DNA of 64,000 bases from Arthrobacter gandavensis (GTDB lineage Bacteria; Actinomycetota; Actinomycetes; Actinomycetales; Micrococcaceae), in NCBI RefSeq assembly GCF_015355785.1, contig NZ_JADKYW010000006.1, positions 206,936-270,935 of the forward strand, given 5' to 3'. Positions 1 through 64,000 of this stretch are shown here, piece by piece. Every line of letters starts with the position of its first letter. Positions within the stretch are counted from its first letter, which is position 1. The position numbers and the translations under genes are program-made. Under the pieces are notes generated by a model. The model had not been told where the DNA came from. It saw only the letters and a list, made by a program, of their open reading frames with translations, and searched no databases.

Positions 1-1
1 A

Positions 2-676
2 CTGGTCATCACCGACCGGACCCTAATCACCGACCGGACCCTAATCACCGCCCGGGACGGTGGAGCCTCCGGCGCGGACGCGCCGCCCGGAGGGCCGGGC
101 AGGGACGCGCCCGCCTACTTCCCGGGGTACGGAATCGTCCCCGGTGCATGGGCACGGGACCTCATCCGCTCCGCCCTTGGTTCCGGCGACAACCCGCCAT
201 CTCCTGCAGGTGGGACGATCCCCGTACCCGGGTCTGCGCGGGAGCGAAGACCGTCCCCCGGGCCGATTCCGGACCACTCGGTCTCGGCGACCCTGCGCCG
301 TCTCTACCTGGACCCTGTCTCCGGGGACCTGACAGCGATGGAAGCCAAAGCCCGGGCCTTCCCGGCCGGCCTGGCACGAATGATCCGCACCCGGGACCAA
401 ACCTGCCGCACACCCTGGTGTGATGCGCCGATCCGGCACATCGACCACATCCGTCCCCACGCAGAAGGCGGACCGACCAGCTACTCCAACGGACAGGGAC
501 TGTGCGAAGCCTGCAACCAGGCCAAGGAAGCACCCGGCTGGAGTGCCAGTGCCACCACCCGTACCCGCAGCCGTGGCGTATCGATGCGACACACCGTTCG
601 GACAACCACACCGACCGGACACATCTACACGTCCACGGCACCGGCCCTTCCGGGGACGCAGGCTGCAACCGGCTAG
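2..676 (+). CDS. DUF222 / HNH endonuclease family protein, C-terminal part (5' end off window)
   Basis: The frame is open from the left edge to a TAG, so only the C-terminal 224 residues are present. The last hundred residues hold an HNH nuclease domain: a CRTPWC pair of cysteines, then HIDHIRP (the HNH histidines), an Asn in SYSNGQGLC, and a second CEAC pair, giving a zinc-bracketed beta-beta-alpha metal fold. Upstream, APAYFPGYGIVP resembles the linker between the DUF222 domain and HNH domain in the actinobacterial 13E12-repeat family. Such proteins occur in many copies per genome and are thought to be DNA endonucleases of mobile-element origin; their substrate is unknown. A short in-frame tandem duplication lies at the left edge. 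The family call is secure; the activity is inferred. Confidence 0.85.
   Translation: MVITDRTLITDRTLITARDGGASGADAPPGGPGRDAPAYFPGYGIVPGAWARDLIRSALGSGDNPPSPAGGTIPVPGSARERRPSPGPIPDHSVSATLRRLYLDPVSGDLTAMEAKARAFPAGLARMIRTRDQTCRTPWCDAPIRHIDHIRPHAEGGPTSYSNGQGLCEACNQAKEAPGWSASATTRTRSRGVSMRHTVRTTTPTGHIYTSTAPALPGTQAATG
8..55 (+). repeat. 18-bp in-frame tandem repeat inside the DUF222/HNH gene
   Basis: The 18-mer atcaccgaccggacccta occurs at 8-25 and again exactly at 26-43, followed by a degenerate third start (atcaccgcccgg, 44-55). It encodes ITDRTL twice, then ITARD. Being a multiple of three it keeps the frame open and simply lengthens the segment before the HNH domain. Confidence 0.85.
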
Positions 677-918
677 GGGGAGTACCTGTTACGCTTTCTC
701 GCATGATTGTTTCGGTACCCGGCTGCGTCAGCGCAGCGGAAGGGCTGGTGGGCCTCAGGCCCTGCTGTGCGCCACGCTCCTAGGACGCACGCCACCCATT
801 GCAGGTACAGCCCCGATTCGCGCCCTCAGTCCCGCCCGGATTGCCTGGCCCCGTGTGAATCGGCTGGCAATGCCGCCTGCACCAGCGCTCTGAGAGCAAC
901 CGAAACGAAAGCCAGAAC

Positions 919-1407
919 ATGAAAGCCCTGACTCAATCTGCTGTCCGCAAGTCCTTTATCAATGCCAGCAGGTCCCAGACCGCAGCGGTGAATTTCCCGG
1001 CCGATTTCGACGCCGTGGACTGGGAGAACATCGACCAGTTTGGCTGGCGGGACCACAAGATGCCGCAGCGCTCGTACCTCGTCACCGAGCTCGACGGAAA
1101 ACCGATATCCATCCTTCTCCGCGCACCGGAACTCGTGTCCGCGGGAAGGAAAGCCATGTGCGCACTCTGTGAGGACCTGGAAGACAACGACGACGTCTAC
1201 CTGTTCGTCGCACCCAAGGCCGGGGCTTCGGGCAAGAACGGCAACTCGGTGGGAACCCTCATCCACAGCGCATTCAGCTGTTCCCGGAACGTTCGGGCGG
1301 AGGTTCTCCCCACGCCCATCCACCCGGACCCGGAGCTCGTTACAGCGGAACGGATCCGCAAGCTACAGGAACGCACGGCGCAGTTCATCCAAAAGGTGCG
1401 GTCGTAG
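919..1407 (+). CDS. FBP (FusB-type treble-clef zinc finger) domain protein
   Basis: A 162-residue cytoplasmic protein. The region around residues 74-125 carries a CALC pair, the sequence APKAGASGKNGNSVGTLIH and then FSCSRNVR, matching the C-terminal zinc-binding domain of FusB/fibronectin-binding-protein-like proteins (FBP_C family). FusB binds elongation factor G and rescues it from fusidic acid; actinobacterial relatives are found widely and their role is not established. I see three cysteines plus a nearby His rather than four cysteines, so the fourth ligand may differ. The gene stands alone between the HNH gene and the convergent ybaK; the ATG has only a weak ribosome-binding site. The 242 bases upstream hold no other gene that I can support. 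Confidence 0.75.
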   Translation: MKALTQSAVRKSFINASRSQTAAVNFPADFDAVDWENIDQFGWRDHKMPQRSYLVTELDGKPISILLRAPELVSAGRKAMCALCEDLEDNDDVYLFVAPKAGASGKNGNSVGTLIHSAFSCSRNVRAEVLPTPIHPDPELVTAERIRKLQERTAQFIQKVRS

Positions 1408-1417
1408 GACTAGGTGA

Positions 1418-1924
1418 CTAGTCCCTGTAAGCGGCGATCGCACCGCTCTGTGCTTTGGTCAGACGAATCAGGTCGAACGGCGAGAGCTCGATCTCGAAAC
1501 CGCGCCTGCCGCCGGAAACGTAGATCATCTCCAGGCCTTCCGCGCTGGAGTCGATGACCGCGGGGGAGTGGTGCCGCTGACCGAGCGGAGAGATGCCGCC
1601 CGCGACATAGCCTGTCCGGCGTTCGGCCTCGGCGCGGTCGGCCAGGGAGACCTTGCGCACGCCCAGCAGGGAGGCGACCTTCTTCAGGTCAAGCATGGCC
1701 TCGACGGGAACCATCGCCACGGCGAGCCGGTTCCCCAGGGACACCATGAGCGTCTTGAAGACCGCCTCGGGAGGAACGCCGAGTTTCTCGGCAGCTTCCA
1801 GCCCGTAGGAGGGCGTGGATGCGTCATGGTGGTAGCCCATGGTGCGGTACGCGACGCCGGCAGCATCCAGTGCATGGGTGGCCGGCGTCGCTCCGTGCCC
1901 GCCTTTCCTGCTGCTGCCGGCCAC
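1418..1924 (-). CDS. ybaK: Cys-tRNA(Pro)/Cys-tRNA deacylase, YbaK/EbsC family
   Basis: A 168-residue aminoacyl-tRNA trans-editing enzyme that hydrolyses Cys mischarged on tRNA-Pro in the cytoplasm. The family motif VFKTLMV places the essential lysine at about residue 57, and GYVAGGISPLGQRH with the later ISPF/ELSPFDL-type segment is typical of YbaK rather than ProX. It is the third gene of a minus-strand operon with the sulfurtransferase and SufE-like genes: the GTG start lies 6 bases after the SufE stop, with an AGGTAGG ribosome-binding site inside the SufE gene. Grouping with two cysteine/sulfane-sulfur proteins suits an enzyme that deals with cysteine misacylation. Confidence 0.9.
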   Translation of the reverse strand: MAGSSRKGGHGATPATHALDAAGVAYRTMGYHHDASTPSYGLEAAEKLGVPPEAVFKTLMVSLGNRLAVAMVPVEAMLDLKKVASLLGVRKVSLADRAEAERRTGYVAGGISPLGQRHHSPAVIDSSAEGLEMIYVSGGRRGFEIELSPFDLIRLTKAQSGAIAAYRD

Positions 1925-1930
1925 GGCGGC

Positions 1931-2434
1931 CTACCTGGCTACGCCCGCGGCGGAGCCGTCCGCGGAACCTGGAGCTACCTGCTCGGCCACCTTCCGCTTG
2001 ATCCTGCCCAGCATGGCGGACATGCCGCGCATTCGAAGCGGAGTGATAGCCCGGGTCAGGCCCAGCCGGTCCGGCACGTCTGCGGGCACGGCCAGGATCT
2101 CCGCAGCCGAGAGTCCGTTCAGGCCTTCGTGCAGCACGCCGGCAAATCCCCGCGTGGTCGGTGCTTCCGGTGGGGCTGAAAAGAACAGCTCCACCGGCAG
2201 CTCCGGCGAATCGCCCGCCTCTACGGTCAGGAACAGCGGAGACTGGCATTCAACAACCTGCTCCAGCATCTCCGGGTGGTCTGCCAGGCGGGGAGGCAGC
2301 GCCGGCAGTGACCGGGAGAACTCGAGCAGCAGCTCAAGCCGGTCCTGCTCGGTCATGGCCTGGAAATCATCGATGATCTCCTGCAGCTGCGCCGGTACGG
2401 CGGGCTGCGCGGAGGAGGGAATAGCGGTGCTCAT
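1931..2434 (-). CDS. SufE family sulfur acceptor protein
   Basis: A 167-residue SufE-fold protein. The catalytic cysteine is in VVECQSPLF (Cys63), the family's persulfide-accepting residue, followed by the typical FFSAPPEAPTTRGFAGVL segment. SufE proteins take sulfane sulfur from cysteine desulfurase SufS; in actinobacteria this SufE-like gene is commonly paired with a thiosulfate sulfurtransferase, as here, and may take sulfur from it or assist Fe-S assembly. It is the middle gene of the operon, 39 bases after the sulfurtransferase stop and 6 bases before ybaK. The true suf operon is not in this window, so a dedicated partner role with the neighbouring rhodanese is inference. Confidence 0.87.
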   Translation of the reverse strand: MSTAIPSSAQPAVPAQLQEIIDDFQAMTEQDRLELLLEFSRSLPALPPRLADHPEMLEQVVECQSPLFLTVEAGDSPELPVELFFSAPPEAPTTRGFAGVLHEGLNGLSAAEILAVPADVPDRLGLTRAITPLRMRGMSAMLGRIKRKVAEQVAPGSADGSAAGVAR

Positions 2435-2473
2435 AGAACCAAGTACTTTCGGTTGTGGATTGCTGGCAGGTCT

Positions 2474-3379
2474 CTAGCGCGACGCCGGAGCAGCCCCGGG
2501 CTCGGTGCCCCGGACGATCGGCACGCGCACCGCGTTGCCCCATTCGGTCCATGACCCGTCGTAGTTGCGAACCGATTCGAAGCCGAGCAGATGCTTCAGC
2601 ACAAACCAAGTATGGCTGGAACGTTCCCCGATGCGGCAGTAGGCTACGACGTCGTCGCCCGCCGTGAGGCCAGCTTCTCCGCCATACAGGGCATCCAGTT
2701 CTGCCCGGCTGCGGAAGGTGCCGTCCTCGGCAGCTGCCCTGCCCCAGGGGACGGACACCGCAGTGGGAATGTGGCCGCCCTTCATGGCGCCTTCATCCAT
2801 GTAGTCCGGCATGTGGGTGCGTTCGCCGGTGTACTCGGCGGGGGAGCGGACGTCGATCAGCGGTCCGTTGCCCAGATGTCCCAGCACATCGGTCAGGTAG
2901 GCGCGCACCGGGGAGTCATTGCGGTCGACGACGGGATAGTCGGTTGCGGTGACCTGCGGCTTCTCCGTGGTTACCCCGCGGCTTTCGGCGATCCACTTGT
3001 CCCGGCCGCCGTCGAGCAGACGCACATCCTCGTGGCCGAAGAGCGTGAAGACCCAGAGGGCGTACGCGGCCCACCAATTGCTCTTGTCGCCGTAGATCAC
3101 CACGGTCGAGTCGCGGGTCACGCCCTTCTCGCCCATGAGCTTCGCGAAAGCGGCACCGTCAACGAAGTCCCGGGTCTCGGTGTCGTTCAGGTCGGTATGC
3201 CAGTCAATCTTGCGGGCGCCCCGGATGTGCCCGGTGTCGTAGAGCAGGATGTCTTCGTTGGACTCCAGGACCACCAGCTCCGGGGAGTCCAGGTGCGAGG
3301 CCAGCCAGTCGGTGGACACCAGCCTTTCGGGATGGGCGTAGTCGGCGAACTTCGGATTCGGATCTGCAGGCAGCGGCAT
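2474..3379 (-). CDS. Thiosulfate/3-mercaptopyruvate sulfurtransferase (tandem rhodanese)
   Basis: A 301-residue protein with two rhodanese domains. The N-terminal, inactive domain spans about residues 20-140 ([25 protein letters not shown]). The C-terminal domain carries the active-site loop CRIGERS with Cys248, typical of actinobacterial CysA/SseA-type enzymes; the loop length and charge favour thiosulfate-type activity but do not prove it. It moves sulfane sulfur to thiophilic acceptors in the cytoplasm. It is the promoter-proximal gene of the operon with the SufE-like and YbaK genes. The ATG start has an AAGGGG-like ribosome-binding site. The 143 bases to the divergent zapE must hold promoters for both directions. 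Confidence 0.92.
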
Positions 3380-3522
3380 GCGCGTTCCCCTTAGCTAAGA
3401 CGGCGGGTTTACTACCAAGCCTAACGATGTACGCGTCCCAAAACTTCCTTGGGGACTGTCCACCCGCCGCAGTGGCGTATCGTTGCTACGGCGGCAAATG
3501 CCGGTACCCCTAGCAGAATCGG

Positions 3523-4578
3523 ATGGATGGTTTGGGCGCAGCAGGACAAGTGGAGCAGCTGACTAAGCGGACTCCCCAGGTTTCCACGGATGAACTCCTG
3601 CAGGGATTCTTCCCCTCGCCCAGGTTCGGTGAAGTCTCTTTCGACAGCTATATTCCCGACCCGTCGCAGCCGTCGCAGGCTGAAGCAGTCGCAGCCATGC
3701 GTGCCTTCGCCCAGAGCGTGGACACACCCGCTCCCAGCGGCTTCCGCAGGCTCTTCGGCGCCAAGAAACCCGAGACTAAGGCCGGTTTCTACCTTGACGG
3801 CGGCTTCGGCGTCGGCAAAACCCACCTGCTCGCCTCCCTCTTCCACGCTGTGGAAGGTCCCAAGGCCTTCGGCACCTTCGTGGAGTACACCAACCTCGTC
3901 GGCGCGCTTTCCTTCCGCAAGACGGTTGAGGCTCTCTCGGCGTACAAGCTGGTCTGCATCGATGAATTCGAACTCGATGATCCCGGAGACACGGTGCTGA
4001 TGTCACGGCTCATGCGGGAACTGTCCGACGCCGGCGTAAAGCTCGCGGCGACCTCCAACACCCTGCCCGGTTCCCTGGGTGAGGGCCGCTTCGCGGCCGT
4101 GGACTTCCAGCGCGAAATCCAGGTGCTGGCAGACCAGTTTGACGTGGTACGGATCGACGGCGAGGACTACCGCCACCGCGGGCTGCCCGAGTCGCCGCCG
4201 CCGCTGGACGACGCCGGAATGGCAGGCCGGATCGCGGACGAATTCGACGGCAGGACGGTGGCTGAGGACGACTTCGCCGATCTGGTGGCGCACCTGGCGA
4301 ACGTACACCCCAGCCGTTACCGCCAGCTGATCGACGGGATAGACGCCGTCGCGTGGCACAACGTGCACACCATTTCCGAGCAGTCCGTAGCGCTGCGCTT
4401 CGTGGTGCTGGCCGACCGCCTCTATGACAAGGACGTTCCGATCCTCGCCAGCGGCGTGCCCTTCGATCAGCTGTTCACCAAGGAAATGATGGCCGGGGGA
4501 TACATGAAGAAGTACTTCCGTGCCGTGTCCCGCCTGACGGCCCTGGCCCGTGAGGGCCAGACAGGCGAGGCCTCCTAG
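3523..4578 (+). CDS. zapE: AFG1/ZapE-like AAA ATPase
   Basis: A 351-residue P-loop ATPase of the AFG1 family, called ZapE in proteobacteria where it binds FtsZ at the constricting septum. Walker A is GGFGVGKT at residues 93-100 and Walker B is KLVCIDEFEL at 142-151; the preceding YIPDPSQPSQAEAVAAM region is the usual N-terminal substrate-facing part. The length is typical. In actinobacteria the division role has not been demonstrated, so zapE is a homology name. The ATG is preceded by TAGCAG-N6, which could be a leaderless start, and there is no obvious ribosome-binding site. A clear intrinsic terminator follows the stop. Confidence 0.87.
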   Translation: MDGLGAAGQVEQLTKRTPQVSTDELLQGFFPSPRFGEVSFDSYIPDPSQPSQAEAVAAMRAFAQSVDTPAPSGFRRLFGAKKPETKAGFYLDGGFGVGKTHLLASLFHAVEGPKAFGTFVEYTNLVGALSFRKTVEALSAYKLVCIDEFELDDPGDTVLMSRLMRELSDAGVKLAATSNTLPGSLGEGRFAAVDFQREIQVLADQFDVVRIDGEDYRHRGLPESPPPLDDAGMAGRIADEFDGRTVAEDDFADLVAHLANVHPSRYRQLIDGIDAVAWHNVHTISEQSVALRFVVLADRLYDKDVPILASGVPFDQLFTKEMMAGGYMKKYFRAVSRLTALAREGQTGEAS

Positions 4579-4627
4579 GACAAACCCGGCCGGTCGCCGA
4601 ACGGCAACCGCCGCAGAAACGACGAAA

Positions 4628-4665
4628 GGCCCTGGCTCCGCAGGAAGCGGAACCAGGGCCTTTTT
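4628..4665 (+). terminator. Intrinsic terminator after zapE
   Basis: A 14-bp stem (GGCCCTGGCTCCGC paired with GCGGAACCAGGGCC, one mismatch) with a 4-5 base loop, followed directly by TTTTT. It also lies just beyond the stop of the convergent antitoxin-like gene, so it may end transcription from both sides. Confidence 0.88.
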
Positions 4666-4681
4666 GCCGTGCTCGGGCCTA

Positions 4682-4939
4682 TTAGGCGGCCGGCGGAGTC
4701 TGTCCGGGCGGGTTTCCAGTCCCGGGCCCCTGCTTGCGGTCGAGGTTGTCTACCGCTTCGGAGGCCTTGCCCTGGATGCCGTCGATCTTGTCCGAGTACT
4801 TGCCGCCAGTTTTCTGGTCGACGAAGTCCCCGGCCTTATCGATGCCGCCCTTGACCTTGTCAGCGTTGTCGCCAACAAACTCTGCAGCCTTATCCTTCAG
4901 CAGTCCTGCCTTGCCCTTGAGCGCGTCAAATGCAGACAC
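4682..4939 (-). CDS. Small antitoxin-like protein (MT0933/Rv0909 family)
   Basis: An 85-residue, lysine-rich, predicted helical protein starting MSAFDALKGKAGLLKDKAAE, with repeated GIDKAGDFVDQKTGGKYSDKID-type amphipathic segments. This composition matches the MT0933-like antitoxin family (Rv0909 of M. tuberculosis). No toxin gene lies next to it, and members of this family are often orphans with unclear function, so antitoxin activity is a family label only. The start is a GTG preceded by a ribosome-binding site that is a 13-base perfect complement of the 16S rRNA 3' end, suggesting very strong translation. Its stop faces the zapE terminator. Confidence 0.75.
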   Translation of the reverse strand: MSAFDALKGKAGLLKDKAAEFVGDNADKVKGGIDKAGDFVDQKTGGKYSDKIDGIQGKASEAVDNLDRKQGPGTGNPPGQTPPAA

Positions 4940-4952
4940 GGATCACCTCCTT
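4940..4952 (-). promoter_or_regulatory. Exceptionally complete Shine-Dalgarno sequence
   Basis: On the minus strand AAGGAGGTGATCC lies directly before the GTG start of the antitoxin-like gene; all 13 bases complement the conserved 3' end of 16S rRNA. The AGGAGG core is about 6 bases from the GTG, the normal spacing, which fixes this start. Confidence 0.85.
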
Positions 4953-5067
4953 CCACAGGGGAAACCAGCCGTTTCCCGTTGCGTCCAATAGTAAGGCCCC
5001 TGAGGGTCAATGCCAAGGACTTGCCCTGCGGTGGAAGCCGGGGGGAGCGGCACCAGTGCGGATCCTT

Positions 5068-5110
5068 AAACGGAGAAGGAGCGGGCCGCAATGGCCTGCT
5101 CCTTCTCTCT
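5068..5110 (-). terminator. Terminator at the end of the tRNA array
   Basis: Perfect 10-bp stem GAGAAGGAGC / GCTCCTTCTC around a GC-rich inner loop, placed 7-10 bases beyond the 3' end of the last tRNA-Gly on the minus strand. The following bases (CGTTTAAG) give only a weak T run. Confidence 0.6.
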
Positions 5111-5116
5111 ATCCGA

Positions 5117-5189
5117 GCGGACGACGGGATTCGAACCCGCGACATCCACCTTGGCAAGGTGGTGCTCTAGCCAGCTGAGCTACGTCCGC
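5117..5189 (-). tRNA. tRNA-Gly(GCC), copy 1
   Basis: 73-nt cloverleaf read on the minus strand: acceptor GCGGACG/CGTCCGC, D arm with GTAGCTCAGCTGGCTAGAGC, anticodon loop TTGCCAA giving GCC, and GGTTCGAATCC in the T arm. CCA is not encoded. It is the last gene of the minus-strand array and identical to the other two tRNA-Gly copies. Confidence 0.97.
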
Positions 5190-5233
5190 AGACAAAAGGC
5201 CGGCGCTGAATCTCTCCAGCGCTGACCTTCCGT

Positions 5234-5304
5234 GCGCGATACTGGGATCGAACCAGTGACCTCTTCCGTGTCAGGGAAGCGCGCTACCGCTGCGCCAATC
5301 GCGC
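5234..5304 (-). tRNA. tRNA-Val(GAC), copy 1
   Basis: 71-nt cloverleaf on the minus strand: acceptor GCGCGAT/ATCGCGC, anticodon stem CTTCC/GGAAG around CTGACAC (anticodon GAC), and T loop GGTTCGATCC. CCA is not encoded. Its sequence is the same as the second Val copy. Confidence 0.97.
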
Positions 5305-5351
5305 CTGTTACTGTCCTGGGACCGTAACCGGTGCCTCTACAGTACAGGAGA

Positions 5352-5424
5352 GCGGACGACGGGATTCGAACCCGCGACATCCACCTTGGCAAGGTGGTGC
5401 TCTAGCCAGCTGAGCTACGTCCGC
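5352..5424 (-). tRNA. tRNA-Gly(GCC), copy 2
   Basis: Identical 73-nt sequence to copy 1, with anticodon GCC. It forms with the neighbouring tRNA-Val(GAC) a Gly-Val unit that occurs twice in succession. Confidence 0.97.
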
Positions 5425-5470
5425 AAATGAATGTCCAACAGTCCGTGAAACACAAGGTGTTGAACCTCGT

Positions 5471-5541
5471 GCGCGATACTGGGATCGAACCAGTGACCTC
5501 TTCCGTGTCAGGGAAGCGCGCTACCGCTGCGCCAATCGCGC
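5471..5541 (-). tRNA. tRNA-Val(GAC), copy 2
   Basis: Identical 71-nt sequence to copy 1 with anticodon GAC in loop CTGACAC. It lies between tRNA-Cys and tRNA-Gly copy 2 in the array. Confidence 0.97.
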
Positions 5542-5571
5542 CCATGAATGGGGTGCTGCATGTAACCGTGG

Positions 5572-5642
5572 AGGTGGGGACGGGATTCGAACCCGCGTAT
5601 ACGGCTTTGCAGGCCGCTGCCTCGCCTCTCGGCCACCCCACC
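5572..5642 (-). tRNA. tRNA-Cys(GCA)
   Basis: 71-nt cloverleaf on the minus strand: acceptor GGTGGGG/CCCCACC, anticodon loop CTGCAAA giving GCA, T loop GGTTCGAATCC, discriminator T. Unlike the Gly and Val genes in this array the CCA end is encoded (complement of 5569-5571). Confidence 0.97.
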
Positions 5643-5683
5643 GTGACCAGCTTTTTGAGGGCCGGAAATACAGTGACTTGCGA

Positions 5684-5756
5684 GCGGACGACGGGATTCG
5701 AACCCGCGACATCCACCTTGGCAAGGTGGTGCTCTAGCCAGCTGAGCTACGTCCGC
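5684..5756 (-). tRNA. tRNA-Gly(GCC), copy 3
   Basis: Identical 73-nt sequence to the other two glycine copies. It is the first gene of the minus-strand array, so the promoter must lie in the 177 bases between it and the divergent tRNA-Val(CAC). Confidence 0.97.
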
Positions 5757-5804
5757 ATGTTGGCGTATTTCGCGGCGTTCAGCCGCTTTCCAACGAAGAA
5801 AAAC

Positions 5805-5832
5805 TCTATAGGACGTTTCGGCGTTCGTCCAA
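5805..5832 (-). promoter_or_regulatory. Candidate promoter of the tRNA array
   Basis: On the minus strand TTGGAC (complement of 5827-5832), a 16-base spacer and TATAGA (complement of 5805-5810) form a near-consensus housekeeping promoter, placing the start about 40 bases before the first tRNA-Gly. Seen by eye only. Confidence 0.5.
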
Positions 5833-5867
5833 TCGGACGCGCTGCGGCGCGTTGCCTGTATCCGGTT

Positions 5868-5895
5868 TTGAAGAGGGGTGATTGTGGGCTAGCAT
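5868..5895 (+). promoter_or_regulatory. Candidate promoter of tRNA-Val(CAC)
   Basis: TTGAAG (5868-5873), 16-base spacer, TAGCAT (5890-5895). Transcription would start about 30 bases before the tRNA. Both hexamers deviate from consensus. Confidence 0.4.
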
Positions 5896-5933
5896 CTTTA
5901 CACGTTGCAGCAGTTCAAAGGCAACTCCCGCAA

Positions 5934-6005
5934 GGGCGATTGGCGCAGTGGTAGCGCGCTTCGTTCACACCGAAGAGGTCACTGGTTCGAACCCAGTATC
6001 GCCCA
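5934..6005 (+). tRNA. tRNA-Val(CAC)
   Basis: 72-nt cloverleaf on the plus strand: acceptor GGGCGAT/ATCGCCC, anticodon stem CTTCG/CGAAG around TTCACAC (anticodon CAC), T loop GGTTCGAACCC, discriminator A, with CCA encoded at 6006-6008. It reads GTG codons and is divergent from the Gly/Cys/Val(GAC) array. Confidence 0.97.
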
Positions 6006-6018
6006 CCAGCACAGCGGA

Positions 6019-6054
6019 ACAGGCACCGGAAAAGCTCCGGTGCCTGTTTTGTTT
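6019..6054 (+). terminator. Intrinsic terminator after tRNA-Val(CAC)
   Basis: Perfect 12-bp stem ACAGGCACCGGA / TCCGGTGCCTGT with a 5-base loop, followed by TTTGTTT. It separates the tRNA from the following protein gene. Confidence 0.9.
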
Positions 6055-6085
6055 AAACGTCAGAGGCGGGTGGCAGACTGTTTGT

Positions 6086-6976
6086 ATGACTGCACCAGCA
6101 TTGGCCCATGCAACAGAGTTTGGGCGCATGTACTCGCGCTCCCTTACCCAAGCACCGGCGGTTCCGTCCATCACTACCGTCATCGCCCAGGGCAGCACCT
6201 CACTGGACGGCTGGCACAGCTATATGGCCGCCAACGCTGCCGTCAAGCATCCCGGCCTGCCGCAGGCGATCGGCAATTCCTCCCAGCTGCGCACCATTGT
6301 CCAGGAGGCCTCACGTGCCTCCGAACGCTACCGCGACGCCGCAGCCGAGCGCGGGACCCGCGTGCATTACTACTGTGAGCAGGTCGCTCTGCGTGCCCTG
6401 GAGCAGCCGCATCAGCTTGCTGAAGCACGTTCGGCTCTGGCCGAGCACGGGGAGCACCAGTTCGCGGACCGCTTCGACGAATGGTGGCAGCTCTACCAGG
6501 TTGAACCGGTGGCAGCGGAAATCACCGTCTGGAACCATGAACTGGGCTACGCCGGAACCCTGGACCTGGTGGCAAAGATCGGCGGGCGCCTGTGCCTGAT
6601 CGACTACAAGACCAAGAACACGGACCGCGACGGGCAGGTCAAGCCACTGGATGACAAGGTCGTCATGCAGCTGGTGGCCGGAATGAAAGCGGAGGAATCC
6701 CTCGTGGACGCCGCCGCAGGAACCTGGGAACCGTGGGCGTACGGGCAGAGCCCGGTCCTGCTGGGAGTTGCCGTGGGCCAGACAGAGGTGCGTCCCATGC
6801 GGGCGAACCCTGAGGTGCTGCCGCAGCACTGGTACAAGTTCTGTGCCCTGCGCCGGCTCTGGCAGACCAGTTACGACGCCGCTGCCGCCGGACGTGCGCT
6901 GCTCCCGATCGCTCCTCCGCCCGTCCAGGCTGCCGGTTCACACGCCGTACCTGCCGGGCAGCCCGCGTCCAACTAG
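6086..6976 (+). CDS. Putative PD-(D/E)XK nuclease-superfamily protein
   Basis: A 296-residue cytoplasmic protein. The middle carries features of the RecB/Cas4 branch of PD-(D/E)XK nucleases: RGTRVHYYCEQ (an Arg-His-Glu element), then YAGTLDLVAKIGG with an Asp, RLCLIDYKTKN supplying the D-x-K pair, and VMQLVAGMKAEE in the place of the QxxxY motif. Such proteins are nucleases or inactive DNA-binding relatives; no substrate can be assigned. I chose the ATG at 6086 because longer in-frame starts run into the terminator and tRNA-Val; CAGACT-N6 before it could be a leaderless promoter. It lies 69 bases before def on the same strand. The fold is a motif-based inference. Confidence 0.6.
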   Translation: MTAPALAHATEFGRMYSRSLTQAPAVPSITTVIAQGSTSLDGWHSYMAANAAVKHPGLPQAIGNSSQLRTIVQEASRASERYRDAAAERGTRVHYYCEQVALRALEQPHQLAEARSALAEHGEHQFADRFDEWWQLYQVEPVAAEITVWNHELGYAGTLDLVAKIGGRLCLIDYKTKNTDRDGQVKPLDDKVVMQLVAGMKAEESLVDAAAGTWEPWAYGQSPVLLGVAVGQTEVRPMRANPEVLPQHWYKFCALRRLWQTSYDAAAAGRALLPIAPPPVQAAGSHAVPAGQPASN

Positions 6977-7045
6977 ACTGGTAGCCGGGCTTTGCGCCCG
7001 CGCACCACCACGCAGCACTTCGCGAGAGTAAGGAACATATTCCAG

Positions 7046-7618
7046 ATGGCAATCCTGACGATTCGGATCATCGGCGACCCCGTCCTGAGGACCCGCGCGG
7101 AGGAAGTGACGGACTTTGGTCCGGAACTGGCCAAGCTGGTCGCGGACATGGAGGAAACCATGGACGACGTCGACGGCGCAGGCCTCGCGGCCCCGCAGGT
7201 GGGCGTGAGCCTGCGCGTGTTCACCTACCGGATCGACGGCGTGTCCGGCCACGTGGTCAACCCTGTCCTTGAACTGAGCGACGACTTCCAGGAAGACCAG
7301 GTGGAAGGCTGCCTGTCCATCCCGGGCCTCGGCTATCCCGTTCCGCGCCGCCGCTGGACCCGCGTCACAGGCCAGGACAAGGACGGCAATCCCGTCACGC
7401 TGGAAGGCGAGGGCATGCTTGCCCGGGCATTCCAGCACGAAACGGACCACCTGGACGGTGTGCTGTTCATCGACCGGCTAGAGGGCGAAGACCGTAAGGC
7501 GGCCCTGCGCGCCATCCGTATGGCCGACTACGACTCAATTGCCGAACGCACTGTCACCCAGCGAGCCCAGAGCGTCGGGTCCAGCTTCGGCACCTTCGGA
7601 CAGGCAACGGGAGCGTAG
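7046..7618 (+). CDS. def: Peptide deformylase
   Basis: A 190-residue metalloenzyme that removes the formyl group from the N-terminal Met of new proteins. All three family motifs are present: GAGLAAPQ (residues 44-51), EGCLS with metal ligand Cys89, and HETDH at 131-135 (HExxH, two His ligands and catalytic Glu). The C-terminal extension after the HExxH helix is typical of actinobacterial enzymes. The ATG follows AAGGAAC at a good distance; a longer upstream frame lacks homology. fmt begins 8 bases after the stop, so formylation and deformylation genes are co-transcribed. Confidence 0.96.
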   Translation: MAILTIRIIGDPVLRTRAEEVTDFGPELAKLVADMEETMDDVDGAGLAAPQVGVSLRVFTYRIDGVSGHVVNPVLELSDDFQEDQVEGCLSIPGLGYPVPRRRWTRVTGQDKDGNPVTLEGEGMLARAFQHETDHLDGVLFIDRLEGEDRKAALRAIRMADYDSIAERTVTQRAQSVGSSFGTFGQATGA

Positions 7619-7626
7619 CGGCCGGC

Positions 7627-8556
7627 ATGCGCGTACTTTTCGCCGGAACCCCGGCCGTAGCCGTTCCCTCTCTGGATGCCCTGCTTGAGGCAGGATTCGA
7701 GGTCGCCGGCGTCCTGACCCGGCCGGATGCACCGCTGGGCCGCAAACGCGTCCTCACCCCGTCCCCGGTCGCCGCCCGGGCTGACGAACTTGGTCTTCCG
7801 GTGATCAAGGCTGACCGCATCGACGACGACGCCGTTGCCGCGATCTCCGCGCTGGCGCCTGACGCCGCTGCGATCGTTGCCTACGGTGCCCTCATTCCCG
7901 AGCGGGCACTGTCCATACCGGCACACGGCTGGATCAACCTGCACTTCTCGCTGCTGCCGGCCTGGCGCGGAGCCGCCCCGGTGCAGCACTCAGTCATCGC
8001 CGGAGACGAGATCACCGGCGCCAGCACCTTCCTGCTGGAAAAGGGACTGGACACCGGGCCGGTCTTCGGACAGCTCACCGAGAGCGTTGACCCGTCCCTG
8101 ACCAGCGGGGAACTGCTCGAGCGCCTCTCGCACAGCGGCGCCGTCCTGCTGGCACAGACCCTGGCTGCCATCCAGGCCGGGCGCGCCGTGCCCGTTCCGC
8201 AGAGCGGTGAAATCAGCCTGGCCCCCAAACTGACGCTTGAAGACGGGCACCTGGACTGGCAGCAGCCCGCCCTGGCGCTGCGCCGCAGGATCAACGGAGT
8301 CACACCCGAACCCGGTGCCTGGACCACCTGGGACGGAGCCCGGTTCAAGATCGGTGCCGCCCTGCCGCGCCCGGACGTCACGGACCTGGCCCCCGGACAG
8401 GTGCGGCTGGGCTCCGGCAGTGCAGCGGAGGCCCTGGTGGGTACTGGAAGCAGCGCACTCGAGCTGCAGCGGGTCCAGCCCGCAGGAAAGAAGATGATGT
8501 CCGGGGCCGACTGGGCCCGCGGACTGGGCCAGCGTGAGGACGTGGTTTTTAAGTGA
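7627..8556 (+). CDS. fmt: Methionyl-tRNA formyltransferase
   Basis: A 309-residue enzyme that transfers formyl from 10-formyltetrahydrofolate to Met-tRNA(fMet). The N-terminal Rossmann domain starts MRVLFAGTPAVAVPSL, and the active-site segment NLHFSLLPAWRGAAPVQ (residues 104-120) contains the conserved Asn and His; KGLDTGP-type sequence follows. The C-terminal domain from about residue 205 binds tRNA. The length is normal. It lies between def and rsmB; its TGA overlaps the GTG start of rsmB in GTGA, which suggests translational coupling. Confidence 0.96.
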   Translation: MRVLFAGTPAVAVPSLDALLEAGFEVAGVLTRPDAPLGRKRVLTPSPVAARADELGLPVIKADRIDDDAVAAISALAPDAAAIVAYGALIPERALSIPAHGWINLHFSLLPAWRGAAPVQHSVIAGDEITGASTFLLEKGLDTGPVFGQLTESVDPSLTSGELLERLSHSGAVLLAQTLAAIQAGRAVPVPQSGEISLAPKLTLEDGHLDWQQPALALRRRINGVTPEPGAWTTWDGARFKIGAALPRPDVTDLAPGQVRLGSGSAAEALVGTGSSALELQRVQPAGKKMMSGADWARGLGQREDVVFK

Positions 8557-10037
8557 GCAGCAGCGACCGCAACGCAAAGGGGCACCAGCGCAGCCGTCCG
8601 TCCGTGCGAAGCCGCACCACCGCCGCACCGTCGCAGCGCACCCGCGCCGCTGACCCGGCGCGGCTGGTGGCCTTCGAGGTTCTCCGCGCGGTCTCCGGCG
8701 AGGACGCCTACGCGAACCTGGTGCTGCCCAAGAGCATCCGCAAACACCGGCTGGACAAGCGCGACGCCGGTTTCGCCACCGAACTCGCCTACGGCGCCCT
8801 GCGCGGGCAGGGCATCTATGACGCCATCCTGGCCCGTTGCGTGGACCGCCCGCTTGAGCGGCTGGATCCGGCCGTCCTGGACGCCCTGCGGATCGGCGCC
8901 CACCAGCTGCTTGCCATGCGGGTACCAGCCCACGCAGCCCTGGACCAGACTGTTGGCCTGGCCCGCGCCGTGATCGGCGCCGGTCCGTCTGCCCTGATCA
9001 ACGCGGTGCTCCGCAAGGTCGCGGCACGGAACCTGGACGAGTGGACCGCACTGCTGACCGAAGATGAACCGGATGCCGTGAAGCGCTCGGCCATTGAGTA
9101 CAGCCACCCCGAATGGATTGTCCGTGCCCTGCGCCAGTCGCTCGTTGCGCACGGACGCAGCGTCGAGGAGATTACCGACCTGCTCCAGGCCGACAACGAT
9201 GCGCCGGTCGTGAACCTGGTCGCCCTGCCCGGGCTCGGCAACCTGGACGAGGCGCGCAAAGCCGGAGCCGTGGACGGCGAACTGGTGAAGGACTCCGCGC
9301 TTTACGCCGCCGGCGACGTCGGACGCCTCGAGTCCGTGCGCGCCGGTACCACCCGCGTGCAGGACGCCGGCTCACAGCTGGTGGCCCGCGCACTGGCCGA
9401 ACTTGAGCTCGAGGGTGTTGAACCGGACGAGGACGGGGTGGAGAAGTGGCTGGACATGTGCGCCGGCCCCGGGGGCAAGGCCACCCTCCTGGCAGCCCTC
9501 GCGCATGAAAAGGGGGCAGTGATCCTGGCCAACGAGCCGGCCCCGCACCGTGCGCAGCTGGTCCGCCAGGCACTGGAAGCCGTTCCCGGGGAAACATGGA
9601 ACGTGCGCACAGGCGACGGCCGCACCGTGGCAGAGGATTATCCGGAAACCTTCGACCGCATCCTCGTCGACGCTCCCTGCACCGGCCTCGGGGCGCTGCG
9701 CCGCCGCCCGGAATCGCGCTGGCGCCGGCAGCCCGGCGACGTCGGCGAGCTTTGCGCGCTGCAGCGCGAACTGTTGACCACCGCCGTGGACGCAGTGAAA
9801 CCCGGAGGAGTGGTGGCGTACGTGACCTGCTCCCCGCACCCGGCGGAAACCAAGGCAGTGGTGGCGGACGTCCTGCGCAAGCGCAATGACCTGGAACTGC
9901 TGGACGCCGGTGCAGCACTGGACGCGGTCAGCCTGCCCGGATCATTGCAGGCCGGCCACGAGTCCACCTCTCAGCTGTGGCCGCACCTTCACCAGACCGA
10001 TGCGATGTTCCTGGCCCTGATCCGCCGGAAGATCTGA
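8553..10037 (+). CDS. rsmB: 16S rRNA (cytosine-C5)-methyltransferase RsmB
   Basis: A 494-residue RNA m5C methyltransferase expected to modify C967 (E. coli numbering) of 16S rRNA with S-adenosylmethionine. The N-terminal NusB-like RNA-binding domain covers about residues 30-170 ([32 protein letters not shown]). The catalytic domain holds the SAM site [15 protein letters not shown], the [15 protein letters not shown] motif and VTCSPHPAE with the catalytic cysteine. The first 30 residues are a basic, low-complexity extension. The GTG start overlaps the fmt stop by 4 bases, and rpe follows after 14 bases. Confidence 0.94.
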
Positions 10038-10051
10038 CCAAGGAGAGCACC

Positions 10052-10723
10052 GTGAGCAACTGCTGCATCAACCCGAGCATCCTGTCCGCCGACTTCGTGA
10101 ACCTGGAAGCTGAGCTGGAGCGCATCAGCGGCGCCGACGCCGTCCACGTGGACGTGATGGACAACCACTTCGTGCCGAACCTGACCATCGGGCTGCCCGT
10201 GGTGCAGCGCATCCAGGCAGTCAGCAAGCTCCCGCTTGACGCGCACCTGATGATCGCCGACGCCGACCGCTGGGCTCCCGCCTACGCGGAGGCTGGCCTG
10301 GCCTCGGTTACTTTCCACGCCGAAGCAGCGGCCGCACCGATTCGGCTGGCCAGGGAGCTCCGCGACCGCGGTGCGAAAGCAGGCATGGCCCTGAAACCGG
10401 CTACACCGGTGGCACCGTACCTGGACATGCTGCCGGAACTGGACATGCTGCTGATCATGACGGTTGAACCGGGGTTCGGCGGCCAGAAGTTCCTGGACGT
10501 GACCCTGCCCAAGATCCGCCGCGCGGCTGAGGCGGTTCGAGGAGCCGGGCTGCCGATCGCCATTCAGGTGGACGGCGGAATTGCCCCGGACACAATCGAA
10601 CGCGCCGCCGAAGCGGGGGCAAACGTTTTCGTTGCCGGATCAGCGGTGTACGGCACCGAGGACCCCAGCGAGGCGATTGCCAAACTGCGGGCCCAGGCCA
10701 GCGCGGTTACCCGTCCCGGCTAG
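10052..10723 (+). CDS. rpe: Ribulose-phosphate 3-epimerase
   Basis: A 223-residue TIM-barrel enzyme interconverting ribulose 5-phosphate and xylulose 5-phosphate in the pentose phosphate pathway. Visible motifs are NPSILSADF at the start, [16 protein letters not shown] with metal-binding His and Asp, [19 protein letters not shown] and VDGGI for phosphate and metal binding. The GTG start is chosen because AAGGAGA lies 5-6 bases before it. It is the last gene of def-fmt-rsmB-rpe; its TAG stop shares the palindrome CTAG with the stop of the convergent SMP-30-like gene. It supplies ribulose 5-phosphate, one precursor used by the rib operon downstream. Confidence 0.96.
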
Positions 10724-11556
10724 GGAAGTTCCGGCGGCAGGACCCGCTGCACCATGACGCGCCCGGTTTTCTCCCAGCCGGGGTCCATCGCCTGCGGCCA
10801 CTGAGCCGTCATCATGAACAGCAGACCGCCGTCGTACCCGCCGGTGGCACAGGAGAAGCACCCGTCGTCGAGCTGCACCGTCTGCAGCACTTCGCCCCCT
10901 TCCTGGACCCGGACGCACCGCTCACCGGGAACCTCGGCGAACCAGATGCCGCCCCTGCCGTCCCAGCTGATGCCGTCCGGGGCGCTGCCCTCCACGGCAG
11001 CCCACACGTGGGACGGAGCCAGAGTGCCGTCCGGCAGGATGTCGAAGGACGTCAGCCTGCCGGCGTTGGATTCCGCCACCACCAGGGACCGGCCGTCGGC
11101 TGAGACCAGCATCCCGTTGGGGAAGGCAAGGTTCGCGGCCACCGTCTCCGCGGAGCCGTCCGGCCGGATCAGGGCGATGAGCCCGTTCTCCTCCGGTTCA
11201 GCGGCGTAATCCTGCCCGATGCCGTTCACATAGATGTTGCCGGAGGGGTGCACTGCGATCTCATTCCAGGGGTACGGGGACAACCCGCGCAGGCTGGCCA
11301 TCGGTACCAGGCCCGCGTGCGGTACCTCCACCAGCACCGTGCCGTCGGAACCGGAGACCACGGCCATGCGGCCGTCCGGGAGCCAGTCGAAGGTGATCGG
11401 AAAGGACGGTACTCCGGCCACCCGGCGGACGTTTCCGGCCGCATCGAGGGCGGAGATCGTGCCGGCCGTCCAGTCAGCGAAGTAGAACTCGCCGTCGTGC
11501 CAGCGGGCGGACTCTCCCATACCCAGTCCGGAGACCAGTGTTGTTGCCTGCGCCAT
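10720..11556 (-). CDS. SMP-30/gluconolactonase/LRE family beta-propeller protein
   Basis: A 278-residue six-bladed propeller protein of the SMP-30/gluconolaconase-like family. Typical signatures are [19 protein letters not shown] near the start (with a metal-site Glu), [34 protein letters not shown] in the middle and [17 protein letters not shown] near the C terminus. Members hydrolyse sugar lactones or other esters with a divalent metal; the substrate here cannot be told. The ATG at 11556 follows GGAGGTGC, a strong ribosome-binding site. It is a single gene, divergent from the ABC-F gene and convergent with rpe. Confidence 0.87.
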
Positions 11557-11704
11557 TGCGGGGCACCTCCTGCACCTGTGGGCGGCCTGCCAAACGTCTT
11601 CAGTATGCGTCCATGCCGGTACCCGGGAACAGGGCACTGAAACATGCGGCGGTGCCGGACCGATAAGATAAGTGGCTTGCTTCCCCTCCGAGAGGACACC
11701 CCGA

Positions 11705-13296
11705 ATGAGCCTGATCAGGCTGCAGGACGTCAACGTTGGCTTCGAGAAGAATCAATCCTCCGGGAAGTGTTCTTCCGGCTTGAGCCCAAGGACAGGGTGG
11801 GCCTGATTGGCAAAAACGGGTCCGGCAAGTCCACCCTGCTCAAGCTCATCCTGCAGCAGGTGGAGCCGGACTCGGGCACTGTAAGCGTGGATGACGGACT
11901 GAAGATCGGCTACTTCTCCCAATTCTCCGAGCTGGCCGGAGACGCCACGGTCACCGACGTCCTCAACGGTCTTTTCACGGAGATTCAGGCCCTGGAAGCG
12001 GAGCTCGCCACGATCGACGAGGCCCTCGGCGCCGATCCCGACGAGAAGATGATGGACAGGCTCATCCGCCGCCAGGCCGAGCTGTTCGAAGCCATGGACC
12101 ACCTGGATGGCTGGGACTATCCCCGCCGAATCGATGCCGCACTCACCACCTTGGGCTTCAGTGAAGCCCACCGCACGTGCCCGATTGACGCCCTCTCCGG
12201 CGGCTGGCGGAACCGCGCCGCTCTAGCCAAGATCCTGCTCCAGGCTCCGGACGTGCTGCTGCTGGACGAACCCACCAACTACCTCGACGTGGACGGGGTC
12301 CAGTGGCTGGAGGGCTGGTTCCGGGACTTCCGCGGCGCCGCCGTCGTGGTTTCCCACGACCGGGCGTTCCTGGATGCTGTGGTGACCCGGATCGTGGAGG
12401 TGGAAAACTTCCACCTGCACGAATACCCGGGAAACTTCGCCGAATACGTCATCCAGAAGCAGTTCCGGCTCAAGACCCTTGCCTCCCAGTTCGTGCACGA
12501 ATCGGAACTGCTGGCCTTCGAAGCCGAAGGCATCGCAGACCGGCGGGAGGCAGCGAAGGCCGGCGGACGGACCCTGGGAGCGAAGCTCGCCAGAATCAAG
12601 AAGTCCCGTGCGCCGCGCCCGGTGGACCAGATCATTACGGAGATCTACGCGGGCCTGCACGTCAAGGACAATCTGTGCCGGGTGCAGGACGTGTCCAAGT
12701 CCTACGGTGACCGGACCCTGTTCAGCGCTGTCTCCTTCGAGATCCAGCGCGGTGACCGGCTGGTAGTCCTGGGCGCCAACGGCAGCGGTAAGACCACTCT
12801 GCTGCGCGTGCTTACCGGTGAAGAAACCCCCGACGCCGGCAAGGTCACCTGGGCCAACGGGGCCGGGATGGTCTCCTATAACCAGGTCCTGGCGGAGCTG
12901 GACGACGCCGACACGGTCACCCATGCGGTCAACGCGATGCCGGACAGCCTGGCGCTGAAGGCGACGAAGAAGTCCGTGAACAGGTTCCTGGCCATGTTCC
13001 AGTTCTCTGAATCGGATCTCAAGCAGAAGATCGGTAATCTCTCCGGCGGACAGAGGGCACGGGTGGCGATGGCGCAGTGCCTGCTTTCGGGGGCCTCCGT
13101 GCTCCTGCTCGATGAGCCCACGAACCACCTGGACCTCTCCAGCACGCAGGTCATGGAACAGGCGCTGCTGCATTTCCCGGGAGCCGTGGTGGTGGTCAGC
13201 CATGACCGCTTCTTCACGGATAAGGTCGCCAACCGGCAGCTCGTCTTTGGTGCCGGCGGCGGAGCTCCGGGGGAGATCGACCTGCGGGTCGCCTGA
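11705..13296 (+). CDS. ABC-F family ATPase with an apparent 1-nt frameshift near the N terminus
   Basis: Two ABC domains on one chain and no membrane segments mark the ABC-F family, whose members act on ribosomes (translation factors or antibiotic protection). Domain 1 has GLIGKNGSGKSTLL, signature LSGGWRNRAALA and LLLDEPTNYLD; domain 2 has VLGANGSGKTTLL, LSGGQRARVA and LLLDEPTNHLD. The expected start, MSLIRLQDVNVGFEKNQ, begins at ATG 11705, but the continuation ILREVFFRLEPKDRVG is in the adjacent frame. One missing base near 11750 (CAATCCTC where CAAATCCTC would restore the frame) explains this; the span 11705-13296 is one base short of a multiple of three. This is a sequencing error or a real mutation. 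A long in-frame upstream start exists but its sequence is not ABC-like. Confidence 0.85.
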
Positions 13297-13349
13297 GCCG
13301 GGGCGATGTGACGCCGGTGGTCCGGGCATGACGCCCGGGGCGTAAAAAG

Positions 13350-13380
13350 TTGAACCTGCCCAAACCACCTGTGCAAGAAT
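13350..13380 (+). promoter_or_regulatory. Possible promoter of the riboflavin operon
   Basis: TTGAAC (13350-13355) and AAGAAT (13375-13380) lie just before the FMN aptamer, in the only AT-richer patch of the region. The 19-base spacer is long, so the assignment is tentative. Confidence 0.35.
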
Positions 13381-13390
13381 GAATTAACAA

Positions 13391-13533
13391 ACGTGCTCCG
13401 GGGTCGGTGTAATTCCGAACCGGCGGTTATAGTCCGCGACCCGCACGTCCGGCTGGGATCCCTCAGCAGGACGGACGGTTGAACCGGTGAAATTCCGGTA
13501 CCGACAGTTAAAGTCTGGATGGGAGAAGCACGT
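13391..13533 (+). promoter_or_regulatory. FMN riboswitch (RFN element)
   Basis: The closing P1 stem is ACGTGCT (13391-13397) with AGCACGT (13527-13533). Inside are the conserved blocks GGGGTCGGTGTAATTCC, GAACCGGCGGTTATAGTC, TGAAATTCCGGTACCGACAG and AGTCTGGATGGGAGA, which form the FMN-binding multi-helix junction. It lies 107 bases before the pnuX/ribM start. The intervening sequence contains complementary segments (GGGGTACC with GTACCCC, GGCGG with CCGCC) but no hairpin with a T run, so control is more likely at translation than by termination; this part is inference. FMN binding should repress import and synthesis of riboflavin. Confidence 0.96.
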
Positions 13534-13640
13534 ACAGTTTGTTGCGCTGACGCGTCGTGGTGCCCTGTGGGGTACCCGGCGGAGTCGATGCACCGCACTG
13601 TCGTACCCCCGGAGCCGCCGCTACGGGATAAGGAACGACA

Positions 13641-14324
13641 GTGGATTTTTTGCGGTGGCTCTTTGACGCGCAGATTCCCGTGGGGAGCTCTTCCCTGCTG
13701 GTACGCGAACTTCTTGGCAACATCTTTGGGCTGCTCAGCGCCCTCGGCGGCATGCGACGGAAGGTCTGGGCCTGGCCGGTGGGCATTGCCGGAAACGCCC
13801 TCCTGCTGACTGTTTTCCTCGGCTCCATCTTCGGCGACGCGAGCACCGCCAACCTCCTCGGCCAGGCCGGCCGGCAGGTGATGTTCATCGCCGTCGCCAT
13901 CTACGGCTGGCGCCGCTGGCAGGCCAGCAAGAGTTCCGGCGCGGATGCCGTCACCCCGCAGTGGGCCTCAGGCAAGGCCCGCGTGGGCCTTGTAGCCGGC
14001 CTGATCCTTGGCACCGTTGCGCTCACTCCGCTATTCGGCATGCTGGGCTCCTACGAACCGGTGTGGGCTGACGCCTGGACCTTCGTTGGCTCGCTACTGG
14101 CCACCTACGGTATGGCCAAGGGCTGGGTCGAGTTCTGGCTGATCTGGGTGGCCGTGGACATTGTGGGTGTGCCGTTGCTGTTCAGTGCCGGTTACTACGC
14201 GACGGCGTTCATGTACCTCTTCTACGGCATCTTCACCTTGATCGGGTTCTTTGTCTGGTGGCGCGCCAAAGCGAATGAGAAACCGCAGGTGCAGGTTTCA
14301 ATGCCGGATCCGACGGTGCGCTGA
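13641..14324 (+). CDS. ribM: PnuC-family riboflavin transporter (PnuX/RibM)
   Basis: A 227-residue membrane protein with about seven hydrophobic helices (for example LLGNIFGLLSALGG, VWAWPVGIAGNALLLTVFLG, LVAGLILGTVALTPLFG, VAVDIVGVPLLFSAGYY). It belongs to the PnuC family, whose better-known members import nicotinamide riboside by facilitated diffusion; members directly behind an FMN riboswitch in actinobacteria import riboflavin. The GTG start has AAGGAAC before it. It is the first gene of the operon and ribD starts 2 bases after its stop. The riboswitch context is the main reason for assigning riboflavin rather than nicotinamide riboside. Confidence 0.88.
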   Translation: MDFLRWLFDAQIPVGSSSLLVRELLGNIFGLLSALGGMRRKVWAWPVGIAGNALLLTVFLGSIFGDASTANLLGQAGRQVMFIAVAIYGWRRWQASKSSGADAVTPQWASGKARVGLVAGLILGTVALTPLFGMLGSYEPVWADAWTFVGSLLATYGMAKGWVEFWLIWVAVDIVGVPLLFSAGYYATAFMYLFYGIFTLIGFFVWWRAKANEKPQVQVSMPDPTVR

Positions 14325-14326
14325 TC

Positions 14327-15385
14327 ATGCCGTTTTCCGCAGCCGAACAGAGGGCGATGGAGCAGGCACTGCAACTGGCCCGCGGGGGAGTGCGGGGCGC
14401 GAACCCACTGGTGGGAGCCGTCATTCTGTCCCCGTCCGGGGAGGTCCTGGCCACCGGATACCACCGCGGCGCCGGAACCCCGCATGCAGAGGCCGCCGCG
14501 CTGACCGCCGCCGCAACAGCGGGAACGGACGTGCGCGGGGCAACCATGGTGGTCACCCTGGAGCCCTGCAACCACGCAGGCCGCACCGGACCGTGTTCGC
14601 AGGCGGTGCTGGAGGCCGGAATCGCCAGGGTGGTCTACGCCGCCGCTGATTCAAACCACGACGCCGCCGGGGGAGCTGCCGCTCTCGCCGCCGGTGGGGT
14701 GGAGGTTGAGGGCGGACTACGAGCGGACGAATCCCGGGAGCTGAACCACCGGTGGGCAACCGCCGCTGCAGCGCACCGACCGTTCGTGACGGTCAAGACC
14801 GCGCAGACCCTGGACGGGAGAACCGCTGCGGCGGACGGCAGCAGCGCGTGGATAACGTCCGGCGAAGCCCGCGCCGACGCCCAGGCCCTGCGCCGGCGGG
14901 CGGACGCCGTTCTTGCCGGGACAGGAACCATTCAGGCTGACAACCCCCGGCTGACCGCCCGGAATCCGGACGGCAGCGACGCCGATAGCCAGCCGCTGCG
15001 CGTGGTGATGGGCCACAGCCCCGTCCCCGAAGCTGCGCGCGTCCGGGGAATCGACGGACGGTTCCTGCAGATCCCCACACATGATCCCGCCGTCGTACTG
15101 GCTGACCTGTATGACCGGGGCGTGCGCCACCTGATGGTGGAGGGCGGCGGAACGGTGGCCGGAGCGTTCCTGCGGGCCGGGTTGGCCGATGAGCTGGTGG
15201 CCTACACCGCTCCGGCACTGCTGGGTGCGGGCACTCCTGCGTTCGCCGGGCTGGGAATCCAGACCATGGCACACATCCAGCGCTGGCGCTGGGATCCGGC
15301 CGGGGGAAGCTCGGCCGTTCCCGTGGGACCGGACCTTCGGCTGCATCTTGAACCGCTTCCCGACTTCGTAAACGAAAAGGACTAG
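14327..15385 (+). CDS. ribD: Bifunctional riboflavin deaminase/reductase RibD
   Basis: A 352-residue enzyme for the second and third steps of riboflavin synthesis: deamination of the pyrimidine made by RibA, then reduction of its ribosyl chain with NADPH. The N-terminal cytidine-deaminase-like domain has the zinc motif PHAEAAAL (His53, Glu55) and PCNHAGRTGPC (Cys81, Cys90). The C-terminal dihydrofolate-reductase-like domain starts near residue 155 (RPFVTVKTAQTLDGRTAAADG) and ends with the MVEGGGTVAGAFLRAGLADE segment. The length is typical. It begins 2 bases after ribM, and ribE begins 3 bases after its stop. Confidence 0.96.
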   Translation: MPFSAAEQRAMEQALQLARGGVRGANPLVGAVILSPSGEVLATGYHRGAGTPHAEAAALTAAATAGTDVRGATMVVTLEPCNHAGRTGPCSQAVLEAGIARVVYAAADSNHDAAGGAAALAAGGVEVEGGLRADESRELNHRWATAAAAHRPFVTVKTAQTLDGRTAAADGSSAWITSGEARADAQALRRRADAVLAGTGTIQADNPRLTARNPDGSDADSQPLRVVMGHSPVPEAARVRGIDGRFLQIPTHDPAVVLADLYDRGVRHLMVEGGGTVAGAFLRAGLADELVAYTAPALLGAGTPAFAGLGIQTMAHIQRWRWDPAGGSSAVPVGPDLRLHLEPLPDFVNEKD

Positions 15386-15388
15386 AAC

Positions 15389-16045
15389 GTGTTTACCGGC
15401 ATGATTGCTGAACAGGGCAGCGTAATTTCCCTGGAGACAGATACCTCCGGCGCCGGGAAGGTGCTGGTCATCGAGGCCCCGGCAACGTCGGCCGGGCTGG
15501 GGCTCGGCGGCTCGATCGCCGTCAATGGGGTTTGCCTCACCGCCACGGCACTGGACGGGACCCGGATTTCCCTCGATGTGATGGGGGAAACCCTGGACCG
15601 CACCACCACCGGAAAGCTCGTCCCGGGCCGGAAAGTAAACCTTGAACGCTGTGTTCCGGCGGGCGGACGCCTGGACGGACATGTGGTGCAGGGGCACGTG
15701 GACGGGGTTGGAACGCTGCTGGAACGGGAGGACCTGGGCAGCTGGGACCGGCTCCGGTTTGGCGTCCCGCAGCAGCTGGCCCGGTACATCGCGGAAAAGG
15801 GTTCCATCGCTGTCGACGGCGTGTCGCTCACGGTGACAGCAGTGAGCGCTTCGCAGGATCCGGAGCCCTGGTTTGAGGTGGGCCTGATTCCCACCACCCT
15901 GTCTGAGACCGGACTCGGCGCGCTGGAACCCGGGTCCCCCGTCAACCTGGAGGTGGACGTGCTGGCGAAATACGCTGAACGGCTGCTCGCGTTCGCGGTC
16001 CCCGCTGCCGCCTCTCCGGCCGACGCGGGGACGGAGCAGCGATGA
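15389..16045 (+). CDS. ribE: Riboflavin synthase alpha subunit
   Basis: A 218-residue enzyme that dismutates two molecules of 6,7-dimethyl-8-ribityllumazine into riboflavin and the RibA/RibD pyrimidine. It contains two lumazine-binding repeats: residues 1-97 ([23 protein letters not shown]) and 98-200 ([28 protein letters not shown]). The start is GTG, 3 bases after ribD, and the ATG of ribB overlaps its stop by 4 bases (ATGA), a sign of translational coupling. The C-terminal tail is alanine-rich. The two SIA(V)-(N/D)G repeats leave little doubt about the family. Confidence 0.96.
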
Positions 16046-16680
16046 GCATCCGGCTTGACCCCATCGACGCAGCTGTCCGGGCCATCGCTGCGGGCGGCGC
16101 CGTCGTCGTGGTCGATGACGAGGACCGCGAAAACGAAGGCGACATCATCTTCGCCGCGCAGCACGCCACCGCCGAGCTGATGGGCTTCACGGTGCGGTAC
16201 ACCTCCGGCGTCATCTGTGTTCCGCTGCCGGATACCTGGGCGGACCGGCTGGAACTGCCGCCCATGACCGCCGTGAACCAGGACGCCAAGGGCACCGCCT
16301 ACACCGTTTCCTGTGACGCGGCCTCCGGCTCCAGCACCGGGATCAGCGCCGCAGACCGGGCACTGACCTCCCGGGTGCTGGCGGATCCGGCGTCCCAGGC
16401 CCGGGATCTGAACCGTCCAGGGCACATCTTTCCGCTGCGCGCCCACGAGGGCGGGGTGCGTGCCCGCCGCGGCCACACGGAAGCCGCCGTCGAGCTGGCC
16501 CGGCTGGCCGGCTGCACGCCGGTGGGCGTGATCGCCGAGCTGGTGCACGACGACGGATCCATGATGCGGCTGCCCGCGCTGCGGAAATTCGCCGACGAGC
16601 ACGGCCTGCCGCTGGTCTCGATCGAGGATTTGGCGGCGCACCTGGCCGCGGCCACCCCGCCGGCTGGAGTTCGGCGATGA
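16042..16680 (+). CDS. ribB: 3,4-dihydroxy-2-butanone 4-phosphate synthase
   Basis: A 212-residue enzyme that converts ribulose 5-phosphate to formate and 3,4-dihydroxy-2-butanone 4-phosphate, the four-carbon unit of the lumazine ring. The metal/substrate motif [18 protein letters not shown] near residues 27-44 and [20 protein letters not shown] with active-site His and Glu are intact. It is a stand-alone protein rather than the N-terminal half of a RibBA fusion; ribA follows separately, its ATG overlapping the ribB TGA by 4 bases. Expression is expected to follow the FMN riboswitch. Confidence 0.96.
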
Positions 16681-17309
16681 CGGGGAGCCGGGACGTGGCG
16701 CCCGGACCCGTCGTCCAGCTGCCCACTGCGTTCGGCGACTTCACCGCCCAGGTCTGGACGGACGGGCAGACCGGTGCGGAACACCTGGCTGTCTCCGCAC
16801 CGGGGACGGCGCCGGGCCCGGGCAGCCCGCTGGTGCGGCTGCATTCGGAGTGCCTGACCGGAGACGTTTTTGCCTCCTACCGATGCGACTGCGGGGAACA
16901 GCTGGAACAGGCCCTGGGGCTGATTAGCCTCCACGGCGGGACCGTGCTCTATCTGCGCGGCCACGAAGGCCGGGGCATCGGCCTGGCAAACAAGCTGCGG
17001 GCCTATGCGCTGCAGGAAGCCGGAGCTGACACCGTTGAGGCGAACGAGCAGCTGGGACTGCCGGTGGATGCCCGGGATTACCAGGCTGCGGCGGAGATCC
17101 TGCTGCAGCTGGGCCTGGACCGGATCCGGCTGCTGAGCAACAACCCGGCGAAGCGAAAGCGGCTTGAAGCCTGCGGGGTCACCGTGGAGGCGATGGTGCC
17201 TTCCGAGGTACCGGCCCGGGCCGAGAACGAACGGTACCTGCAGACCAAGCGGGACCGCATGAACCATCACCTGTTCCTGCTGCGGGACCATCCCGTGCAG
17301 CAGGGCTAA
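16677..17309 (+). CDS. ribA: GTP cyclohydrolase II
   Basis: A 210-residue zinc enzyme that opens GTP to the first committed pyrimidine of the pathway, releasing formate and pyrophosphate. Zinc ligands are Cys59, Cys70 and Cys72 in [16 protein letters not shown], and [18 protein letters not shown] is the GTP-binding and catalytic segment; [18 protein letters not shown] closes the domain. It is separate from ribB, although many actinobacteria encode a fused RibBA. ribH starts 35 bases downstream. Confidence 0.96.
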
Positions 17310-17344
17310 CAACTTCCAGTAAATTCCAGCAAAGGACATCCGAC

Positions 17345-17827
17345 ATGAGTGGACACGGCGCCCCCGAGAACAACGTCAGCGGCATTAAGGCCAAGGGCCT
17401 GGACATCAAAGTGGCCATTGTTGCCGCCAGCTGGCATACCGAAGTGATGAACGGCCTCATTGATGGCTCACTCCGCGCCGCATCCGATGCCGGGCTCGGC
17501 CCCAAGCTGATCCGGGTTCCGGGCACGTTCGAGCTGTCCGTCGCTGCCGCGCGGCTGGCACCGCACTTTGACGCCGTCGTGGCCCTCGGCGTCGTTATCC
17601 GCGGCGGAACCCCGCACTTTGACTACGTCTGTTCGTCGGCGACGCAGGGTCTAACCGAGGTCAGCGTGCGGACCGGTACGCCGGTCGGGTTTGGGGTGCT
17701 GACCTGTGACACCGAGGAACAGGCGCTGGACCGTGCCGGACTTGAGGGGTCCTCGGAAGACAAGGGGTACGAGGCGTTTGCCGCCGCGGTGAATACCGTG
17801 GACGCGCTCCGCGGGGCCGGGGTCTAG
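17345..17827 (+). CDS. ribH: 6,7-dimethyl-8-ribityllumazine synthase
   Basis: A 160-residue flavodoxin-like subunit of the lumazine synthase shell or pentamer, condensing the RibB and RibD products. Conserved sites are [17 protein letters not shown], the phosphate/substrate loop [31 protein letters not shown] with the active-site His, and [11 protein letters not shown] with the conserved Arg. It is the last gene of the rib operon and ends 25 bases before the stop of a convergent amidohydrolase gene. No intrinsic terminator is evident in that gap. Confidence 0.96.
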
Positions 17828-17852
17828 GGCTCCTGCCGGGTAGCGGCGCTGC

Positions 17853-19088
17853 TCAGACCAGTTCCAGATTGTCCGCAACTGCCTGGCCCCGGTGGATGAC
17901 CGTACGGCCGGGCAGTCTGTCCATGACAGCGCCGGTCACCGTGTCCCCTTCCACGAGCAAAAGTTCAGCCGGGTCGCCCAGGCCAAGCCCCGGACGGTCC
18001 GCAACGGATGACACACGGCTCGAGCGCGGATCGAGGACGCTGGCCCCGCCGACGGTGGCCACGGCGACACAGTGCTCTATGAGCTCGTCGGCGCGGAACC
18101 GGCTGGTGAACGCCAGCTGCCACGTCCGGTCGAGCATGTCTGCATTCCCGTAGGGGGACCAGTAATCCCGCTGGCCGTCCTCGCCCAACCCCACCCGGAC
18201 TCCCGCCTCCGCAAGCTGCTGCAGCGGCAGCGGCTGCCCGGCCGGGGCAATGGTGGCCATGGAGACGTCCAGGGCCGCGAACTCGTCGATGAGTTCCTGC
18301 AGCTGACCGGCGGGCAGGTCTGCCAGCCCGTAGCCGTGCGAAATCGTCACGAGTCCCTGCATGCCGAGTGCCTTCGTGCGTTCCAGGATCAGCTGGGCAC
18401 TGAACAGGCCCAGCTGATCCGGCTCATGCAGGTGGATGTCCACCGGAACACCGTACTTCTCGGCAAGGCCAAACACGATGTCCAGATGCCGAACGGGATC
18501 GCGGTCGAGCGAGCAGGGGTCAATGCCGCCGACGACGTCGGCCCCCAGCTTGAGGGCTTCCTCCAGGACCTCGGCGCTGCCCGCTTCGCGGAGCAGTCCT
18601 GCCTGCGGGAACGCGATGACCTGGACATCGGCCCGATCCCGGTGAGTTTCGCGGGCGGCGAGGACACCTTCGAAGCGCTCCAATCCGGCGTCGGCGTCCA
18701 CTTGGGCGTACGTGCGGACCCGGGTGGTGCCGCGGGCAATCATCGCGCCCAGGCAGGTGGCGGCGCGGTCCGCAACCGAGGCTTCAGCGCCACGCCAGTT
18801 CTTCCGGTCGTTCAGCATCATGCCCCACACACCCGGAGAACCCGTGTGGGGGCGCATTGGCAGGCCAATGCGCGTGGAGTCGAGGTGCACATGGACGTCC
18901 GAAAAAGAGGGAAGCAGGATGCGCCCGGCACCTTCGATTACCACGGCGGATCCCCCGGAGTTGGCGGTGCCGATGGATCCGCTGGTTGCCGGAAGTGCCG
19001 GCTCAAGGGCGGTGATCACTCCGCCGTCAAGCGTTGCATCGGTAAGCTCTCCGCCCCAGGGGCGGACATTGCGGAGGATGACGGTCAA
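17853..19088 (-). CDS. Amidohydrolase, cytosine-deaminase (CodA)-like
   Basis: A 411-residue metal-dependent hydrolase. The metal motif DVHVHLD lies after the N-terminal sheet (residue ~67), followed by DIHLHEPD (His and Glu), TISHGYGL (His) and GEDGQRDYWSPYG carrying the metal-binding Asp, the pattern of the cytosine deaminase/isopropylammelide hydrolase branch. It probably deaminates a pyrimidine or related heterocycle; the substrate is not fixed by what I can see. The start appears to be TTG with a weak ribosome-binding site, so the true start may differ slightly. It stands alone, convergent with ribH. Confidence 0.8.
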   Translation of the reverse strand: MTVILRNVRPWGGELTDATLDGGVITALEPALPATSGSIGTANSGGSAVVIEGAGRILLPSFSDVHVHLDSTRIGLPMRPHTGSPGVWGMMLNDRKNWRGAEASVADRAATCLGAMIARGTTRVRTYAQVDADAGLERFEGVLAARETHRDRADVQVIAFPQAGLLREAGSAEVLEEALKLGADVVGGIDPCSLDRDPVRHLDIVFGLAEKYGVPVDIHLHEPDQLGLFSAQLILERTKALGMQGLVTISHGYGLADLPAGQLQELIDEFAALDVSMATIAPAGQPLPLQQLAEAGVRVGLGEDGQRDYWSPYGNADMLDRTWQLAFTSRFRADELIEHCVAVATVGGASVLDPRSSRVSSVADRPGLGLGDPAELLLVEGDTVTGAVMDRLPGRTVIHRGQAVADNLELV

Positions 19089-19212
19089 GGTATCGGTGTC
19101 CTGTCACGAAAGGCCGGCCGGGATGGCCGGCGGCGGCGGCGGGACGGGATCCCGCACGGGACGATCCTCGCATTCTGTCTCGATCCGTGACAGCGGACGC
19201 GCCGGGGCAACG

Positions 19213-20589
19213 CTAGGCCGGGCTGCTGTCCCGTTCCGGGGTCCGGATTCCCAGGAAGGCGATGAAACCGGCGGCCAGGAACAGCGCCGCCGTCGCCAGG
19301 GCTGTCCGCTGGAAGCCTGAATAGTCCAGGGAACCGCCGGAAATGGTGCCGATGAGCGCCACAGCCACCAGGCCGGCGACCCGGCTGACGGCATTGTTGA
19401 CCGCGGACCCAATGCCGGCGTCGGTCTCATCCAGGGCACCAAGGACGGCAGCGGTAAGCGGAGCGACCATGACGGCCAGCCCCAGACTGAACAGCAGCAG
19501 GCCGGGAAGCAGCTGGGTGAGGAAGTTCAGCGGCGGACTCACCGTCATCATGAGCATGAATCCCGCACCCATGATGACCGGCCCGGCACTCATGAAGATC
19601 CGCGGGCCGTACCTCCCCGCGAGATTGCCGAAGTATGTTGAGAACGCCAGCATCGCCAGCGGAACCGGGAGTGAGATCAGGCCGGCTTCCAGGGCGCTGA
19701 ACCCTGCAGCTTCCTGCACAAAGACAGTCAGCGCAAAGGTTCCCAGGGACAGTGCACCATAGGCTGCAGCCGTCACGAGGTTGCCGTAGCGGAAGTTGCG
19801 GGCCTGAAAGAGCCCCAGCGGCATCATGGGGGTGCTGGTGCGCGATTCGCGGAGCACGAACAGTGCCAGCGCCGCCAAACCGCAGGCAAGCGGCAGGAAC
19901 ACCGCCGGGCTGCCCCAGCCCAGACGGTCCTGCTCGATCAGCCCATACACTGATCCGCCCAGCCCCGCCACTGCCAGCAGGGCTCCGGGAAGGTCCAGGG
20001 CGGTCCTGCGCCGCGGGCTGTCCTGAAGGCCCAGCATCAGCAGCAGGGTCAGCGCAACCGGAAGCACGTTCACCGCGAAGATCAGCCGCCACGTGGCCCA
20101 GTCCACGAGTACTCCGCCCAGCAGCGGCCCAATGATTGCTGCGGTTCCGGTCCAGGCTGTCCACGTGCCGACGGCGCGGGCGCGTGCGGGCCCGGCATAC
20201 GCCGTCGTAATCAGGGCCAGGCTGCTGGGAACCAGCAGTGCGGCGGCCATGCCCTGGACCGCGCGGGCCATGACGAGGACTTCCGGATCCCAGGCGAGGG
20301 CACAGCCGACCGATGCGGCACCAAAGCCGATCAGCCCCCAGGTGAGCACCCGCAGCCGGCCGAAGGAATCCGACAGGGATCCGGCGAGCAGGATCAGCGC
20401 ACCGAGGGTCAGCAGATAGGCGTTGACCGTCCACTGCTGGGTGGCGAGCCCCCCGCCGAGCTCCTCGCCGATGGCCGGGAGTGCCACGGTAACGATGCTT
20501 CCATCGAGGAACGCCACGAAAGAGGCGAGGATGGCGACGACGAGCACGCGAGGGCTTTTGTCTGCAGGGGACGGTGCGTAATACGCCAT
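19213..20589 (-). CDS. MFS efflux transporter, DHA2 (14-helix) type
   Basis: A 458-residue membrane protein. Helix 1 contains LASFVAFLDGSIVTVALPAI, the DHA2 motif with a membrane Asp; GSLSDSFGRLRVLTWG is the loop 2-3 MFS motif A, and WTAWTGTAAIIGPLLGGVL is motif C of drug/H+ antiporters. About 14 hydrophobic stretches are visible. It likely exports small hydrophobic compounds using the proton gradient; the substrate is unknown. I chose ATG 20589 rather than longer starts because MAYYAPSP leads straight into helix 1. No regulator gene is adjacent. Confidence 0.87.
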   Translation of the reverse strand: MAYYAPSPADKSPRVLVVAILASFVAFLDGSIVTVALPAIGEELGGGLATQQWTVNAYLLTLGALILLAGSLSDSFGRLRVLTWGLIGFGAASVGCALAWDPEVLVMARAVQGMAAALLVPSSLALITTAYAGPARARAVGTWTAWTGTAAIIGPLLGGVLVDWATWRLIFAVNVLPVALTLLLMLGLQDSPRRRTALDLPGALLAVAGLGGSVYGLIEQDRLGWGSPAVFLPLACGLAALALFVLRESRTSTPMMPLGLFQARNFRYGNLVTAAAYGALSLGTFALTVFVQEAAGFSALEAGLISLPVPLAMLAFSTYFGNLAGRYGPRIFMSAGPVIMGAGFMLMMTVSPPLNFLTQLLPGLLLFSLGLAVMVAPLTAAVLGALDETDAGIGSAVNNAVSRVAGLVAVALIGTISGGSLDYSGFQRTALATAALFLAAGFIAFLGIRTPERDSSPA

Positions 20590-20687
20590 GTTGGGCGCCC
20601 TTTCAGGACAGGATGGCTTCTGCTCACCATCATTCCACCTGGCTGCCCGGGACAGAGGTGCTTCAGGAGGCGATGGGCTGCGGCCTG

Positions 20688-20693
20688 TACCGT
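20688..20693 (+). promoter_or_regulatory. -10 element for a leaderless start at 20701
   Basis: TACCGT ends 7 bases before the ATG at 20701 and no ribosome-binding site is present, the arrangement of leaderless actinobacterial transcripts. Confidence 0.45.
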
Positions 20694-20700
20694 GTTGGCC

Positions 20701-21219
20701 ATGAAGAATATTCAACTCTCGCTCGCGCTGGCAGCCATATCCGCGGCACTCACCCTGAAGAGTCCCTCCGACTGGCCTCCTGCGGTACGCCGGGCCTACG
20801 TGCTCGCTCCCGGGGCCGCGGTTGGCATTTTCGTCGGAGCTGCCTTCTGGAATGGCGCACGCAAAGGGCGGAAGCTGGCTTCCGCCGGGAGAGTCGACCT
20901 CGTGACGCCGGCGGCTTCGGCGTCCGGTGGCGGGGATGGAAGCACAGCACCACTCCCGTCCTACGTGCGCAAGGATTCGGGCCCGTCACGGCGAACGGCA
21001 GCCGGGTTGACGGCTATCGCTGCTGCCGCGGGTGTGGCATCAAGTGCGTTCCTGGCGCTGGGCCTGCTCGTGGATGAGCGCATCGAAACGTGGCTGATCC
21101 GCCGCGGTGCAGAACGGCCGCGGCGGGTGATGGCTCTCTGCGCAGCCGTTGGTTCCCTTGTATTGGACCAGATCGTGGATACCAGGGATGCAGTGGACGT
21201 CCCGCAGGCCGGGCACTAA
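20701..21219 (+). CDS. Hypothetical membrane protein
   Basis: A 172-residue protein that I do not recognise. The N terminus (LALAAISAALTL) and residues 31-46 (YVLAPGAAVGIFVGAAF) are hydrophobic, then a charged, serine/glycine-rich region, then a third hydrophobic stretch (GLTAIAAAAGVASSAFLALGLL) and a basic helix ERIETWLIRRGAERPRR. This suggests a small inner-membrane protein with two or three helices. It is a single gene between the divergent MFS gene and a convergent CPBP protease gene. The start at 20701 rather than the slightly longer GTG is favoured by the -10 element. No function can be given. Confidence 0.65.
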   Translation: MKNIQLSLALAAISAALTLKSPSDWPPAVRRAYVLAPGAAVGIFVGAAFWNGARKGRKLASAGRVDLVTPAASASGGGDGSTAPLPSYVRKDSGPSRRTAAGLTAIAAAAGVASSAFLALGLLVDERIETWLIRRGAERPRRVMALCAAVGSLVLDQIVDTRDAVDVPQAGH

Positions 21220-21234
21220 GGAAGCGGCGAACCC

Positions 21235-22080
21235 TCAGGCCGGCCGCGGGTCTGGTTCTGCTGCCGCGCTCCGGCCCGAACCGACCACCGCGGTGACGGC
21301 GAGGGCCAGCACGGCAGCATTTGCCGCAAGGGTTCCTGTCCAGGTTGCCGGCGGGACCCCCAGCGTGAAGCTGGCGGCGTTGAACATCGTGTGGAAGAGG
21401 ATGCACAGGAACACCGCGTTGCGGGGTGAAAGAAGAAGGACCGCACCGTAGAGGAAGCGGAACGCCAGGATCTGGACGGCGAACAGCCAAAAATCGATGA
21501 CACCCGATTCGTGGTTCGTGCCCGGGATGAAGAACAGCGGAACGTGCCAGAGCAGCCACAGGATTCCCACCACTAAGGAGGAAACGGCATAGCCCCACCG
21601 GCGGCAGAGCTGCGGCTGCAGTGATGTCATCCATCCGGCCTCTTCCATGCCGCCGATGATGAGGTTGCCCGGCAGCGAGAGGAAGAACATGAACCAGGGA
21701 AGAGCGTATCCGGACGGGCCGGAGACCAGCAGGTGGAGCGAGAAATACACAACGAGTGCCGAGGCAACCAGAAGGTAGCCTGTGGGACGGCCCCGTGCAG
21801 CAAACACGAGCTTCAGCCATTGTGCCGGACCCGAGACCTTCCCGTTTCTCCGGAGGACGAGGTAGGACGCGATTGCCGGTGAAAGGATGTAGACAGCGAA
21901 GGGCACGTTCGCCACGAACTCCGGAACCGTGGTGACTACGTTGTTTACCTCGTACCCGAACCGGGCCGCAATGATCAGCGCGCCCGCACAGCCGTAGGCG
22001 ATGACGAACGTCATGACTGTGAACTGCCGGGCGATTCGCGTATCCGTCACGCTGCAACGATATATCGGCTGTCGGTGCAT
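21235..22080 (-). CDS. CPBP-type (Abi/CAAX) intramembrane protein
   Basis: A 281-residue protein with about eight membrane helices. The CPBP motifs are present: EEAGWMTSLQP at residues 146-156, LLWHVPLFF with His179 and LFHTMFNA with His230 and Asn234. The two Glu and two His are the expected catalytic residues, but the Arg of the usual EExxxR motif is Met here. Family members are membrane proteases acting in prenyl-protein processing, bacteriocin immunity or unknown roles. The start is uncertain: ATG 22080 or GTG 22050, neither with a strong ribosome-binding site. Its 5' end is 74 bases from the divergent hisE. Confidence 0.82.
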   Translation of the reverse strand: MHRQPIYRCSVTDTRIARQFTVMTFVIAYGCAGALIIAARFGYEVNNVVTTVPEFVANVPFAVYILSPAIASYLVLRRNGKVSGPAQWLKLVFAARGRPTGYLLVASALVVYFSLHLLVSGPSGYALPWFMFFLSLPGNLIIGGMEEAGWMTSLQPQLCRRWGYAVSSLVVGILWLLWHVPLFFIPGTNHESGVIDFWLFAVQILAFRFLYGAVLLLSPRNAVFLCILFHTMFNAASFTLGVPPATWTGTLAANAAVLALAVTAVVGSGRSAAAEPDPRPA

Positions 22081-22142
22081 CTCCCGGAAGCGTCCTTCGT
22101 CACACAGGCGCGCCCGAATGGGGCAGATTGTGACGCACAGCG

Positions 22143-22148
22143 TACCCT
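22143..22148 (+). promoter_or_regulatory. -10 element for leaderless hisE
   Basis: TACCCT ends 6 bases before the GTG of hisE at 22155, with no Shine-Dalgarno sequence between, as expected of a leaderless mRNA. Confidence 0.45.
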
Positions 22149-22154
22149 TGATCT

Positions 22155-22418
22155 GTGAAAACCTTCGAAGAGCTATTTGCCGAACTCAGTGAGAAGGCGG
22201 AGACCCGGCCAGCCGGTTCACGTACCGTCGCCGAACTCGAGTCCGGCGTCCACGGCATCGGCAAGAAGGTAGTCGAAGAGGCCGCAGAAGTCTGGATGGC
22301 TGCCGAGTACGAGTCTGATGAAGCCGCCGCTGAGGAGATCTCCCAGCTGCTCTACCACCTGCAGGTCCTGATGCTGGCCAAAGGCCTCACCCTGCAGGAC
22401 ATCTACAAGCATCTCTAG
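22155..22418 (+). CDS. hisE: Phosphoribosyl-ATP pyrophosphatase
   Basis: An 87-residue MazG-fold enzyme for the second step of histidine synthesis, hydrolysing phosphoribosyl-ATP to phosphoribosyl-AMP. The metal-binding helices are [29 protein letters not shown] (E-E-A-x-E pattern) and [22 protein letters not shown]. It is a separate protein, not fused to HisI, which lies 3.7 kb away. The GTG start is preceded by a leaderless-type promoter. hisG follows after 107 bases that hold no other feature I can support, then hisF, so the three form a cluster. Confidence 0.95.
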
Positions 22419-22525
22419 CCACGCGCTGCCTTTGAGCACGCCCCAGACTTGGGTACCCCTCAATCAGTGTGTGGCCCGCCGGCAGGCCCAGTTCCATCTG
22501 ACTTCCAGCGAAAGAACCAACTAAC

Positions 22526-23368
22526 ATGCTCCGTGTAGCAGTGCCCAACAAGGGCGCCCTTTCCGAATCCGCCTCCGCCATGCTCTCCGAGGCGGGATAC
22601 CGCCAGCGCCGCGACAGCCGCGAACTGGTGATGGTCGATCCCGACAATGACATTGAATTCTTCTTCCTCCGTCCCCGTGACATCGCCGTTTACGTCGGCT
22701 CCGGAACGCTCGACGTCGGACTCACCGGCCGCGACCTCTTCCTTGACGCCCAGGTGGAGGCCGAGGAGCTGATGAGCCTCGGCTTCGGTGCCTCAACGTT
22801 CCGTTTTGCCGGACCGGTAGGGGAGTTCGCTTCCCTCGATGAGCTCAACGGCAAGCGCGTCGCCACCAGCTACGACGGGCTGCTGCGCGACTACCTCGCC
22901 GAACACGGCGTGGACGCCTCCGTGGTCCGCCTGGACGGCGCCGTCGAATCCTCCGTGCGCCTGGGCGTAGCGGACGCGATCGCCGACGTCGTAGAGACCG
23001 GAACCACGCTCCGTGCCGCAGGCATGGAAATCTTCGGTGAGCCCATCCTGAAGTCCGAGGCCGTGCTGATCGGCCGCAAGGGCGCGAACCCTGCCGGACT
23101 CGACGTGCTCAAGCGCCGCCTCAAGGGCGTCCTGGTGGCGCGGCAGTACGTGATGATGGACTACGACGTCCGCAAGGAACTCGTCGAAGCCGCCGCAGCC
23201 CTCACGCCCGGCCTTGAATCCCCGACGGTCTCCCCGCTGCGTGACTCCGACTGGGTGGCCGTCCGCTCCATGATCAGGAAGTCAGACACCAACCGCATCA
23301 TGGATGAACTGTATGACCTGGGCGCCCGCGCCATCCTGGTCAGCACCATCCACGCCTGCCGGATCTAG
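22526..23368 (+). CDS. hisG: ATP phosphoribosyltransferase, long form
   Basis: A 280-residue enzyme for the first, committed step of histidine synthesis (ATP plus PRPP). The catalytic part has [26 protein letters not shown] and the PRPP loop [19 protein letters not shown]. The extra C-terminal domain (about residues 205-280, ending [14 protein letters not shown]) marks the long HisG form with allosteric inhibition by histidine, so no HisZ partner is needed. The ATG follows GAAAGAACC. hisF starts 11 bases after the stop. Confidence 0.96.
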
Positions 23369-23379
23369 GGGGCGCAGAC

Positions 23380-24150
23380 ATGAGCGTTGCGATCCGCGTC
23401 ATTCCCTGCCTCGACGTCGATGCCGGCCGCGTAGTCAAGGGCGTCAACTTCGAAGGCCTGCGCGACGCCGGCGACCCGGTTGAGCTGGCCCACCGCTACG
23501 ACAGGGCCGGCGCGGACGAACTCACGTTCCTCGACGTCACCGCCTCTTCCGGCGCCCGCGAAACCGTATTCGACGTCGTCTCCCGCACGGCAGAGGAAGT
23601 CTTCATTCCGCTGACCGTGGGCGGCGGCGTCCGCACCGTTGAGGATGTGGACCGGCTGCTGCGCTACGGCGCGGACAAGGCCTCGATCAACTCCGCCGCC
23701 GTCGCACGCCCGGAGGTGATTGACGAGATCACCCGGCACTTCGGTTCGCAGGTGCTGGTGCTCTCCGTGGATGCACGCCGCACGCATGACGGATCGACGC
23801 CGTCGGGTTTTGAAATCACTACCCACGGCGGCCGCAAGGGAACCGGAATCGACGCCGTCGCCTGGGCCCGGGAGGCAGCGGACCGCGGCGTGGGGGAGAT
23901 CCTGCTGAACTCCATCGACGCCGACGGCACCCGCGACGGGTTCGACCTGGAAATGATCAGGGCCGTCCGCGCTGCCGTGAACGTGCCGCTGATCGCCTCC
24001 GGCGGGGCCGGGGTGCCCGAGCACTTCCCGCCGGCCATCGCTGCCGGCGCGGATGCCGTGCTGGCAGCGTCAATCTTCCACTTTGGCCCGGACAACGCCA
24101 TAGCTGACGTCAAGAAGGCCATCGCCGATGCGGGGTACCCGGTCCGGTAG
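23380..24150 (+). CDS. hisF: Imidazole glycerol phosphate synthase, cyclase subunit
   Basis: A 256-residue TIM-barrel subunit that uses ammonia from its partner HisH to form imidazole glycerol phosphate and AICAR. The first catalytic Asp is in [18 protein letters not shown] (Asp11), the second in [15 protein letters not shown] (Asp ~132-type position), with phosphate sites [10 protein letters not shown] and [11 protein letters not shown]. HisH is not in this window. It starts 11 bases after hisG. A short GC-rich hairpin follows the stop without a T run. Confidence 0.96.
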
Positions 24151-24233
24151 CAGGACCGGGGCGGGAATAACCGGCGCCCGGGCGGACTTGTGGCTGAAGT
24201 GCTTCCCTGCACTTCCCCACAGCTTGGAGAAAC

Positions 24234-25274
24234 ATGACTACCGCCCGCGCGTATGCAGCCACATCCGCCACCGACCCGCTCGTTGCCACCACGATTGAAC
24301 GCCGCGACGTCGGAGCCCATGACGTCCTGATCGACATCGCTTACGCGGGAGTCTGCCACTCAGACATCCACACCGTCCGCGGCGAATGGGGACCCATCGC
24401 CTACCCGCAGGTGGTTGGCCACGAAATTGTCGGCACAGTCGCCCAGGTGGGTGCCGAGGTCACCAGCCATCAAGTCGGTGACCGCGTTGGGGTGGGCTGC
24501 ATGGTCAACTCCTGCCGCGAATGCGAGAACTGCCGGGCCGGCATGGAGAACTACTGCCTGAACGGGAACACCGGCACCTACGCGAGCAAGGACGTGGACG
24601 GAAGCATCACCCAGGGCGGCTACGCCACCTCGATCGTGGTTAATGACGACTTCGTGCTCCGGGTTCCCGAGAGCATCCCCTACGAAGCTGCTGCTCCGCT
24701 GCTTTGCGCCGGCATCACCACCTACTCGCCGCTGGCACACTGGAACGCGGGACCGGGCAAGCGGGTAGCCGTGGTCGGCATGGGCGGGCTTGGCCACATG
24801 GCCGTGAAGATCGCCGTCGCCATGGGTGCCGAGGTGACGGTTCTGTCCCAGTCCCTGAACAAGCAGGAAGACGGGCTGGCCTTCGGCGCCAAGCACTACT
24901 ACGCCACGAGCGACGCCGGTACTTTCGAGACGCTGGCGAACAGCTTTGACCTGATGATCAATACGGTCAGCGCTCCGATCGATCTGCAGCAGTACCTTTC
25001 GCTGCTGCGGCTGGACGGCACCATGGTGAGCGTGGGTGCCCCGCCGGAGCCGCTGCCGGTGTCAGTCTTCGCGCTGATGGGCAACCGCCGCTCCTATGCT
25101 GCCTCCGGAATCGGCAGCATCGCCGAAACCCAGGAGATGCTGGACTTCTGCGCCGAGCACGGGATTGCCCCGTCGGTCGAGCTGATCGATGCCGCCGAGA
25201 TCAACACCGCCTATGAACGGGTGCTGAAGTCCGACGTCCGGTACCGCTTCGTGATCGACGCCGCGACCATCTAG
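24234..25274 (+). CDS. Zinc-dependent NAD(P) alcohol/aldehyde dehydrogenase (CAD/YahK-like)
   Basis: A 346-residue medium-chain dehydrogenase. The catalytic zinc site is [16 protein letters not shown] with Cys and His and VVGHEIVG with His-Glu; the structural zinc lobe is [20 protein letters not shown]. The Rossmann motif is [14 protein letters not shown]. This pattern fits the cinnamyl-alcohol dehydrogenase/YahK group, which reduces a broad range of aldehydes, usually with NADPH. The gene stands alone behind hisF with an 83-base gap and ends in a strong bidirectional terminator. The substrate cannot be assigned. Confidence 0.92.
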
Positions 25275-25292
25275 CCCGCACCAGGGAACAGC

Positions 25293-25326
25293 AAAGGCGT
25301 CCCGCCGCGGCGGGACGCCTTTTGCT
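25293..25326. terminator. Bidirectional intrinsic terminator
   Basis: A near-perfect palindrome AAAGGCGTCCCGC / GCGGGACGCCTTTT with a short CGCG loop, between the alcohol dehydrogenase gene and the convergent TIGR03085 gene. T runs occur on both strands. Confidence 0.9.
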
Positions 25327-25366
25327 GATATGGAAGATATCCCCGGGTGGTCCCGGAGGGGAGCTG

Positions 25367-26011
25367 CTACAGGCCGATCTCGGCGCTCTCGAGCAGCGCG
25401 ACGGCGTCGGGCTGGCCTTCGAACATCACCAGGGCCTGCTGGGTGCGGCCGTGCGCATGCAGCAGCAGCTCGCACGGTTCGCCGACGATCGCCACCGACA
25501 CGGCAGCCCGCTTGGCCACATGCCGCGGCCCGTCCGGGCGGACCAGGACAATGCCGACGTCGACGCCGCGGTAGAGCAGGGCAGCGCGCTTAAGCAGTTC
25601 GGACCAGAGTGCCTCGGAGTATTCCGAATCCAGGGCCCGCGGAGCCCAGCGGTCACCGGCACGGCGAATGTCCTCCGTGTGCACGAAGTACTCCACGAGG
25701 TTTGCACTGTTGTCCACGGACTTGAAGCGCAGGGGAGAGAGAAGCGGAGGGCCGGAACGGAACGACTTGACCAGCTTGGCGTAGCCCTCTGAGGTGGACG
25801 CCTTAGCCGCCAGGGTGTCCATCGCCTTGGCCGTCTTGCCGGCGAACGGCTTGACGAAGAATCCCAGGGCAGAGGCGGGCCGGTGCTCGCGCAGGTATAG
25901 GTGCGCAGCAAGATGCCTGGTCTCCCACCCCTCGCAGAGCGTGGGCGCGTGGGGACCGGCCGCGAGCAGTGTTTCGGCCAGGACTTCACGTGAAGGTTCT
26001 ACGAATTGCAT
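25367..26011 (-). CDS. TIGR03085 family metal-binding protein (DinB/maleylpyruvate isomerase-like)
   Basis: A 214-residue protein of the actinobacterial TIGR03085 family, within the DinB/mycothiol-dependent maleylpyruvate isomerase superfamily. The start TLCEGWETRHLAAHLYLREHRP has the first metal-site histidines, and VEYFVHTEDIRRA supplies the third; the C-terminal part (IVGEPCELLLHAHGR) is the usual SCP2-like domain. Such proteins are thought to bind a divalent metal and use mycothiol, but no reaction is known. I chose ATG 26011 (MQFVEPSREVL), six codons inside a GTG alternative. It is divergent from hisI. Confidence 0.87.
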   Translation of the reverse strand: MQFVEPSREVLAETLLAAGPHAPTLCEGWETRHLAAHLYLREHRPASALGFFVKPFAGKTAKAMDTLAAKASTSEGYAKLVKSFRSGPPLLSPLRFKSVDNSANLVEYFVHTEDIRRAGDRWAPRALDSEYSEALWSELLKRAALLYRGVDVGIVLVRPDGPRHVAKRAAVSVAIVGEPCELLLHAHGRTQQALVMFEGQPDAVALLESAEIGL

Positions 26012-26088
26012 CACTGCTGAAACTAGCACGGAACACCCTGTATTGCCCGCTAAACGCGGTCATTCAGCTTCGGTGCGGCCAAAGCCAC

Positions 26089-26094
26089 TAGAAT
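26089..26094 (+). promoter_or_regulatory. -10 element for leaderless hisI
   Basis: TAGAAT, a close match to the actinobacterial -10 consensus, ends 7 bases before the hisI ATG at 26102 with no ribosome-binding site between. Confidence 0.55.
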
Positions 26095-26101
26095 CGTAGC
26101 G

Positions 26102-26485
26102 ATGGCAACAGACACCACCCCCCAGACCCCCCGCCCGGACTCCGCACTGGACCCTGCCGTGGCTGCCACGCTCAAGCGCGACGACGCGGGGCTGGTTGCA
26201 GCGGTCATCCAGCAGCATGACACCGGTGAGGTGCTGATGCTCGGCTGGATGGACGACGAAGCCCTGCGCCGCACGCTGACCAGCGGGCGGGTGACCTTCT
26301 GGTCCCGCTCCCGGCAGGAGTACTGGCGCAAGGGGGACACCTCCGGCCACGTGCAGTACGTGAAGTCCGTGGCAGTGGACTGCGACGGCGACGCTCTGCT
26401 GGTGCGCGTGGACCAGGTGGGCGCAGCCTGCCACACCGGCACCAGGACCTGCTTCGAAGGCCGCGGCCTTCCGGTCTCCGCCTAA
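26102..26485 (+). CDS. hisI: Phosphoribosyl-AMP cyclohydrolase
   Basis: A 127-residue zinc enzyme for the third step of histidine synthesis. It shows [36 protein letters not shown] and the metal segment [14 protein letters not shown] followed by [11 protein letters not shown], which carries the conserved His and Cys. It lacks a HisE domain, matching the separate hisE gene upstream. It sits at the head of the trp cluster, 29 bases before trpE, a histidine gene in a tryptophan operon as in other actinobacteria. Confidence 0.96.
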
Positions 26486-26514
26486 ACCTCCCTTCCAAAC
26501 CGAAAGCCCAATAC

Positions 26515-28095
26515 ATGCAGGATCTAGGTGTTATCTCTCCCTCCCTGGAGGAATTCAGGGCGCTGGCCGCTGACCGGCGCGTGGTTCCGGTCCGACTGAA
26601 GGTGCTGGCTGACGCCCACACCCCAATCGGCATCTACCGGAAACTCACCGGCGGTGAACCCGGCACCTTCCTCATGGAGTCCGCTGCGTCCGGCGGCGTC
26701 TGGTCCCGCTACTCCTTCATTGGCGCCCGTTCCCGCGCCACCCTGACTACCCGCGACGGCGCAGCCGTCTGGCTCGGCGAGCCGCCCGCGGGCGTGCCCA
26801 CCGAGGGCAACCCGGTGGAAGCCATGGCCGCTACGCTGCAGCTGCTGGCCACCGACCGTTTCGAGGGCCTGCCGCCCTTCACCTCCGGCCTGGTCGGTTT
26901 TGTGGGCTGGGAATCGGTGCGGCACTGGGAGAAGCTGACCTCCCCGCCGGTGGATGACCTGGACCTGCCGGAGATCGCCATGAATCTGGTCTCGGACATG
27001 GCCATCCATGACAACTCGGACGGCACCGTACTGCTGGTGGCAAACGCCATCAATTTCGACGGCTCCGACGAGCGCGTGGACGATGCCTGGCAGGATGCGG
27101 TGGCACGGCTGCACAGCATGCTGGACCGCCTGGCAGCCCAGTCGCCCCAGGCCGTCACGGTACTCGACGGCGGCACGGTGGACATCAGCGCTTTGACCGC
27201 CGGCGTCAAGGAATCCTGGCCCAAGCCCGAGTACCTGCAGGCGGTTGAACGCGGCAAGGAAGCCATTGTGGACGGGGAAGTGTTCCAGGTAGTCATCTCC
27301 CGCCGGTTCGAACTGGACTGCCGGGCCGAGGCACTGGATGTGTACCGGGTGCTGCGCAACACCAACCCCAGCCCGTACATGTACCTGTTCAACTTCGAGG
27401 ACGCCCGGGGCAACCCGTTCGCCGTCGTTGGCTCCTCGCCTGAGGCACTGGTGACCGTGACGGGCAGCGAAGTCATCACGCACCCCATTGCCGGATCCCG
27501 GCCGCGCGGAAAAACGCAGGAGCTGGACCGCGCGCTGGCCGAGGAACTGCTGGCCGACGAGAAGGAACGGGCCGAGCACCTGATGCTCGTGGACCTGGCC
27601 CGCAACGACCTCTCCAAGGTCTGCCGCCCGGGCAGCGTGGACGTTACCCAGTTCATGGAAGTGGAGCGTTTCAGCCACATCATGCACCTGGTCTCCACGG
27701 TGGTCGGCGAGCTCTCGCCGCAGCACTCCGCTTATGATGTGCTCTCCGCAACCTTCCCGGCCGGCACCCTCTCCGGAGCGCCCAAGCCGCGTGCACTGCG
27801 CCTGCTGGACGAACTTGAACCCCACCGGCGCGGCATCTACGGCGGCGTGGTCGGCTACCTGGACTTCGCCGGGGACATGGACATGGCCATCGCCATCCGC
27901 TCCGCGCTGCTGCGCGACGGCAAGGCCTATGTCCAGGCCGGCGGCGGAATCGTCGCGGACTCGGACCTCGAGGCAGAGGCACAGGAAACGGTCAACAAGG
28001 CCGCGGCGCCGCTGCGCGCGGCGCTGATCGCCGGGGGACTGGAGCCGGTGACCCCTTCGGTCGCCAGGCAGATTTTCAACAGACAGGACAACTGA
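26515..28095 (+). CDS. trpE: Anthranilate synthase component I
   Basis: A 526-residue enzyme that converts chorismate and ammonia to anthranilate. The N-terminal regulatory part contains FLMESAASGGVWSRYSFIG, the region that binds tryptophan for feedback inhibition. The C-terminal chorismate-binding domain has HPIAGSRPRGKT, LMLVDLARNDLSKVCRPGSV, FSHIMHLVSTVVGEL, FPAGTLSGAPKPRA and VQAGGGIVADSD. The glutaminase partner (TrpG) is not in the window. No leader peptide or attenuator is visible in the 29 bases after hisI. The trp-associated membrane gene starts 1 base after the stop. Confidence 0.96.
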   Translation: MQDLGVISPSLEEFRALAADRRVVPVRLKVLADAHTPIGIYRKLTGGEPGTFLMESAASGGVWSRYSFIGARSRATLTTRDGAAVWLGEPPAGVPTEGNPVEAMAATLQLLATDRFEGLPPFTSGLVGFVGWESVRHWEKLTSPPVDDLDLPEIAMNLVSDMAIHDNSDGTVLLVANAINFDGSDERVDDAWQDAVARLHSMLDRLAAQSPQAVTVLDGGTVDISALTAGVKESWPKPEYLQAVERGKEAIVDGEVFQVVISRRFELDCRAEALDVYRVLRNTNPSPYMYLFNFEDARGNPFAVVGSSPEALVTVTGSEVITHPIAGSRPRGKTQELDRALAEELLADEKERAEHLMLVDLARNDLSKVCRPGSVDVTQFMEVERFSHIMHLVSTVVGELSPQHSAYDVLSATFPAGTLSGAPKPRALRLLDELEPHRRGIYGGVVGYLDFAGDMDMAIAIRSALLRDGKAYVQAGGGIVADSDLEAEAQETVNKAAAPLRAALIAGGLEPVTPSVARQIFNRQDN

Positions 28096-28096
28096 A

Positions 28097-28714
28097 GTGA
28101 GCACCAAACCGGCCGCCGCCCCGCGCTGGCGGCGCAAGTCCACGGTGGTTCTGGGAACTGTCCTGCTGGGCGCTGCCGCGTTCGGCACCACCACCCAGAC
28201 GTGGCTTGACGTCGTCCTCCCGCAGGCCGCCGTGGAAACCCCCAACATTGCCGTAAGCGGCAGCGATGCCGCCACCGCCGTGACGGCGTTCGCCGTCGTC
28301 GCACTGGCAGCAGCCCTGGCTGCCTCCATCGCCGGGAAGGTGGCCCGCTGGGTCATCGCCGCCGTGCTGCTGATTGCCGGCGCCGGGATCACCACGGCCA
28401 GCGCTGCGGTGATCGCGGACCCGGCCCAGGGAGCTGCCGGTGCCGTGGGCAAGGCAATTGGCGTGAGCAACAGTGCGGGGGCGGATATCACGATCACCGC
28501 CATGCCGTACCTTGCCGCAGCAGCCGGCGTGCTGATCGCCCTGGCCGCGGTGTGGCTGGCCGCTGCCTCCAGGACCTGGGCCGTCTCCCGCCGCTACGCG
28601 GCCCAGCCGGCCACCGGCGCCGCCGTGAAGGAGAAGTCCACGCAGCCGCCGATCGACGAAATCGACAGCTGGGACCGCCTGTCAAAGGGCGAAGACCCCA
28701 CCAACTTCCGCTAG
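28097..28714 (+). CDS. Trp biosynthesis-associated membrane protein
   Basis: A 205-residue protein with four hydrophobic helices (TVVLGTVLLGAAAFGTTTQ, AVTAFAVVALAAALAASIAG, WVIAAVLLIAGAGITTASAAV, AMPYLAAAAGVLIALAAVWLA) and a charged tail. Its position between trpE and trpC and its start RRKSTVVLGTVLLG match the TIGR02234-type protein found in actinobacterial trp operons. The function is unknown; transport of a Trp-pathway compound is sometimes suggested without proof. The GTG start lies 1 base after trpE. Confidence 0.87.
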   Translation: MSTKPAAAPRWRRKSTVVLGTVLLGAAAFGTTTQTWLDVVLPQAAVETPNIAVSGSDAATAVTAFAVVALAAALAASIAGKVARWVIAAVLLIAGAGITTASAAVIADPAQGAAGAVGKAIGVSNSAGADITITAMPYLAAAAGVLIALAAVWLAAASRTWAVSRRYAAQPATGAAVKEKSTQPPIDEIDSWDRLSKGEDPTNFR

Positions 28715-28759
28715 GCGGAGCCTGGGCCGGGGACCGCCCGGCGCAACAAGTACGAGAGT

Positions 28760-28780
28760 TTCTGCCAGCTAATGGCAGAA
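28760..28780. promoter_or_regulatory. Perfect palindrome upstream of the HGxxPAAW gene
   Basis: TTCTGCCA-GCTAA-TGGCAGAA, an 8-bp inverted repeat with a 5-base centre, in the 99-base gap inside the trp cluster. A CAGAAT sequence at its right edge (28776-28781) could be a -10 element, so it may be an operator over an internal promoter. The lack of a T run argues against a terminator. Confidence 0.5.
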
Positions 28781-28813
28781 TGGATGCCAGACCCGTTTAC
28801 GAGGAGATTCACC

Positions 28814-29104
28814 ATGAGCACAAACGCCGTTGAGCAGCAGGACACCAAGCCCGAGAACGACGCCGAGGTACACGCCAGCATCCATGACGAGACCATCGGC
28901 CACGGCAACACTCCGGCCGCGTGGACCTGCGTGCTGATCATGATGGCCGGTGCCCTGGTCTCCAGCATCGGCTTCGTCATCGCCAGCTGGCTCTGGTTCG
29001 GCCTGGGCCTCGGCGTCATGGTGGTTGGCCTGATCGCGGGCTTCATCATGCGCAAGGCCGGTTACGGCGTCGGCGGCTCGAAGCTGAAGAACAGCGGACA
29101 CTAA
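28814..29104 (+). CDS. HGxxPAAW-motif small membrane protein
   Basis: A 96-residue protein. An acidic N terminus leads to GHGNTPAAW at about residues 35-43, the motif that names this actinobacterial family, followed by two hydrophobic helices (VLIMMAGALVSSIGFVIASW, FGLGLGVMVVGLIAGFIM) and a basic, glycine-rich end. It is probably a two-helix inner-membrane protein. Function is unknown, but it is repeatedly found between the trp membrane protein and trpC. The ATG at 28814 has GAGGAG before it. trpC begins immediately after its stop. Confidence 0.85.
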   Translation: MSTNAVEQQDTKPENDAEVHASIHDETIGHGNTPAAWTCVLIMMAGALVSSIGFVIASWLWFGLGLGVMVVGLIAGFIMRKAGYGVGGSKLKNSGH

Positions 29105-29938
29105 GTGTCCGTTCTCGACGACATCATTGCCGGTGTCCGCGAGGACATGGCACAGCGGCAGCGTCAGACGCCGCTGGATAAGGTGCAGGAGCGCGCCGCC
29201 CAGGCCGCTCCCGCCCTTGACGCCTACGCTGCCCTCGGCGGCAATGAAAGCCCCCGCACCGCACTGCGGGTGATCTCCGAGGTCAAGCGGTCCAGTCCTT
29301 CCAAAGGGGCGCTGGCGGACATCGCGGACCCCGCAGACCTGGCGAAGCGCTACGAGCAGGGCGGCGCGTCGGTCGTCAGCGTCCTCACCGAGGCCCGCCG
29401 CTTCAAGGGTTCCCTCGCGGACCTCGACGCCGTCCGCGCTGCAGTCAGCATTCCGGTGCTGCGCAAGGACTTCACAGTCGACCCCTACCAGATCTGGGAA
29501 GCACGGGCGCACGGAGCGGATCTGGTGCTGCTCATCGTGGCGGCACTGGACGATACTGACCTGCGCTCGTTCCTCGACCTGACCCATGAACTGGGCATGA
29601 ACGCCCTGGTTGAGGCGCACACCGCCGAGGAAATCCAGCGCGCCGCAGCAGCCGGAGCACGGATCATCGGCGTGAATGTCCGCAACCTGAAAACCCTGGA
29701 CGTGGACCGTTCCGTCTTCGCCGCGCTTTCCGAATCCATCCCCGCCGGTGCGGTAGTGGTGGCGGAATCCGGTGTCCGGAACGCGGCCGACGTCGCGCAT
29801 TACGCAGCCCACGGCGCAAACGCGGTACTCGTGGGCGAAGCGCTCGTGAAACACAATGACCCCGCAGCTACCATCGCGGAGTTCATGGACACCGGAGCCG
29901 GGGCCATCGCCGACCGGCTGCAGGCCAGCGGACGCTGA
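29105..29938 (+). CDS. trpC: Indole-3-glycerol phosphate synthase
   Basis: A 277-residue TIM-barrel enzyme that closes the indole ring from CdRP. Motifs: ISEVKRSSPSKGAL with the catalytic Lys and the phosphate-gripping Ser-Pro-Ser, VLTEARRFKGSLADL, PVLRKDFTVDPYQIWEA with Lys, EAHTAEEIQRA, VNVRNLKTLDVD and VAESGVRN. It is monofunctional, without the TrpF domain. The GTG start directly abuts the previous stop (TAAGTG). trpB follows after 73 bases, a gap with one short GC hairpin but no clear signal. Confidence 0.96.
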   Translation: MSVLDDIIAGVREDMAQRQRQTPLDKVQERAAQAAPALDAYAALGGNESPRTALRVISEVKRSSPSKGALADIADPADLAKRYEQGGASVVSVLTEARRFKGSLADLDAVRAAVSIPVLRKDFTVDPYQIWEARAHGADLVLLIVAALDDTDLRSFLDLTHELGMNALVEAHTAEEIQRAAAAGARIIGVNVRNLKTLDVDRSVFAALSESIPAGAVVVAESGVRNAADVAHYAAHGANAVLVGEALVKHNDPAATIAEFMDTGAGAIADRLQASGR

Positions 29939-30011
29939 GGATTCACTTTCGACAAACCTTCCGTGGACCGCCCCTGGCGGACACGGATAAGAGCAGGACA
30001 GGACAGGCTCC

Positions 30012-31372
<1,361 letters not shown>

Positions 31373-31376
<4 letters not shown>

Positions 31377-32173
31377 GCGTCTCGACCGCCAGCAAATCCG
31401 CGGCCGCCATCGACCGGGCCCGGGCCGACGGCCGCGCAGCCCTGGTGGGGTACCTGCCGGCCGGATTCCCGTCCGTCCCGGAAACCATCGCTGCCGGAAT
31501 CGAACTGGCACGCGGGGGTGCGGACCTCATCGAAATCGGCATTCCCTACTCGGATCCGGTCATGGACGGTTCAGTCATCCAGGCGGCCACGAGCCAGGCC
31601 CTCGAAAGCGGCTTCCGGGTCCAGGACGTGTTCGACGTCGTCGCCGGCATCACCGCCGAGACCGACGCAGCCGTGCTGGTCATGACCTACTGGAACCCCG
31701 TCATGCGCATGGGCGTGGCCGAGTTCTCCCGCCGACTGGCCGAAGCAGGGGGAGCCGGGCTGATTACACCGGACCTGATTCCGGACGAAGCCGGCGAATG
31801 GATCGCTGCATCGGACAAGTACGGACTGGACCGGGTTTTCCTGGTTGCACCGTCCTCCACCACTGACCGCATGAAGTCCACGGTTGAAGCCAGCCGCGGA
31901 TTCGTCTACGCCGTTTCGATCATGGGCGTCACGGGCACCCGCAACCAGGTGTCCGACGCCGCCGAAGGGGTTGTCAGCGCCGCCCGCGCCGCCGGTGCCG
32001 AACGCGTCTGCGTAGGCCTCGGCGTGTCCACCTCCGGGCACGTCCGCGAGATCGGTTCCTACGCCGACGGCGTCATCGTCGGTACCGCGCTGGTCGCCGC
32101 CCTTCGCGACGGCGGAGCTGCAGCCGTCGGTGAGCTAACCCGCGAACTCAGTACCGGAACACGAAAGAACTGA
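31373..32173 (+). CDS. trpA: Tryptophan synthase alpha subunit
   Basis: A 266-residue TIM-barrel subunit that cleaves indole-3-glycerol phosphate and channels indole to TrpB. Conserved sites: [30 protein letters not shown] with catalytic Glu and Asp, [25 protein letters not shown] and [15 protein letters not shown]. The GTG start overlaps trpB by 4 bases and AAGGAG lies in the trpB end. lgt starts 2 bases after the stop, so it belongs to the same transcript. Confidence 0.96.
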
Positions 32174-32175
32174 CA

Positions 32176-33060
32176 ATGCCGATGTCCCTGGCGGTCCCGG
32201 CCGCGATCCCCAGTCCGCCCGCCGAGTTCAGCAGCTTCTCGCTGGGCCCGCTGACCGTCCACGCGTACGCGCTGTGCATCCTGGCCGGGATTATCCTGGC
32301 CCTGTGGATGACATCCGTCCGCTGGAAGCGGCGCGGACTGCCGCCGGACTCCGTCTGGGACATCGCCATCTGGGCCATACCGTTCGGCATCATCGGCGGA
32401 CGGCTCTACCACGTTATCTCCTCACCGGACGCGTACTTCGGTCCCAACGGAAACCTGGCCCTGATTCCGCAGATCTGGCTGGGCGGCCTGGGCATCTGGG
32501 GCGCCATCGCGCTTGGAGCTGTGGGCGCCTGGATTGGCTGCCGCCGGGCGGGCATCAAGCTCTCCGCCTTCGCGGACGTCGCCGCTCCGGGGGTGCTGCT
32601 GGCGCAAGCCGTGGGACGCTGGGGCAACTGGTTTAATCAGGAACTTTTCGGCGGACCCACCGACGCACCCTGGGGCCTTGAGATTGATCCCAACAACACG
32701 AACTTCCCTGACGGAACGGCTCCTGGGACCCTGTTCCATCCCACGTTCCTCTACGAGTCGCTGTGGAACCTTGCCGGCGTCGCCTTGCTGCTGGTGCTGG
32801 ACCGCCGCTTCAGGCTGCGCGGCGGACGCCTGTTCTGGCTGTATGCCGCCTTCTACACTTCCGGGCGCGTCTGGATCGAAATGCTGCGCATCGACGACGC
32901 GGAAATGGTCACCATCCTGGGCCTCACGCAGCGCCTGAACGTTTGGACTTCCATCCTGATCTTCCTGGCGTCGATCGGCATGTTCATCTACCTCAGCGTG
33001 CGGGCGCGCAAGCAGCCGGAACCGTCGCTGCTGCTGCCCGGACACCCCTGCCGGCAGTGA
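32176..33060 (+). CDS. lgt: Prolipoprotein diacylglyceryl transferase
   Basis: A 294-residue polytopic membrane enzyme that transfers diacylglycerol from phosphatidylglycerol to the lipobox cysteine of prolipoproteins. The family signature is GRWGNWFNQELFGGPT, and IPFGIIGGRLYHVISSPD carries the conserved Arg and the essential Tyr-His pair. About seven hydrophobic helices are visible. It follows trpA by 2 bases, the usual actinobacterial trp-lgt linkage, though its role is unrelated to tryptophan. ModA at 61 kb is one likely substrate, having an LSGC lipobox. Confidence 0.96.
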   Translation: MPMSLAVPAAIPSPPAEFSSFSLGPLTVHAYALCILAGIILALWMTSVRWKRRGLPPDSVWDIAIWAIPFGIIGGRLYHVISSPDAYFGPNGNLALIPQIWLGGLGIWGAIALGAVGAWIGCRRAGIKLSAFADVAAPGVLLAQAVGRWGNWFNQELFGGPTDAPWGLEIDPNNTNFPDGTAPGTLFHPTFLYESLWNLAGVALLLVLDRRFRLRGGRLFWLYAAFYTSGRVWIEMLRIDDAEMVTILGLTQRLNVWTSILIFLASIGMFIYLSVRARKQPEPSLLLPGHPCRQ

Positions 33061-33120
33061 AACCGCTGGCCGCAGTAACAATTCACAGCTTGATAACAAG
33101 AGCGAAACAGATTCTGCGAA

Positions 33121-33138
33121 TGTGAACTCCGGATCACA
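33121..33138. promoter_or_regulatory. Inverted repeat at the likely gltB promoter
   Basis: TGTGA-N8-TCACA overlaps the expected -35 region upstream of the extended -10 at 33154. The half sites look Crp-like, but the spacing is 8 rather than the 6 of a classical CRP/GlxR site, so the factor is uncertain. Confidence 0.35.
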
Positions 33139-33153
33139 AACGGATGACACGCG

Positions 33154-33162
33154 TGCTACTCT
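33154..33162 (+). promoter_or_regulatory. Extended -10 promoter element for gltBD
   Basis: TGCTACTCT fits an extended -10 (TGn followed by TAnnnT). No good -35 hexamer is visible, which an extended -10 can tolerate. It would start a transcript near 33169, with about 314 bases of leader before the gltB ATG. Confidence 0.45.
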
Positions 33163-33168
33163 CGCAGA

Positions 33169-33482
33169 GACAAAAAACGAGGCTGCCAAGCCTCAGCGGC
33201 CCGGGGATTCGGGCCCAGCCACGTAGGACCGTTCAGCGCGGGTTACCTCCCGCCGCCGGTCCGGATGCCACACCGCGGTGGCGGCTAGCGGTAACCGTGC
33301 CGGGGACAACCCCGGCAGGACACCGGAAGGTTCCTTCGATTGTGAGCCGGCCCCATCCCAGCATGCAGGGCTTTCACATCTGAACGACCGTAAAATCATC
33401 GAACACACCGGTTGGTAGATGCCGCCGGCGTGGGGCCAACGTCGTCCCCTCCCAACGCTCAACAGGGGGAAGGACTTACCCT
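33169..33482 (+). promoter_or_regulatory. Long structured 5' leader of gltBD (candidate regulatory RNA)
   Basis: The 422 bases between lgt and gltB contain no supported gene. The part after the likely promoter holds a series of hairpins: GAGGCT/AGCCTC with loop GCCA (33179-33194), GGCCCG/CGGGCC (33198-33215), GCGGG/CCCGC (33238-33253) enclosed by GGACCG/CGGTCC (33226-33262), GCCAC/GTGGC (33267-33282) and GCCGGGG/CCCCGGC with loop ACAA (33299-33316). GGTTACC (33241-33247) can also pair with GGTAACC (33290-33296), excluding the third hairpin. It ends in a strong ribosome-binding site, GGGGGAAGGA. I could not match it to an RNA family I know. A regulatory function is inferred from structure and position. 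Confidence 0.45.
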
Positions 33483-36400
33483 ATGACTGACGCAATGTCC
33501 CCGCAGGCCGCCCCGGTGGTGTCTCCGTTCCAGCGGTTCGCGGCCTACCCGGCAGATTCGGGCCTCTACCGCGCCGAGAACGAGAAGGACGCGTGCGGCC
33601 TGGCTGTCATCGCCACGCTGCGCGGCGAGCCAGGACACGACATCGTGGACGCGGCGCTGACCGCCCTGCGCAACCTTGAGCACCGCGGCGCGGTAGGCGC
33701 TGACGAAGGCACCGGCGACGGAGCCGGCATCCTGACCCAGGTCCCCGATGAGTTCTTCCGTGCCGTTGCCGGCTTTGAGCTTCCCGCGCCCGGCGGCTAC
33801 GCCGTCGGCACCGCCTTCCTGCCCACTGAGGAACGCGAGCAGGAAACCGCCCGGGCAGGCGTCGAGGCAATCGCGGAGTCCGAAGGACTGAAGGTCCTCG
33901 GCTGGCGTGAAGTGCCCGTGGCAGCTGACCTGGTGGGCGCCATGTCCCGGGCCTGCATGCCGTACTTCGGTCAGGTATTCCTTGCCCCGGAAGAAGACGG
34001 CTGCCCAGATCTCGACGCCCGCGCCTTCCGCGTTCGGAAGCGGTCCCAGAACAAGTTCGGCGTGTACTTCCCGTCCCTGTCCTCGAAGACCATGGTTTAC
34101 AAAGGCATGGTTACCACCGCGCAGCTGGAGCCGTTCTTCCCGGATCTTTCCGATCCGCGGTTCAAGACCAAGCTCGGAATTGTGCACTCGCGCTTCTCCA
34201 CCAACACTTTCCCGTCCTGGCCGCTGGCCCAGCCGTTCCGCACCATTGCCCACAACGGCGAGATCAATACGGTCAAGGGCAACCGCAACTGGATGCGGGC
34301 CCGCCAGTCCCAGCTCAAGAGCCCGCTGCTGGGGGATACTCCCGAGGAGCTCTTCCCCATCTGCACCCCGGGCGCCTCGGATTCGGCGTCCTTTGACGAG
34401 GTTGCCGAGCTGCTGATGCTTTCCGGGCGTCCCATCACCCATGCGGTGATGATGATGATCCCGGAAGCGTGGGAAAACCACGCGACGATGGATCCCGCAC
34501 GCCGTGCCTTCTACCAGTACCACTCCATGCTCATGGAGCCGTGGGACGGACCGGCGGCTGTTTCCTTCACCGACGGAGACCAGGTGGGCGCCGTACTGGA
34601 CCGCAACGGCCTGCGTCCGGCTCGGTACTGGATCACCGAGGACGGCCTGGTGGTCCTGGCCTCCGAGGTTGGCGTGGTGGACATCGATCCGGCCAAGGTG
34701 GTCCGCAAGGGACGCGTCTCTCCGGGCAAGATGTTCCTGGTGGATACCGCCCAGGGCCGGCTGGTTGAGGACTCGGAGATCAAGGCCGAGATCGCCGCCG
34801 CAAACCCCTGGGCCGAATGGGTCCGGGAGAACCAGGTGTCCCTGGAAGATCTGCCCGAGCGTGAGCATGTGCTGCACACCAAGGCTTCCATCAACCGCCG
34901 GCAGCGCACCTTCGGCTACACCCAGGAAGAACTGCGCATCCTGCTCGGCCCGATGGCACGCAGCGGTGCCGAGCCCCTCGGCGCCATGGGGTCGGACACT
35001 CCCATCGCGGTGCTGTCCCAGCGTCCCCGGCTCCTCTTCGACTACTTTGTGCAGTCCTTCGCGCAGGTCACCAACCCGCCGCTGGATGCCATCCGCGAAG
35101 AACTCGTGACCTCCCTGCAGAGCTCCATCGGCCCGAACGGCAACCTCCTGGCACCGGGCCAGGTGAAGACCCACCAGATCGCGCTGAAGTTCCCCGTGAT
35201 CAATAATGACGAGCTCGCCAAGATCGCCAACCTCAGGAACGAGGAAGGCGAGAAGGTTGCGCTGAAGGTCCGCGGCCTCTACCGGCCCGACGGCGGCGAA
35301 TCGGAACTGCGCGCACGCATCAGTGAGATCTGCGAAAAGGTTTCAGGTGCCGTGAACCGCGGGGTGCAGTACATTGTGCTCTCCGACCGCGACTCCAACG
35401 CCCAGTGGGCGCCGATCCCGTCCCTGCTGCTGCTCTCAGCCGTGCACCACCACCTGCTCAAGAGCGCCAACCGCACCAAGATCTCCCTGATCGTGGAGGC
35501 GGGCGACGTCCGCGAGGTGCACCACGTGGCGGTGCTGATCGGCTATGGGGCTTCCGCCGTGAACCCGTACCTGGCCATGGAAAGCTGCGAGGAACTGGTC
35601 CGCAACGGCGACATCACCGGCGTCACCCGCGAACAGGCGGTAGCCAACCTGATCAAGGGACTGGGCAAGGGCGTCCTGAAGATCATGTCCAAGATGGGCA
35701 TCTCAACTGTCGCTTCCTACTGTGGTGCGCAGACCTTCGAAGCCATCGGCCTGGGACAGGAACTGGTGGACGAGTTCTTCCACGGCACGCAGACCCAGCT
35801 CGGCGGCGTCGGCCTGGACGTGATCGCAGCGGAAGCTGCGGCACGCCACACCTCCGCCTACCCGGCGGACGAAATCGAAGAGCCGCACCGCAGCCTGGAG
35901 AACGGCGGCGAGTACCAGTGGCGCCGCGAAGGCCCGCCGCACCTGTTCAACCCGGAAACGGTCTTCCGCCTGCAGCACTCCACCCGTGAGCGCCGCTACG
36001 ACGTGTTCAAGGCGTACACCCGCGGAGTGGATGACCAGTCGAAGAACCTGATGACCCTGCGCGGGCTGCTGGACTTCCGCACCGGGGAACGCCCGGCCGT
36101 GCCGCTGGAGGAAGTGGAACCGGTCTCCTCGATCGTCAAACGCTTCTCCACAGGTGCCATGAGCTACGGCTCCATTTCCAAGGAAGCCCACGAAACCCTG
36201 GCCATCGCCATGAACCGGCTGGGGGCAAAGTCCAACACCGGTGAGGGCGGTGAAGACGTGGACCGCCTGCTCGATCCCGAACGCCGCTCCGCCATAAAGC
36301 AGGTGGCTTCCGGCCGCTTCGGCGTCACCAGCCTGTACCTGACCAATGCGGATGACCTGCAGATCAAGATGGCCCAGGGTGCCAAGCCCGGCGAAGGCGG

Positions 36401-38069
36401 CCAGCTGATGGCGCAGAAGGTCTACCCGTGGGTGGCCAGTACCCGGCACTCCACGCCCGGCGTCGGCTTGATCTCTCCGCCGCCGCACCACGACATCTAC
36501 TCCATCGAGGACCTTGCCCAGCTCATTTATGACCTGAAACGGGCCAACCCGTCCGCCCGGGTCCACGTGAAGCTCGTCTCCGAGGCCGGAATCGGCACCG
36601 TGGCAGCCGGAGTGACCAAGGCCAAGGCCGACGTCGTCCTCGTTTCGGGGCACGACGGCGGCACGGGCGCTTCGCCGTTGAACTCTCTGAAGCACGCGGG
36701 GGCGCCGTGGGAACTCGGCCTGGCCGAAACGCAGCAGACCCTTATGCTCAACGGCCTGCGCGACCGTGTGGTGGTGCAGGTGGACGGACAGCTCAAGACA
36801 GGCCGCGACGTCGTCATTGCCGCCCTGCTGGGAGGTGAGGAATTTGGCTTCGCCACCGCACCGCTGGTGGTCTCCGGCTGCGTCATGATGCGTGTCTGCC
36901 ATCTGGACACCTGCCCCGTGGGCGTCGCCACGCAGAACCCGGAGCTGCGGTCCCGCTTCACCGGCAAGCCGGAATTCGTGGTCAACTTCTTCGAGTTCCT
37001 GGCCGAAGAAGTACGCGAATTGCTGGCCGAACTTGGTTTCCGCAGCCTGGAAGAAGCGATCGGGCACAGCGAAATGCTGGACACCCGCGCCGCCGTGGAC
37101 CACTGGAAGGCCGACGGACTGGACCTTGAGCCGATCCTGCGCGGCCACGAAGTGGACCCGGGTGCGCCGCTGCGCAGCCTGGTTCCGCAGAATCACGAAC
37201 TGGATGCGCACTTCGACAACAAACTGATCGAGATGAGCGCTGATGCGCTCTCCAGCCGGCAGCCGGTGCGGATTGCCCTGGACGTGGTCAACACGGACCG
37301 CTCCGTGGGCACCATGCTGGGGCACACAGTCACCAAGACCTTCGGCACCGACTGCCTGGCCACGGACACGATCGACATCACCCTCACCGGGCAGGCCGGC
37401 CAGTCCCTGGGCGCCTTCCTGCCGGCGGGGATCACGCTGCGGCTGTACGGCGATTCGAACGACTACGTCGGCAAGGGACTCTCCGGCGGACGCATCATTG
37501 TCCGTCCGGACCGCAGCAATGTGTTCCCGGCAGAACGCAACGTCATTGCCGGTAACGTGATCGGCTACGGCGCCACCGGCGGCGAGATGTTCCTTCGCGG
37601 CCAGGTGGGCGAGCGGTTCATGGTCCGCAACTCCGGCGCCACCGCCGTCGTGGAAGGCATCGGCGACCACGGCTGCGAGTACATGACCGGCGGGCAGACC
37701 CTCATCCTCGGCTCCACCGGCCGGAACTTCGGTGCCGGCATGTCCGGCGGAACCGCCTTCGTGGTGGACCTGAGCCCGGCACGGGTGAACAAGGACGCCC
37801 TGGACAACGGTGATCTGCTGCTGCTGGAGCCCGACGCCGAGGACGCGGACATCATCCGCGGCCTGCTGGTTCAACACGCGGAAGAAACCGGGTCCCCGCG
37901 GGCAGCCAGCCTGCTGGAGGACTTCGACACCACCGTTTCCCGCATCACCAAAGTACTGCCGCGCGATTACGCGGCCGTGCTCGACGCCCGCGCCTCCGCA
38001 GCCGAAGCGGGGCTGGACCCCGACGGCGCCGAAGCATGGACCAAGATTCTGGAGGTAACCGGTGGCTGA
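33483..38069 (+). CDS. gltB: Glutamate synthase (NADPH) large subunit
   Basis: A 1528-residue enzyme making two glutamates from glutamine and 2-oxoglutarate. The N-terminal class II glutamine amidotransferase domain becomes active when a 37-residue propeptide is removed, exposing Cys38 in [14 protein letters not shown]. The central and FMN-binding synthase domains follow ([33 protein letters not shown]), then the 3Fe-4S cysteines in [19 protein letters not shown] near residue 1133, and a C-terminal beta-helix domain rich in glycine ([25 protein letters not shown]). The length is typical. The gene follows a long structured leader and overlaps gltD by 8 bases. Confidence 0.97.
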
Positions 38070-39519
38070 CCCACGCGGATTTTTGAAGGTACGGGAGCGC
38101 GAAACACAGCCCCGGCGTCCCGTTTCAGTTCGCATCATGGACTACAAGGAAGTCTATGAGCGGCAGGAAAAGGGAGTCCTGAAGGAACAGGCAGGCCGCT
38201 GCATGGACTGCGGCATCCCGTTCTGCCACCAGGGCTGCCCGCTGGGCAACCTCATCCCGGAATGGAACGACCTCACCTGGCGGGACAAGGGACAGGAAGC
38301 GATCGAGCGGCTGCATGCCACGAACAACTTTCCCGAGTTCACCGGCCGGCTCTGCCCGGCGCCGTGCGAGGCGTCCTGCGTGCTGGGAATCAACCAGCCC
38401 GCGGTGACGATCAAGCAGGTCGAGGTCTCAATCATCGACCAGGCGTTCGACGAGAACTGGGTCCGCCCGCACGCCCCGGAGCGGCTAACGGACAAGACCA
38501 TTGCCGTCGTCGGCTCCGGGCCCGCCGGACTGGCAGCAGCGCAGCAGCTCACCCGCGCCGGCCATACCGTTGCCGTCTACGAGCGGGACGACAAAATCGG
38601 CGGCCTGCTCCGCTACGGCATCCCGGACTTCAAAATGGAGAAGATGCAGGTTGACCGCCGGCTGGAGCAGATGCGCGCCGAGGGGACCCGCTTCCGGACC
38701 GGCGTCGAGGTAGGCAAGGACATCTCCTGGGAGCAGCTGCGCCGGCGTTACGACGCCGTCATTATCGCCACCGGTGCCACGGTGCCGCGGGACCTGCCCA
38801 TCCCGGGCCGTGAACTCTCCGGCGTCCACTTCGCCATGGACTACCTCGTGCAGTCCAATCGTGCGGTCGCCGGGGAGAGGATCAAGAACCAGATCAGCGC
38901 CGAGGGCAAGCACGTGGTGATCCTCGGCGGCGGCGACACCGGTGCGGACTGCATCGGCACCGCACACCGCCAGCAGGCAGCCTCCGTGACCACCCTGGCC
39001 ATCGGCCAGCAGCCCCCGGCCGAGCGCGCAGCGCACCAGCCGTGGCCGATGTTCCCCACGCTCTTCGAGGTGGCAAGTGCCCACGAAGAAGGCGGCGAGC
39101 GGACATACCTCGCCTCCACCGTCGAGTTCGTAGGGGAGGGCGGCCAGCTCACCGGCGTCAAGGTGGCCGAGACCGAATTCGTGGACGGCAAGCGCCTGCC
39201 CAAGGCCGGAACCGAGCGGATCATCCCGGCGGACCTCGTCTTCCTGTCCCTGGGCTTCACCGGACCCGAACCTGCCGGCCTGGCCGAACAGGTGAACACA
39301 GAGTTCGACGAACGCTCCAACGTCAAGCGGGACGGCTACTACATGACCGCCACGCCCGGCGTGTTCGCCGCCGGAGACGCCGGGCGCGGGCAGTCACTGA
39401 TTGTCTGGGCCATCGCCGAAGGCCGCGCCTGCGCTGCCGCCGTCGATAAATGGCTGGAAGGCTCCACCAGGCTGCCGGCCCCCGTCGCCCCCAGCGACCG
39501 GGCCATCGCACCGTTGTAG
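38062..39519 (+). CDS. gltD: Glutamate synthase small subunit
   Basis: A 485-residue flavoprotein that passes electrons from NADPH through FAD and 4Fe-4S clusters to GltB. The cluster-binding N terminus has [17 protein letters not shown] and [13 protein letters not shown]. The FAD site is [15 protein letters not shown] and the NADPH site [34 protein letters not shown] is the second FAD motif. The GTG start lies inside the end of gltB, so translation is probably coupled. A perfect 15-bp terminator hairpin follows. Confidence 0.96.
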
Positions 39520-39529
39520 GAAACCAAGC

Positions 39530-39568
39530 GCAAAGGCGCCGGACAGTTGAGTCCGGCGCCTTTGCTGC
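39530..39568 (+). terminator. Intrinsic terminator after gltBD
   Basis: Perfect 15-bp stem GCAAAGGCGCCGGAC / GTCCGGCGCCTTTGC with loop AGTTGA. The T run is within the stem end rather than after it, so efficiency is uncertain. Confidence 0.75.
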
Positions 39569-39627
39569 AGGCCGTCCAGGAGGGTCCCGGACTGCATAAA
39601 GCCACCCAGGAGACTAGGCTAGGAAAT

Positions 39628-41139
39628 ATGAGACGCGCAAAGATCGTTGCAACTTTTGGTCCAGCCATAGCCAGTTACGAAAACACCGTAGCTGTGCTTC
39701 GTGCCGGTGTAGACGTAGCCCGCATGAACATGAGCCACGGGGACCACTCGGTCCACAACAACACGTACGAGAACGTGCGCCGGGCCTCCGAGGAACTCGG
39801 GAAGCCCGTGGGCATCTTCGCCGATCTCCAGGGTCCCAAGATCAGGCTGGGAAGGTTCGCGGACGGGCCGCACTACCTGAACCGCGGTGACGAATTCACC
39901 ATCACCGTCGAAGACGTTCCGGGGACCGCCTCGCTGTGCTCGACGACATACAAAGGCCTGCCCGGAGACGTAAACGTGGGCGACATCCTCCTGATCGACG
40001 ACGGCAAGGTTGGCCTGCGTGCCACGGCCGTTGACGACACGAAGGTGGTCACCGAAGTCACCGTTCCCGGACCGGTCTCCAACAACAAGGGCATCAACCT
40101 GCCCGGCGTGGCCGTCAACGTTCCCGCCATGAGCGGCAAGGACGAGGAAGACCTCCGCTGGGCGATCCGCCGCGGCGTTGACATGGTGGCACTGTCCTTC
40201 GTGCGCAACGCCGTCGACGTGGCGCGCGTCCACGAGATCATGGACGAGGAAGGCCGCCGCATCCCGGTGATCGCCAAGATCGAGAAGCCGCAGGCCGTGG
40301 CAGCCATCGAGGAGATCATCGACGCGTTCGACGCCATCATGGTTGCCCGCGGCGACCTGGGCGTCGAGCTGCCGCTCGAAGATGTTCCCCTGGTCCAGAA
40401 GAACGCCATCGAGCTGGCACGCCGCTGGGCGAAGCCGGTCATCGTGGCCACCCAGGTCCTTGAATCCATGATCGAAAGCCCGCGCCCCACCCGCGCCGAA
40501 GCCTCGGACTGCGCCAACGCCGTCCTCGACGGCGCCGATGCCGTGATGCTTTCCGGTGAGACCTCCGTGGGCAAGTACCCGATCGACACCGTGAAGACCA
40601 TGGCACGGATCATCGAGTCCACCGAGGAGCACGGCCTGAACCGTGTGCCCCCGCTGGGAAGCAAGCCGCGCACCCGAGGCGGCGCCATCACCCGTGCCGC
40701 CGTCGAAATCGCGGACCAGCTGGACGCTGAGTGCATCTGCACCTTCACCCAGTCCGGCGACTCCGCGCGCCGGCTTTCCCGCCTGCGCCCGAAGAAGCCC
40801 GTGTTCGCCTTCACCCCGGTTGAATCGACGCTGAACTACATGTCCCTGTTCTGGGGTATCCAGCCGATGCTGGTGCCTTTCGTTGAGCACACGGACAAGA
40901 TGACCCAGCAGGTTGACCAGACCCTGCTGGAAAAGGGCATTGTCCAGGAAGACGCCATGGTGGTCATCGCCGCCGGTTCGCCCCCCGGACAGGCCGGTTC
41001 CACGAACCTTATCAAGGTGCACCGCGTCGGTGACGCTGCGGACACCGGTCAGCAGGGAGACGGCCGCCGCCGCGAGAAGGAGAAGGTTGGTCCCTGGCCC
41101 GTCAAGGAAGCCAATAAGGGCAAGGCCAAGTCCATCTAG
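39628..41139 (+). CDS. pyk: Pyruvate kinase
   Basis: A 503-residue glycolytic enzyme converting phosphoenolpyruvate and ADP to pyruvate and ATP. The start MRRAKIVATFGPA is the usual N terminus. Active-site segments: ARMNMSHGDH, PVIAKIEKPQAV with the catalytic Lys, MVARGDLGVELP with metal-binding residues, and MLSGETSVGKYP. The C-terminal allosteric domain starts near residue 355. The tail (REKEKVGPWPVKEANKGKAKSI) is an extra basic extension. The ATG at 39628 is preceded by AGGAAAT, a weak ribosome-binding site very near the start. It is monocistronic, bounded by two terminators. Confidence 0.96.
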   Translation: MRRAKIVATFGPAIASYENTVAVLRAGVDVARMNMSHGDHSVHNNTYENVRRASEELGKPVGIFADLQGPKIRLGRFADGPHYLNRGDEFTITVEDVPGTASLCSTTYKGLPGDVNVGDILLIDDGKVGLRATAVDDTKVVTEVTVPGPVSNNKGINLPGVAVNVPAMSGKDEEDLRWAIRRGVDMVALSFVRNAVDVARVHEIMDEEGRRIPVIAKIEKPQAVAAIEEIIDAFDAIMVARGDLGVELPLEDVPLVQKNAIELARRWAKPVIVATQVLESMIESPRPTRAEASDCANAVLDGADAVMLSGETSVGKYPIDTVKTMARIIESTEEHGLNRVPPLGSKPRTRGGAITRAAVEIADQLDAECICTFTQSGDSARRLSRLRPKKPVFAFTPVESTLNYMSLFWGIQPMLVPFVEHTDKMTQQVDQTLLEKGIVQEDAMVVIAAGSPPGQAGSTNLIKVHRVGDAADTGQQGDGRRREKEKVGPWPVKEANKGKAKSI

Positions 41140-41150
41140 GACCTGCAGCC

Positions 41151-41199
41151 CACGCAAAAGCCCCGCCGGGATTTCTCCCGGCGGGGCTTTTGCGTGCTC
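41151..41199. terminator. Very long bidirectional terminator between pyk and pdtaR
   Basis: A perfect 21-bp stem runs from 41151 to 41171 and from 41176 to 41196 with a 4-base TTTC loop; the core is AAAAGCCCCGCCGGGA. The A/T runs near the base serve both strands. Confidence 0.93.
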
Positions 41200-41226
41200 C
41201 CGCCGCCCAAGGGGGCGGTTCGAAAG

Positions 41227-41832
41227 TTAGTTGACCTGGTTGATGATGGTCTCAGCAACCTCGCGCATGCTCAGGCGCCGGTCCATGGAAGTCTTCTGGA
41301 TCCAGCGGAACGCCTCCGGCTCGGTGAGGCCCATCTTGGTGGTGAGCAGCGACTTGGCACGCTCCACCAGCTTGCGGGTGGCGAACTGTTCCTTCAGGTC
41401 GGTGACCTCGTTCTCGAGTGCCTTGATCTCTTCATGCCGGGAGAGCGCGATTTCGATCGCCGGAATCAGGTCCGCGGGAGTGAAGGGCTTCACCACGTAC
41501 GCCATGGCGCCGGCCTCGCGTGCGCGCTCCACGAGTTCCTTCTGGCTAAAGGCGGTCAGGAGCACTACGGGGGCAATCCGGGCCTTCACTATCGCCTCGG
41601 CTGCGCTGATGCCGTCCATGACGGGCATCTTCACGTCCATGAGCACCAGGTCCGGCTTCAGTTCAGTGGCCATCTGCACGGCTTTCTCACCGTTGTCCGC
41701 CTCGCCGACAACCTCGTAGCCCTCACCGGTGAGGATCTCAACGATGTCCAGGCGGATCAGCGTCTCGTCCTCCGCAACGAGGACGCGCCGCGCCGGAGTG
41801 TTGGACGGTACGGACTCGGATGACTCAGACAC
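41227..41832 (-). CDS. pdtaR: PdtaR-type response regulator with ANTAR RNA-binding domain
   Basis: A 201-residue cytoplasmic regulator. The receiver domain (residues 15-130) has the acidic pocket VAEDETLIRLD, the phospho-acceptor Asp66 in VLMDVKMPVMDG, Thr in LLTAFSQ and Lys in VVKPF. The C-terminal ANTAR domain (~140-195: LVERAKSLLTTKMGLTEPEAF, MREVAETII) binds twin-hairpin RNA and works as an antiterminator or blocks translation. In mycobacteria the partner kinase is PdtaS, not seen here. I chose GTG 41832 because AAGGAG lies 6 bases before it; a longer ATG start lacks this. Its position after pyk is conserved in actinobacteria. Confidence 0.93.
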   Translation of the reverse strand: MSESSESVPSNTPARRVLVAEDETLIRLDIVEILTGEGYEVVGEADNGEKAVQMATELKPDLVLMDVKMPVMDGISAAEAIVKARIAPVVLLTAFSQKELVERAREAGAMAYVVKPFTPADLIPAIEIALSRHEEIKALENEVTDLKEQFATRKLVERAKSLLTTKMGLTEPEAFRWIQKTSMDRRLSMREVAETIINQVN

Positions 41833-41903
41833 AGATGCTCCTTGGAAAGACGACGGCGCTACCGGTGGCTGCCGGTAGTTCACGAAAACAGCCTATCTGC
41901 ATG

Positions 41904-41909
41904 TAGAGT
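41904..41909 (+). promoter_or_regulatory. Likely -10 element for tRNA-Leu(CAA)
   Basis: TAGAGT lies 53 bases before the tRNA, with TTCACG 19 bases upstream as a weak -35. It is divergent from pdtaR. Confidence 0.4.
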
Positions 41910-41962
41910 GGTTTCGCGCCCAACACGGGGAATCAATCCGTTTGATCAACGTCACAGGGCCT

Positions 41963-42044
41963 GCCCGAATGGCGGAATTGGCAGACGCGCTGCACTCAAA
42001 ATGCAGTATCGAAAGGTGTGTGGGTTCGAGTCCCACTTCGGGCA
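41963..42044 (+). tRNA. tRNA-Leu(CAA)
   Basis: 82-nt class II tRNA: acceptor GCCCGAA/TTCGGGC, anticodon stem CTGCA/TGCAG around CTCAAAA (anticodon CAA), a long variable arm and T loop GGTTCGAGTCC. CCA is not encoded. The end of the convergent MFS gene overlaps it antisense from 41996. Confidence 0.97.
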
Positions 42045-43294
42045 CCGAAAACACTCCAGGCGATCACCACGGCCACCAGCGCCACGGCGGCGTAGCCAAG
42101 GCCGGAGTAGCCGGCCACGGTCAGTACCGGACCGGCCAGCGCACCGCCCAGGGCGCCGGCCGCATTCATCCCAAGATCCGAAATCCCCTGAACGGCCGGG
42201 CGTTCCTGCACCTCGACGGAGTCAGAGAGCAGGGCCGACGCCGAGACGACGGAAGCGGACCACCCCAGGCCCAGCAGGACCAGGCTGAGTGTCACGCCGG
42301 CCGTGGACTCCGCCGCGGTCCCGGCCAGAAGCAGGGCCCCGAGAAGCAGGAGCTGCCCCAGCAGGATGACCTTCCTGCGGCCGATGCGGTCAGAGAGCCA
42401 GCCGAAGACCGGGGATAGCGCATACATGCCGGCAATATGCAGGCTAATGGTGAATCCAACGACGCTGATGGCCGCTCCGTGGCTGCTTAGGTGCACCGGC
42501 GTCATGGACATCAGGGCAACCATCACCGCGTGGCTCAGCGCGATTGCCGCAACTGCATAGAGTGCCGCCGGGTTGCTGCGCAGCACGGCCGGCCCGGAAC
42601 GCCGCGGGACAGGTGCAGCGCCGGAAGCTTCGTCAGCTGCCGCGCGGAACTTCTTCAGCGCCAGCAGCGGGTCCGGACGAAGACCCGCGAGGTAGACGGC
42701 TGCGGCAGCCAGCTGGGCAACGAGGGAAAAGACGAAGGCGCCGGTCAGCAGGGGAAGGCCCAGCGCCGACCCCAGTGCCTCGCCCGGGGCGAAGAGGTTC
42801 GGCCCCAGCACGGCACCGATGGTGGTGGACCACAGGACGATGGACAGGTCCCTTCCGCGGGCATCCGGCGCCGAGAGGTCCGCCGCGGCGAAGCGGGCCT
42901 GGAGGCTGACGGCGCTGCCGGCGCCGAGCAGGGCCAGTCCCGCCAGCAGCAGCGGAAAGAATCCCGCGACGGCCGAGCCTACGGCGGTGACGGCGCCGGC
43001 TGCGGAGATCAGGGCCCCGGTGGACAACGACGCCCTGCGCCCGTGTGCCTGGGCCAGCCGGGCCAGGGGTACTGCTGCCGCGGCCGCACCCAGGGTGCTC
43101 ATAGTCGCCGCCATTCCGGACCAGGCCGGGGAACCGGACAGGGCAGCCGCGAGCAGCGCACCGAGGGACAGCGTGGCTCCCATACCTATTCCACCGAGGA
43201 TTTGTCCCGCCACGAGGACGGCGAGCACGCGCCGCTGGGACGGAACTGCGGGAGCCCGGGATCCTGAAAGCGGCGTGCTGGGCTGATCGTGCAT
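41996..43294 (-). CDS. MFS transporter
   Basis: A 432-residue major facilitator protein with about 12 hydrophobic helices. Motif A-type loops are visible after helix 2 (ARLAQAHGRRASLSTGALI) and between helices 8 and 9 (FGWLSDRIGRRKVILLG). The substrate is unknown; the closest overall impression is a drug or metabolite exporter. The ATG at 43294 shares a base with the TAA of the upstream exonuclease gene (TAATG) and GGGGAG precedes it, so translation is coupled. The last 16 residues (GARSGTRTHTPFDTAF) are encoded antisense to tRNA-Leu, so the C terminus may be a recent extension. Confidence 0.85.
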   Translation of the reverse strand: MHDQPSTPLSGSRAPAVPSQRRVLAVLVAGQILGGIGMGATLSLGALLAAALSGSPAWSGMAATMSTLGAAAAAVPLARLAQAHGRRASLSTGALISAAGAVTAVGSAVAGFFPLLLAGLALLGAGSAVSLQARFAAADLSAPDARGRDLSIVLWSTTIGAVLGPNLFAPGEALGSALGLPLLTGAFVFSLVAQLAAAAVYLAGLRPDPLLALKKFRAAADEASGAAPVPRRSGPAVLRSNPAALYAVAAIALSHAVMVALMSMTPVHLSSHGAAISVVGFTISLHIAGMYALSPVFGWLSDRIGRRKVILLGQLLLLGALLLAGTAAESTAGVTLSLVLLGLGWSASVVSASALLSDSVEVQERPAVQGISDLGMNAAGALGGALAGPVLTVAGYSGLGYAAVALVAVVIAWSVFGARSGTRTHTPFDTAF

Positions 43295-44235
43295 TACTCC
43301 CCGTCCGTGTCCAGTGCCTTCAGCAAGCGGCTGATGGAGCTGCCGAGGTTCCATTCCCCGGCAAGCTCCTCAAGCCGGGCCCGGGGATCTTCGCCGGGAG
43401 GCTGCAGCCGGGCACCGACCTCCGCCAGCGACGGCACTTCGAGGCCGCGCACAATCCGCACAACGGTTGGCGCGGCCTCGAGGTATTCCCGGGCACCGGA
43501 CAATTTGGCCCGCACTGCGGAGGAGACGCCGCCGTCGGCGTCCTCCGCAGCCTGGAGCAGTGATTCGAGGCTGCCGAACTCAGCCAGCAGCGATGAGGCG
43601 GTCTTCTCCCCAATGCCGGAAACACCGGGCAGTCCGTCCGAGCTGTCACCCCGCAGGGTCGCGTAGTCCGCATACTGCTCCGGAAGCACGCGGTATTTGG
43701 CGACGACGGCGGCGTCGTCCATGACCTTCAGGTTCTTCATGCCGCCCGCGGTGTAGAGAACCCGCACGCCCGCCGCGTCGTCGATGACCTGGAAGAGGTC
43801 CCGGTCCCCGGTGACCACGTCGACGGGCATGGACGCCTGTGCCGCGTAACTGCCGATCACGTCGTCCGCTTCGTGGTCCGCCACTCCCACCACAGCGATT
43901 CCAGCCAGACCGAGGACCTCCCGGATCATAGGAATCTGCGCCTCGAGTGCGTCCGGCACCTCCTCGATATCCGGGCCGTCCTTTACCTCGCGGGCAACCC
44001 GGTGTCCCTTGTAGGACGGGAGCAGGTCCACCCGCCACTGCGGCCGCCAGTCCTCATCCCAGCAGGCAACCAAATGCGTGGGCTCGAACTCGCCGACCAG
44101 CCGGGCGATCATGTCCGTGAGGCCGCGCACCGCATTGACCGGCGTGCCGTCCGGACGCCGAAGCGAATCCGGGAGCCCGTAAAAGGCGCGGAAGTACAGT
44201 GAGGCCGTGTCCAGGAGCATCAGGCGTTCAGGCAT
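43294..44235 (-). CDS. 5'-3' exonuclease (PolA N-terminal-like, FEN family)
   Basis: A 313-residue stand-alone 5'-nuclease related to the N-terminal domain of DNA polymerase I (Rv2090-like). Metal-binding acidic sites: MLLDTASLYFRAFYG, ACWDEDWRPQWR, DHEADDVIGSYA and VVTGDRDLFQV; the helix-hairpin-helix DNA-binding segment is SSDGLPGVSGIGEKTASSLL. It removes RNA primers or flaps in replication and repair. The ATG at 44235 (MPERLMLLD) is preferred over a longer in-frame start without homology. It is the first gene of a pair with the MFS gene; the functional link between them is unclear. Confidence 0.92.
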   Translation of the reverse strand: MPERLMLLDTASLYFRAFYGLPDSLRRPDGTPVNAVRGLTDMIARLVGEFEPTHLVACWDEDWRPQWRVDLLPSYKGHRVAREVKDGPDIEEVPDALEAQIPMIREVLGLAGIAVVGVADHEADDVIGSYAAQASMPVDVVTGDRDLFQVIDDAAGVRVLYTAGGMKNLKVMDDAAVVAKYRVLPEQYADYATLRGDSSDGLPGVSGIGEKTASSLLAEFGSLESLLQAAEDADGGVSSAVRAKLSGAREYLEAAPTVVRIVRGLEVPSLAEVGARLQPPGEDPRARLEELAGEWNLGSSISRLLKALDTDGE

Positions 44236-44313
44236 ATCCGCATCCTGCCACGGATTGGCCGCCCATACCCGCGGCGGCGCGTCTTCCACCGCCGGGGAAC
44301 GGGCTGTGCCAGC

Positions 44314-45291
44314 ATGGTGGCCATGGCAGGCACCGCCAACACCACCGTCCCCAAACCAGCGCAGGCAGCTGAAGAACGCAGCGCACGGATAGCCGTGACA
44401 GTCTTTCCGCTGCTGATCCTCGCCGGGGGAGCGGTGGCCCTGGCCTTACCGGATCCTTTCACCTCGCTTGCCCCGCTGATCAATCCCGGGCTCATGGTGA
44501 TCATGTTCGGCATGGGCCTGACCCTGACCCTGCCGGACTTCGCCATGGTGGTCCGCCAGCCGCTGCCTGTGCTGCTGGGCGTGGTGGCGCAGTTCCTGAT
44601 CATGCCGCTGCTTGGGCTGGGCATCGCCTGGGTGCTGCGGCTTCCTCCTGAACTTGCTGCCGGCGTCATTCTGGTGGGCTGTGCGCCGGGGGGTACCGCC
44701 TCCAACGTCGTCACGTACCTTGCCCGCGGAAATGTGGCCCTCTCGGTTGCCATGACCTCGGTCTCCACCCTGCTTGCGCCACTGTTCACGCCGCTGCTGG
44801 CCTTATGGCTCGCCGGACGGTACATGGCGGTCGACGCCGGTTCAATGGCGCTCTCGATTGTCCAGATTGTGCTGGTGCCGGTGCTGCTGGGGCTGCTGAT
44901 TCGATACCTCATTCCCCGGACCGTGGACCGGGTCCTTCCCGTCCTGCCCTGGGTTTCGGTCGCGGCGATCACTTTCGTGGTGGTGGCAGTGGTGGCCGGA
45001 AGTGCGGCAGCCATCCTGACCGCCGGCTGGCTGATCCTCCTGGCCGTCATCCTGCACAACGGACTCGGGCTGGGAATTGGATACGGTGCCGCCCGGATGC
45101 TCCGGCTTCCGGTTCCCTCCCGGCGCACTCTGGGCGTGGAGGTGGGCATGCAGAACTCGGGCTTGGCGGCGGGTCTCGCCCGGGAGTACTTCAGCCCTGA
45201 AGCCGCCCTGCCCGCAGCCGTGTTCTCGGTATGGCACAACGTGTCCGGCGCGCTGGTGGCTGCCTACTGGCGCCGCCGTCCGGCGTCTTAG
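44314..45291 (+). CDS. Bile acid:sodium symporter (BASS) family transporter
   Basis: A 325-residue membrane protein with about ten helices of the BASS/SBF family. Diagnostic sites are GCAPGGTASNVVTYLARG near residue 130 (crossover region and sodium site) and GVEVGMQNSGLAAGLA near residue 270. Bacterial members carry organic anions such as pantoate or keto acids with sodium; the substrate here is unknown. ATG 44314 or ATG 44323 could be the start. The gene is single and divergent from the exonuclease. The basic C terminus ends just after the last helix. Confidence 0.88.
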   Translation: MVAMAGTANTTVPKPAQAAEERSARIAVTVFPLLILAGGAVALALPDPFTSLAPLINPGLMVIMFGMGLTLTLPDFAMVVRQPLPVLLGVVAQFLIMPLLGLGIAWVLRLPPELAAGVILVGCAPGGTASNVVTYLARGNVALSVAMTSVSTLLAPLFTPLLALWLAGRYMAVDAGSMALSIVQIVLVPVLLGLLIRYLIPRTVDRVLPVLPWVSVAAITFVVVAVVAGSAAAILTAGWLILLAVILHNGLGLGIGYGAARMLRLPVPSRRTLGVEVGMQNSGLAAGLAREYFSPEAALPAAVFSVWHNVSGALVAAYWRRRPAS

Positions 45292-45385
45292 GCCGCGGGT
45301 GAAAAACCCGGCCCCCGGCTACCTCCGCCGGCGCGGACACCGCTAAGGTAGGCCAGTCCCGGCATTTCAACGAAAGCAGGCCCGC

Positions 45386-46210
45386 GTGGCTCCCAAGACC
45401 ATAGTCATCACCGGCGCGTCCGACGGCGTGGGAGCGGCCGCTGCGCGCCGCCTCGCTGCGGACGGGCATCACGTCGTGCCGGTGGGGCGCTCGGAGGAGA
45501 AGACCGCCGCAGTGGCAGAGGACGTTGGCAGCGAGTACTTCACGGCCGACTTCGCGGACCTCGGCCAAGTCCGGAGCCTCGCCTCGGACCTGCTGCAGCG
45601 CTATCCCAAGATCGACGTGCTGGCCAACAACGCCGGGGCCATCTTCGGGAAGGAACGGCAGGTCACCGTGGATGGACACGAAATGACGTTCCAGGTGAAC
45701 TATCTGGCCCCGTTCCTGCTCACCCGCCTGCTGACCAATCGCCTGCTCGACTCGCGGGGAACGGTCATCAACACCTCCAGCGCCGCGAACCGTCTCTTTG
45801 CCAAGCTGGACATCACCGATCTGGAAGCGGAAAGGGCCTACACCCCGCAAAGGGCCTATGGGAACTCGAAACTGGAGCAGATCCTCTTCACCGAGGAATT
45901 TGACCGCCGCTACCGGGCTTCAGGAGCAACCTCAACTGCCTTCCACCCCGGAGTCATAGCATCCGGTTTCTCCAGTGCGGAGGGGTCGGCCATGCGCTCG
46001 GTCTACCAGGGGATCCTTGGCCGCTTCCTGCAGAGCCCGGAACAGGGCGCACAGACCCTGGTGTTCCTGGCCGAGGGCACGCCGGGCGCCGATTACCCCA
46101 CCGGCAGGTATTTCGCGCGGTCCAAGCCTGCCCGGGCCAACAAGCTGGCCGGTAACCACGCCCTGGCCCTGGACCTGTGGAACCGCTCCGTGGCCATGCT
46201 GGAACGCTAG
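45386..46210 (+). CDS. Short-chain dehydrogenase/reductase (retinol dehydrogenase-like)
   Basis: A 274-residue Rossmann enzyme. Cofactor motif TGASDGVGAAAARRLAADG at residues 9-27, followed by GRSEEKTAAV that suggests NADP preference; NNAGAIFG supports the fold; NTSSAANRL supplies the catalytic Ser and YGNSK the Tyr-Lys pair. The arrangement resembles the retinol dehydrogenase/WW-domain oxidoreductase branch of SDRs. The substrate is not known. The start is GTG after GAAAGCAGG. The Nudix gene follows on the same strand after 27 bases. Confidence 0.88.
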   Translation: MAPKTIVITGASDGVGAAAARRLAADGHHVVPVGRSEEKTAAVAEDVGSEYFTADFADLGQVRSLASDLLQRYPKIDVLANNAGAIFGKERQVTVDGHEMTFQVNYLAPFLLTRLLTNRLLDSRGTVINTSSAANRLFAKLDITDLEAERAYTPQRAYGNSKLEQILFTEEFDRRYRASGATSTAFHPGVIASGFSSAEGSAMRSVYQGILGRFLQSPEQGAQTLVFLAEGTPGADYPTGRYFARSKPARANKLAGNHALALDLWNRSVAMLER

Positions 46211-46237
46211 CCGGTCCGTCGGAACGGACACAGCAGC

Positions 46238-46717
46238 ATGCGCACCAGTGCCGGAATCCTCCTGTACCGCGGATCCCCGGGCGGAACCGCAGGGGAGGAA
46301 CACGGCGTCGAGGTGTGGATCGCACACATGGGCGGTCCCTTCTGGGCCAGCCGCGATGAACATGCCTGGTCCATCCCCAAAGGCGAGTTCGCACCTCCGG
46401 AGGATCCGCTGGCGGCTGCCAGGCGCGAGTTCGAGGAGGAGATGGGCTGGCCTGCGCCTTCCGCCGAGTATGGACTGCTGGGCACTTTTCGGCAGTCTTC
46501 GGCGAAGTCCGTCACTGTTTTCACGGCTGCTGCCGATTTCCCTGACCGTGCTGTCCGCAGCAACACCTTTGCCCTCGAGCTGCCGCCCGGCTCAGGCACC
46601 TTCCGGGACTTCCCGGAAGTGGACCGGGCAGGGTGGTTTACCGTTCCGGAAGCCCGCATCAAACTCGTCAAGGGCCAGGCAAAGGTCCTGGAGGCGCTGC
46701 TGGCACGGCTGCGCTGA
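46238..46717 (+). CDS. Nudix hydrolase
   Basis: A 159-residue Nudix-fold protein. The Nudix box is complete at about residues 48-70: GEFAPPEDPLAAARREFEEE continuing MGW, matching GX5EX7REUXEEXGU. SAGILLYRG at the start and DEHAWSIPKGE before the box are typical of the diadenosine-polyphosphate/NTP-pyrophosphohydrolase-like group that often has a DUF-like NUDIX label. It hydrolyses nucleoside-diphosphate-linked compounds using Mg; the substrate is not identified. It lies downstream of the SDR gene and convergent with the ROK gene. Confidence 0.92.
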   Translation: MRTSAGILLYRGSPGGTAGEEHGVEVWIAHMGGPFWASRDEHAWSIPKGEFAPPEDPLAAARREFEEEMGWPAPSAEYGLLGTFRQSSAKSVTVFTAAADFPDRAVRSNTFALELPPGSGTFRDFPEVDRAGWFTVPEARIKLVKGQAKVLEALLARLR

Positions 46718-46758
46718 ACTCCGCCGCCGTTCGGTGCCGGGACCGGTGCACGGCAAGT

Positions 46759-47991
46759 CTAGGCCGAGAGGACCGGCCTGGCGGAGGGAGCAGCGCCGTT
46801 GCCCGGCCTCAGGTCAAGCAGCCGTGCCTCCACATGGTCAAGCGCCAGCCGGACGGCCCCGGTGGCAACCAGCATTTCGCCCAGTTCGGAAACTGCCAGG
46901 CGCGGCGGGTCCGGAACATACCGGGCAAGTTCGTCAGTCATGACGGGCAGCAGCGCGGTGGCCGAGGCGGCAACGGCGCCGCCAATCACAATGAGGCGGG
47001 GATCGAAGAACGTGGAGACCAGTGCCAGGACCCGGGCCATGCGCTTGCCGATTCGGCCCAGGATCTGTGCTGCGGTTTCATCCCCGGCTGCGGCCGCCTC
47101 GAAGACGTACCGCGCCGAAACACGGTTCGTATGCTCACCCACCAGGGCGCGGATCATCCCGTCATGCCCCGCGTCCAGCGCAGCCGTGCCCCAGTGGCGT
47201 GCCAGCTTGGCGATGCCGTCCTGGTTGCCGACGCCCTCAACCAGTTCCAGGCCGCCCATGGTTCCCGCGCGGCCCAGCGCCCCGTGGACCAGCCTGCCGG
47301 ATTCTATGACCCCGGTACCCAGTCGTTCACCGGCAAGGATCACGGCCAGGTTGCTTTCATCCGCGCCGGTTCCGCGCCAGCGCTCGGCCAGGGCAGCGAG
47401 CTTCGCATCATTCTCCACCAGGACCGGCCAACCGAATCCCTCGGCGAATTCCTGTGTCAGGCCAAGATCGAACAGGGGTGCCAGTTCCTGTCCGGGGGCG
47501 ATGGTGCCCTCGGGAGTGACCTGGGCAGCGATTCCCAGTGCAACGCCCAGAACGCCGGCAGCCGGGACACCGGCGTCGGCCAGCGCGTCCTGCGTGGCGC
47601 CAATGACTGCGGAACGCCGGTCAGCAGGTGTGCCTCCGTGGTGTGGGAAGCGGGACACGGTTCCGCCGACAACGCTGCCGGCCAGATCGGAGACGACGAC
47701 GCGCACGGTGGCCAGTCCGACGTCGAGCCCCAGGACAAACCCGGCACTCTCGTTGAACTCGAACCGGCGTGCAGGCCGCCCTTTCTGGCCTCCTGCACGG
47801 GGAGAGGCGGCCTCCCGGGCCCAGCCGCGGGCAATGAGGTCATCGCAGACGGCGATGACCGTGGCGCGCGTGAGGCCCGTGGCGTGGATGAGGTCGGTGC
47901 CCGTCGCCGAGGGTACGGTGCGCAGCACGTCAAGGACTGAGCGCAGGTTGGTGCGGCGCAGCAGCTGCGGAGTGCTGGCTGAAACATCCAA
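46759..47991 (-). CDS. ROK family transcriptional regulator
   Basis: A 410-residue regulator of the NagC/XylR type. An N-terminal winged helix-turn-helix (SATGTDLIHATGLTRATVIAV at ~30-50) is followed by an ROK sugar-kinase-like domain with GLDVGLATVRVVVSDLAG (phosphate loop), GELAPLFD-type segments, VENDAKLAAL and an ALGRAGTMGGLE region. The canonical zinc-binding CxCGxxGC is not present in readable form, so effector binding may differ. I favour the TTG at 47991 because AAAGGGG lies 7 bases before it; an ATG at 48030 is the alternative. It is divergent from gap and shares its promoter region. Confidence 0.87.
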   Translation of the reverse strand: MDVSASTPQLLRRTNLRSVLDVLRTVPSATGTDLIHATGLTRATVIAVCDDLIARGWAREAASPRAGGQKGRPARRFEFNESAGFVLGLDVGLATVRVVVSDLAGSVVGGTVSRFPHHGGTPADRRSAVIGATQDALADAGVPAAGVLGVALGIAAQVTPEGTIAPGQELAPLFDLGLTQEFAEGFGWPVLVENDAKLAALAERWRGTGADESNLAVILAGERLGTGVIESGRLVHGALGRAGTMGGLELVEGVGNQDGIAKLARHWGTAALDAGHDGMIRALVGEHTNRVSARYVFEAAAAGDETAAQILGRIGKRMARVLALVSTFFDPRLIVIGGAVAASATALLPVMTDELARYVPDPPRLAVSELGEMLVATGAVRLALDHVEARLLDLRPGNGAAPSARPVLSA

Positions 47992-48048
47992 GGTTAGGGC
48001 CCCTTTGACGAGTGGCGGGAATAACAGCATAATTGTACTAGTTCATAT

Positions 48049-48063
48049 ATTTAGTCTCTAAAT
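48049..48063. promoter_or_regulatory. AT-rich palindrome between ROK regulator and gap (candidate operator)
   Basis: ATTTAG-TCT-CTAAAT is a perfect inverted repeat inside a strikingly AT-rich stretch (48025-48067) in GC-rich surroundings. It lies in the divergent promoter region, 29 bases before the gap start, and suits an operator for the adjacent ROK protein. Confidence 0.5.
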
Positions 48064-48067
48064 TTAG

Positions 48068-50481
<2,414 letters not shown>

Positions 50482-50603
50482 CCTTGCCTCCGTGGCCGGC
50501 GCGGGTGATGTCCGCCAAAATTAGCCCGGTTGCCGGGCCACCCGAAAGGGCAGCAGGCCGTATGCCGGTCCGGACGCACCTAACGTCCCTCCAATGCAGC
50601 GGG

Positions 50604-52019
50604 TCAGCGGATGCTCTCATACGCGTCCAGCGCGTGGCGCCGTGATTCTTTCAGATCCACCAGGGGCTCGGGGTAGCCCGGAGCCAGGGCATCAGGCACC
50701 CAGCGGGAGATATAGGCGCCGTCGGGGTCGAAGCGCTTTGCCTGCGTCTCCGGGTTGAAGATGCGGAAGAAGGGCGCGGCGTCCGCGCCGGATCCGGCAA
50801 CCCACTGCCAGTTCGCCGGGTTGCTCGCAGGGTCTGCATCCACGAGGGTTTCCCAGAACCACTCTTCACCGACCCGCCAATGGATGCCCAGGTTCTTGAT
50901 CAGGAAGCTCGCCGCCACCATCCTCACCCGGTTGTGCATCCAGCCCATGTGCCAGAGCTGGCGCTGGCCTGCGTCTACGAGTGGAATTCCGGTCAACCCG
51001 GCCTTCCACGCATCCAGTGGCTCCAGGTCATCCTGCCGGCTTTCCGTTGGCGCGGCCGGCCCGGCGCCGCGCAGCACGGCAGGAGTCTGCGCGGCGCCCC
51101 CGGGGTGGTCCCAGGGGAAGCCGTCGAAGGCCGGGCGCAGGTTCCTGGTAGCCAGGTCCGGATTGTGGAAGAGCTGGTGCCAGCAGAACTCGCGCCAGCC
51201 GATCTCCGTGCCGAACGCGCCCGGACCCGGGCCGTTCCCGCGTACCCTGGCCAGCGCATGCCAGACCTGGAACGGACTCACATGGCCCCACCGCAGGTAG
51301 GGGGAGAGCCGGCTGGTTCCCGGTTTTGCCGGACGGTCCCTGCCGTCGTCGTAATCCTGGACCGGTCCGTCGAGGAAATCCTCCAGCGCCTGGAGTCCGG
51401 CCTCCTCGCCCGGCGTCCACGCTTCGGCCAGCCCGGCGGACCAGTCGGGGTGCTTCGGCAGCAGGTCCCAGCTGTCCAGGTCATCACCGGAGGGCAGGCT
51501 CGACGGCGGACCGCCGGTTGTGGCGGGGGGATCCAGCGGGGCCCGGAAATCCTGGGCGGAAACTGCACGCCAGAACGGAGTGAAGACCCGGTACGGACCA
51601 CCCTGTCCGGTTCGAACGGTCCATGGCTCATGCAGCAGGGAAGCCTGAAAGCTCTCCGCGTGGACATCCGCGTCAGCTGCCCATTCCTTGACTGCCGAGT
51701 CCACCTCGCGTTCGGGCCCTCCGTAACGTCGGTTCCAGAACAGGTGGCCGGCGCCGGAGTCACCGGCGAAGGCCGTCACTGCCTTCAATGCGGGTCCGCG
51801 CAGGAGTACCAGCGGAATGCCGAGGGCGGCGAGGTCGGCACGCAGGGCCAGCAGCGCATGGTGAAGCCACCATCTCGCCGCAGAGCCGAGCGGGCGGATG
51901 CCGGGAGACTCCTCGTCCAGGACGTAAACAGCTACTGCGCTGCCCTCCTGGACTGCGGCCAGCAGGGCAGGGTTGTCCGCCGTGCGCAGGTCGTCGCGGA
52001 ACCAGGCGATGGAGACCAC
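50604..52019 (-). CDS. phr: Deoxyribodipyrimidine photolyase
   Basis: A 471-residue FAD enzyme that repairs UV-induced cyclobutane pyrimidine dimers using light. The N-terminal antenna-binding alpha/beta domain starts VSIAWFRDDLRTADNPAL; the C-terminal FAD domain has GTSRLSPYLRWGHVSPFQVW, GWREFCWHQLFHNPD and WHMGWMHNRVRMVAASFL, with DADPASNPANWQWVAGSG containing the Asn-Trp residues of CPD photolyases. GTG start with GAAAGGA before it. The 122-base gap to the LssY-like gene holds no feature I recognise. Confidence 0.95.
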   Translation of the reverse strand: MVSIAWFRDDLRTADNPALLAAVQEGSAVAVYVLDEESPGIRPLGSAARWWLHHALLALRADLAALGIPLVLLRGPALKAVTAFAGDSGAGHLFWNRRYGGPEREVDSAVKEWAADADVHAESFQASLLHEPWTVRTGQGGPYRVFTPFWRAVSAQDFRAPLDPPATTGGPPSSLPSGDDLDSWDLLPKHPDWSAGLAEAWTPGEEAGLQALEDFLDGPVQDYDDGRDRPAKPGTSRLSPYLRWGHVSPFQVWHALARVRGNGPGPGAFGTEIGWREFCWHQLFHNPDLATRNLRPAFDGFPWDHPGGAAQTPAVLRGAGPAAPTESRQDDLEPLDAWKAGLTGIPLVDAGQRQLWHMGWMHNRVRMVAASFLIKNLGIHWRVGEEWFWETLVDADPASNPANWQWVAGSGADAAPFFRIFNPETQAKRFDPDGAYISRWVPDALAPGYPEPLVDLKESRRHALDAYESIR

Positions 52020-52142
52020 GGGCGGTCCTTTCCTCGGAAATGTTGCCGGTACCAGAGACCCTACCCGCGGGGCGGCGCGGTGGGGGGAGGTGGCCGGACG
52101 CGGCGCCCTTCGAACTCCGCTGTGTTCTTCGGCACGAAACTA

Positions 52143-52157
52143 GTTGTCTCAGGCAAC
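52143..52157. promoter_or_regulatory. Palindrome 1 upstream of the DHA2 pump (candidate MarR operator)
   Basis: GTTGTCTCAGGCAAC is a 15-base palindrome with one imperfect pair. It lies 43 bases before the pump start, in front of the TATAGT -10-like sequence, in the arrangement of MarR-controlled efflux genes. Confidence 0.5.
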
Positions 52158-52164
52158 CACTTGT

Positions 52165-52186
52165 ATAGTTGACCTAAATCAACTAT
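52165..52186. promoter_or_regulatory. Palindrome 2 upstream of the DHA2 pump (candidate MarR operator)
   Basis: ATAGTTGA-N6-TCAACTAT is a perfect 8-bp inverted repeat, ending 13 bases before the pump ATG and overlapping a TATAGT (52164-52169) that could be the -10 element. A repressor bound here would block transcription. Confidence 0.55.
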
Positions 52187-52199
52187 CAGCAGGAGTCCG

Positions 52200-53942
52200 A
52201 TGCCCCCCGCAGTTAACGCCCCAACAACCGCGCCCGAACAGCCGGCACAAACGAAGAAAACACGCCGCACGGTGTCACCCGATGGATCCATGACCCACCG
52301 CCAGGTGCTCGAGTCCCTGTCCGGACTGCTCCTGGGCATGTTCGTTTCAATCCTTGCCGGAACCGTGGTCTCCACGTCCCTGCCGCTGATCATCTCGGAC
52401 CTCGAGGGCGACCAGTCCGCCTACACCTGGGTGGTCACCGGAACACTGCTCGCAACGACCGTGTCGACGCCGCTGTGGGGTAAATTTGCGGACCTGTTCA
52501 ACCGGAAACTGCTCATCCAGCTGGCCCTGGGCATCTTTGTGCTCGGCTCTGCACTGGCCGGCTTCTCCCAGGACACCGGAACGCTCATTGTCTTCCGCGT
52601 GCTCCAGGGGCTTGGTGCCGGCGGGCTCGCGGCGCTGAGCCAGATCATCATGGCGGACATCATCAGCCCCCGTGACCGCGGCAAGTATGCCGGCCTGTTT
52701 GGTGCCGTCATGGCGGTTGGAACGGTCGGCGGGCCGCTGCTTGGCGGCGTCGTAACCGACGCCTTCGGGTGGCGCTGGAACTTCTTCATCGCGCTGCCCG
52801 TTGCCATCGCAGCCATCATCCTGCTGCAGCTCACCCTGCACCTGCCCAAGCACGCCAAGCGGAAGGTCCACATCGACTACCTTGGCGCGGTGCTGATCGC
52901 CGGCGGCGTGTCGCTGCTGATGATCTGGGTGACCCTGGCGGGCAACCAGTTCGGCTGGGCTTCGCTTGCGTCCTTCCTGATGGTGGCCGGTTCCGCAGTC
53001 CTGCTGATTGCTGCCGTGCTGGTGGAGTTCAAGTCACCGGAACCGATCATTCCGCTGTCCATGTTCAGGAACCGCACGTTCACGCTTGCCGTGGTCGCCA
53101 GCATCTCCGTGGGTGTTTCGATGTTCGGGACCTCGGTGTTCCTGGCCCAGTACATGCAGCTGGCCCGGGGCGCCACGCCCACACAGTCCGGGCTGCTGAC
53201 CATTCCCATGATGGCGGGCCTGCTGATTGCATCCACAGTATTCGGCGGCGTGATCAGCCGGACCGGCAAGTGGAAGGCCATCATGATCTCCGGCGGTGTG
53301 CTCACCGTGCTGGGGACTCTCCTGCTGGGCACCCTCACATACGAAACCAGCCTGGTGCTGGTGGGAATCTACATGGCCGTCCTCGGCGCCGGCCTGGGCA
53401 TGCTCATGCAGAACCTGGTGCTGGTGGTCCAGAACTCGATTGAGGTCAAGAATCTGGGCGTCGCCACCAGCGCCGTCACCTTCTTCCGCAGCCTCGGCGG
53501 CACCGTGGGTGTCTCGGTGCTCGGATCGGTGCTGGGAACGATCGTGTCCTCACGGATTAAGGACGGAATCACCGCGCTGGCTCCGGCTGACCAGGCGGCT
53601 GCCGCCTCAGCACTGGGCAGCGGCACCATCCCGAAAATCTCCGAGCTGCCCTCCGCGATCGCCGCCCTGGTGGAAAGCGCCTACGGAGTCGGCGTCGGGC
53701 ACGTGTTCATGTACAGCGTGCCACTCGCCGTGGTCACCCTGGTCGCCGTGGTCTTCCTGCCGAACGCCCAGCTGGGCCGCCAGAATGCCGTACAGCTCAA
53801 GAAGGCTGCGTCCGACAGCGCCGCTGCCCGGGAGACTGAACCTGCGGAGCCTGCACTCTCCGCCGCGGCAACGGGATCCGCCGCCCTGATCGATCCGTCC
53901 GCACCGTCCGGCCAGCCGGGCAGGCAGCGCGACGGACAGTGA
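52200..53942 (+). CDS. MFS multidrug efflux transporter, DHA2 (EmrB/QacA-like)
   Basis: A 580-residue, 14-helix proton antiporter. Helix 1 (FVSILAGTVVSTSLPLIISDL), motif A LWGKFADLFNRKLLIQ, motif C AVGTVGGPLLGGVVTDAFGW and FRVLQGLGAGGLAALSQ are clear. A long alanine-rich cytoplasmic tail of about 60 residues follows the last helix. It likely exports toxic hydrophobic compounds; the substrates are unknown. ATG with CAGGAGT before it. The gene's TGA overlaps the GTG of the following MarR gene (GTGA), and two palindromes precede the start, so pump and regulator form one autoregulated unit. Confidence 0.93.
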   Translation: MPPAVNAPTTAPEQPAQTKKTRRTVSPDGSMTHRQVLESLSGLLLGMFVSILAGTVVSTSLPLIISDLEGDQSAYTWVVTGTLLATTVSTPLWGKFADLFNRKLLIQLALGIFVLGSALAGFSQDTGTLIVFRVLQGLGAGGLAALSQIIMADIISPRDRGKYAGLFGAVMAVGTVGGPLLGGVVTDAFGWRWNFFIALPVAIAAIILLQLTLHLPKHAKRKVHIDYLGAVLIAGGVSLLMIWVTLAGNQFGWASLASFLMVAGSAVLLIAAVLVEFKSPEPIIPLSMFRNRTFTLAVVASISVGVSMFGTSVFLAQYMQLARGATPTQSGLLTIPMMAGLLIASTVFGGVISRTGKWKAIMISGGVLTVLGTLLLGTLTYETSLVLVGIYMAVLGAGLGMLMQNLVLVVQNSIEVKNLGVATSAVTFFRSLGGTVGVSVLGSVLGTIVSSRIKDGITALAPADQAAAASALGSGTIPKISELPSAIAALVESAYGVGVGHVFMYSVPLAVVTLVAVVFLPNAQLGRQNAVQLKKAASDSAAARETEPAEPALSAAATGSAALIDPSAPSGQPGRQRDGQ

Positions 53943-54460
53943 GCCCGGAGGGGAACTCCCGGGAGCAGGCGCAGCGCGAGGTTGAAGCCAACCTGCGCCT
54001 GCTCACCGAGGTGGTCCGGACCCGGATGCGTGAGGCCGCCAGGGCGGTGGATCCCTCGCTGTCCCTGTTCGGGCTGAAGACGCTCCAGCTGCTTAAGCGC
54101 TTCGGGCCGCTGCACTCCGGGGCCGCGGCTGAGCTGCTGATGGTGGACAAGAGCGTCATCAGCCGGCAGTCACGCCAACTCGAGGCACTGGGCCTGATCG
54201 AGGTTTCGCCGGACCCTGCGGACAGGCGGGCGCGGGTGCTGGTACTGACTCCGGCGGCGGCCGACCGGGTTACGGCCGTCCACACCGGGATCATGCTGGA
54301 TCCGGCTGTGCTGGGGTCCTGGTCCACCGAGGACCTGCACCGGTTCTCCGGGTACCTCGCCCGGCTCGGCGGAAGCAGGCGCTCCGGGCTCGGGGCTACC
54401 CTGTCTCCGCCGGGACAGCCGGCGCCCGACGGCGGCGCTCCGGTCCAGCGGGCTGGCTGA
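53939..54460 (+). CDS. MarR family transcriptional regulator
   Basis: A 173-residue winged-helix regulator. The DNA-binding part spans about residues 38-100: LKTLQLLKRFGPLHSGAAAEL, LMVDKSVISRQSRQLEALGLI for the recognition helix and SPDPADRRARVLVLT for the wing with its conserved Asp-Arg. The coupled pump gene upstream is the probable target, derepressed when a drug binds. The start GTG overlaps the pump stop by 4 bases. The last 21 codons overlap the 3' end of the convergent ABC exporter gene by 65 bases. Confidence 0.92.
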   Translation: MSPEGNSREQAQREVEANLRLLTEVVRTRMREAARAVDPSLSLFGLKTLQLLKRFGPLHSGAAAELLMVDKSVISRQSRQLEALGLIEVSPDPADRRARVLVLTPAAADRVTAVHTGIMLDPAVLGSWSTEDLHRFSGYLARLGGSRRSGLGATLSPPGQPAPDGGAPVQRAG

Positions 54461-56345
54461 GTACGGGAGCCTCGCTGCGCCGGGCAGCCAGCCTGGCAAA
54501 CGGCCCGCCGGCAGCGGCGAGTTCGGCGGGGGTTCCCTGCTCGACGATCCGTCCGGCGTCCAGCACCACCACCTGGTCAGCGTTCTGCACCGTGGAGAGC
54601 CGGTGGGCGATGGTGAGCGTGGTGCGTCCTGCGGAGAGTCTTTCAAGGGCCAGCTGGACCCGGGCCTCAGTGGTGTTGTCCAGGGCGGAGGTCGCCTCGT
54701 CAAGCACCAGGATCGGGGGATTGCGCAGAATGGTCCTGGCGACCGCCAGGCGCTGCTGTTCACCGCCGGAGAAGCGGTGCCCGCGGGCTCCCACCAGCGT
54801 GTCGAGTCCGTCCGGGAGGGCGCCGACCGCGTCCGCGATCTGCGCGGTTGCCAGAGCGTGCCGCAGTTCCGAGTCCGTCGCATCCGGCTTGGCAAGCAGG
54901 AGGTTCTCCCGCACCGAAGCGTGGATCAGGTACGTCTCCTGGGAAACTACCCCCACAATCCGGGACAGGTCTTCGGGCGCCAGCTGAGCGACATCCACGC
55001 CGTCAATCGCGACCCGCCCGCTGGCCGGATCATTCAGCCGCGGCACCAGTGATGCGAGAGTGGACTTGCCTGAACCGGTCGCCCCCACGACTGCGGTGGT
55101 GGTTCCGGGCGGCAGCGTCAGGCTAACGCCGCGCAGAACCGGTGCATCGCCGTCGTACGCAAACTCGACGTCCTCGAAGCGCACCTCGCCGCGTACCCGA
55201 TCCGGATCCACAGGTATCGGATGAAGCGGAGCCTTTAGCTGCGGCTCAAGGTCGAGATACTCAAAGATGCGGCTGAAAAAGGCCAGCGCGGTGACCCACT
55301 GGACGCCGATGTCCAGCAGGCCCATCACCGGCCGGAACACCGCCGCCTGCAGCCCGGTGAAGGCGACCAGGGTGCCGATTGTCATGCCGGCGCTGGCGGC
55401 TGGGAAGCCTGCGGCCAGGTAAATCACCGCCGGAATTGCGGCGAAGACCACCTGCATGGTTGCCATCCGCCAGCGGCCGGCGAGCTGGCTGCGCAGCTCC
55501 AGCCCCACAAGGATCTGGGAGCGTGCGGTGAAGCGTTCGGCGTCGCGCGGGATGGTGCCAAGGGTTTTGGCAAGGCGGACTCCGGAGACGGAGAGCCCCT
55601 CTTCCACTTGGGTGTGCAGGGCGGCGAGTTCGCGCTGGCGTTCGTCGGTAACCGTGCGCCGCAGCTTCGCGACCCTGCGGGAGAGCCAGACGGCGGGCGG
55701 AAGAACTGCCAGGGAAATCAGGCTGAGTCCGGGGGAGAGGGCGGCCATGGCTGCTGCCGTGGCGACCGTGGCGGTGAGGTTCGCGGCCACGCCGGTAGCC
55801 GTTGTTGTGACCACCGACTGCATGCCGGAGATGTCATGCGTGAGCCGGGACTGGACTTCGCCGCCGCGGGTGCGGATGAAGAAGCCCTGGGACTGGGCCT
55901 GCAGATGGGTAAACAGTTTCACCCGCAGGGTGTGCATGACCTGCTGGCCCATTTTGGTAGCCAGCCAGGTCTGTACGACGCCGATCGCGCTCGTCAGTGC
56001 GGCGACGCCCACCATGGATGCCGTCAGGATTGCCAGGAGCCGCAGGTTCTGGTTGGGCAGGGCATCATCGATCACGGCACGCACCAGGAACGGCTGGGCG
56101 AGGTTGACCACGGAGGCTGCGGAAATCAGGGCAATGACGACGGCGATGGTCCGCTTGTGCGGTGCGAACAGTGCCGCGATGCGCCGCAGGCTGACGGGGT
56201 GGCGGCTGAGCTGTTTCCGATCCGCCGGGTTGAGCCGTGCCGGTCCCCGTCCGCCTCCGCCGCCGGGGCCTGAGGTGCCTGGGACGGCGCCGGGACCGTC
56301 GGGCATTCCGGCACCTGGGCGTTCGCGCGGGTTGGATGGGGTCAA
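54396..56345 (-). CDS. ABC exporter, fused permease and ATPase
   Basis: A 649-residue half-transporter that would act as a dimer. After a proline/glycine-rich start of 40 residues, six membrane helices cover about 60-340 (TIAVVIALISAASVVNLAQPF and later). The ATPase domain has Walker A VVGATGSGKSTLASL, Q-loop VVSQETYLIH, signature FSGGEQQRLAVARTIL, Walker B ILVLDEATSALD and IAHRLSTVQNAD. Such exporters move lipids, peptides or drugs; the substrate is unknown. The start is TTG with AAGGAGG 6 bases before it. A palindrome lies 65 bases upstream. The alternative start at the internal ATG would remove 13 residues. Confidence 0.93.
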   Translation of the reverse strand: MTPSNPRERPGAGMPDGPGAVPGTSGPGGGGGRGPARLNPADRKQLSRHPVSLRRIAALFAPHKRTIAVVIALISAASVVNLAQPFLVRAVIDDALPNQNLRLLAILTASMVGVAALTSAIGVVQTWLATKMGQQVMHTLRVKLFTHLQAQSQGFFIRTRGGEVQSRLTHDISGMQSVVTTTATGVAANLTATVATAAAMAALSPGLSLISLAVLPPAVWLSRRVAKLRRTVTDERQRELAALHTQVEEGLSVSGVRLAKTLGTIPRDAERFTARSQILVGLELRSQLAGRWRMATMQVVFAAIPAVIYLAAGFPAASAGMTIGTLVAFTGLQAAVFRPVMGLLDIGVQWVTALAFFSRIFEYLDLEPQLKAPLHPIPVDPDRVRGEVRFEDVEFAYDGDAPVLRGVSLTLPPGTTTAVVGATGSGKSTLASLVPRLNDPASGRVAIDGVDVAQLAPEDLSRIVGVVSQETYLIHASVRENLLLAKPDATDSELRHALATAQIADAVGALPDGLDTLVGARGHRFSGGEQQRLAVARTILRNPPILVLDEATSALDNTTEARVQLALERLSAGRTTLTIAHRLSTVQNADQVVVLDAGRIVEQGTPAELAAAGGPFARLAARRSEAPVLSQPAGPERRRRAPAVPAETG

Positions 56346-56409
56346 AGGTTCCTCCTTGTGCAGTCCGGGCGCCGCGGGGGTGGCTGCGTGCAGCCCGGAT
56401 ATGTAGAGG

Positions 56410-56428
56410 TTACCTCATTATGAGGTTA
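56410..56428. promoter_or_regulatory. Palindrome upstream of the ABC exporter (candidate operator)
   Basis: ACCTCAT-T-ATGAGGT is a perfect 7-bp inverted repeat within a longer imperfect one. It is between the ABC exporter and the divergent GNAT gene. ACCTCA also occurs before the MarR gene at 57065 (57023-57028). Confidence 0.5.
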
Positions 56429-56479
56429 GCGCCTAGAAGTGCTTCCTGTCACACTGGCGGTTTCCGGTGCCTGAGGCCG

Positions 56480-56485
56480 TAGGTT
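56480..56485 (+). promoter_or_regulatory. -10 element for the leaderless GNAT gene
   Basis: TAGGTT ends 7 bases before the ATG at 56493 with no ribosome-binding site between, suggesting a leaderless transcript. Confidence 0.45.
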
Positions 56486-56492
56486 GAAGTGC

Positions 56493-56984
56493 ATGACGAT
56501 AACGCTCCGCCGCGCCGACTTCTCGGATTCCCGGCTGGCCCACTTCCTCCAGTCCCATCTGGATGACCTGCGGCCCACTGCGCCGGCCGAAAGCCGGCAT
56601 GCGCTGAACGTGGACGCTCTCCGCCAGCCGTCCGTCCGCCTCTGGGCGGCCTGGGATGGTGAGTCCATGGCCGCGACCGGCGCACTCGCTGTCCTGGAAC
56701 CCGGGCACGAGGAACTCAAGTCCATGCGGACGGCTCCTGGCCTGCGCGGCCGCGGTGTCGGGCGGTTAATGCTGCAGCATCTCCTGGAAGACGCAGCTGC
56801 CCGCTCTGTCCAGCGGATCTCGCTGGAAACCGGAAGCATGGACTTCTTTGCTCCGGCGCGGCGGCTTTACGAGAGTGCCGGGTTCGTTGCCTGTGCCCCG
56901 TTCGGTAGCTACCGGGAAGACCCCCACAGTGTGTTTATGCGCCTGGACCTGCCCGGGCAGGTCCGTCCTGCCCCGCTAACCTGA
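56493..56984 (+). CDS. GNAT family N-acetyltransferase
   Basis: A 163-residue acetyl-CoA-dependent acetyltransferase. Motif A is MRTAPGLRGRGVGRLMLQHLL (residues ~70-90), with the Arg/Gly pyrophosphate loop RGRGVG; ISLETGSMDFFAPARRLYESAGF forms the C-terminal motif B with the conserved Tyr. It resembles the putative acetyltransferase YsnE/PhnO-like group, whose substrates are unclear. The start at 56493 is favoured by the leaderless promoter. It lies between the divergent ABC exporter and the MarR gene; no functional link is evident. Confidence 0.9.
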   Translation: MTITLRRADFSDSRLAHFLQSHLDDLRPTAPAESRHALNVDALRQPSVRLWAAWDGESMAATGALAVLEPGHEELKSMRTAPGLRGRGVGRLMLQHLLEDAAARSVQRISLETGSMDFFAPARRLYESAGFVACAPFGSYREDPHSVFMRLDLPGQVRPAPLT

Positions 56985-57052
56985 TCCGTTCCGGCGCCGG
57001 AACGCCTCGTACTCCTGTGGCTACCTCACAGTGCGGTTCCTCACCGACTAGC

Positions 57053-57058
57053 TAGACT
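57053..57058 (+). promoter_or_regulatory. -10 element for a leaderless marR gene
   Basis: TAGACT ends 6 bases before the ATG at 57065; there is no Shine-Dalgarno sequence. Upstream lie two near-direct copies, ACCTCA (57023-57028) and TCCTCA (57038-57043), possible regulator half sites. Confidence 0.55.
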
Positions 57059-57064
57059 GAAGAC

Positions 57065-57526
57065 ATGCCGCGTTCCTCAGCAGATTCAGCCACCCTGGGC
57101 GAGCTGATGCACGCCGCCTTCCGGGGCCTGCGTGGCCGCTGGATGAAACAGCTGGCACCGTTTGACCTGACGCCGCACCAGTTCCGTGCGCTGAATGCCG
57201 CGGCGCGGAGAGGGAACGACGGGGGGCTCCGGCTCAAGGACCTGGCAGAGTCGCTGCGCATCGCACCCCGGTCAGCCACTGAAGTCGTGGACCAGCTCGA
57301 GGCGAAAAACCTGGTGCATCGCGAGCCCGATCCGTCCGACCGGCGGGCCACACTGATCACGCTCACCGAACAAGGCGCCCGCATACGCTCCGAAGTCCGG
57401 GAAGACCGGGCACGGCAGGCAGACGAATACTTCGCGGCCCTTTCCGCGGAAGACCGGGCAGAACTCGAGAGGATCCTGGGCCAGTTGGCGGGGGAAGCCT
57501 CTCCAGGCCGCAGCCGGCACGGCTGA
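57065..57526 (+). CDS. MarR family transcriptional regulator
   Basis: A 153-residue winged-helix regulator. It shows FDLTPHQFRALNAAARRG, the helix-turn-helix LRLKDLAESLRIAPRSATEVVDQLEAKNL around residues 58-87 and the wing DPSDRRATLITLTEQG. The final residues are charged. It precedes the YhgE-like membrane gene by 185 bases, and its own promoter contains ACCTCA repeats also seen in the palindrome upstream of the ABC exporter, so either or both may be targets. This is inferred from position and sequence; the ligand is unknown. Confidence 0.92.
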   Translation: MPRSSADSATLGELMHAAFRGLRGRWMKQLAPFDLTPHQFRALNAAARRGNDGGLRLKDLAESLRIAPRSATEVVDQLEAKNLVHREPDPSDRRATLITLTEQGARIRSEVREDRARQADEYFAALSAEDRAELERILGQLAGEASPGRSRHG

Positions 57527-57654
57527 TCCCCCGGCAGCGGAAAACCGGGCGGGAAGCAGGTGCCGCAGGGAGAACTTCGGCCGCACAGACACCTCCGCGC
57601 AGCACCGGGCCTGTGCGCCGGACCGGGGTGCACGTACCGTCAATGGGGACAGTG

Positions 57655-57665
57655 GTTGTCTCAAC
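57655..57665. promoter_or_regulatory. Palindrome upstream of the YhgE-like gene
   Basis: GTTG-TCT-CAAC is a short perfect inverted repeat in the 185-base gap before the membrane protein. Its left part GTTGTCTCA equals the left part of the palindrome at 52143 upstream of the DHA2 pump. Confidence 0.4.
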
Positions 57666-57711
57666 GTTCGGTACCCGCGGCAGGTCAGCGGCATCCCGGG
57701 AGGTAGTTCCC

Positions 57712-59139
57712 ATGCCCGCACACGAACCGCGCTCAGGCCGCGGCGCAGAACCTGCTTCAGGCACCCGATATCGGGGCAGCCGGGCAGGAGCCTATTTCTC
57801 ACCGCGCACCTGGCTTCTTCCCCTGCTGGTCCTGCTCCTTCTGGGCGGGGCCGGCTCAGCCCTATATATTGGCGGACTGGGCAGCCCGGAGAGCAACCTC
57901 AACCACCTGCCGGTCGCCGTCGTTAACCGGGACCAGGGTGCTGACACACCGACCGGCCAGGAAAACTTCGGCGAGAACATCACCAGCACCATGGAGGCGG
58001 ACTTCGCCAAGACGGACAAGATCGAACTGCGGCCGCTGAGCTGGGATGACGCCCAGCACCAGCTGCGCACCGGGCAGGTCTTCGCCGCGGTGGTGGTGGA
58101 GGAGGACTTCTCGGAAGCCGCCGTCTCACTGGTTTCCTCATCGCTGACCGACGGCGATGCCAGCAGGCCGGAGATCATGCTCTACACCAATCCGCTGGCG
58201 AGCCCGCTCGCCAGCGAGCTTGCGGCAGACGCCGTCGAACCGGCGCTGCAGCAGGCCAGCATCAGCCTGGGCGAACAGCTGGAGGACGCGGCGCGCCAGG
58301 TCCAGGGAGAGGCGGCCGAACGCCAGGGTGCCGAGCTGACCGAGGCCGGAGTCCCGGCCCAGGTGCAGGAACAGCTGGCTCCGAAGATAAACGGTACCTC
58401 CGCGGAGGTGCTGCGGGATCCGATCCAGCTCACCCAGGGGGCTTTCCAGAAGCCACCGGACGGCGCCGCGCTGGGCATGGGCGCCTTCTTCTACTCCGTG
58501 CTGCTGATGGTGGTGGGCCTGAGCGGTTCGGTGACCCTGCACTTCCTGGTGGACTCGCGGGTGGGCGTGCTGCCGGTGGAGCTTGGTCCCCGCTACGTCC
58601 TGGGCCCCAGGCTGCTTCCGGCACGCTGGTCGGCGTTCCTGCTCAAGTGGGGTATCGCCGTCGTGGCCGGGCTGCCAACCGCCGGCCTGATGATGTGGGT
58701 TGCCCACGCCGTCGGCATGCCCATTCCGCACGGTGGCTGGTTCTTCTTCAGTACCTGGCTGTCCATTGTCACGGTGTCCGCGGTGACGTTTGCCCTGATT
58801 ACGATCTTTGGCAGCGCCGGCATGGTGCTGTCCCTGATCTACGTGGTGTTCATGGGCCTTCCGGCTGCCACCGGCGTGGTGCCGCTGGAGACCCTGCCCG
58901 CGTTCTTCGCGTTCATCGCGCGCGGTGAGCCGCTGTACCAGATGACCATCGCCAACAAGGCGGTTCTCTATTACGACGCCGAGGCCTCCGCCGGACTGCA
59001 GGCAGGGCTGGTTGGGATGGGAGTCATCATCCTTGCCGCGGCGGCGCTGGCCCTGCTGTTCTCGGTTCTGTACGACCGGATGCACGGAGTCCGCGAGGCG
59101 GCGGCTGACGTTGAAAAGGGGACCGCCCGGGCCGCTTAG
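57712..59139 (+). CDS. YhgE/Pip-like membrane protein (ABC-2 permease-related)
   Basis: A 475-residue protein. One helix near residue 40 (WLLPLLVLLLLGGAGSALY) is followed by a large extracellular region of about 220 residues (PVAVVNRDQGADTPTGQENF, ITSTMEADF, QLRTGQVFAAVVVEEDF) and then five or six helices from about residue 255 (MGAFFYSVLLMVVGLSGSV to VIILAAAALALLFSVLYD). This layout matches the YhgE/Pip and DUF3533 families related to ABC-2 permeases, linked to phage infection or solvent/drug tolerance in other species. No ATPase gene is adjacent. ATG 57712 has GGGAGGTAG before it; the longer TTG-led frame has no homology. It follows a MarR gene. Confidence 0.82.
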   Translation: MPAHEPRSGRGAEPASGTRYRGSRAGAYFSPRTWLLPLLVLLLLGGAGSALYIGGLGSPESNLNHLPVAVVNRDQGADTPTGQENFGENITSTMEADFAKTDKIELRPLSWDDAQHQLRTGQVFAAVVVEEDFSEAAVSLVSSSLTDGDASRPEIMLYTNPLASPLASELAADAVEPALQQASISLGEQLEDAARQVQGEAAERQGAELTEAGVPAQVQEQLAPKINGTSAEVLRDPIQLTQGAFQKPPDGAALGMGAFFYSVLLMVVGLSGSVTLHFLVDSRVGVLPVELGPRYVLGPRLLPARWSAFLLKWGIAVVAGLPTAGLMMWVAHAVGMPIPHGGWFFFSTWLSIVTVSAVTFALITIFGSAGMVLSLIYVVFMGLPAATGVVPLETLPAFFAFIARGEPLYQMTIANKAVLYYDAEASAGLQAGLVGMGVIILAAAALALLFSVLYDRMHGVREAAADVEKGTARAA

Positions 59140-59221
59140 GAGGCAGGCCCGACCCACCGTGAGGAGCCGACATTTCCGGGGCCGGTTTGGCGGCAGGGCC
59201 CGGCGGTGGGAAAATCCGAAG

Positions 59222-60499
59222 ATGCCCCCTATGCAGAATTCGAGCCGTTTACAGAACATCCGTTATGACCTGAGGGGGCCGGTCCAGGCGGTCGCCAAGC
59301 AAATGGAAGCGGCCGGACAGCGGATCCTCAAAATGAACCTGGGGGACCCGGCACCCTTTGGCCTGGAGGCGCCGGAGTCGATTGTGGTGGATATGATCCA
59401 CCACCTGCGCGGTGCGCAGGGCTACAGCGACTCGAAGGGCATCTTCTCAGCCCGAACCGCGATCTCGCAGTACTACCAGACCCGCGGCCTGATGCAGATC
59501 GGCGTAGAGGACATCTGGGTTGGCAACGGCGTCAGCGAACTGATTTCGATGACGCTCCAGGCGTTCCTGGAGCCCGGCGACCAGGTGCTGATCCCGGCAC
59601 CCGATTATCCGCTTTGGACCGCCTCGGTCATGCTCTCCGGCGGAGAAGCCGTGCACTACGCGTGCGACGAGCACAACAACTGGTGGCCGGACATGGCGGA
59701 CGTCGAGGAGAAGATCAGCGACCGCACCCGCGCGATCGTGATCATCAACCCGAACAACCCGACCGGCGCCGTCTACCCCCGGGAGGTCCTGGAACAGTTC
59801 GCGGACCTGGCCCGGCGCCACAACCTGGTGCTCTTCTCGGATGAGATCTACGAGAAGATCGTCTACCGCGGGGCGGAACACATTCATACGGCCACCGTGG
59901 CCGGTGACCTGCCGGTGCTGACATTCTCCGGGCTCTCCAAGGCCTACCGGATGCCCGGTTACCGGGCCGGATGGGTGGCACTGACCGGCAAGCGCACCGA
60001 CACCGCCGCGTACCGGGAATCACTGGACCTGCTGGCCTCCCTGCGCCTGTGCGCCAATGTGCCTGCGCAGCATGCCATCCAGACCTCACTGGGCGGATAC
60101 CAGAGCATCAACGATCTGGTGAAGCCGGGCGGACGACTGGCAGAACAGAGCGACCTCGCCTGCCGCCTGCTCAACGGCATCCCCGGAGTCAGCTGTGTTC
60201 CGGCCTCCGGAGCCATGTACCTGTTCCCGAAGCTGGACCGTGCCTTTTACCCGTTCGACGACGACGAGCAGTTTGTCCTTGACCTGCTCGAGGAACAGAA
60301 GATCCTCGTCTCGCAGGGAACCGCGTTTCACTGGCCGGATCCGGACCACTTCCGGTTCGTCATCCTGCCCGCGGAGGAAGACATCCGCGACGCCGTGAAC
60401 CGGATCGCGGAGTTCCTTGCCGGACACCGGGCGGAGGCGGCAGCAGAGACCAGCGCCGGAGATGCCGCATTCGACCACCAGGTCCCCGCCCAGGCCTAG
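59222..60499 (+). CDS. Alanine/aspartate-type aminotransferase (AlaA-like)
   Basis: A 425-residue class I PLP aminotransferase. PLP is held by Lys240 in FSGLSKAYRMPGYRAGW, Asp207 in FSDEIYEKIVYRG and Asn in INPNNPTGAVYP; GDPAPFGLEAPE and the DYPLWTASV region shape the substrate site. The start MQNSSRLQNIRYDLRGPVQ and overall length resemble AlaA, the glutamate-pyruvate aminotransferase, but a different amino acid is possible. ATG 59222 or 59231 could be the start; neither has a strong ribosome-binding site. The C-terminal 25 residues are an alanine/glutamate-rich tail. A stand-alone gene. Confidence 0.87.
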   Translation: MPPMQNSSRLQNIRYDLRGPVQAVAKQMEAAGQRILKMNLGDPAPFGLEAPESIVVDMIHHLRGAQGYSDSKGIFSARTAISQYYQTRGLMQIGVEDIWVGNGVSELISMTLQAFLEPGDQVLIPAPDYPLWTASVMLSGGEAVHYACDEHNNWWPDMADVEEKISDRTRAIVIINPNNPTGAVYPREVLEQFADLARRHNLVLFSDEIYEKIVYRGAEHIHTATVAGDLPVLTFSGLSKAYRMPGYRAGWVALTGKRTDTAAYRESLDLLASLRLCANVPAQHAIQTSLGGYQSINDLVKPGGRLAEQSDLACRLLNGIPGVSCVPASGAMYLFPKLDRAFYPFDDDEQFVLDLLEEQKILVSQGTAFHWPDPDHFRFVILPAEEDIRDAVNRIAEFLAGHRAEAAAETSAGDAAFDHQVPAQA

Positions 60500-60586
60500 C
60501 CATTGCGGTGCCCGGGCCGCTGCGCAGATCGCCGGTGAGCCCGGCGGAGCAGGGCTTCTGCTTCCGTGCTCCCATCGAGGGACGAT

Positions 60587-60629
60587 CCGCAAATATCCCC
60601 GCTGCAAGTGGAAATGAACGTATCTGCGG
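60587..60629. promoter_or_regulatory. Inverted repeat flanking the promoter of the molybdate regulator
   Basis: CCGCAAATA (60587-60595) and TATCTGCGG (60621-60629) are inverted copies matching at 8 of 9 positions, with 25 bases between. The right half touches the -10 element. It could be the operator of the following regulator. Confidence 0.4.
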
Positions 60630-60631
60630 TT

Positions 60632-60637
60632 TATTGT
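60632..60637 (+). promoter_or_regulatory. -10 element for the molybdate regulator gene
   Basis: TATTGT ends 6 bases before the ATG at 60644 with no ribosome-binding site, indicating a leaderless transcript and deciding this start. Confidence 0.5.
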
Positions 60638-60643
60638 CGTTGC

Positions 60644-61054
60644 ATGCCTAGCCTGCGAGTTGCCGAAGCGGCACGGTTCATGGGTGTCAGTGATGACACG
60701 GTACGCCGCTGGATCGACAACGGTACCCTGACCGGGCGCCGGGACGCCAGCGGCAGGCAGGTCATCGACAGCCTGGAGCTGGCGCAGCTCGCCCGCCGCC
60801 AGGCACAGCTGCCGGAGGACCCGACGGAAATAGCCAGCTCAGCGAGGAACCGCTTTGTGGGCCTCGTGACGGACATTGTCATGGACAAGGTGATGGCACA
60901 GGTGGAGCTGCAGTGCGGCCCGTTCAGGGTGGTTTCGCTTATGAGTTCCGAGGCGGTGCGCGAATTGGGCCTGGAGCTGGGATCCACGGCAACCGCGGTA
61001 GTGAAAGCGACCAATGTCATGGTTGAAACGCCATCGGGAAAGAAGCATCCGTGA
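60644..61054 (+). CDS. HTH protein with molybdate-binding (TOBE/Mop) domain, probable mod regulator
   Basis: A 136-residue protein. Residues 4-27 form an excisionase/MerR-type helix-turn-helix (RVAEAARFMGVSDDTVRRWID), and about 60-130 match a single TOBE/Mop domain (SARNRFVGLVTDIVMDKVMA, LMSSEAVRELGLELGSTATA, VVKATNVMVET), which binds molybdate or tungstate. It differs from classical ModE, which has a LysR-like HTH and two Mop repeats. The gene overlaps modA by 4 bases (GTGA), and an inverted repeat at its promoter suggests autoregulation with the mod operon. A role as molybdate-sensing regulator is inferred from domains and operon. Confidence 0.87.
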   Translation: MPSLRVAEAARFMGVSDDTVRRWIDNGTLTGRRDASGRQVIDSLELAQLARRQAQLPEDPTEIASSARNRFVGLVTDIVMDKVMAQVELQCGPFRVVSLMSSEAVRELGLELGSTATAVVKATNVMVETPSGKKHP

Positions 61055-61827
61055 ACCGGTGCCGTCTCGATACGGCTGTGACCGCTCTGCTTTTGACCGG
61101 TGCGCTGGGACTGAGCGGGTGCTCCAGCCAGTCCCCACGGCCACGGGAAGAGAGTGCGGAACTCACCGTGTTCGCCGCAGCGTCCCTGGCCGTGCCTTTC
61201 ACCCGGCTGGCGGAGGACTTTGAAGCGGCGCATCCCGGGACGGCGGTGCGGCTCAACCTGGCCGGTTCCGCAGATCTTGCCGCCCAAATCCTCGCCGGCG
61301 CGCCGGCGGACGTTTTCGCCTCTGCCGACGAGGCCAACATGGCCAAAGTGGCGGGCGGGGGGATGGCCGCCGGGGACCCGCTGGACATTGCCACGAATAC
61401 CCTGACCATTGCGGTTGCGAAGGGTAATCCGGCAGGCATCACCGAATTTGCGGACCTGGCTGGGACCGGCGCGCAAGTCGTGGTCTGCGCCATGCAGGTT
61501 CCCTGTGGTGCTGCCGCTGCAAAGCTGGCAGAATCCGCAGGCCTCCGCCTGTCGCCGGTCAGCGAAGAATCTTCCGTGACGGGAGTCATGGGCAAGGTGG
61601 CGTCTGGTGAAGCCGATGCCGGTCTGGTCTACGTCACCGACGTCCGTGCCGCTGGCGGCAAAGTCCAGGAGGTGCCCCTTCCCGAGGCAGGGCTGGCGGT
61701 GAACCGGTATTCCCTTGCCCGGCTGACCGGCTCTGCCGATGCCGGTCTGGCGGATGCGTTTGTCCGCTTCGTCCATGGCACCGAAGGCCGGGCAGCCCTG
61801 CGAGAGGCCGGCTTTGGCGTCCCCTAG
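61051..61827 (+). CDS. modA: Molybdate ABC transporter substrate-binding protein
   Basis: A 258-residue lipoprotein that captures molybdate (or tungstate) outside the cell. The signal peptide ends in the lipobox LSGC with Cys24, a substrate of Lgt and signal peptidase II. The binding domain shows [49 protein letters not shown] and [10 protein letters not shown], typical of ModA. GTG start overlaps the regulator stop by 4 bases. It is followed by modB and modC; expression is probably low unless molybdate is scarce. Confidence 0.95.
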
Positions 61828-62656
61828 CGGCGCGGTGCCGCTGCCCCGCTGGACGCTGGCCGGTGCCGTTGCCGGAGCGCTGTTCCTGCTGCTGCCGCTG
61901 GCCGCGATCACCGCGGAGGTCAACTGGGCAGAGTTCATCCCCCTGGTGGCCTCGGAATCCTCTCTCGCTGCCCTGTCCCTGAGCCTGCGCACCGCAACCG
62001 CAAGTACCCTGCTCTGCATCCTCCTGGGTGTGCCGCTGGCGCTTATCCTTGCCCGGACGCGGTTCCCGGGAAAACGGCTGGTCCGGTCCCTGGTGCTGCT
62101 TCCCCTGGTACTGCCGCCGGTAGTTGGCGGCATAGCCCTGCTGTATACCTTCGGCCGGCAGGGGCTGCTTGGCGGAGCGCTCGAACTGCTCGGTGTCCAG
62201 GTTGCCTTCTCGACCGCCGCCGTCGTGCTGGCACAAACCTTCGTGGCCCTGCCGTTCCTGGTGCTGACCCTGGAAGGTGCCCTGCGGACCGCCGGAACCC
62301 GCTATGAAGCCGTCGCCGCAACGCTCGGCGCGCGCCCCTGGACAGTCCTCCGCCGCGTTACTGTCCCGCTGGTGCTGCCAGGGCTGGCCAGCGGCGCGGT
62401 GCTTTCCTTTGCCCGCTGCCTTGGCGAATTTGGCGCCACCCTGGCCTTCGCCGGCAGCCTGCAGGGCGTCACCCGGACCCTGCCGCTGGAGATTTACCTG
62501 CAGCGGGAGGCCGACGCCGACGCCGCGGTGGCGCTCTCGCTGGTGCTGGTAGTGGTGGCCGTCCTCGTGGTGGGACTGTCCTACCGTTCTGTCCCTGCCC
62601 GCACCGCTTCCACTTCTGCCGAGGGACGTCCTGCCCCGTCCGGCGCTGCGGCCTGA
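61814..62656 (+). CDS. modB: Molybdate ABC transporter permease
   Basis: A 280-residue membrane protein with about six helices ([79 protein letters not shown] and others). The ABC-permease contact loop is [22 protein letters not shown]. ModB forms a homodimer with ModC. The TTG at 61814 is chosen because GAGAGG lies 6 bases before it and it overlaps modA by 14 bases; a GTG at 61835 is an alternative, and an ATG far upstream would overlap modA by nearly 90 bases. modC starts on the last base of its stop. Confidence 0.93.
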
Positions 62657-63744
62657 TGGCACTGCGCATGCGGGCGGAGCTGCCCGGGCGGCGAATCGAC
62701 GTGGCCTTTGACATTGGGGACGGTGAGACCGTGGCCCTGCTGGGGCCCAACGGGGCCGGGAAATCGACCGTCGTCTCACTGCTTGCCGGCCTGATCGACG
62801 CCGAACGCGGCCGGGCTGAGCTGAACGGCACCACGCTCTTCAGCCTCTCGAACGGCAGAGGCGTGTCCCTCCCGGCTTACCGCCGCGGAACGTCCCTCCT
62901 GGCCCAGGAAGCGCTGCTGTTTCCGCACCTGAGTGCGGAGGAAAATGTTGCATTCGGCCCGCGGAGCATGGGCACTGGGCGCAAGGCGGCCCGGGCAGCT
63001 GCGCGGAGATGGCTGGCCGAGACCGACGCCTCTGCACTTGCCGCCAAGCGGCCGGGTGAACTTTCGGGCGGCCAGGCGCAGCGGGTAGCCCTGGCCCGCG
63101 CTTTGGCCGCGGAACCTGACCTGCTGCTCCTGGATGAGCCTATGGCTGCCCTGGACGTTGAAACGGTTCCCCTCATGCGCCGGCTGCTGAAGCGTGTACT
63201 GGCCGGGCGCAGCGCCCTGATCGTCACGCATGACGTGCTCGATGCACTCACCCTGGCAGACCGGGTGCTGGTGATGCAGGAGGGGCAAATAGTCGAATCC
63301 GGCCCGCCCGCCGAAGTGCTGCGCCGCCCGCAGAACCCCTTCATGGCCAGCCTGGCCGGACTCAACCTGGTCCGTGGCACAGCCAGCGGTGGTCGTCTGC
63401 TGGCCCCCGGGGGACTGGAGTTTCCAGTGCCTGACGCGGGGGCTGCCCCGCAGGCCGGCGTCCCCCACCTGGCCGTGTTTCCGCCGTCGGCCCTTGCGGT
63501 TAGAAGGCCGGGCGCACGCGCCGGCGCGCTCCCGGGCAGGGAAATCCTGGACGTGACCATTACGGATCTTGAGCCGCAGGGGGATCGGATCCGAGTGCGG
63601 GGCGCCGGCCTGGCAGCGGACATCAGCCCGGCCGCCGCGGCCGAGCTGTCCCTGGGCGTGGGTGAGAGGGCGCAGTTCCTGCTTGATTCATCTGCCGTGA
63701 CAAGTTACCCGGCATTGGCGGTGCCGGACCGGCCCGCCGGTTAG
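62656..63744 (+). CDS. modC: Molybdate ABC transporter ATP-binding protein
   Basis: A 362-residue ATPase energising molybdate uptake. Walker A is GPNGAGKST at residues 30-38, the signature [15 protein letters not shown], Walker [13 protein letters not shown], and [15 protein letters not shown] the switch His. The C-terminal 110 residues include a TOBE/Mop domain ([19 protein letters not shown]) that can bind molybdate and inhibit transport. TGATG overlap with modB suggests coupling. Its stop shares TTAG with that of the convergent SDR gene. Confidence 0.95.
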
Positions 63745-64000
63745 TACAGCTTGATGGAGCCGCCGTCCGCCATGAGGGTCTGGCCCGTCATGTAACGGGC
63801 GTTGTCGCTGGCCAGGAATGCGACGACGGGCGCGATGTCCGTTTCCGGATCACCGAGCCGTCCCAGCGGGATGCCGTCAAGTACCTCCTGGTACGCATCC
63901 GGGAAGGCTTTGCTCCACTGCACGATTCCCGGGGTGAAGGCGACGGGAGAGACCACGTTGACCCGGATGCCGTCAGCCGCCCACTCGGTGGCGGCCGTCC
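63741..64000 (-). CDS. SDR family oxidoreductase, C-terminal part (5' end off window)
   Basis: The frame is open to the right edge. The sequence [58 protein letters not shown] is the C-terminal third of a classical short-chain dehydrogenase/reductase (FabG-like), including the substrate-loop Pro-Gly region and the final GQ-x-x-x-DGG motif. The catalytic Tyr-Lys pair lies off the window. A GTG inside the frame at 63956 is not the true start. The substrate cannot be told. Confidence 0.9.

Follow-up and report, generated by a model that had tools for sequence, protein, structure and literature searches.

Glutamate synthase is a gateway of nitrogen assimilation, and the locus described here raises the question of whether the mRNA for its large subunit carries a regulatory element of its own ahead of the start codon. 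In the window, by which we mean the whole 64,000-nt stretch of DNA that was analyzed, the genes run in the order trpA, lgt, a 422-nt gap, gltB, and gltD. The end of lgt lies at 33060 and the gltB ATG at 33483, with the gene for the glutamate synthase large subunit spanning 33483 to 38069 on the forward strand (NCBIfam NF008730, 1661.6 bits, cutoff 1047). The genome carrying the window is 3.37 Mb in size, and its closest named gltB relatives are Arthrobacter species. The gltB and gltD reading frames share 8 nt (38062 to 38069), an overlap that suggests translational coupling. Elsewhere in the window, a seven-tRNA cluster occupies 5115 to 6008, with three tRNA-Gly(gcc), two tRNA-Val(gac), and one tRNA-Cys(gca) on the reverse strand and one tRNA-Val(cac) on the forward strand.

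An earlier note on this DNA had proposed a cis-regulatory RNA acting at the gltB ribosome-binding site and resembling no known riboswitch family. Such an RNA, matched by no Rfam family, is supported here, and the widest conservation, which the earlier note had missed, lies at 33433 to 33475, adjoining the start codon. We put at roughly 0.6 the probability that the gltB leader ends in a short RNA switch for translation, in which a conserved 16-nt core folding as a hairpin (hairpin 1) would alternate with a helix that pairs the 3′ arm of that hairpin with the Shine-Dalgarno region (helix 2). The parts of this reading differ in firmness. We are fairly sure that the core is a conserved mRNA element that acts close to where translation starts. 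Our confidence is lower for the two-state mechanism, and about the trigger we are unsure.

The distal promoter and the long upstream leader

The extended −10 element that the earlier note had described, TGCTACTCT, is located at 33154 to 33162 on the forward strand, as stated there. It is the predicted −10 of a distal promoter, P1, and is conserved in the 29-locus alignment of the genus; with the bases that follow, it reads GAGACAAA in 28 of 29 genus loci. Upstream of it, at 33093 to 33108 on the forward strand, lies a GlnR-like box, ATAAC-n6-GAAAC, which matches the mycobacterial form t/gTAAC-n6-Gc/aAAC, as given in a passage of a review (PMC10704036), at all but the first base. All 29 genus genomes have nT(A/C)AC-n6-GAAAC here, and the putative box stands 62 nt from the GCTA of the P1 −10 in 28 of them and 53 nt in the remaining one, a constant promoter distance in 28 of 29. 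According to the Pseudonocardiaceae passage of the same review, GlnR regulates gltBD directly (PMC10704036). Since the conserved distal promoter carries a GlnR-like box throughout the genus, transcription of gltBD from P1 is probably under nitrogen control.

The long upstream leader was aligned within the genus of the window alone, where 29 leaders gave 28 distinct sequences after one that was identical to another was dropped. Conservation in this set is strongest in two blocks, one made up of P1 and the bases immediately following it, the other of the 50 nt that precede the ATG. The stretch from 33160 to 33490 folds somewhat better than shuffled sequences (z −2.32, with 1 of 100 shuffles equally good), and no terminator with a T run is visible in the leader sequence, in agreement with the earlier note. 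The stems that had been proposed between these blocks are conserved in part. The 5′ hairpin of the P1 leader, GAGGC/GCCTC at 33179 to 33194 on the forward strand, is kept, with 98.6% of cells paired across the 28 leaders and both sides changed in 2 of its 5 pairs (33179 to 33183 with 33190 to 33194). Also kept is the forward-strand hairpin at 33238 to 33253, GCGGG/CCCGC, which bears GGTTACC and is 86.9% paired in the same leaders.

What is not kept is the exchange of partners that the earlier note had read as a switch within the long leader. In its favor, GGTTACC (33241 to 33247) and GGTAACC (33290 to 33296) are indeed perfect complements in the window. Across the 28 leaders, however, the 2 blocks are paired in 63.5% of cases against 63.2% in shuffles, the pairing is reached by 225 of 500 shuffles, and the partner at 33290 to 33296 is not conserved, with GGTAACC standing at its window place in leaders L031 to L034 only. 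These results largely refute the exchange, and we give it scarcely any credence. The long structured leader seems to have been added in the genus of the window or its relatives.

A near-invariant core dedicated to gltB

Upstream regions of gltB were collected from 29 genus genomes and from 80 named, 73 family, and 60 class-sample loci, 242 in all, with some genomes present twice. Thirteen (12 of 182 and 1 of 60) lack a reading-frame anchor, which leaves 229 loci. The core of the window, GGGCCAACGTCGTCCC at 33433 to 33448 on the forward strand, is 16 nt long and lies inside the last 50 nt before gltB. Of the 229 actinobacterial gltB loci, 190 have the exact core GGGCCRNNGNNGTCCC in the forward orientation within 400 nt of the anchor and none has it reversed. 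A relaxed search that freed positions 1, 4, and 16 only brings the count of exact or relaxed cores to 204, and in 25 of the 229 neither form was found. At least 11 of the 12 fixed letters are present in 29 of 29 loci from the genus, 64 of 77 from the named set, 53 of 64 from the family, and 49 of 59 from the class sample. Because the genus, named, and family loci had served to define the pattern, the later-collected class sample tests it more fairly.

Named carriers include Arthrobacter, Pseudarthrobacter, Sinomonas, Micrococcus, Cryobacterium, Curtobacterium, Leifsonia, Cellulomonas, and Aeromicrobium, and the core is absent from all eight anchorable Nocardia gltB loci. Outside the class, it is present in exact form in 4 of 20 loci (L304, L307, L308, and L309), the other 16 being without it. 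Variation falls mainly on loop positions 6 to 8, 10, and 11, in letter counts whose invariance is overstated by the preselection of loci with at least 10 of 12 matches, and the flanks have no conserved letters. This pattern of variation, together with the unconserved flanks, is more what one would expect of a hairpin bound by a protein than of a classical aptamer.

The strict form of the core, GGGCCANYGTYGTCCC, gave 65 matches in 128 class genomes, against 10 for a reversed control pattern. Fifty-five of the matches, spread over 55 of the 113 genomes with gltB that entered the comparison (out of 117 class genomes bearing the gene; G538, G549, G561, and G578 were left out, as were some second pieces), fall on the gltB strand no more than 500 nt ahead of the gene. 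The 10 matches elsewhere equal the level of the reversed control, one of them falling in G560, where gltB was not found, and no second target gene emerged for the strict form in the 128 genomes. Judged from these counts, the core is tied to gltB. The loose pattern GGGCCRNNGNNGTCCC is common by chance across 297 genomes of the order, with 4 matches in the window's own genome compared to 8 for the reversed control. In 25 of 25 genus genomes, a covariance model built on the family recovers the gltB site with E values of 1.7e-11 to 6.4e-7, a result that was largely built in, as many of these genomes supplied sequences for the model. Its sole other match in the window's own genome has an E value of 0.74, and in 14 genomes of other families it found nothing below E 0.1, being too narrow for the class.

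Promoter spacing and the orientation of the core

A probable second promoter that the earlier note had missed, P2, has its −10 (TAAAAT) at 33391 to 33396 on the forward strand and is predicted from the positions at which TANNNT occurs relative to the core. In Micrococcaceae this hexamer lies 35 to 60 nt before the core in 70 of 106 loci, compared to 3 and 4 in two neighboring intervals, and among genus genomes it lies 30 to 60 nt before the core in 20 of 29 and was not found there in nine. In the class sample it stands closer: 41 of 49 loci have it 7 to 32 nt before the core, compared to 6 and 2 for neighboring intervals, and in 39 other named loci it has no clear place (10 at 7 to 32 nt, 10 at 35 to 60 nt, and 1 at 63 to 88 nt). 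If P2 is used, some of the gltB mRNA may begin no more than about 80 nt ahead of the ATG, and the core probably lies near the 5′ end of the gltB mRNA in much of the class. The distance from core start to start codon is 44 to 74 nt in Micrococcaceae, with quartiles of 51 to 53, and is looser in the class sample, with quartiles of 53 to 85 and values of up to 254.

A motif close behind a promoter could be a DNA operator, that is, a transcription-factor site just downstream of the gltB promoter, and both the position of TANNNT in those 41 class-sample loci and the loose class-sample distance to the start codon would agree with this, as would the nearly palindromic sequence GGGnCnACGTnGnCCC. Several properties of the core speak against it: 190 cores are forward and 0 reversed, the near-invariant letters C4, G9, and U13 are asymmetric, and in Micrococcaceae the distance that is tight is the one to the start codon, the nearest −10-like box being mostly 45 to 55 nt upstream. 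An operator would also leave unexplained the arm matched to the Shine-Dalgarno region that is described below. We reject a symmetric operator on the fixed orientation and the asymmetric invariant letters, and an operator of any kind we consider improbable.

The place close behind a −10 box is also a usual one for a protective 5′ hairpin, and the core could thus be a constitutive translation-start or mRNA-stability element that fixes the translation rate and senses nothing. The 41 class-sample loci count in its favor, as do the flanks, which have no aptamer-like conservation, and the failure of a second target gene to emerge. A stabilizing hairpin, on the other hand, would have no need of 16 nearly fixed letters that include an asymmetric mismatch, or of an arm that matches its own Shine-Dalgarno region. 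This makes a constitutive element unlikely in our estimate, if somewhat less so than an operator.

Hairpin 1 and its conserved mismatch

In the window, hairpin 1 pairs 33433 to 33435 with 33446 to 33448 and 33437 with 33444. The end pair, between positions 1 and 16, is standard in 158 of 164 distinct contexts, a count reached by 0 of 10000 shuffles. Twelve contexts depart from G-C at this pair, with 4 C-G, 1 U-A, and 1 G-U, and with 6 that break it. Covariation within hairpin 1 is thin because the core is so nearly invariant. Positions 4 and 13 form an unpaired C4-U13 mismatch in 159 of 164 contexts, which simple pairing does not explain. In five contexts (L294, L297, L303, L293, and L229) A4 stands opposite U13 instead, and L294, L297, and L303, which come from one family of the class sample, have a fully paired CGGAC...GUCCG stem. 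The mismatch may tune the balance between the two states, or it may be read by a binding partner.

An upstream open reading frame running through the core might control gltB, and frames initiated by ATG or GTG do cross it, the three frames doing so in 97, 81, and 54 of 190 loci. No one frame is general, however, and when the core is read as GGC-CRN-NGN-NGT-CCC, three third positions are near-invariant while the first and third positions of the middle codons vary, which is unlike coding sequence. We reject an upstream reading frame on the lack of a general frame together with this pattern of variation, and the chance that one controls gltB seems to us very small.

Predicted pairing of the 3′ arm with the Shine-Dalgarno region

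The 3′ side of hairpin 1 continues into an anti-Shine-Dalgarno arm, GTCCCCTCCC at 33444 to 33453 on the forward strand, whose predicted partner is the Shine-Dalgarno region GGGGGAAGGAC at 33465 to 33475 on the same strand, nearly invariant in the genus. Helix 2 of the window pairs 33444 to 33447 with 33472 to 33475 and 33449 to 33453 with 33465 to 33469, and since hairpin 1 and helix 2 both require the letters 33444, 33446, and 33447, the two are mutually exclusive. RNAalifold pairs the arm with the Shine-Dalgarno region in 26 to 28 of 28 genus leaders, with pairs that hardly vary and show no covariation.

The stronger evidence comes from swapping arms and Shine-Dalgarno regions between genomes. 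Duplexes formed by each arm with its own region average −13.90, compared to −12.16 (sd 0.21) when partners are swapped (z −8.45, 0 of 5000 permutations), in a test that permutes across genomes irrespective of relatedness. Two controls are null (z +1.65 for a segment upstream of the core and +1.68 for the 5′ arm), and an earlier form of the test was concordant (own −14.73, permuted −13.53, sd 0.20). The signal is strong outside Micrococcaceae (z −6.59), modest inside that family (z −2.46, 34 of 5000), and weak when the arm is limited to positions 17 to 28, outside the core (z −2.52, 32 of 5000).

Exact complements are dominated by one type of core. GACGAC occurs before the start codon in 27 of 60 loci with GTCGTC cores and in 0 of 38 with GTTGTC cores, and an exact own complement is present in 33 of 157 loci, compared to 2.3% for the complements of other core types. 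The GTCGTC type supplies 27 of those 33; for the other types, the own complement was found in 3 of 38 GTTGTC loci (as GACAAC), 1 of 14 GCTGTC loci, and 0 of 15 GCCGTC loci. Many class-sample loci have GACGAC as the partner, immediately 5′ of the Shine-Dalgarno sequence, so that helix 2 there would abut the site and not cover it.

Two other counts separate little or nothing. A count of 7-mer complements that allows G-U pairs gave 41 full matches in 206 against 10.1% for shuffles, and column-wise RNAalifold on the family found 0 pairs changed on both sides. We think that the latter null result comes partly from arms that shift register. The family set comprised 77 listed stretches, of which 67 were aligned; the ten left out, most of which have odd linker lengths, are L083, L084, L195, L196, L197, L211, L212, L216, L242, and L243. 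On balance, the match between each arm and its own Shine-Dalgarno region points to pairing in the mRNA.

Energies of the two states

Folding energies were compared for 137 stretches in which a core with at least 11 of 12 letters lies no more than 130 nt from the start codon, duplicates having been removed, with hairpin 1 enforced in one state and its 5′ arm kept unpaired in the other. The energies of the two states are similar, with a mean difference of 0.32 kcal/mol (sd 2.54), and lie within 2 kcal/mol of each other in 78 of the 137. In only 65 does hairpin 1 have the lower energy. The mean openness of the Shine-Dalgarno region is 0.51 with hairpin 1 forced and 0.36 with the 5′ arm unpaired; it is greater with hairpin 1 in 113 of 137 stretches, by more than 0.2 in 46, and smaller by more than 0.2 in 1.

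For the window, the corresponding values are 0.83 and 0.53. In its minimum-energy fold, the probable P2 transcript has the Shine-Dalgarno region hidden, and when hairpin 1 is forced, CUCCC:GGGGG is still paired and only the AAGGAC part is freed. Sequence and energy thus yield two exclusive helices, one of which hides the Shine-Dalgarno region, with the effect being partial in the window. Given the similar state energies, the shift in openness, and this partial freeing, a two-state switch at the end of the gltB leader is plausible rather than proven.

A possible translational switch

We classify the proposed device as a translational leader switch and the core as a candidate new RNA motif of that kind. 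In one state, the core GGGCC-RNNGNN-GUCCC would fold on itself as hairpin 1. In the other, hairpin 1 would open and its 3′ arm, GNNGUCCC with the pyrimidines that follow, would pair with the Shine-Dalgarno region as helix 2, or, at many loci outside the family, with GACGAC directly before the Shine-Dalgarno sequence, and this helix would hinder ribosome loading. If some factor recognizes or stabilizes hairpin 1, translation of gltB would go up. Such a factor would most likely be a protein, perhaps acting autogenously. We infer the direction of control, the trigger, the sensing step, and the physiological role, and the small size and fixed sequence of the core make the trigger directly testable.

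The factor might instead be a small molecule, in which case the core would belong to a riboswitch for glutamine, glutamate, or 2-oxoglutarate. The dedication of the element to glutamate synthase would suit such a role, and an unrelated riboswitch candidate for gltD is described in a passage on other bacteria (PMC8632094). The shared part, however, is 16 nt with unconserved flanks, and no Rfam riboswitch matches it, so that we see only a slim chance of a metabolite sensor. Sixteen nucleotides is small for a metabolite aptamer.

A broader reading has, in our estimate, slightly less than even odds. The core may represent an ancient, undescribed class of RNA dedicated to glutamate synthase in Actinomycetota, in which the 16-nt hairpin, set against Shine-Dalgarno pairing and read by a factor or a metabolite, would exert translational nitrogen control across much of the phylum.

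Comparison with known regulatory RNAs

A search of Rfam 15, which the earlier note had called for, gave no match to the leader at gathering scores. At E values of up to 5, the gltB leader matched only HgcG (E 3.3, 9.6 bits, against a gathering score of 77), which is at chance level, and nine other gltB loci gave no match at E values of up to 2. The glutamine riboswitches (the glnA and Downstream-peptide motifs), which we take to be models within the Rfam library, gave no covariance match in the leader of the window or in the nine other gltB loci. The window does contain an FMN riboswitch aptamer at 13389 to 13535 on the forward strand (101.5 bits). Among the titles and beginnings of abstracts of the open-access papers that our searches brought up, we found no description of the core element, and it is not described in passages of PMC2864571, PMC1262725, PMC11109978, PMC8632094, or PMC10704036.

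The glnA and Downstream-peptide motifs resemble the element in that, according to a passage of their description, they lie in leaders of nitrogen-metabolism genes, glutamate synthase included (PMC2864571). Another comparison is the LEU element of leuA in Actinobacteria, an amino-acid leader whose stem, as described in a passage of that paper, overlaps the Shine-Dalgarno sequence of a single biosynthetic gene, and for which its authors favored a bound protein and thought a small molecule unlikely (PMC1262725). In the same passage, the LEU element has features of its own, namely a leucine-rich leader peptide, a pseudoknot, and its place before leuA (PMC1262725). The core described here, in contrast, is a 16-nt hairpin with no general reading frame through it, and the gene downstream of it is gltB, not leuA. 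The gltD motif candidate RNA likewise precedes a glutamate synthase gene, and the hairpin after it apparently occludes the ribosome-binding site; it is set apart by gene and by taxa, as it lies before gltD and, in the passage that describes it, its sequenced organisms are Selenomonadales and Veillonellales only (PMC8632094).

The remaining comparison is with GlnR. In the passages concerned, a review treats the control of glutamate synthase in Actinomycetes through this transcription factor, and the GlnR-controlled promoters that it describes resemble the window in the GlnR-like box before P1, whereas the control that they exert is transcriptional and separate from the gltB RNA element (PMC10704036). 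A near-unchanged RNA element before gltB in much of the class, and at some loci beyond it, would mean that a layer of post-transcriptional control has been missed.
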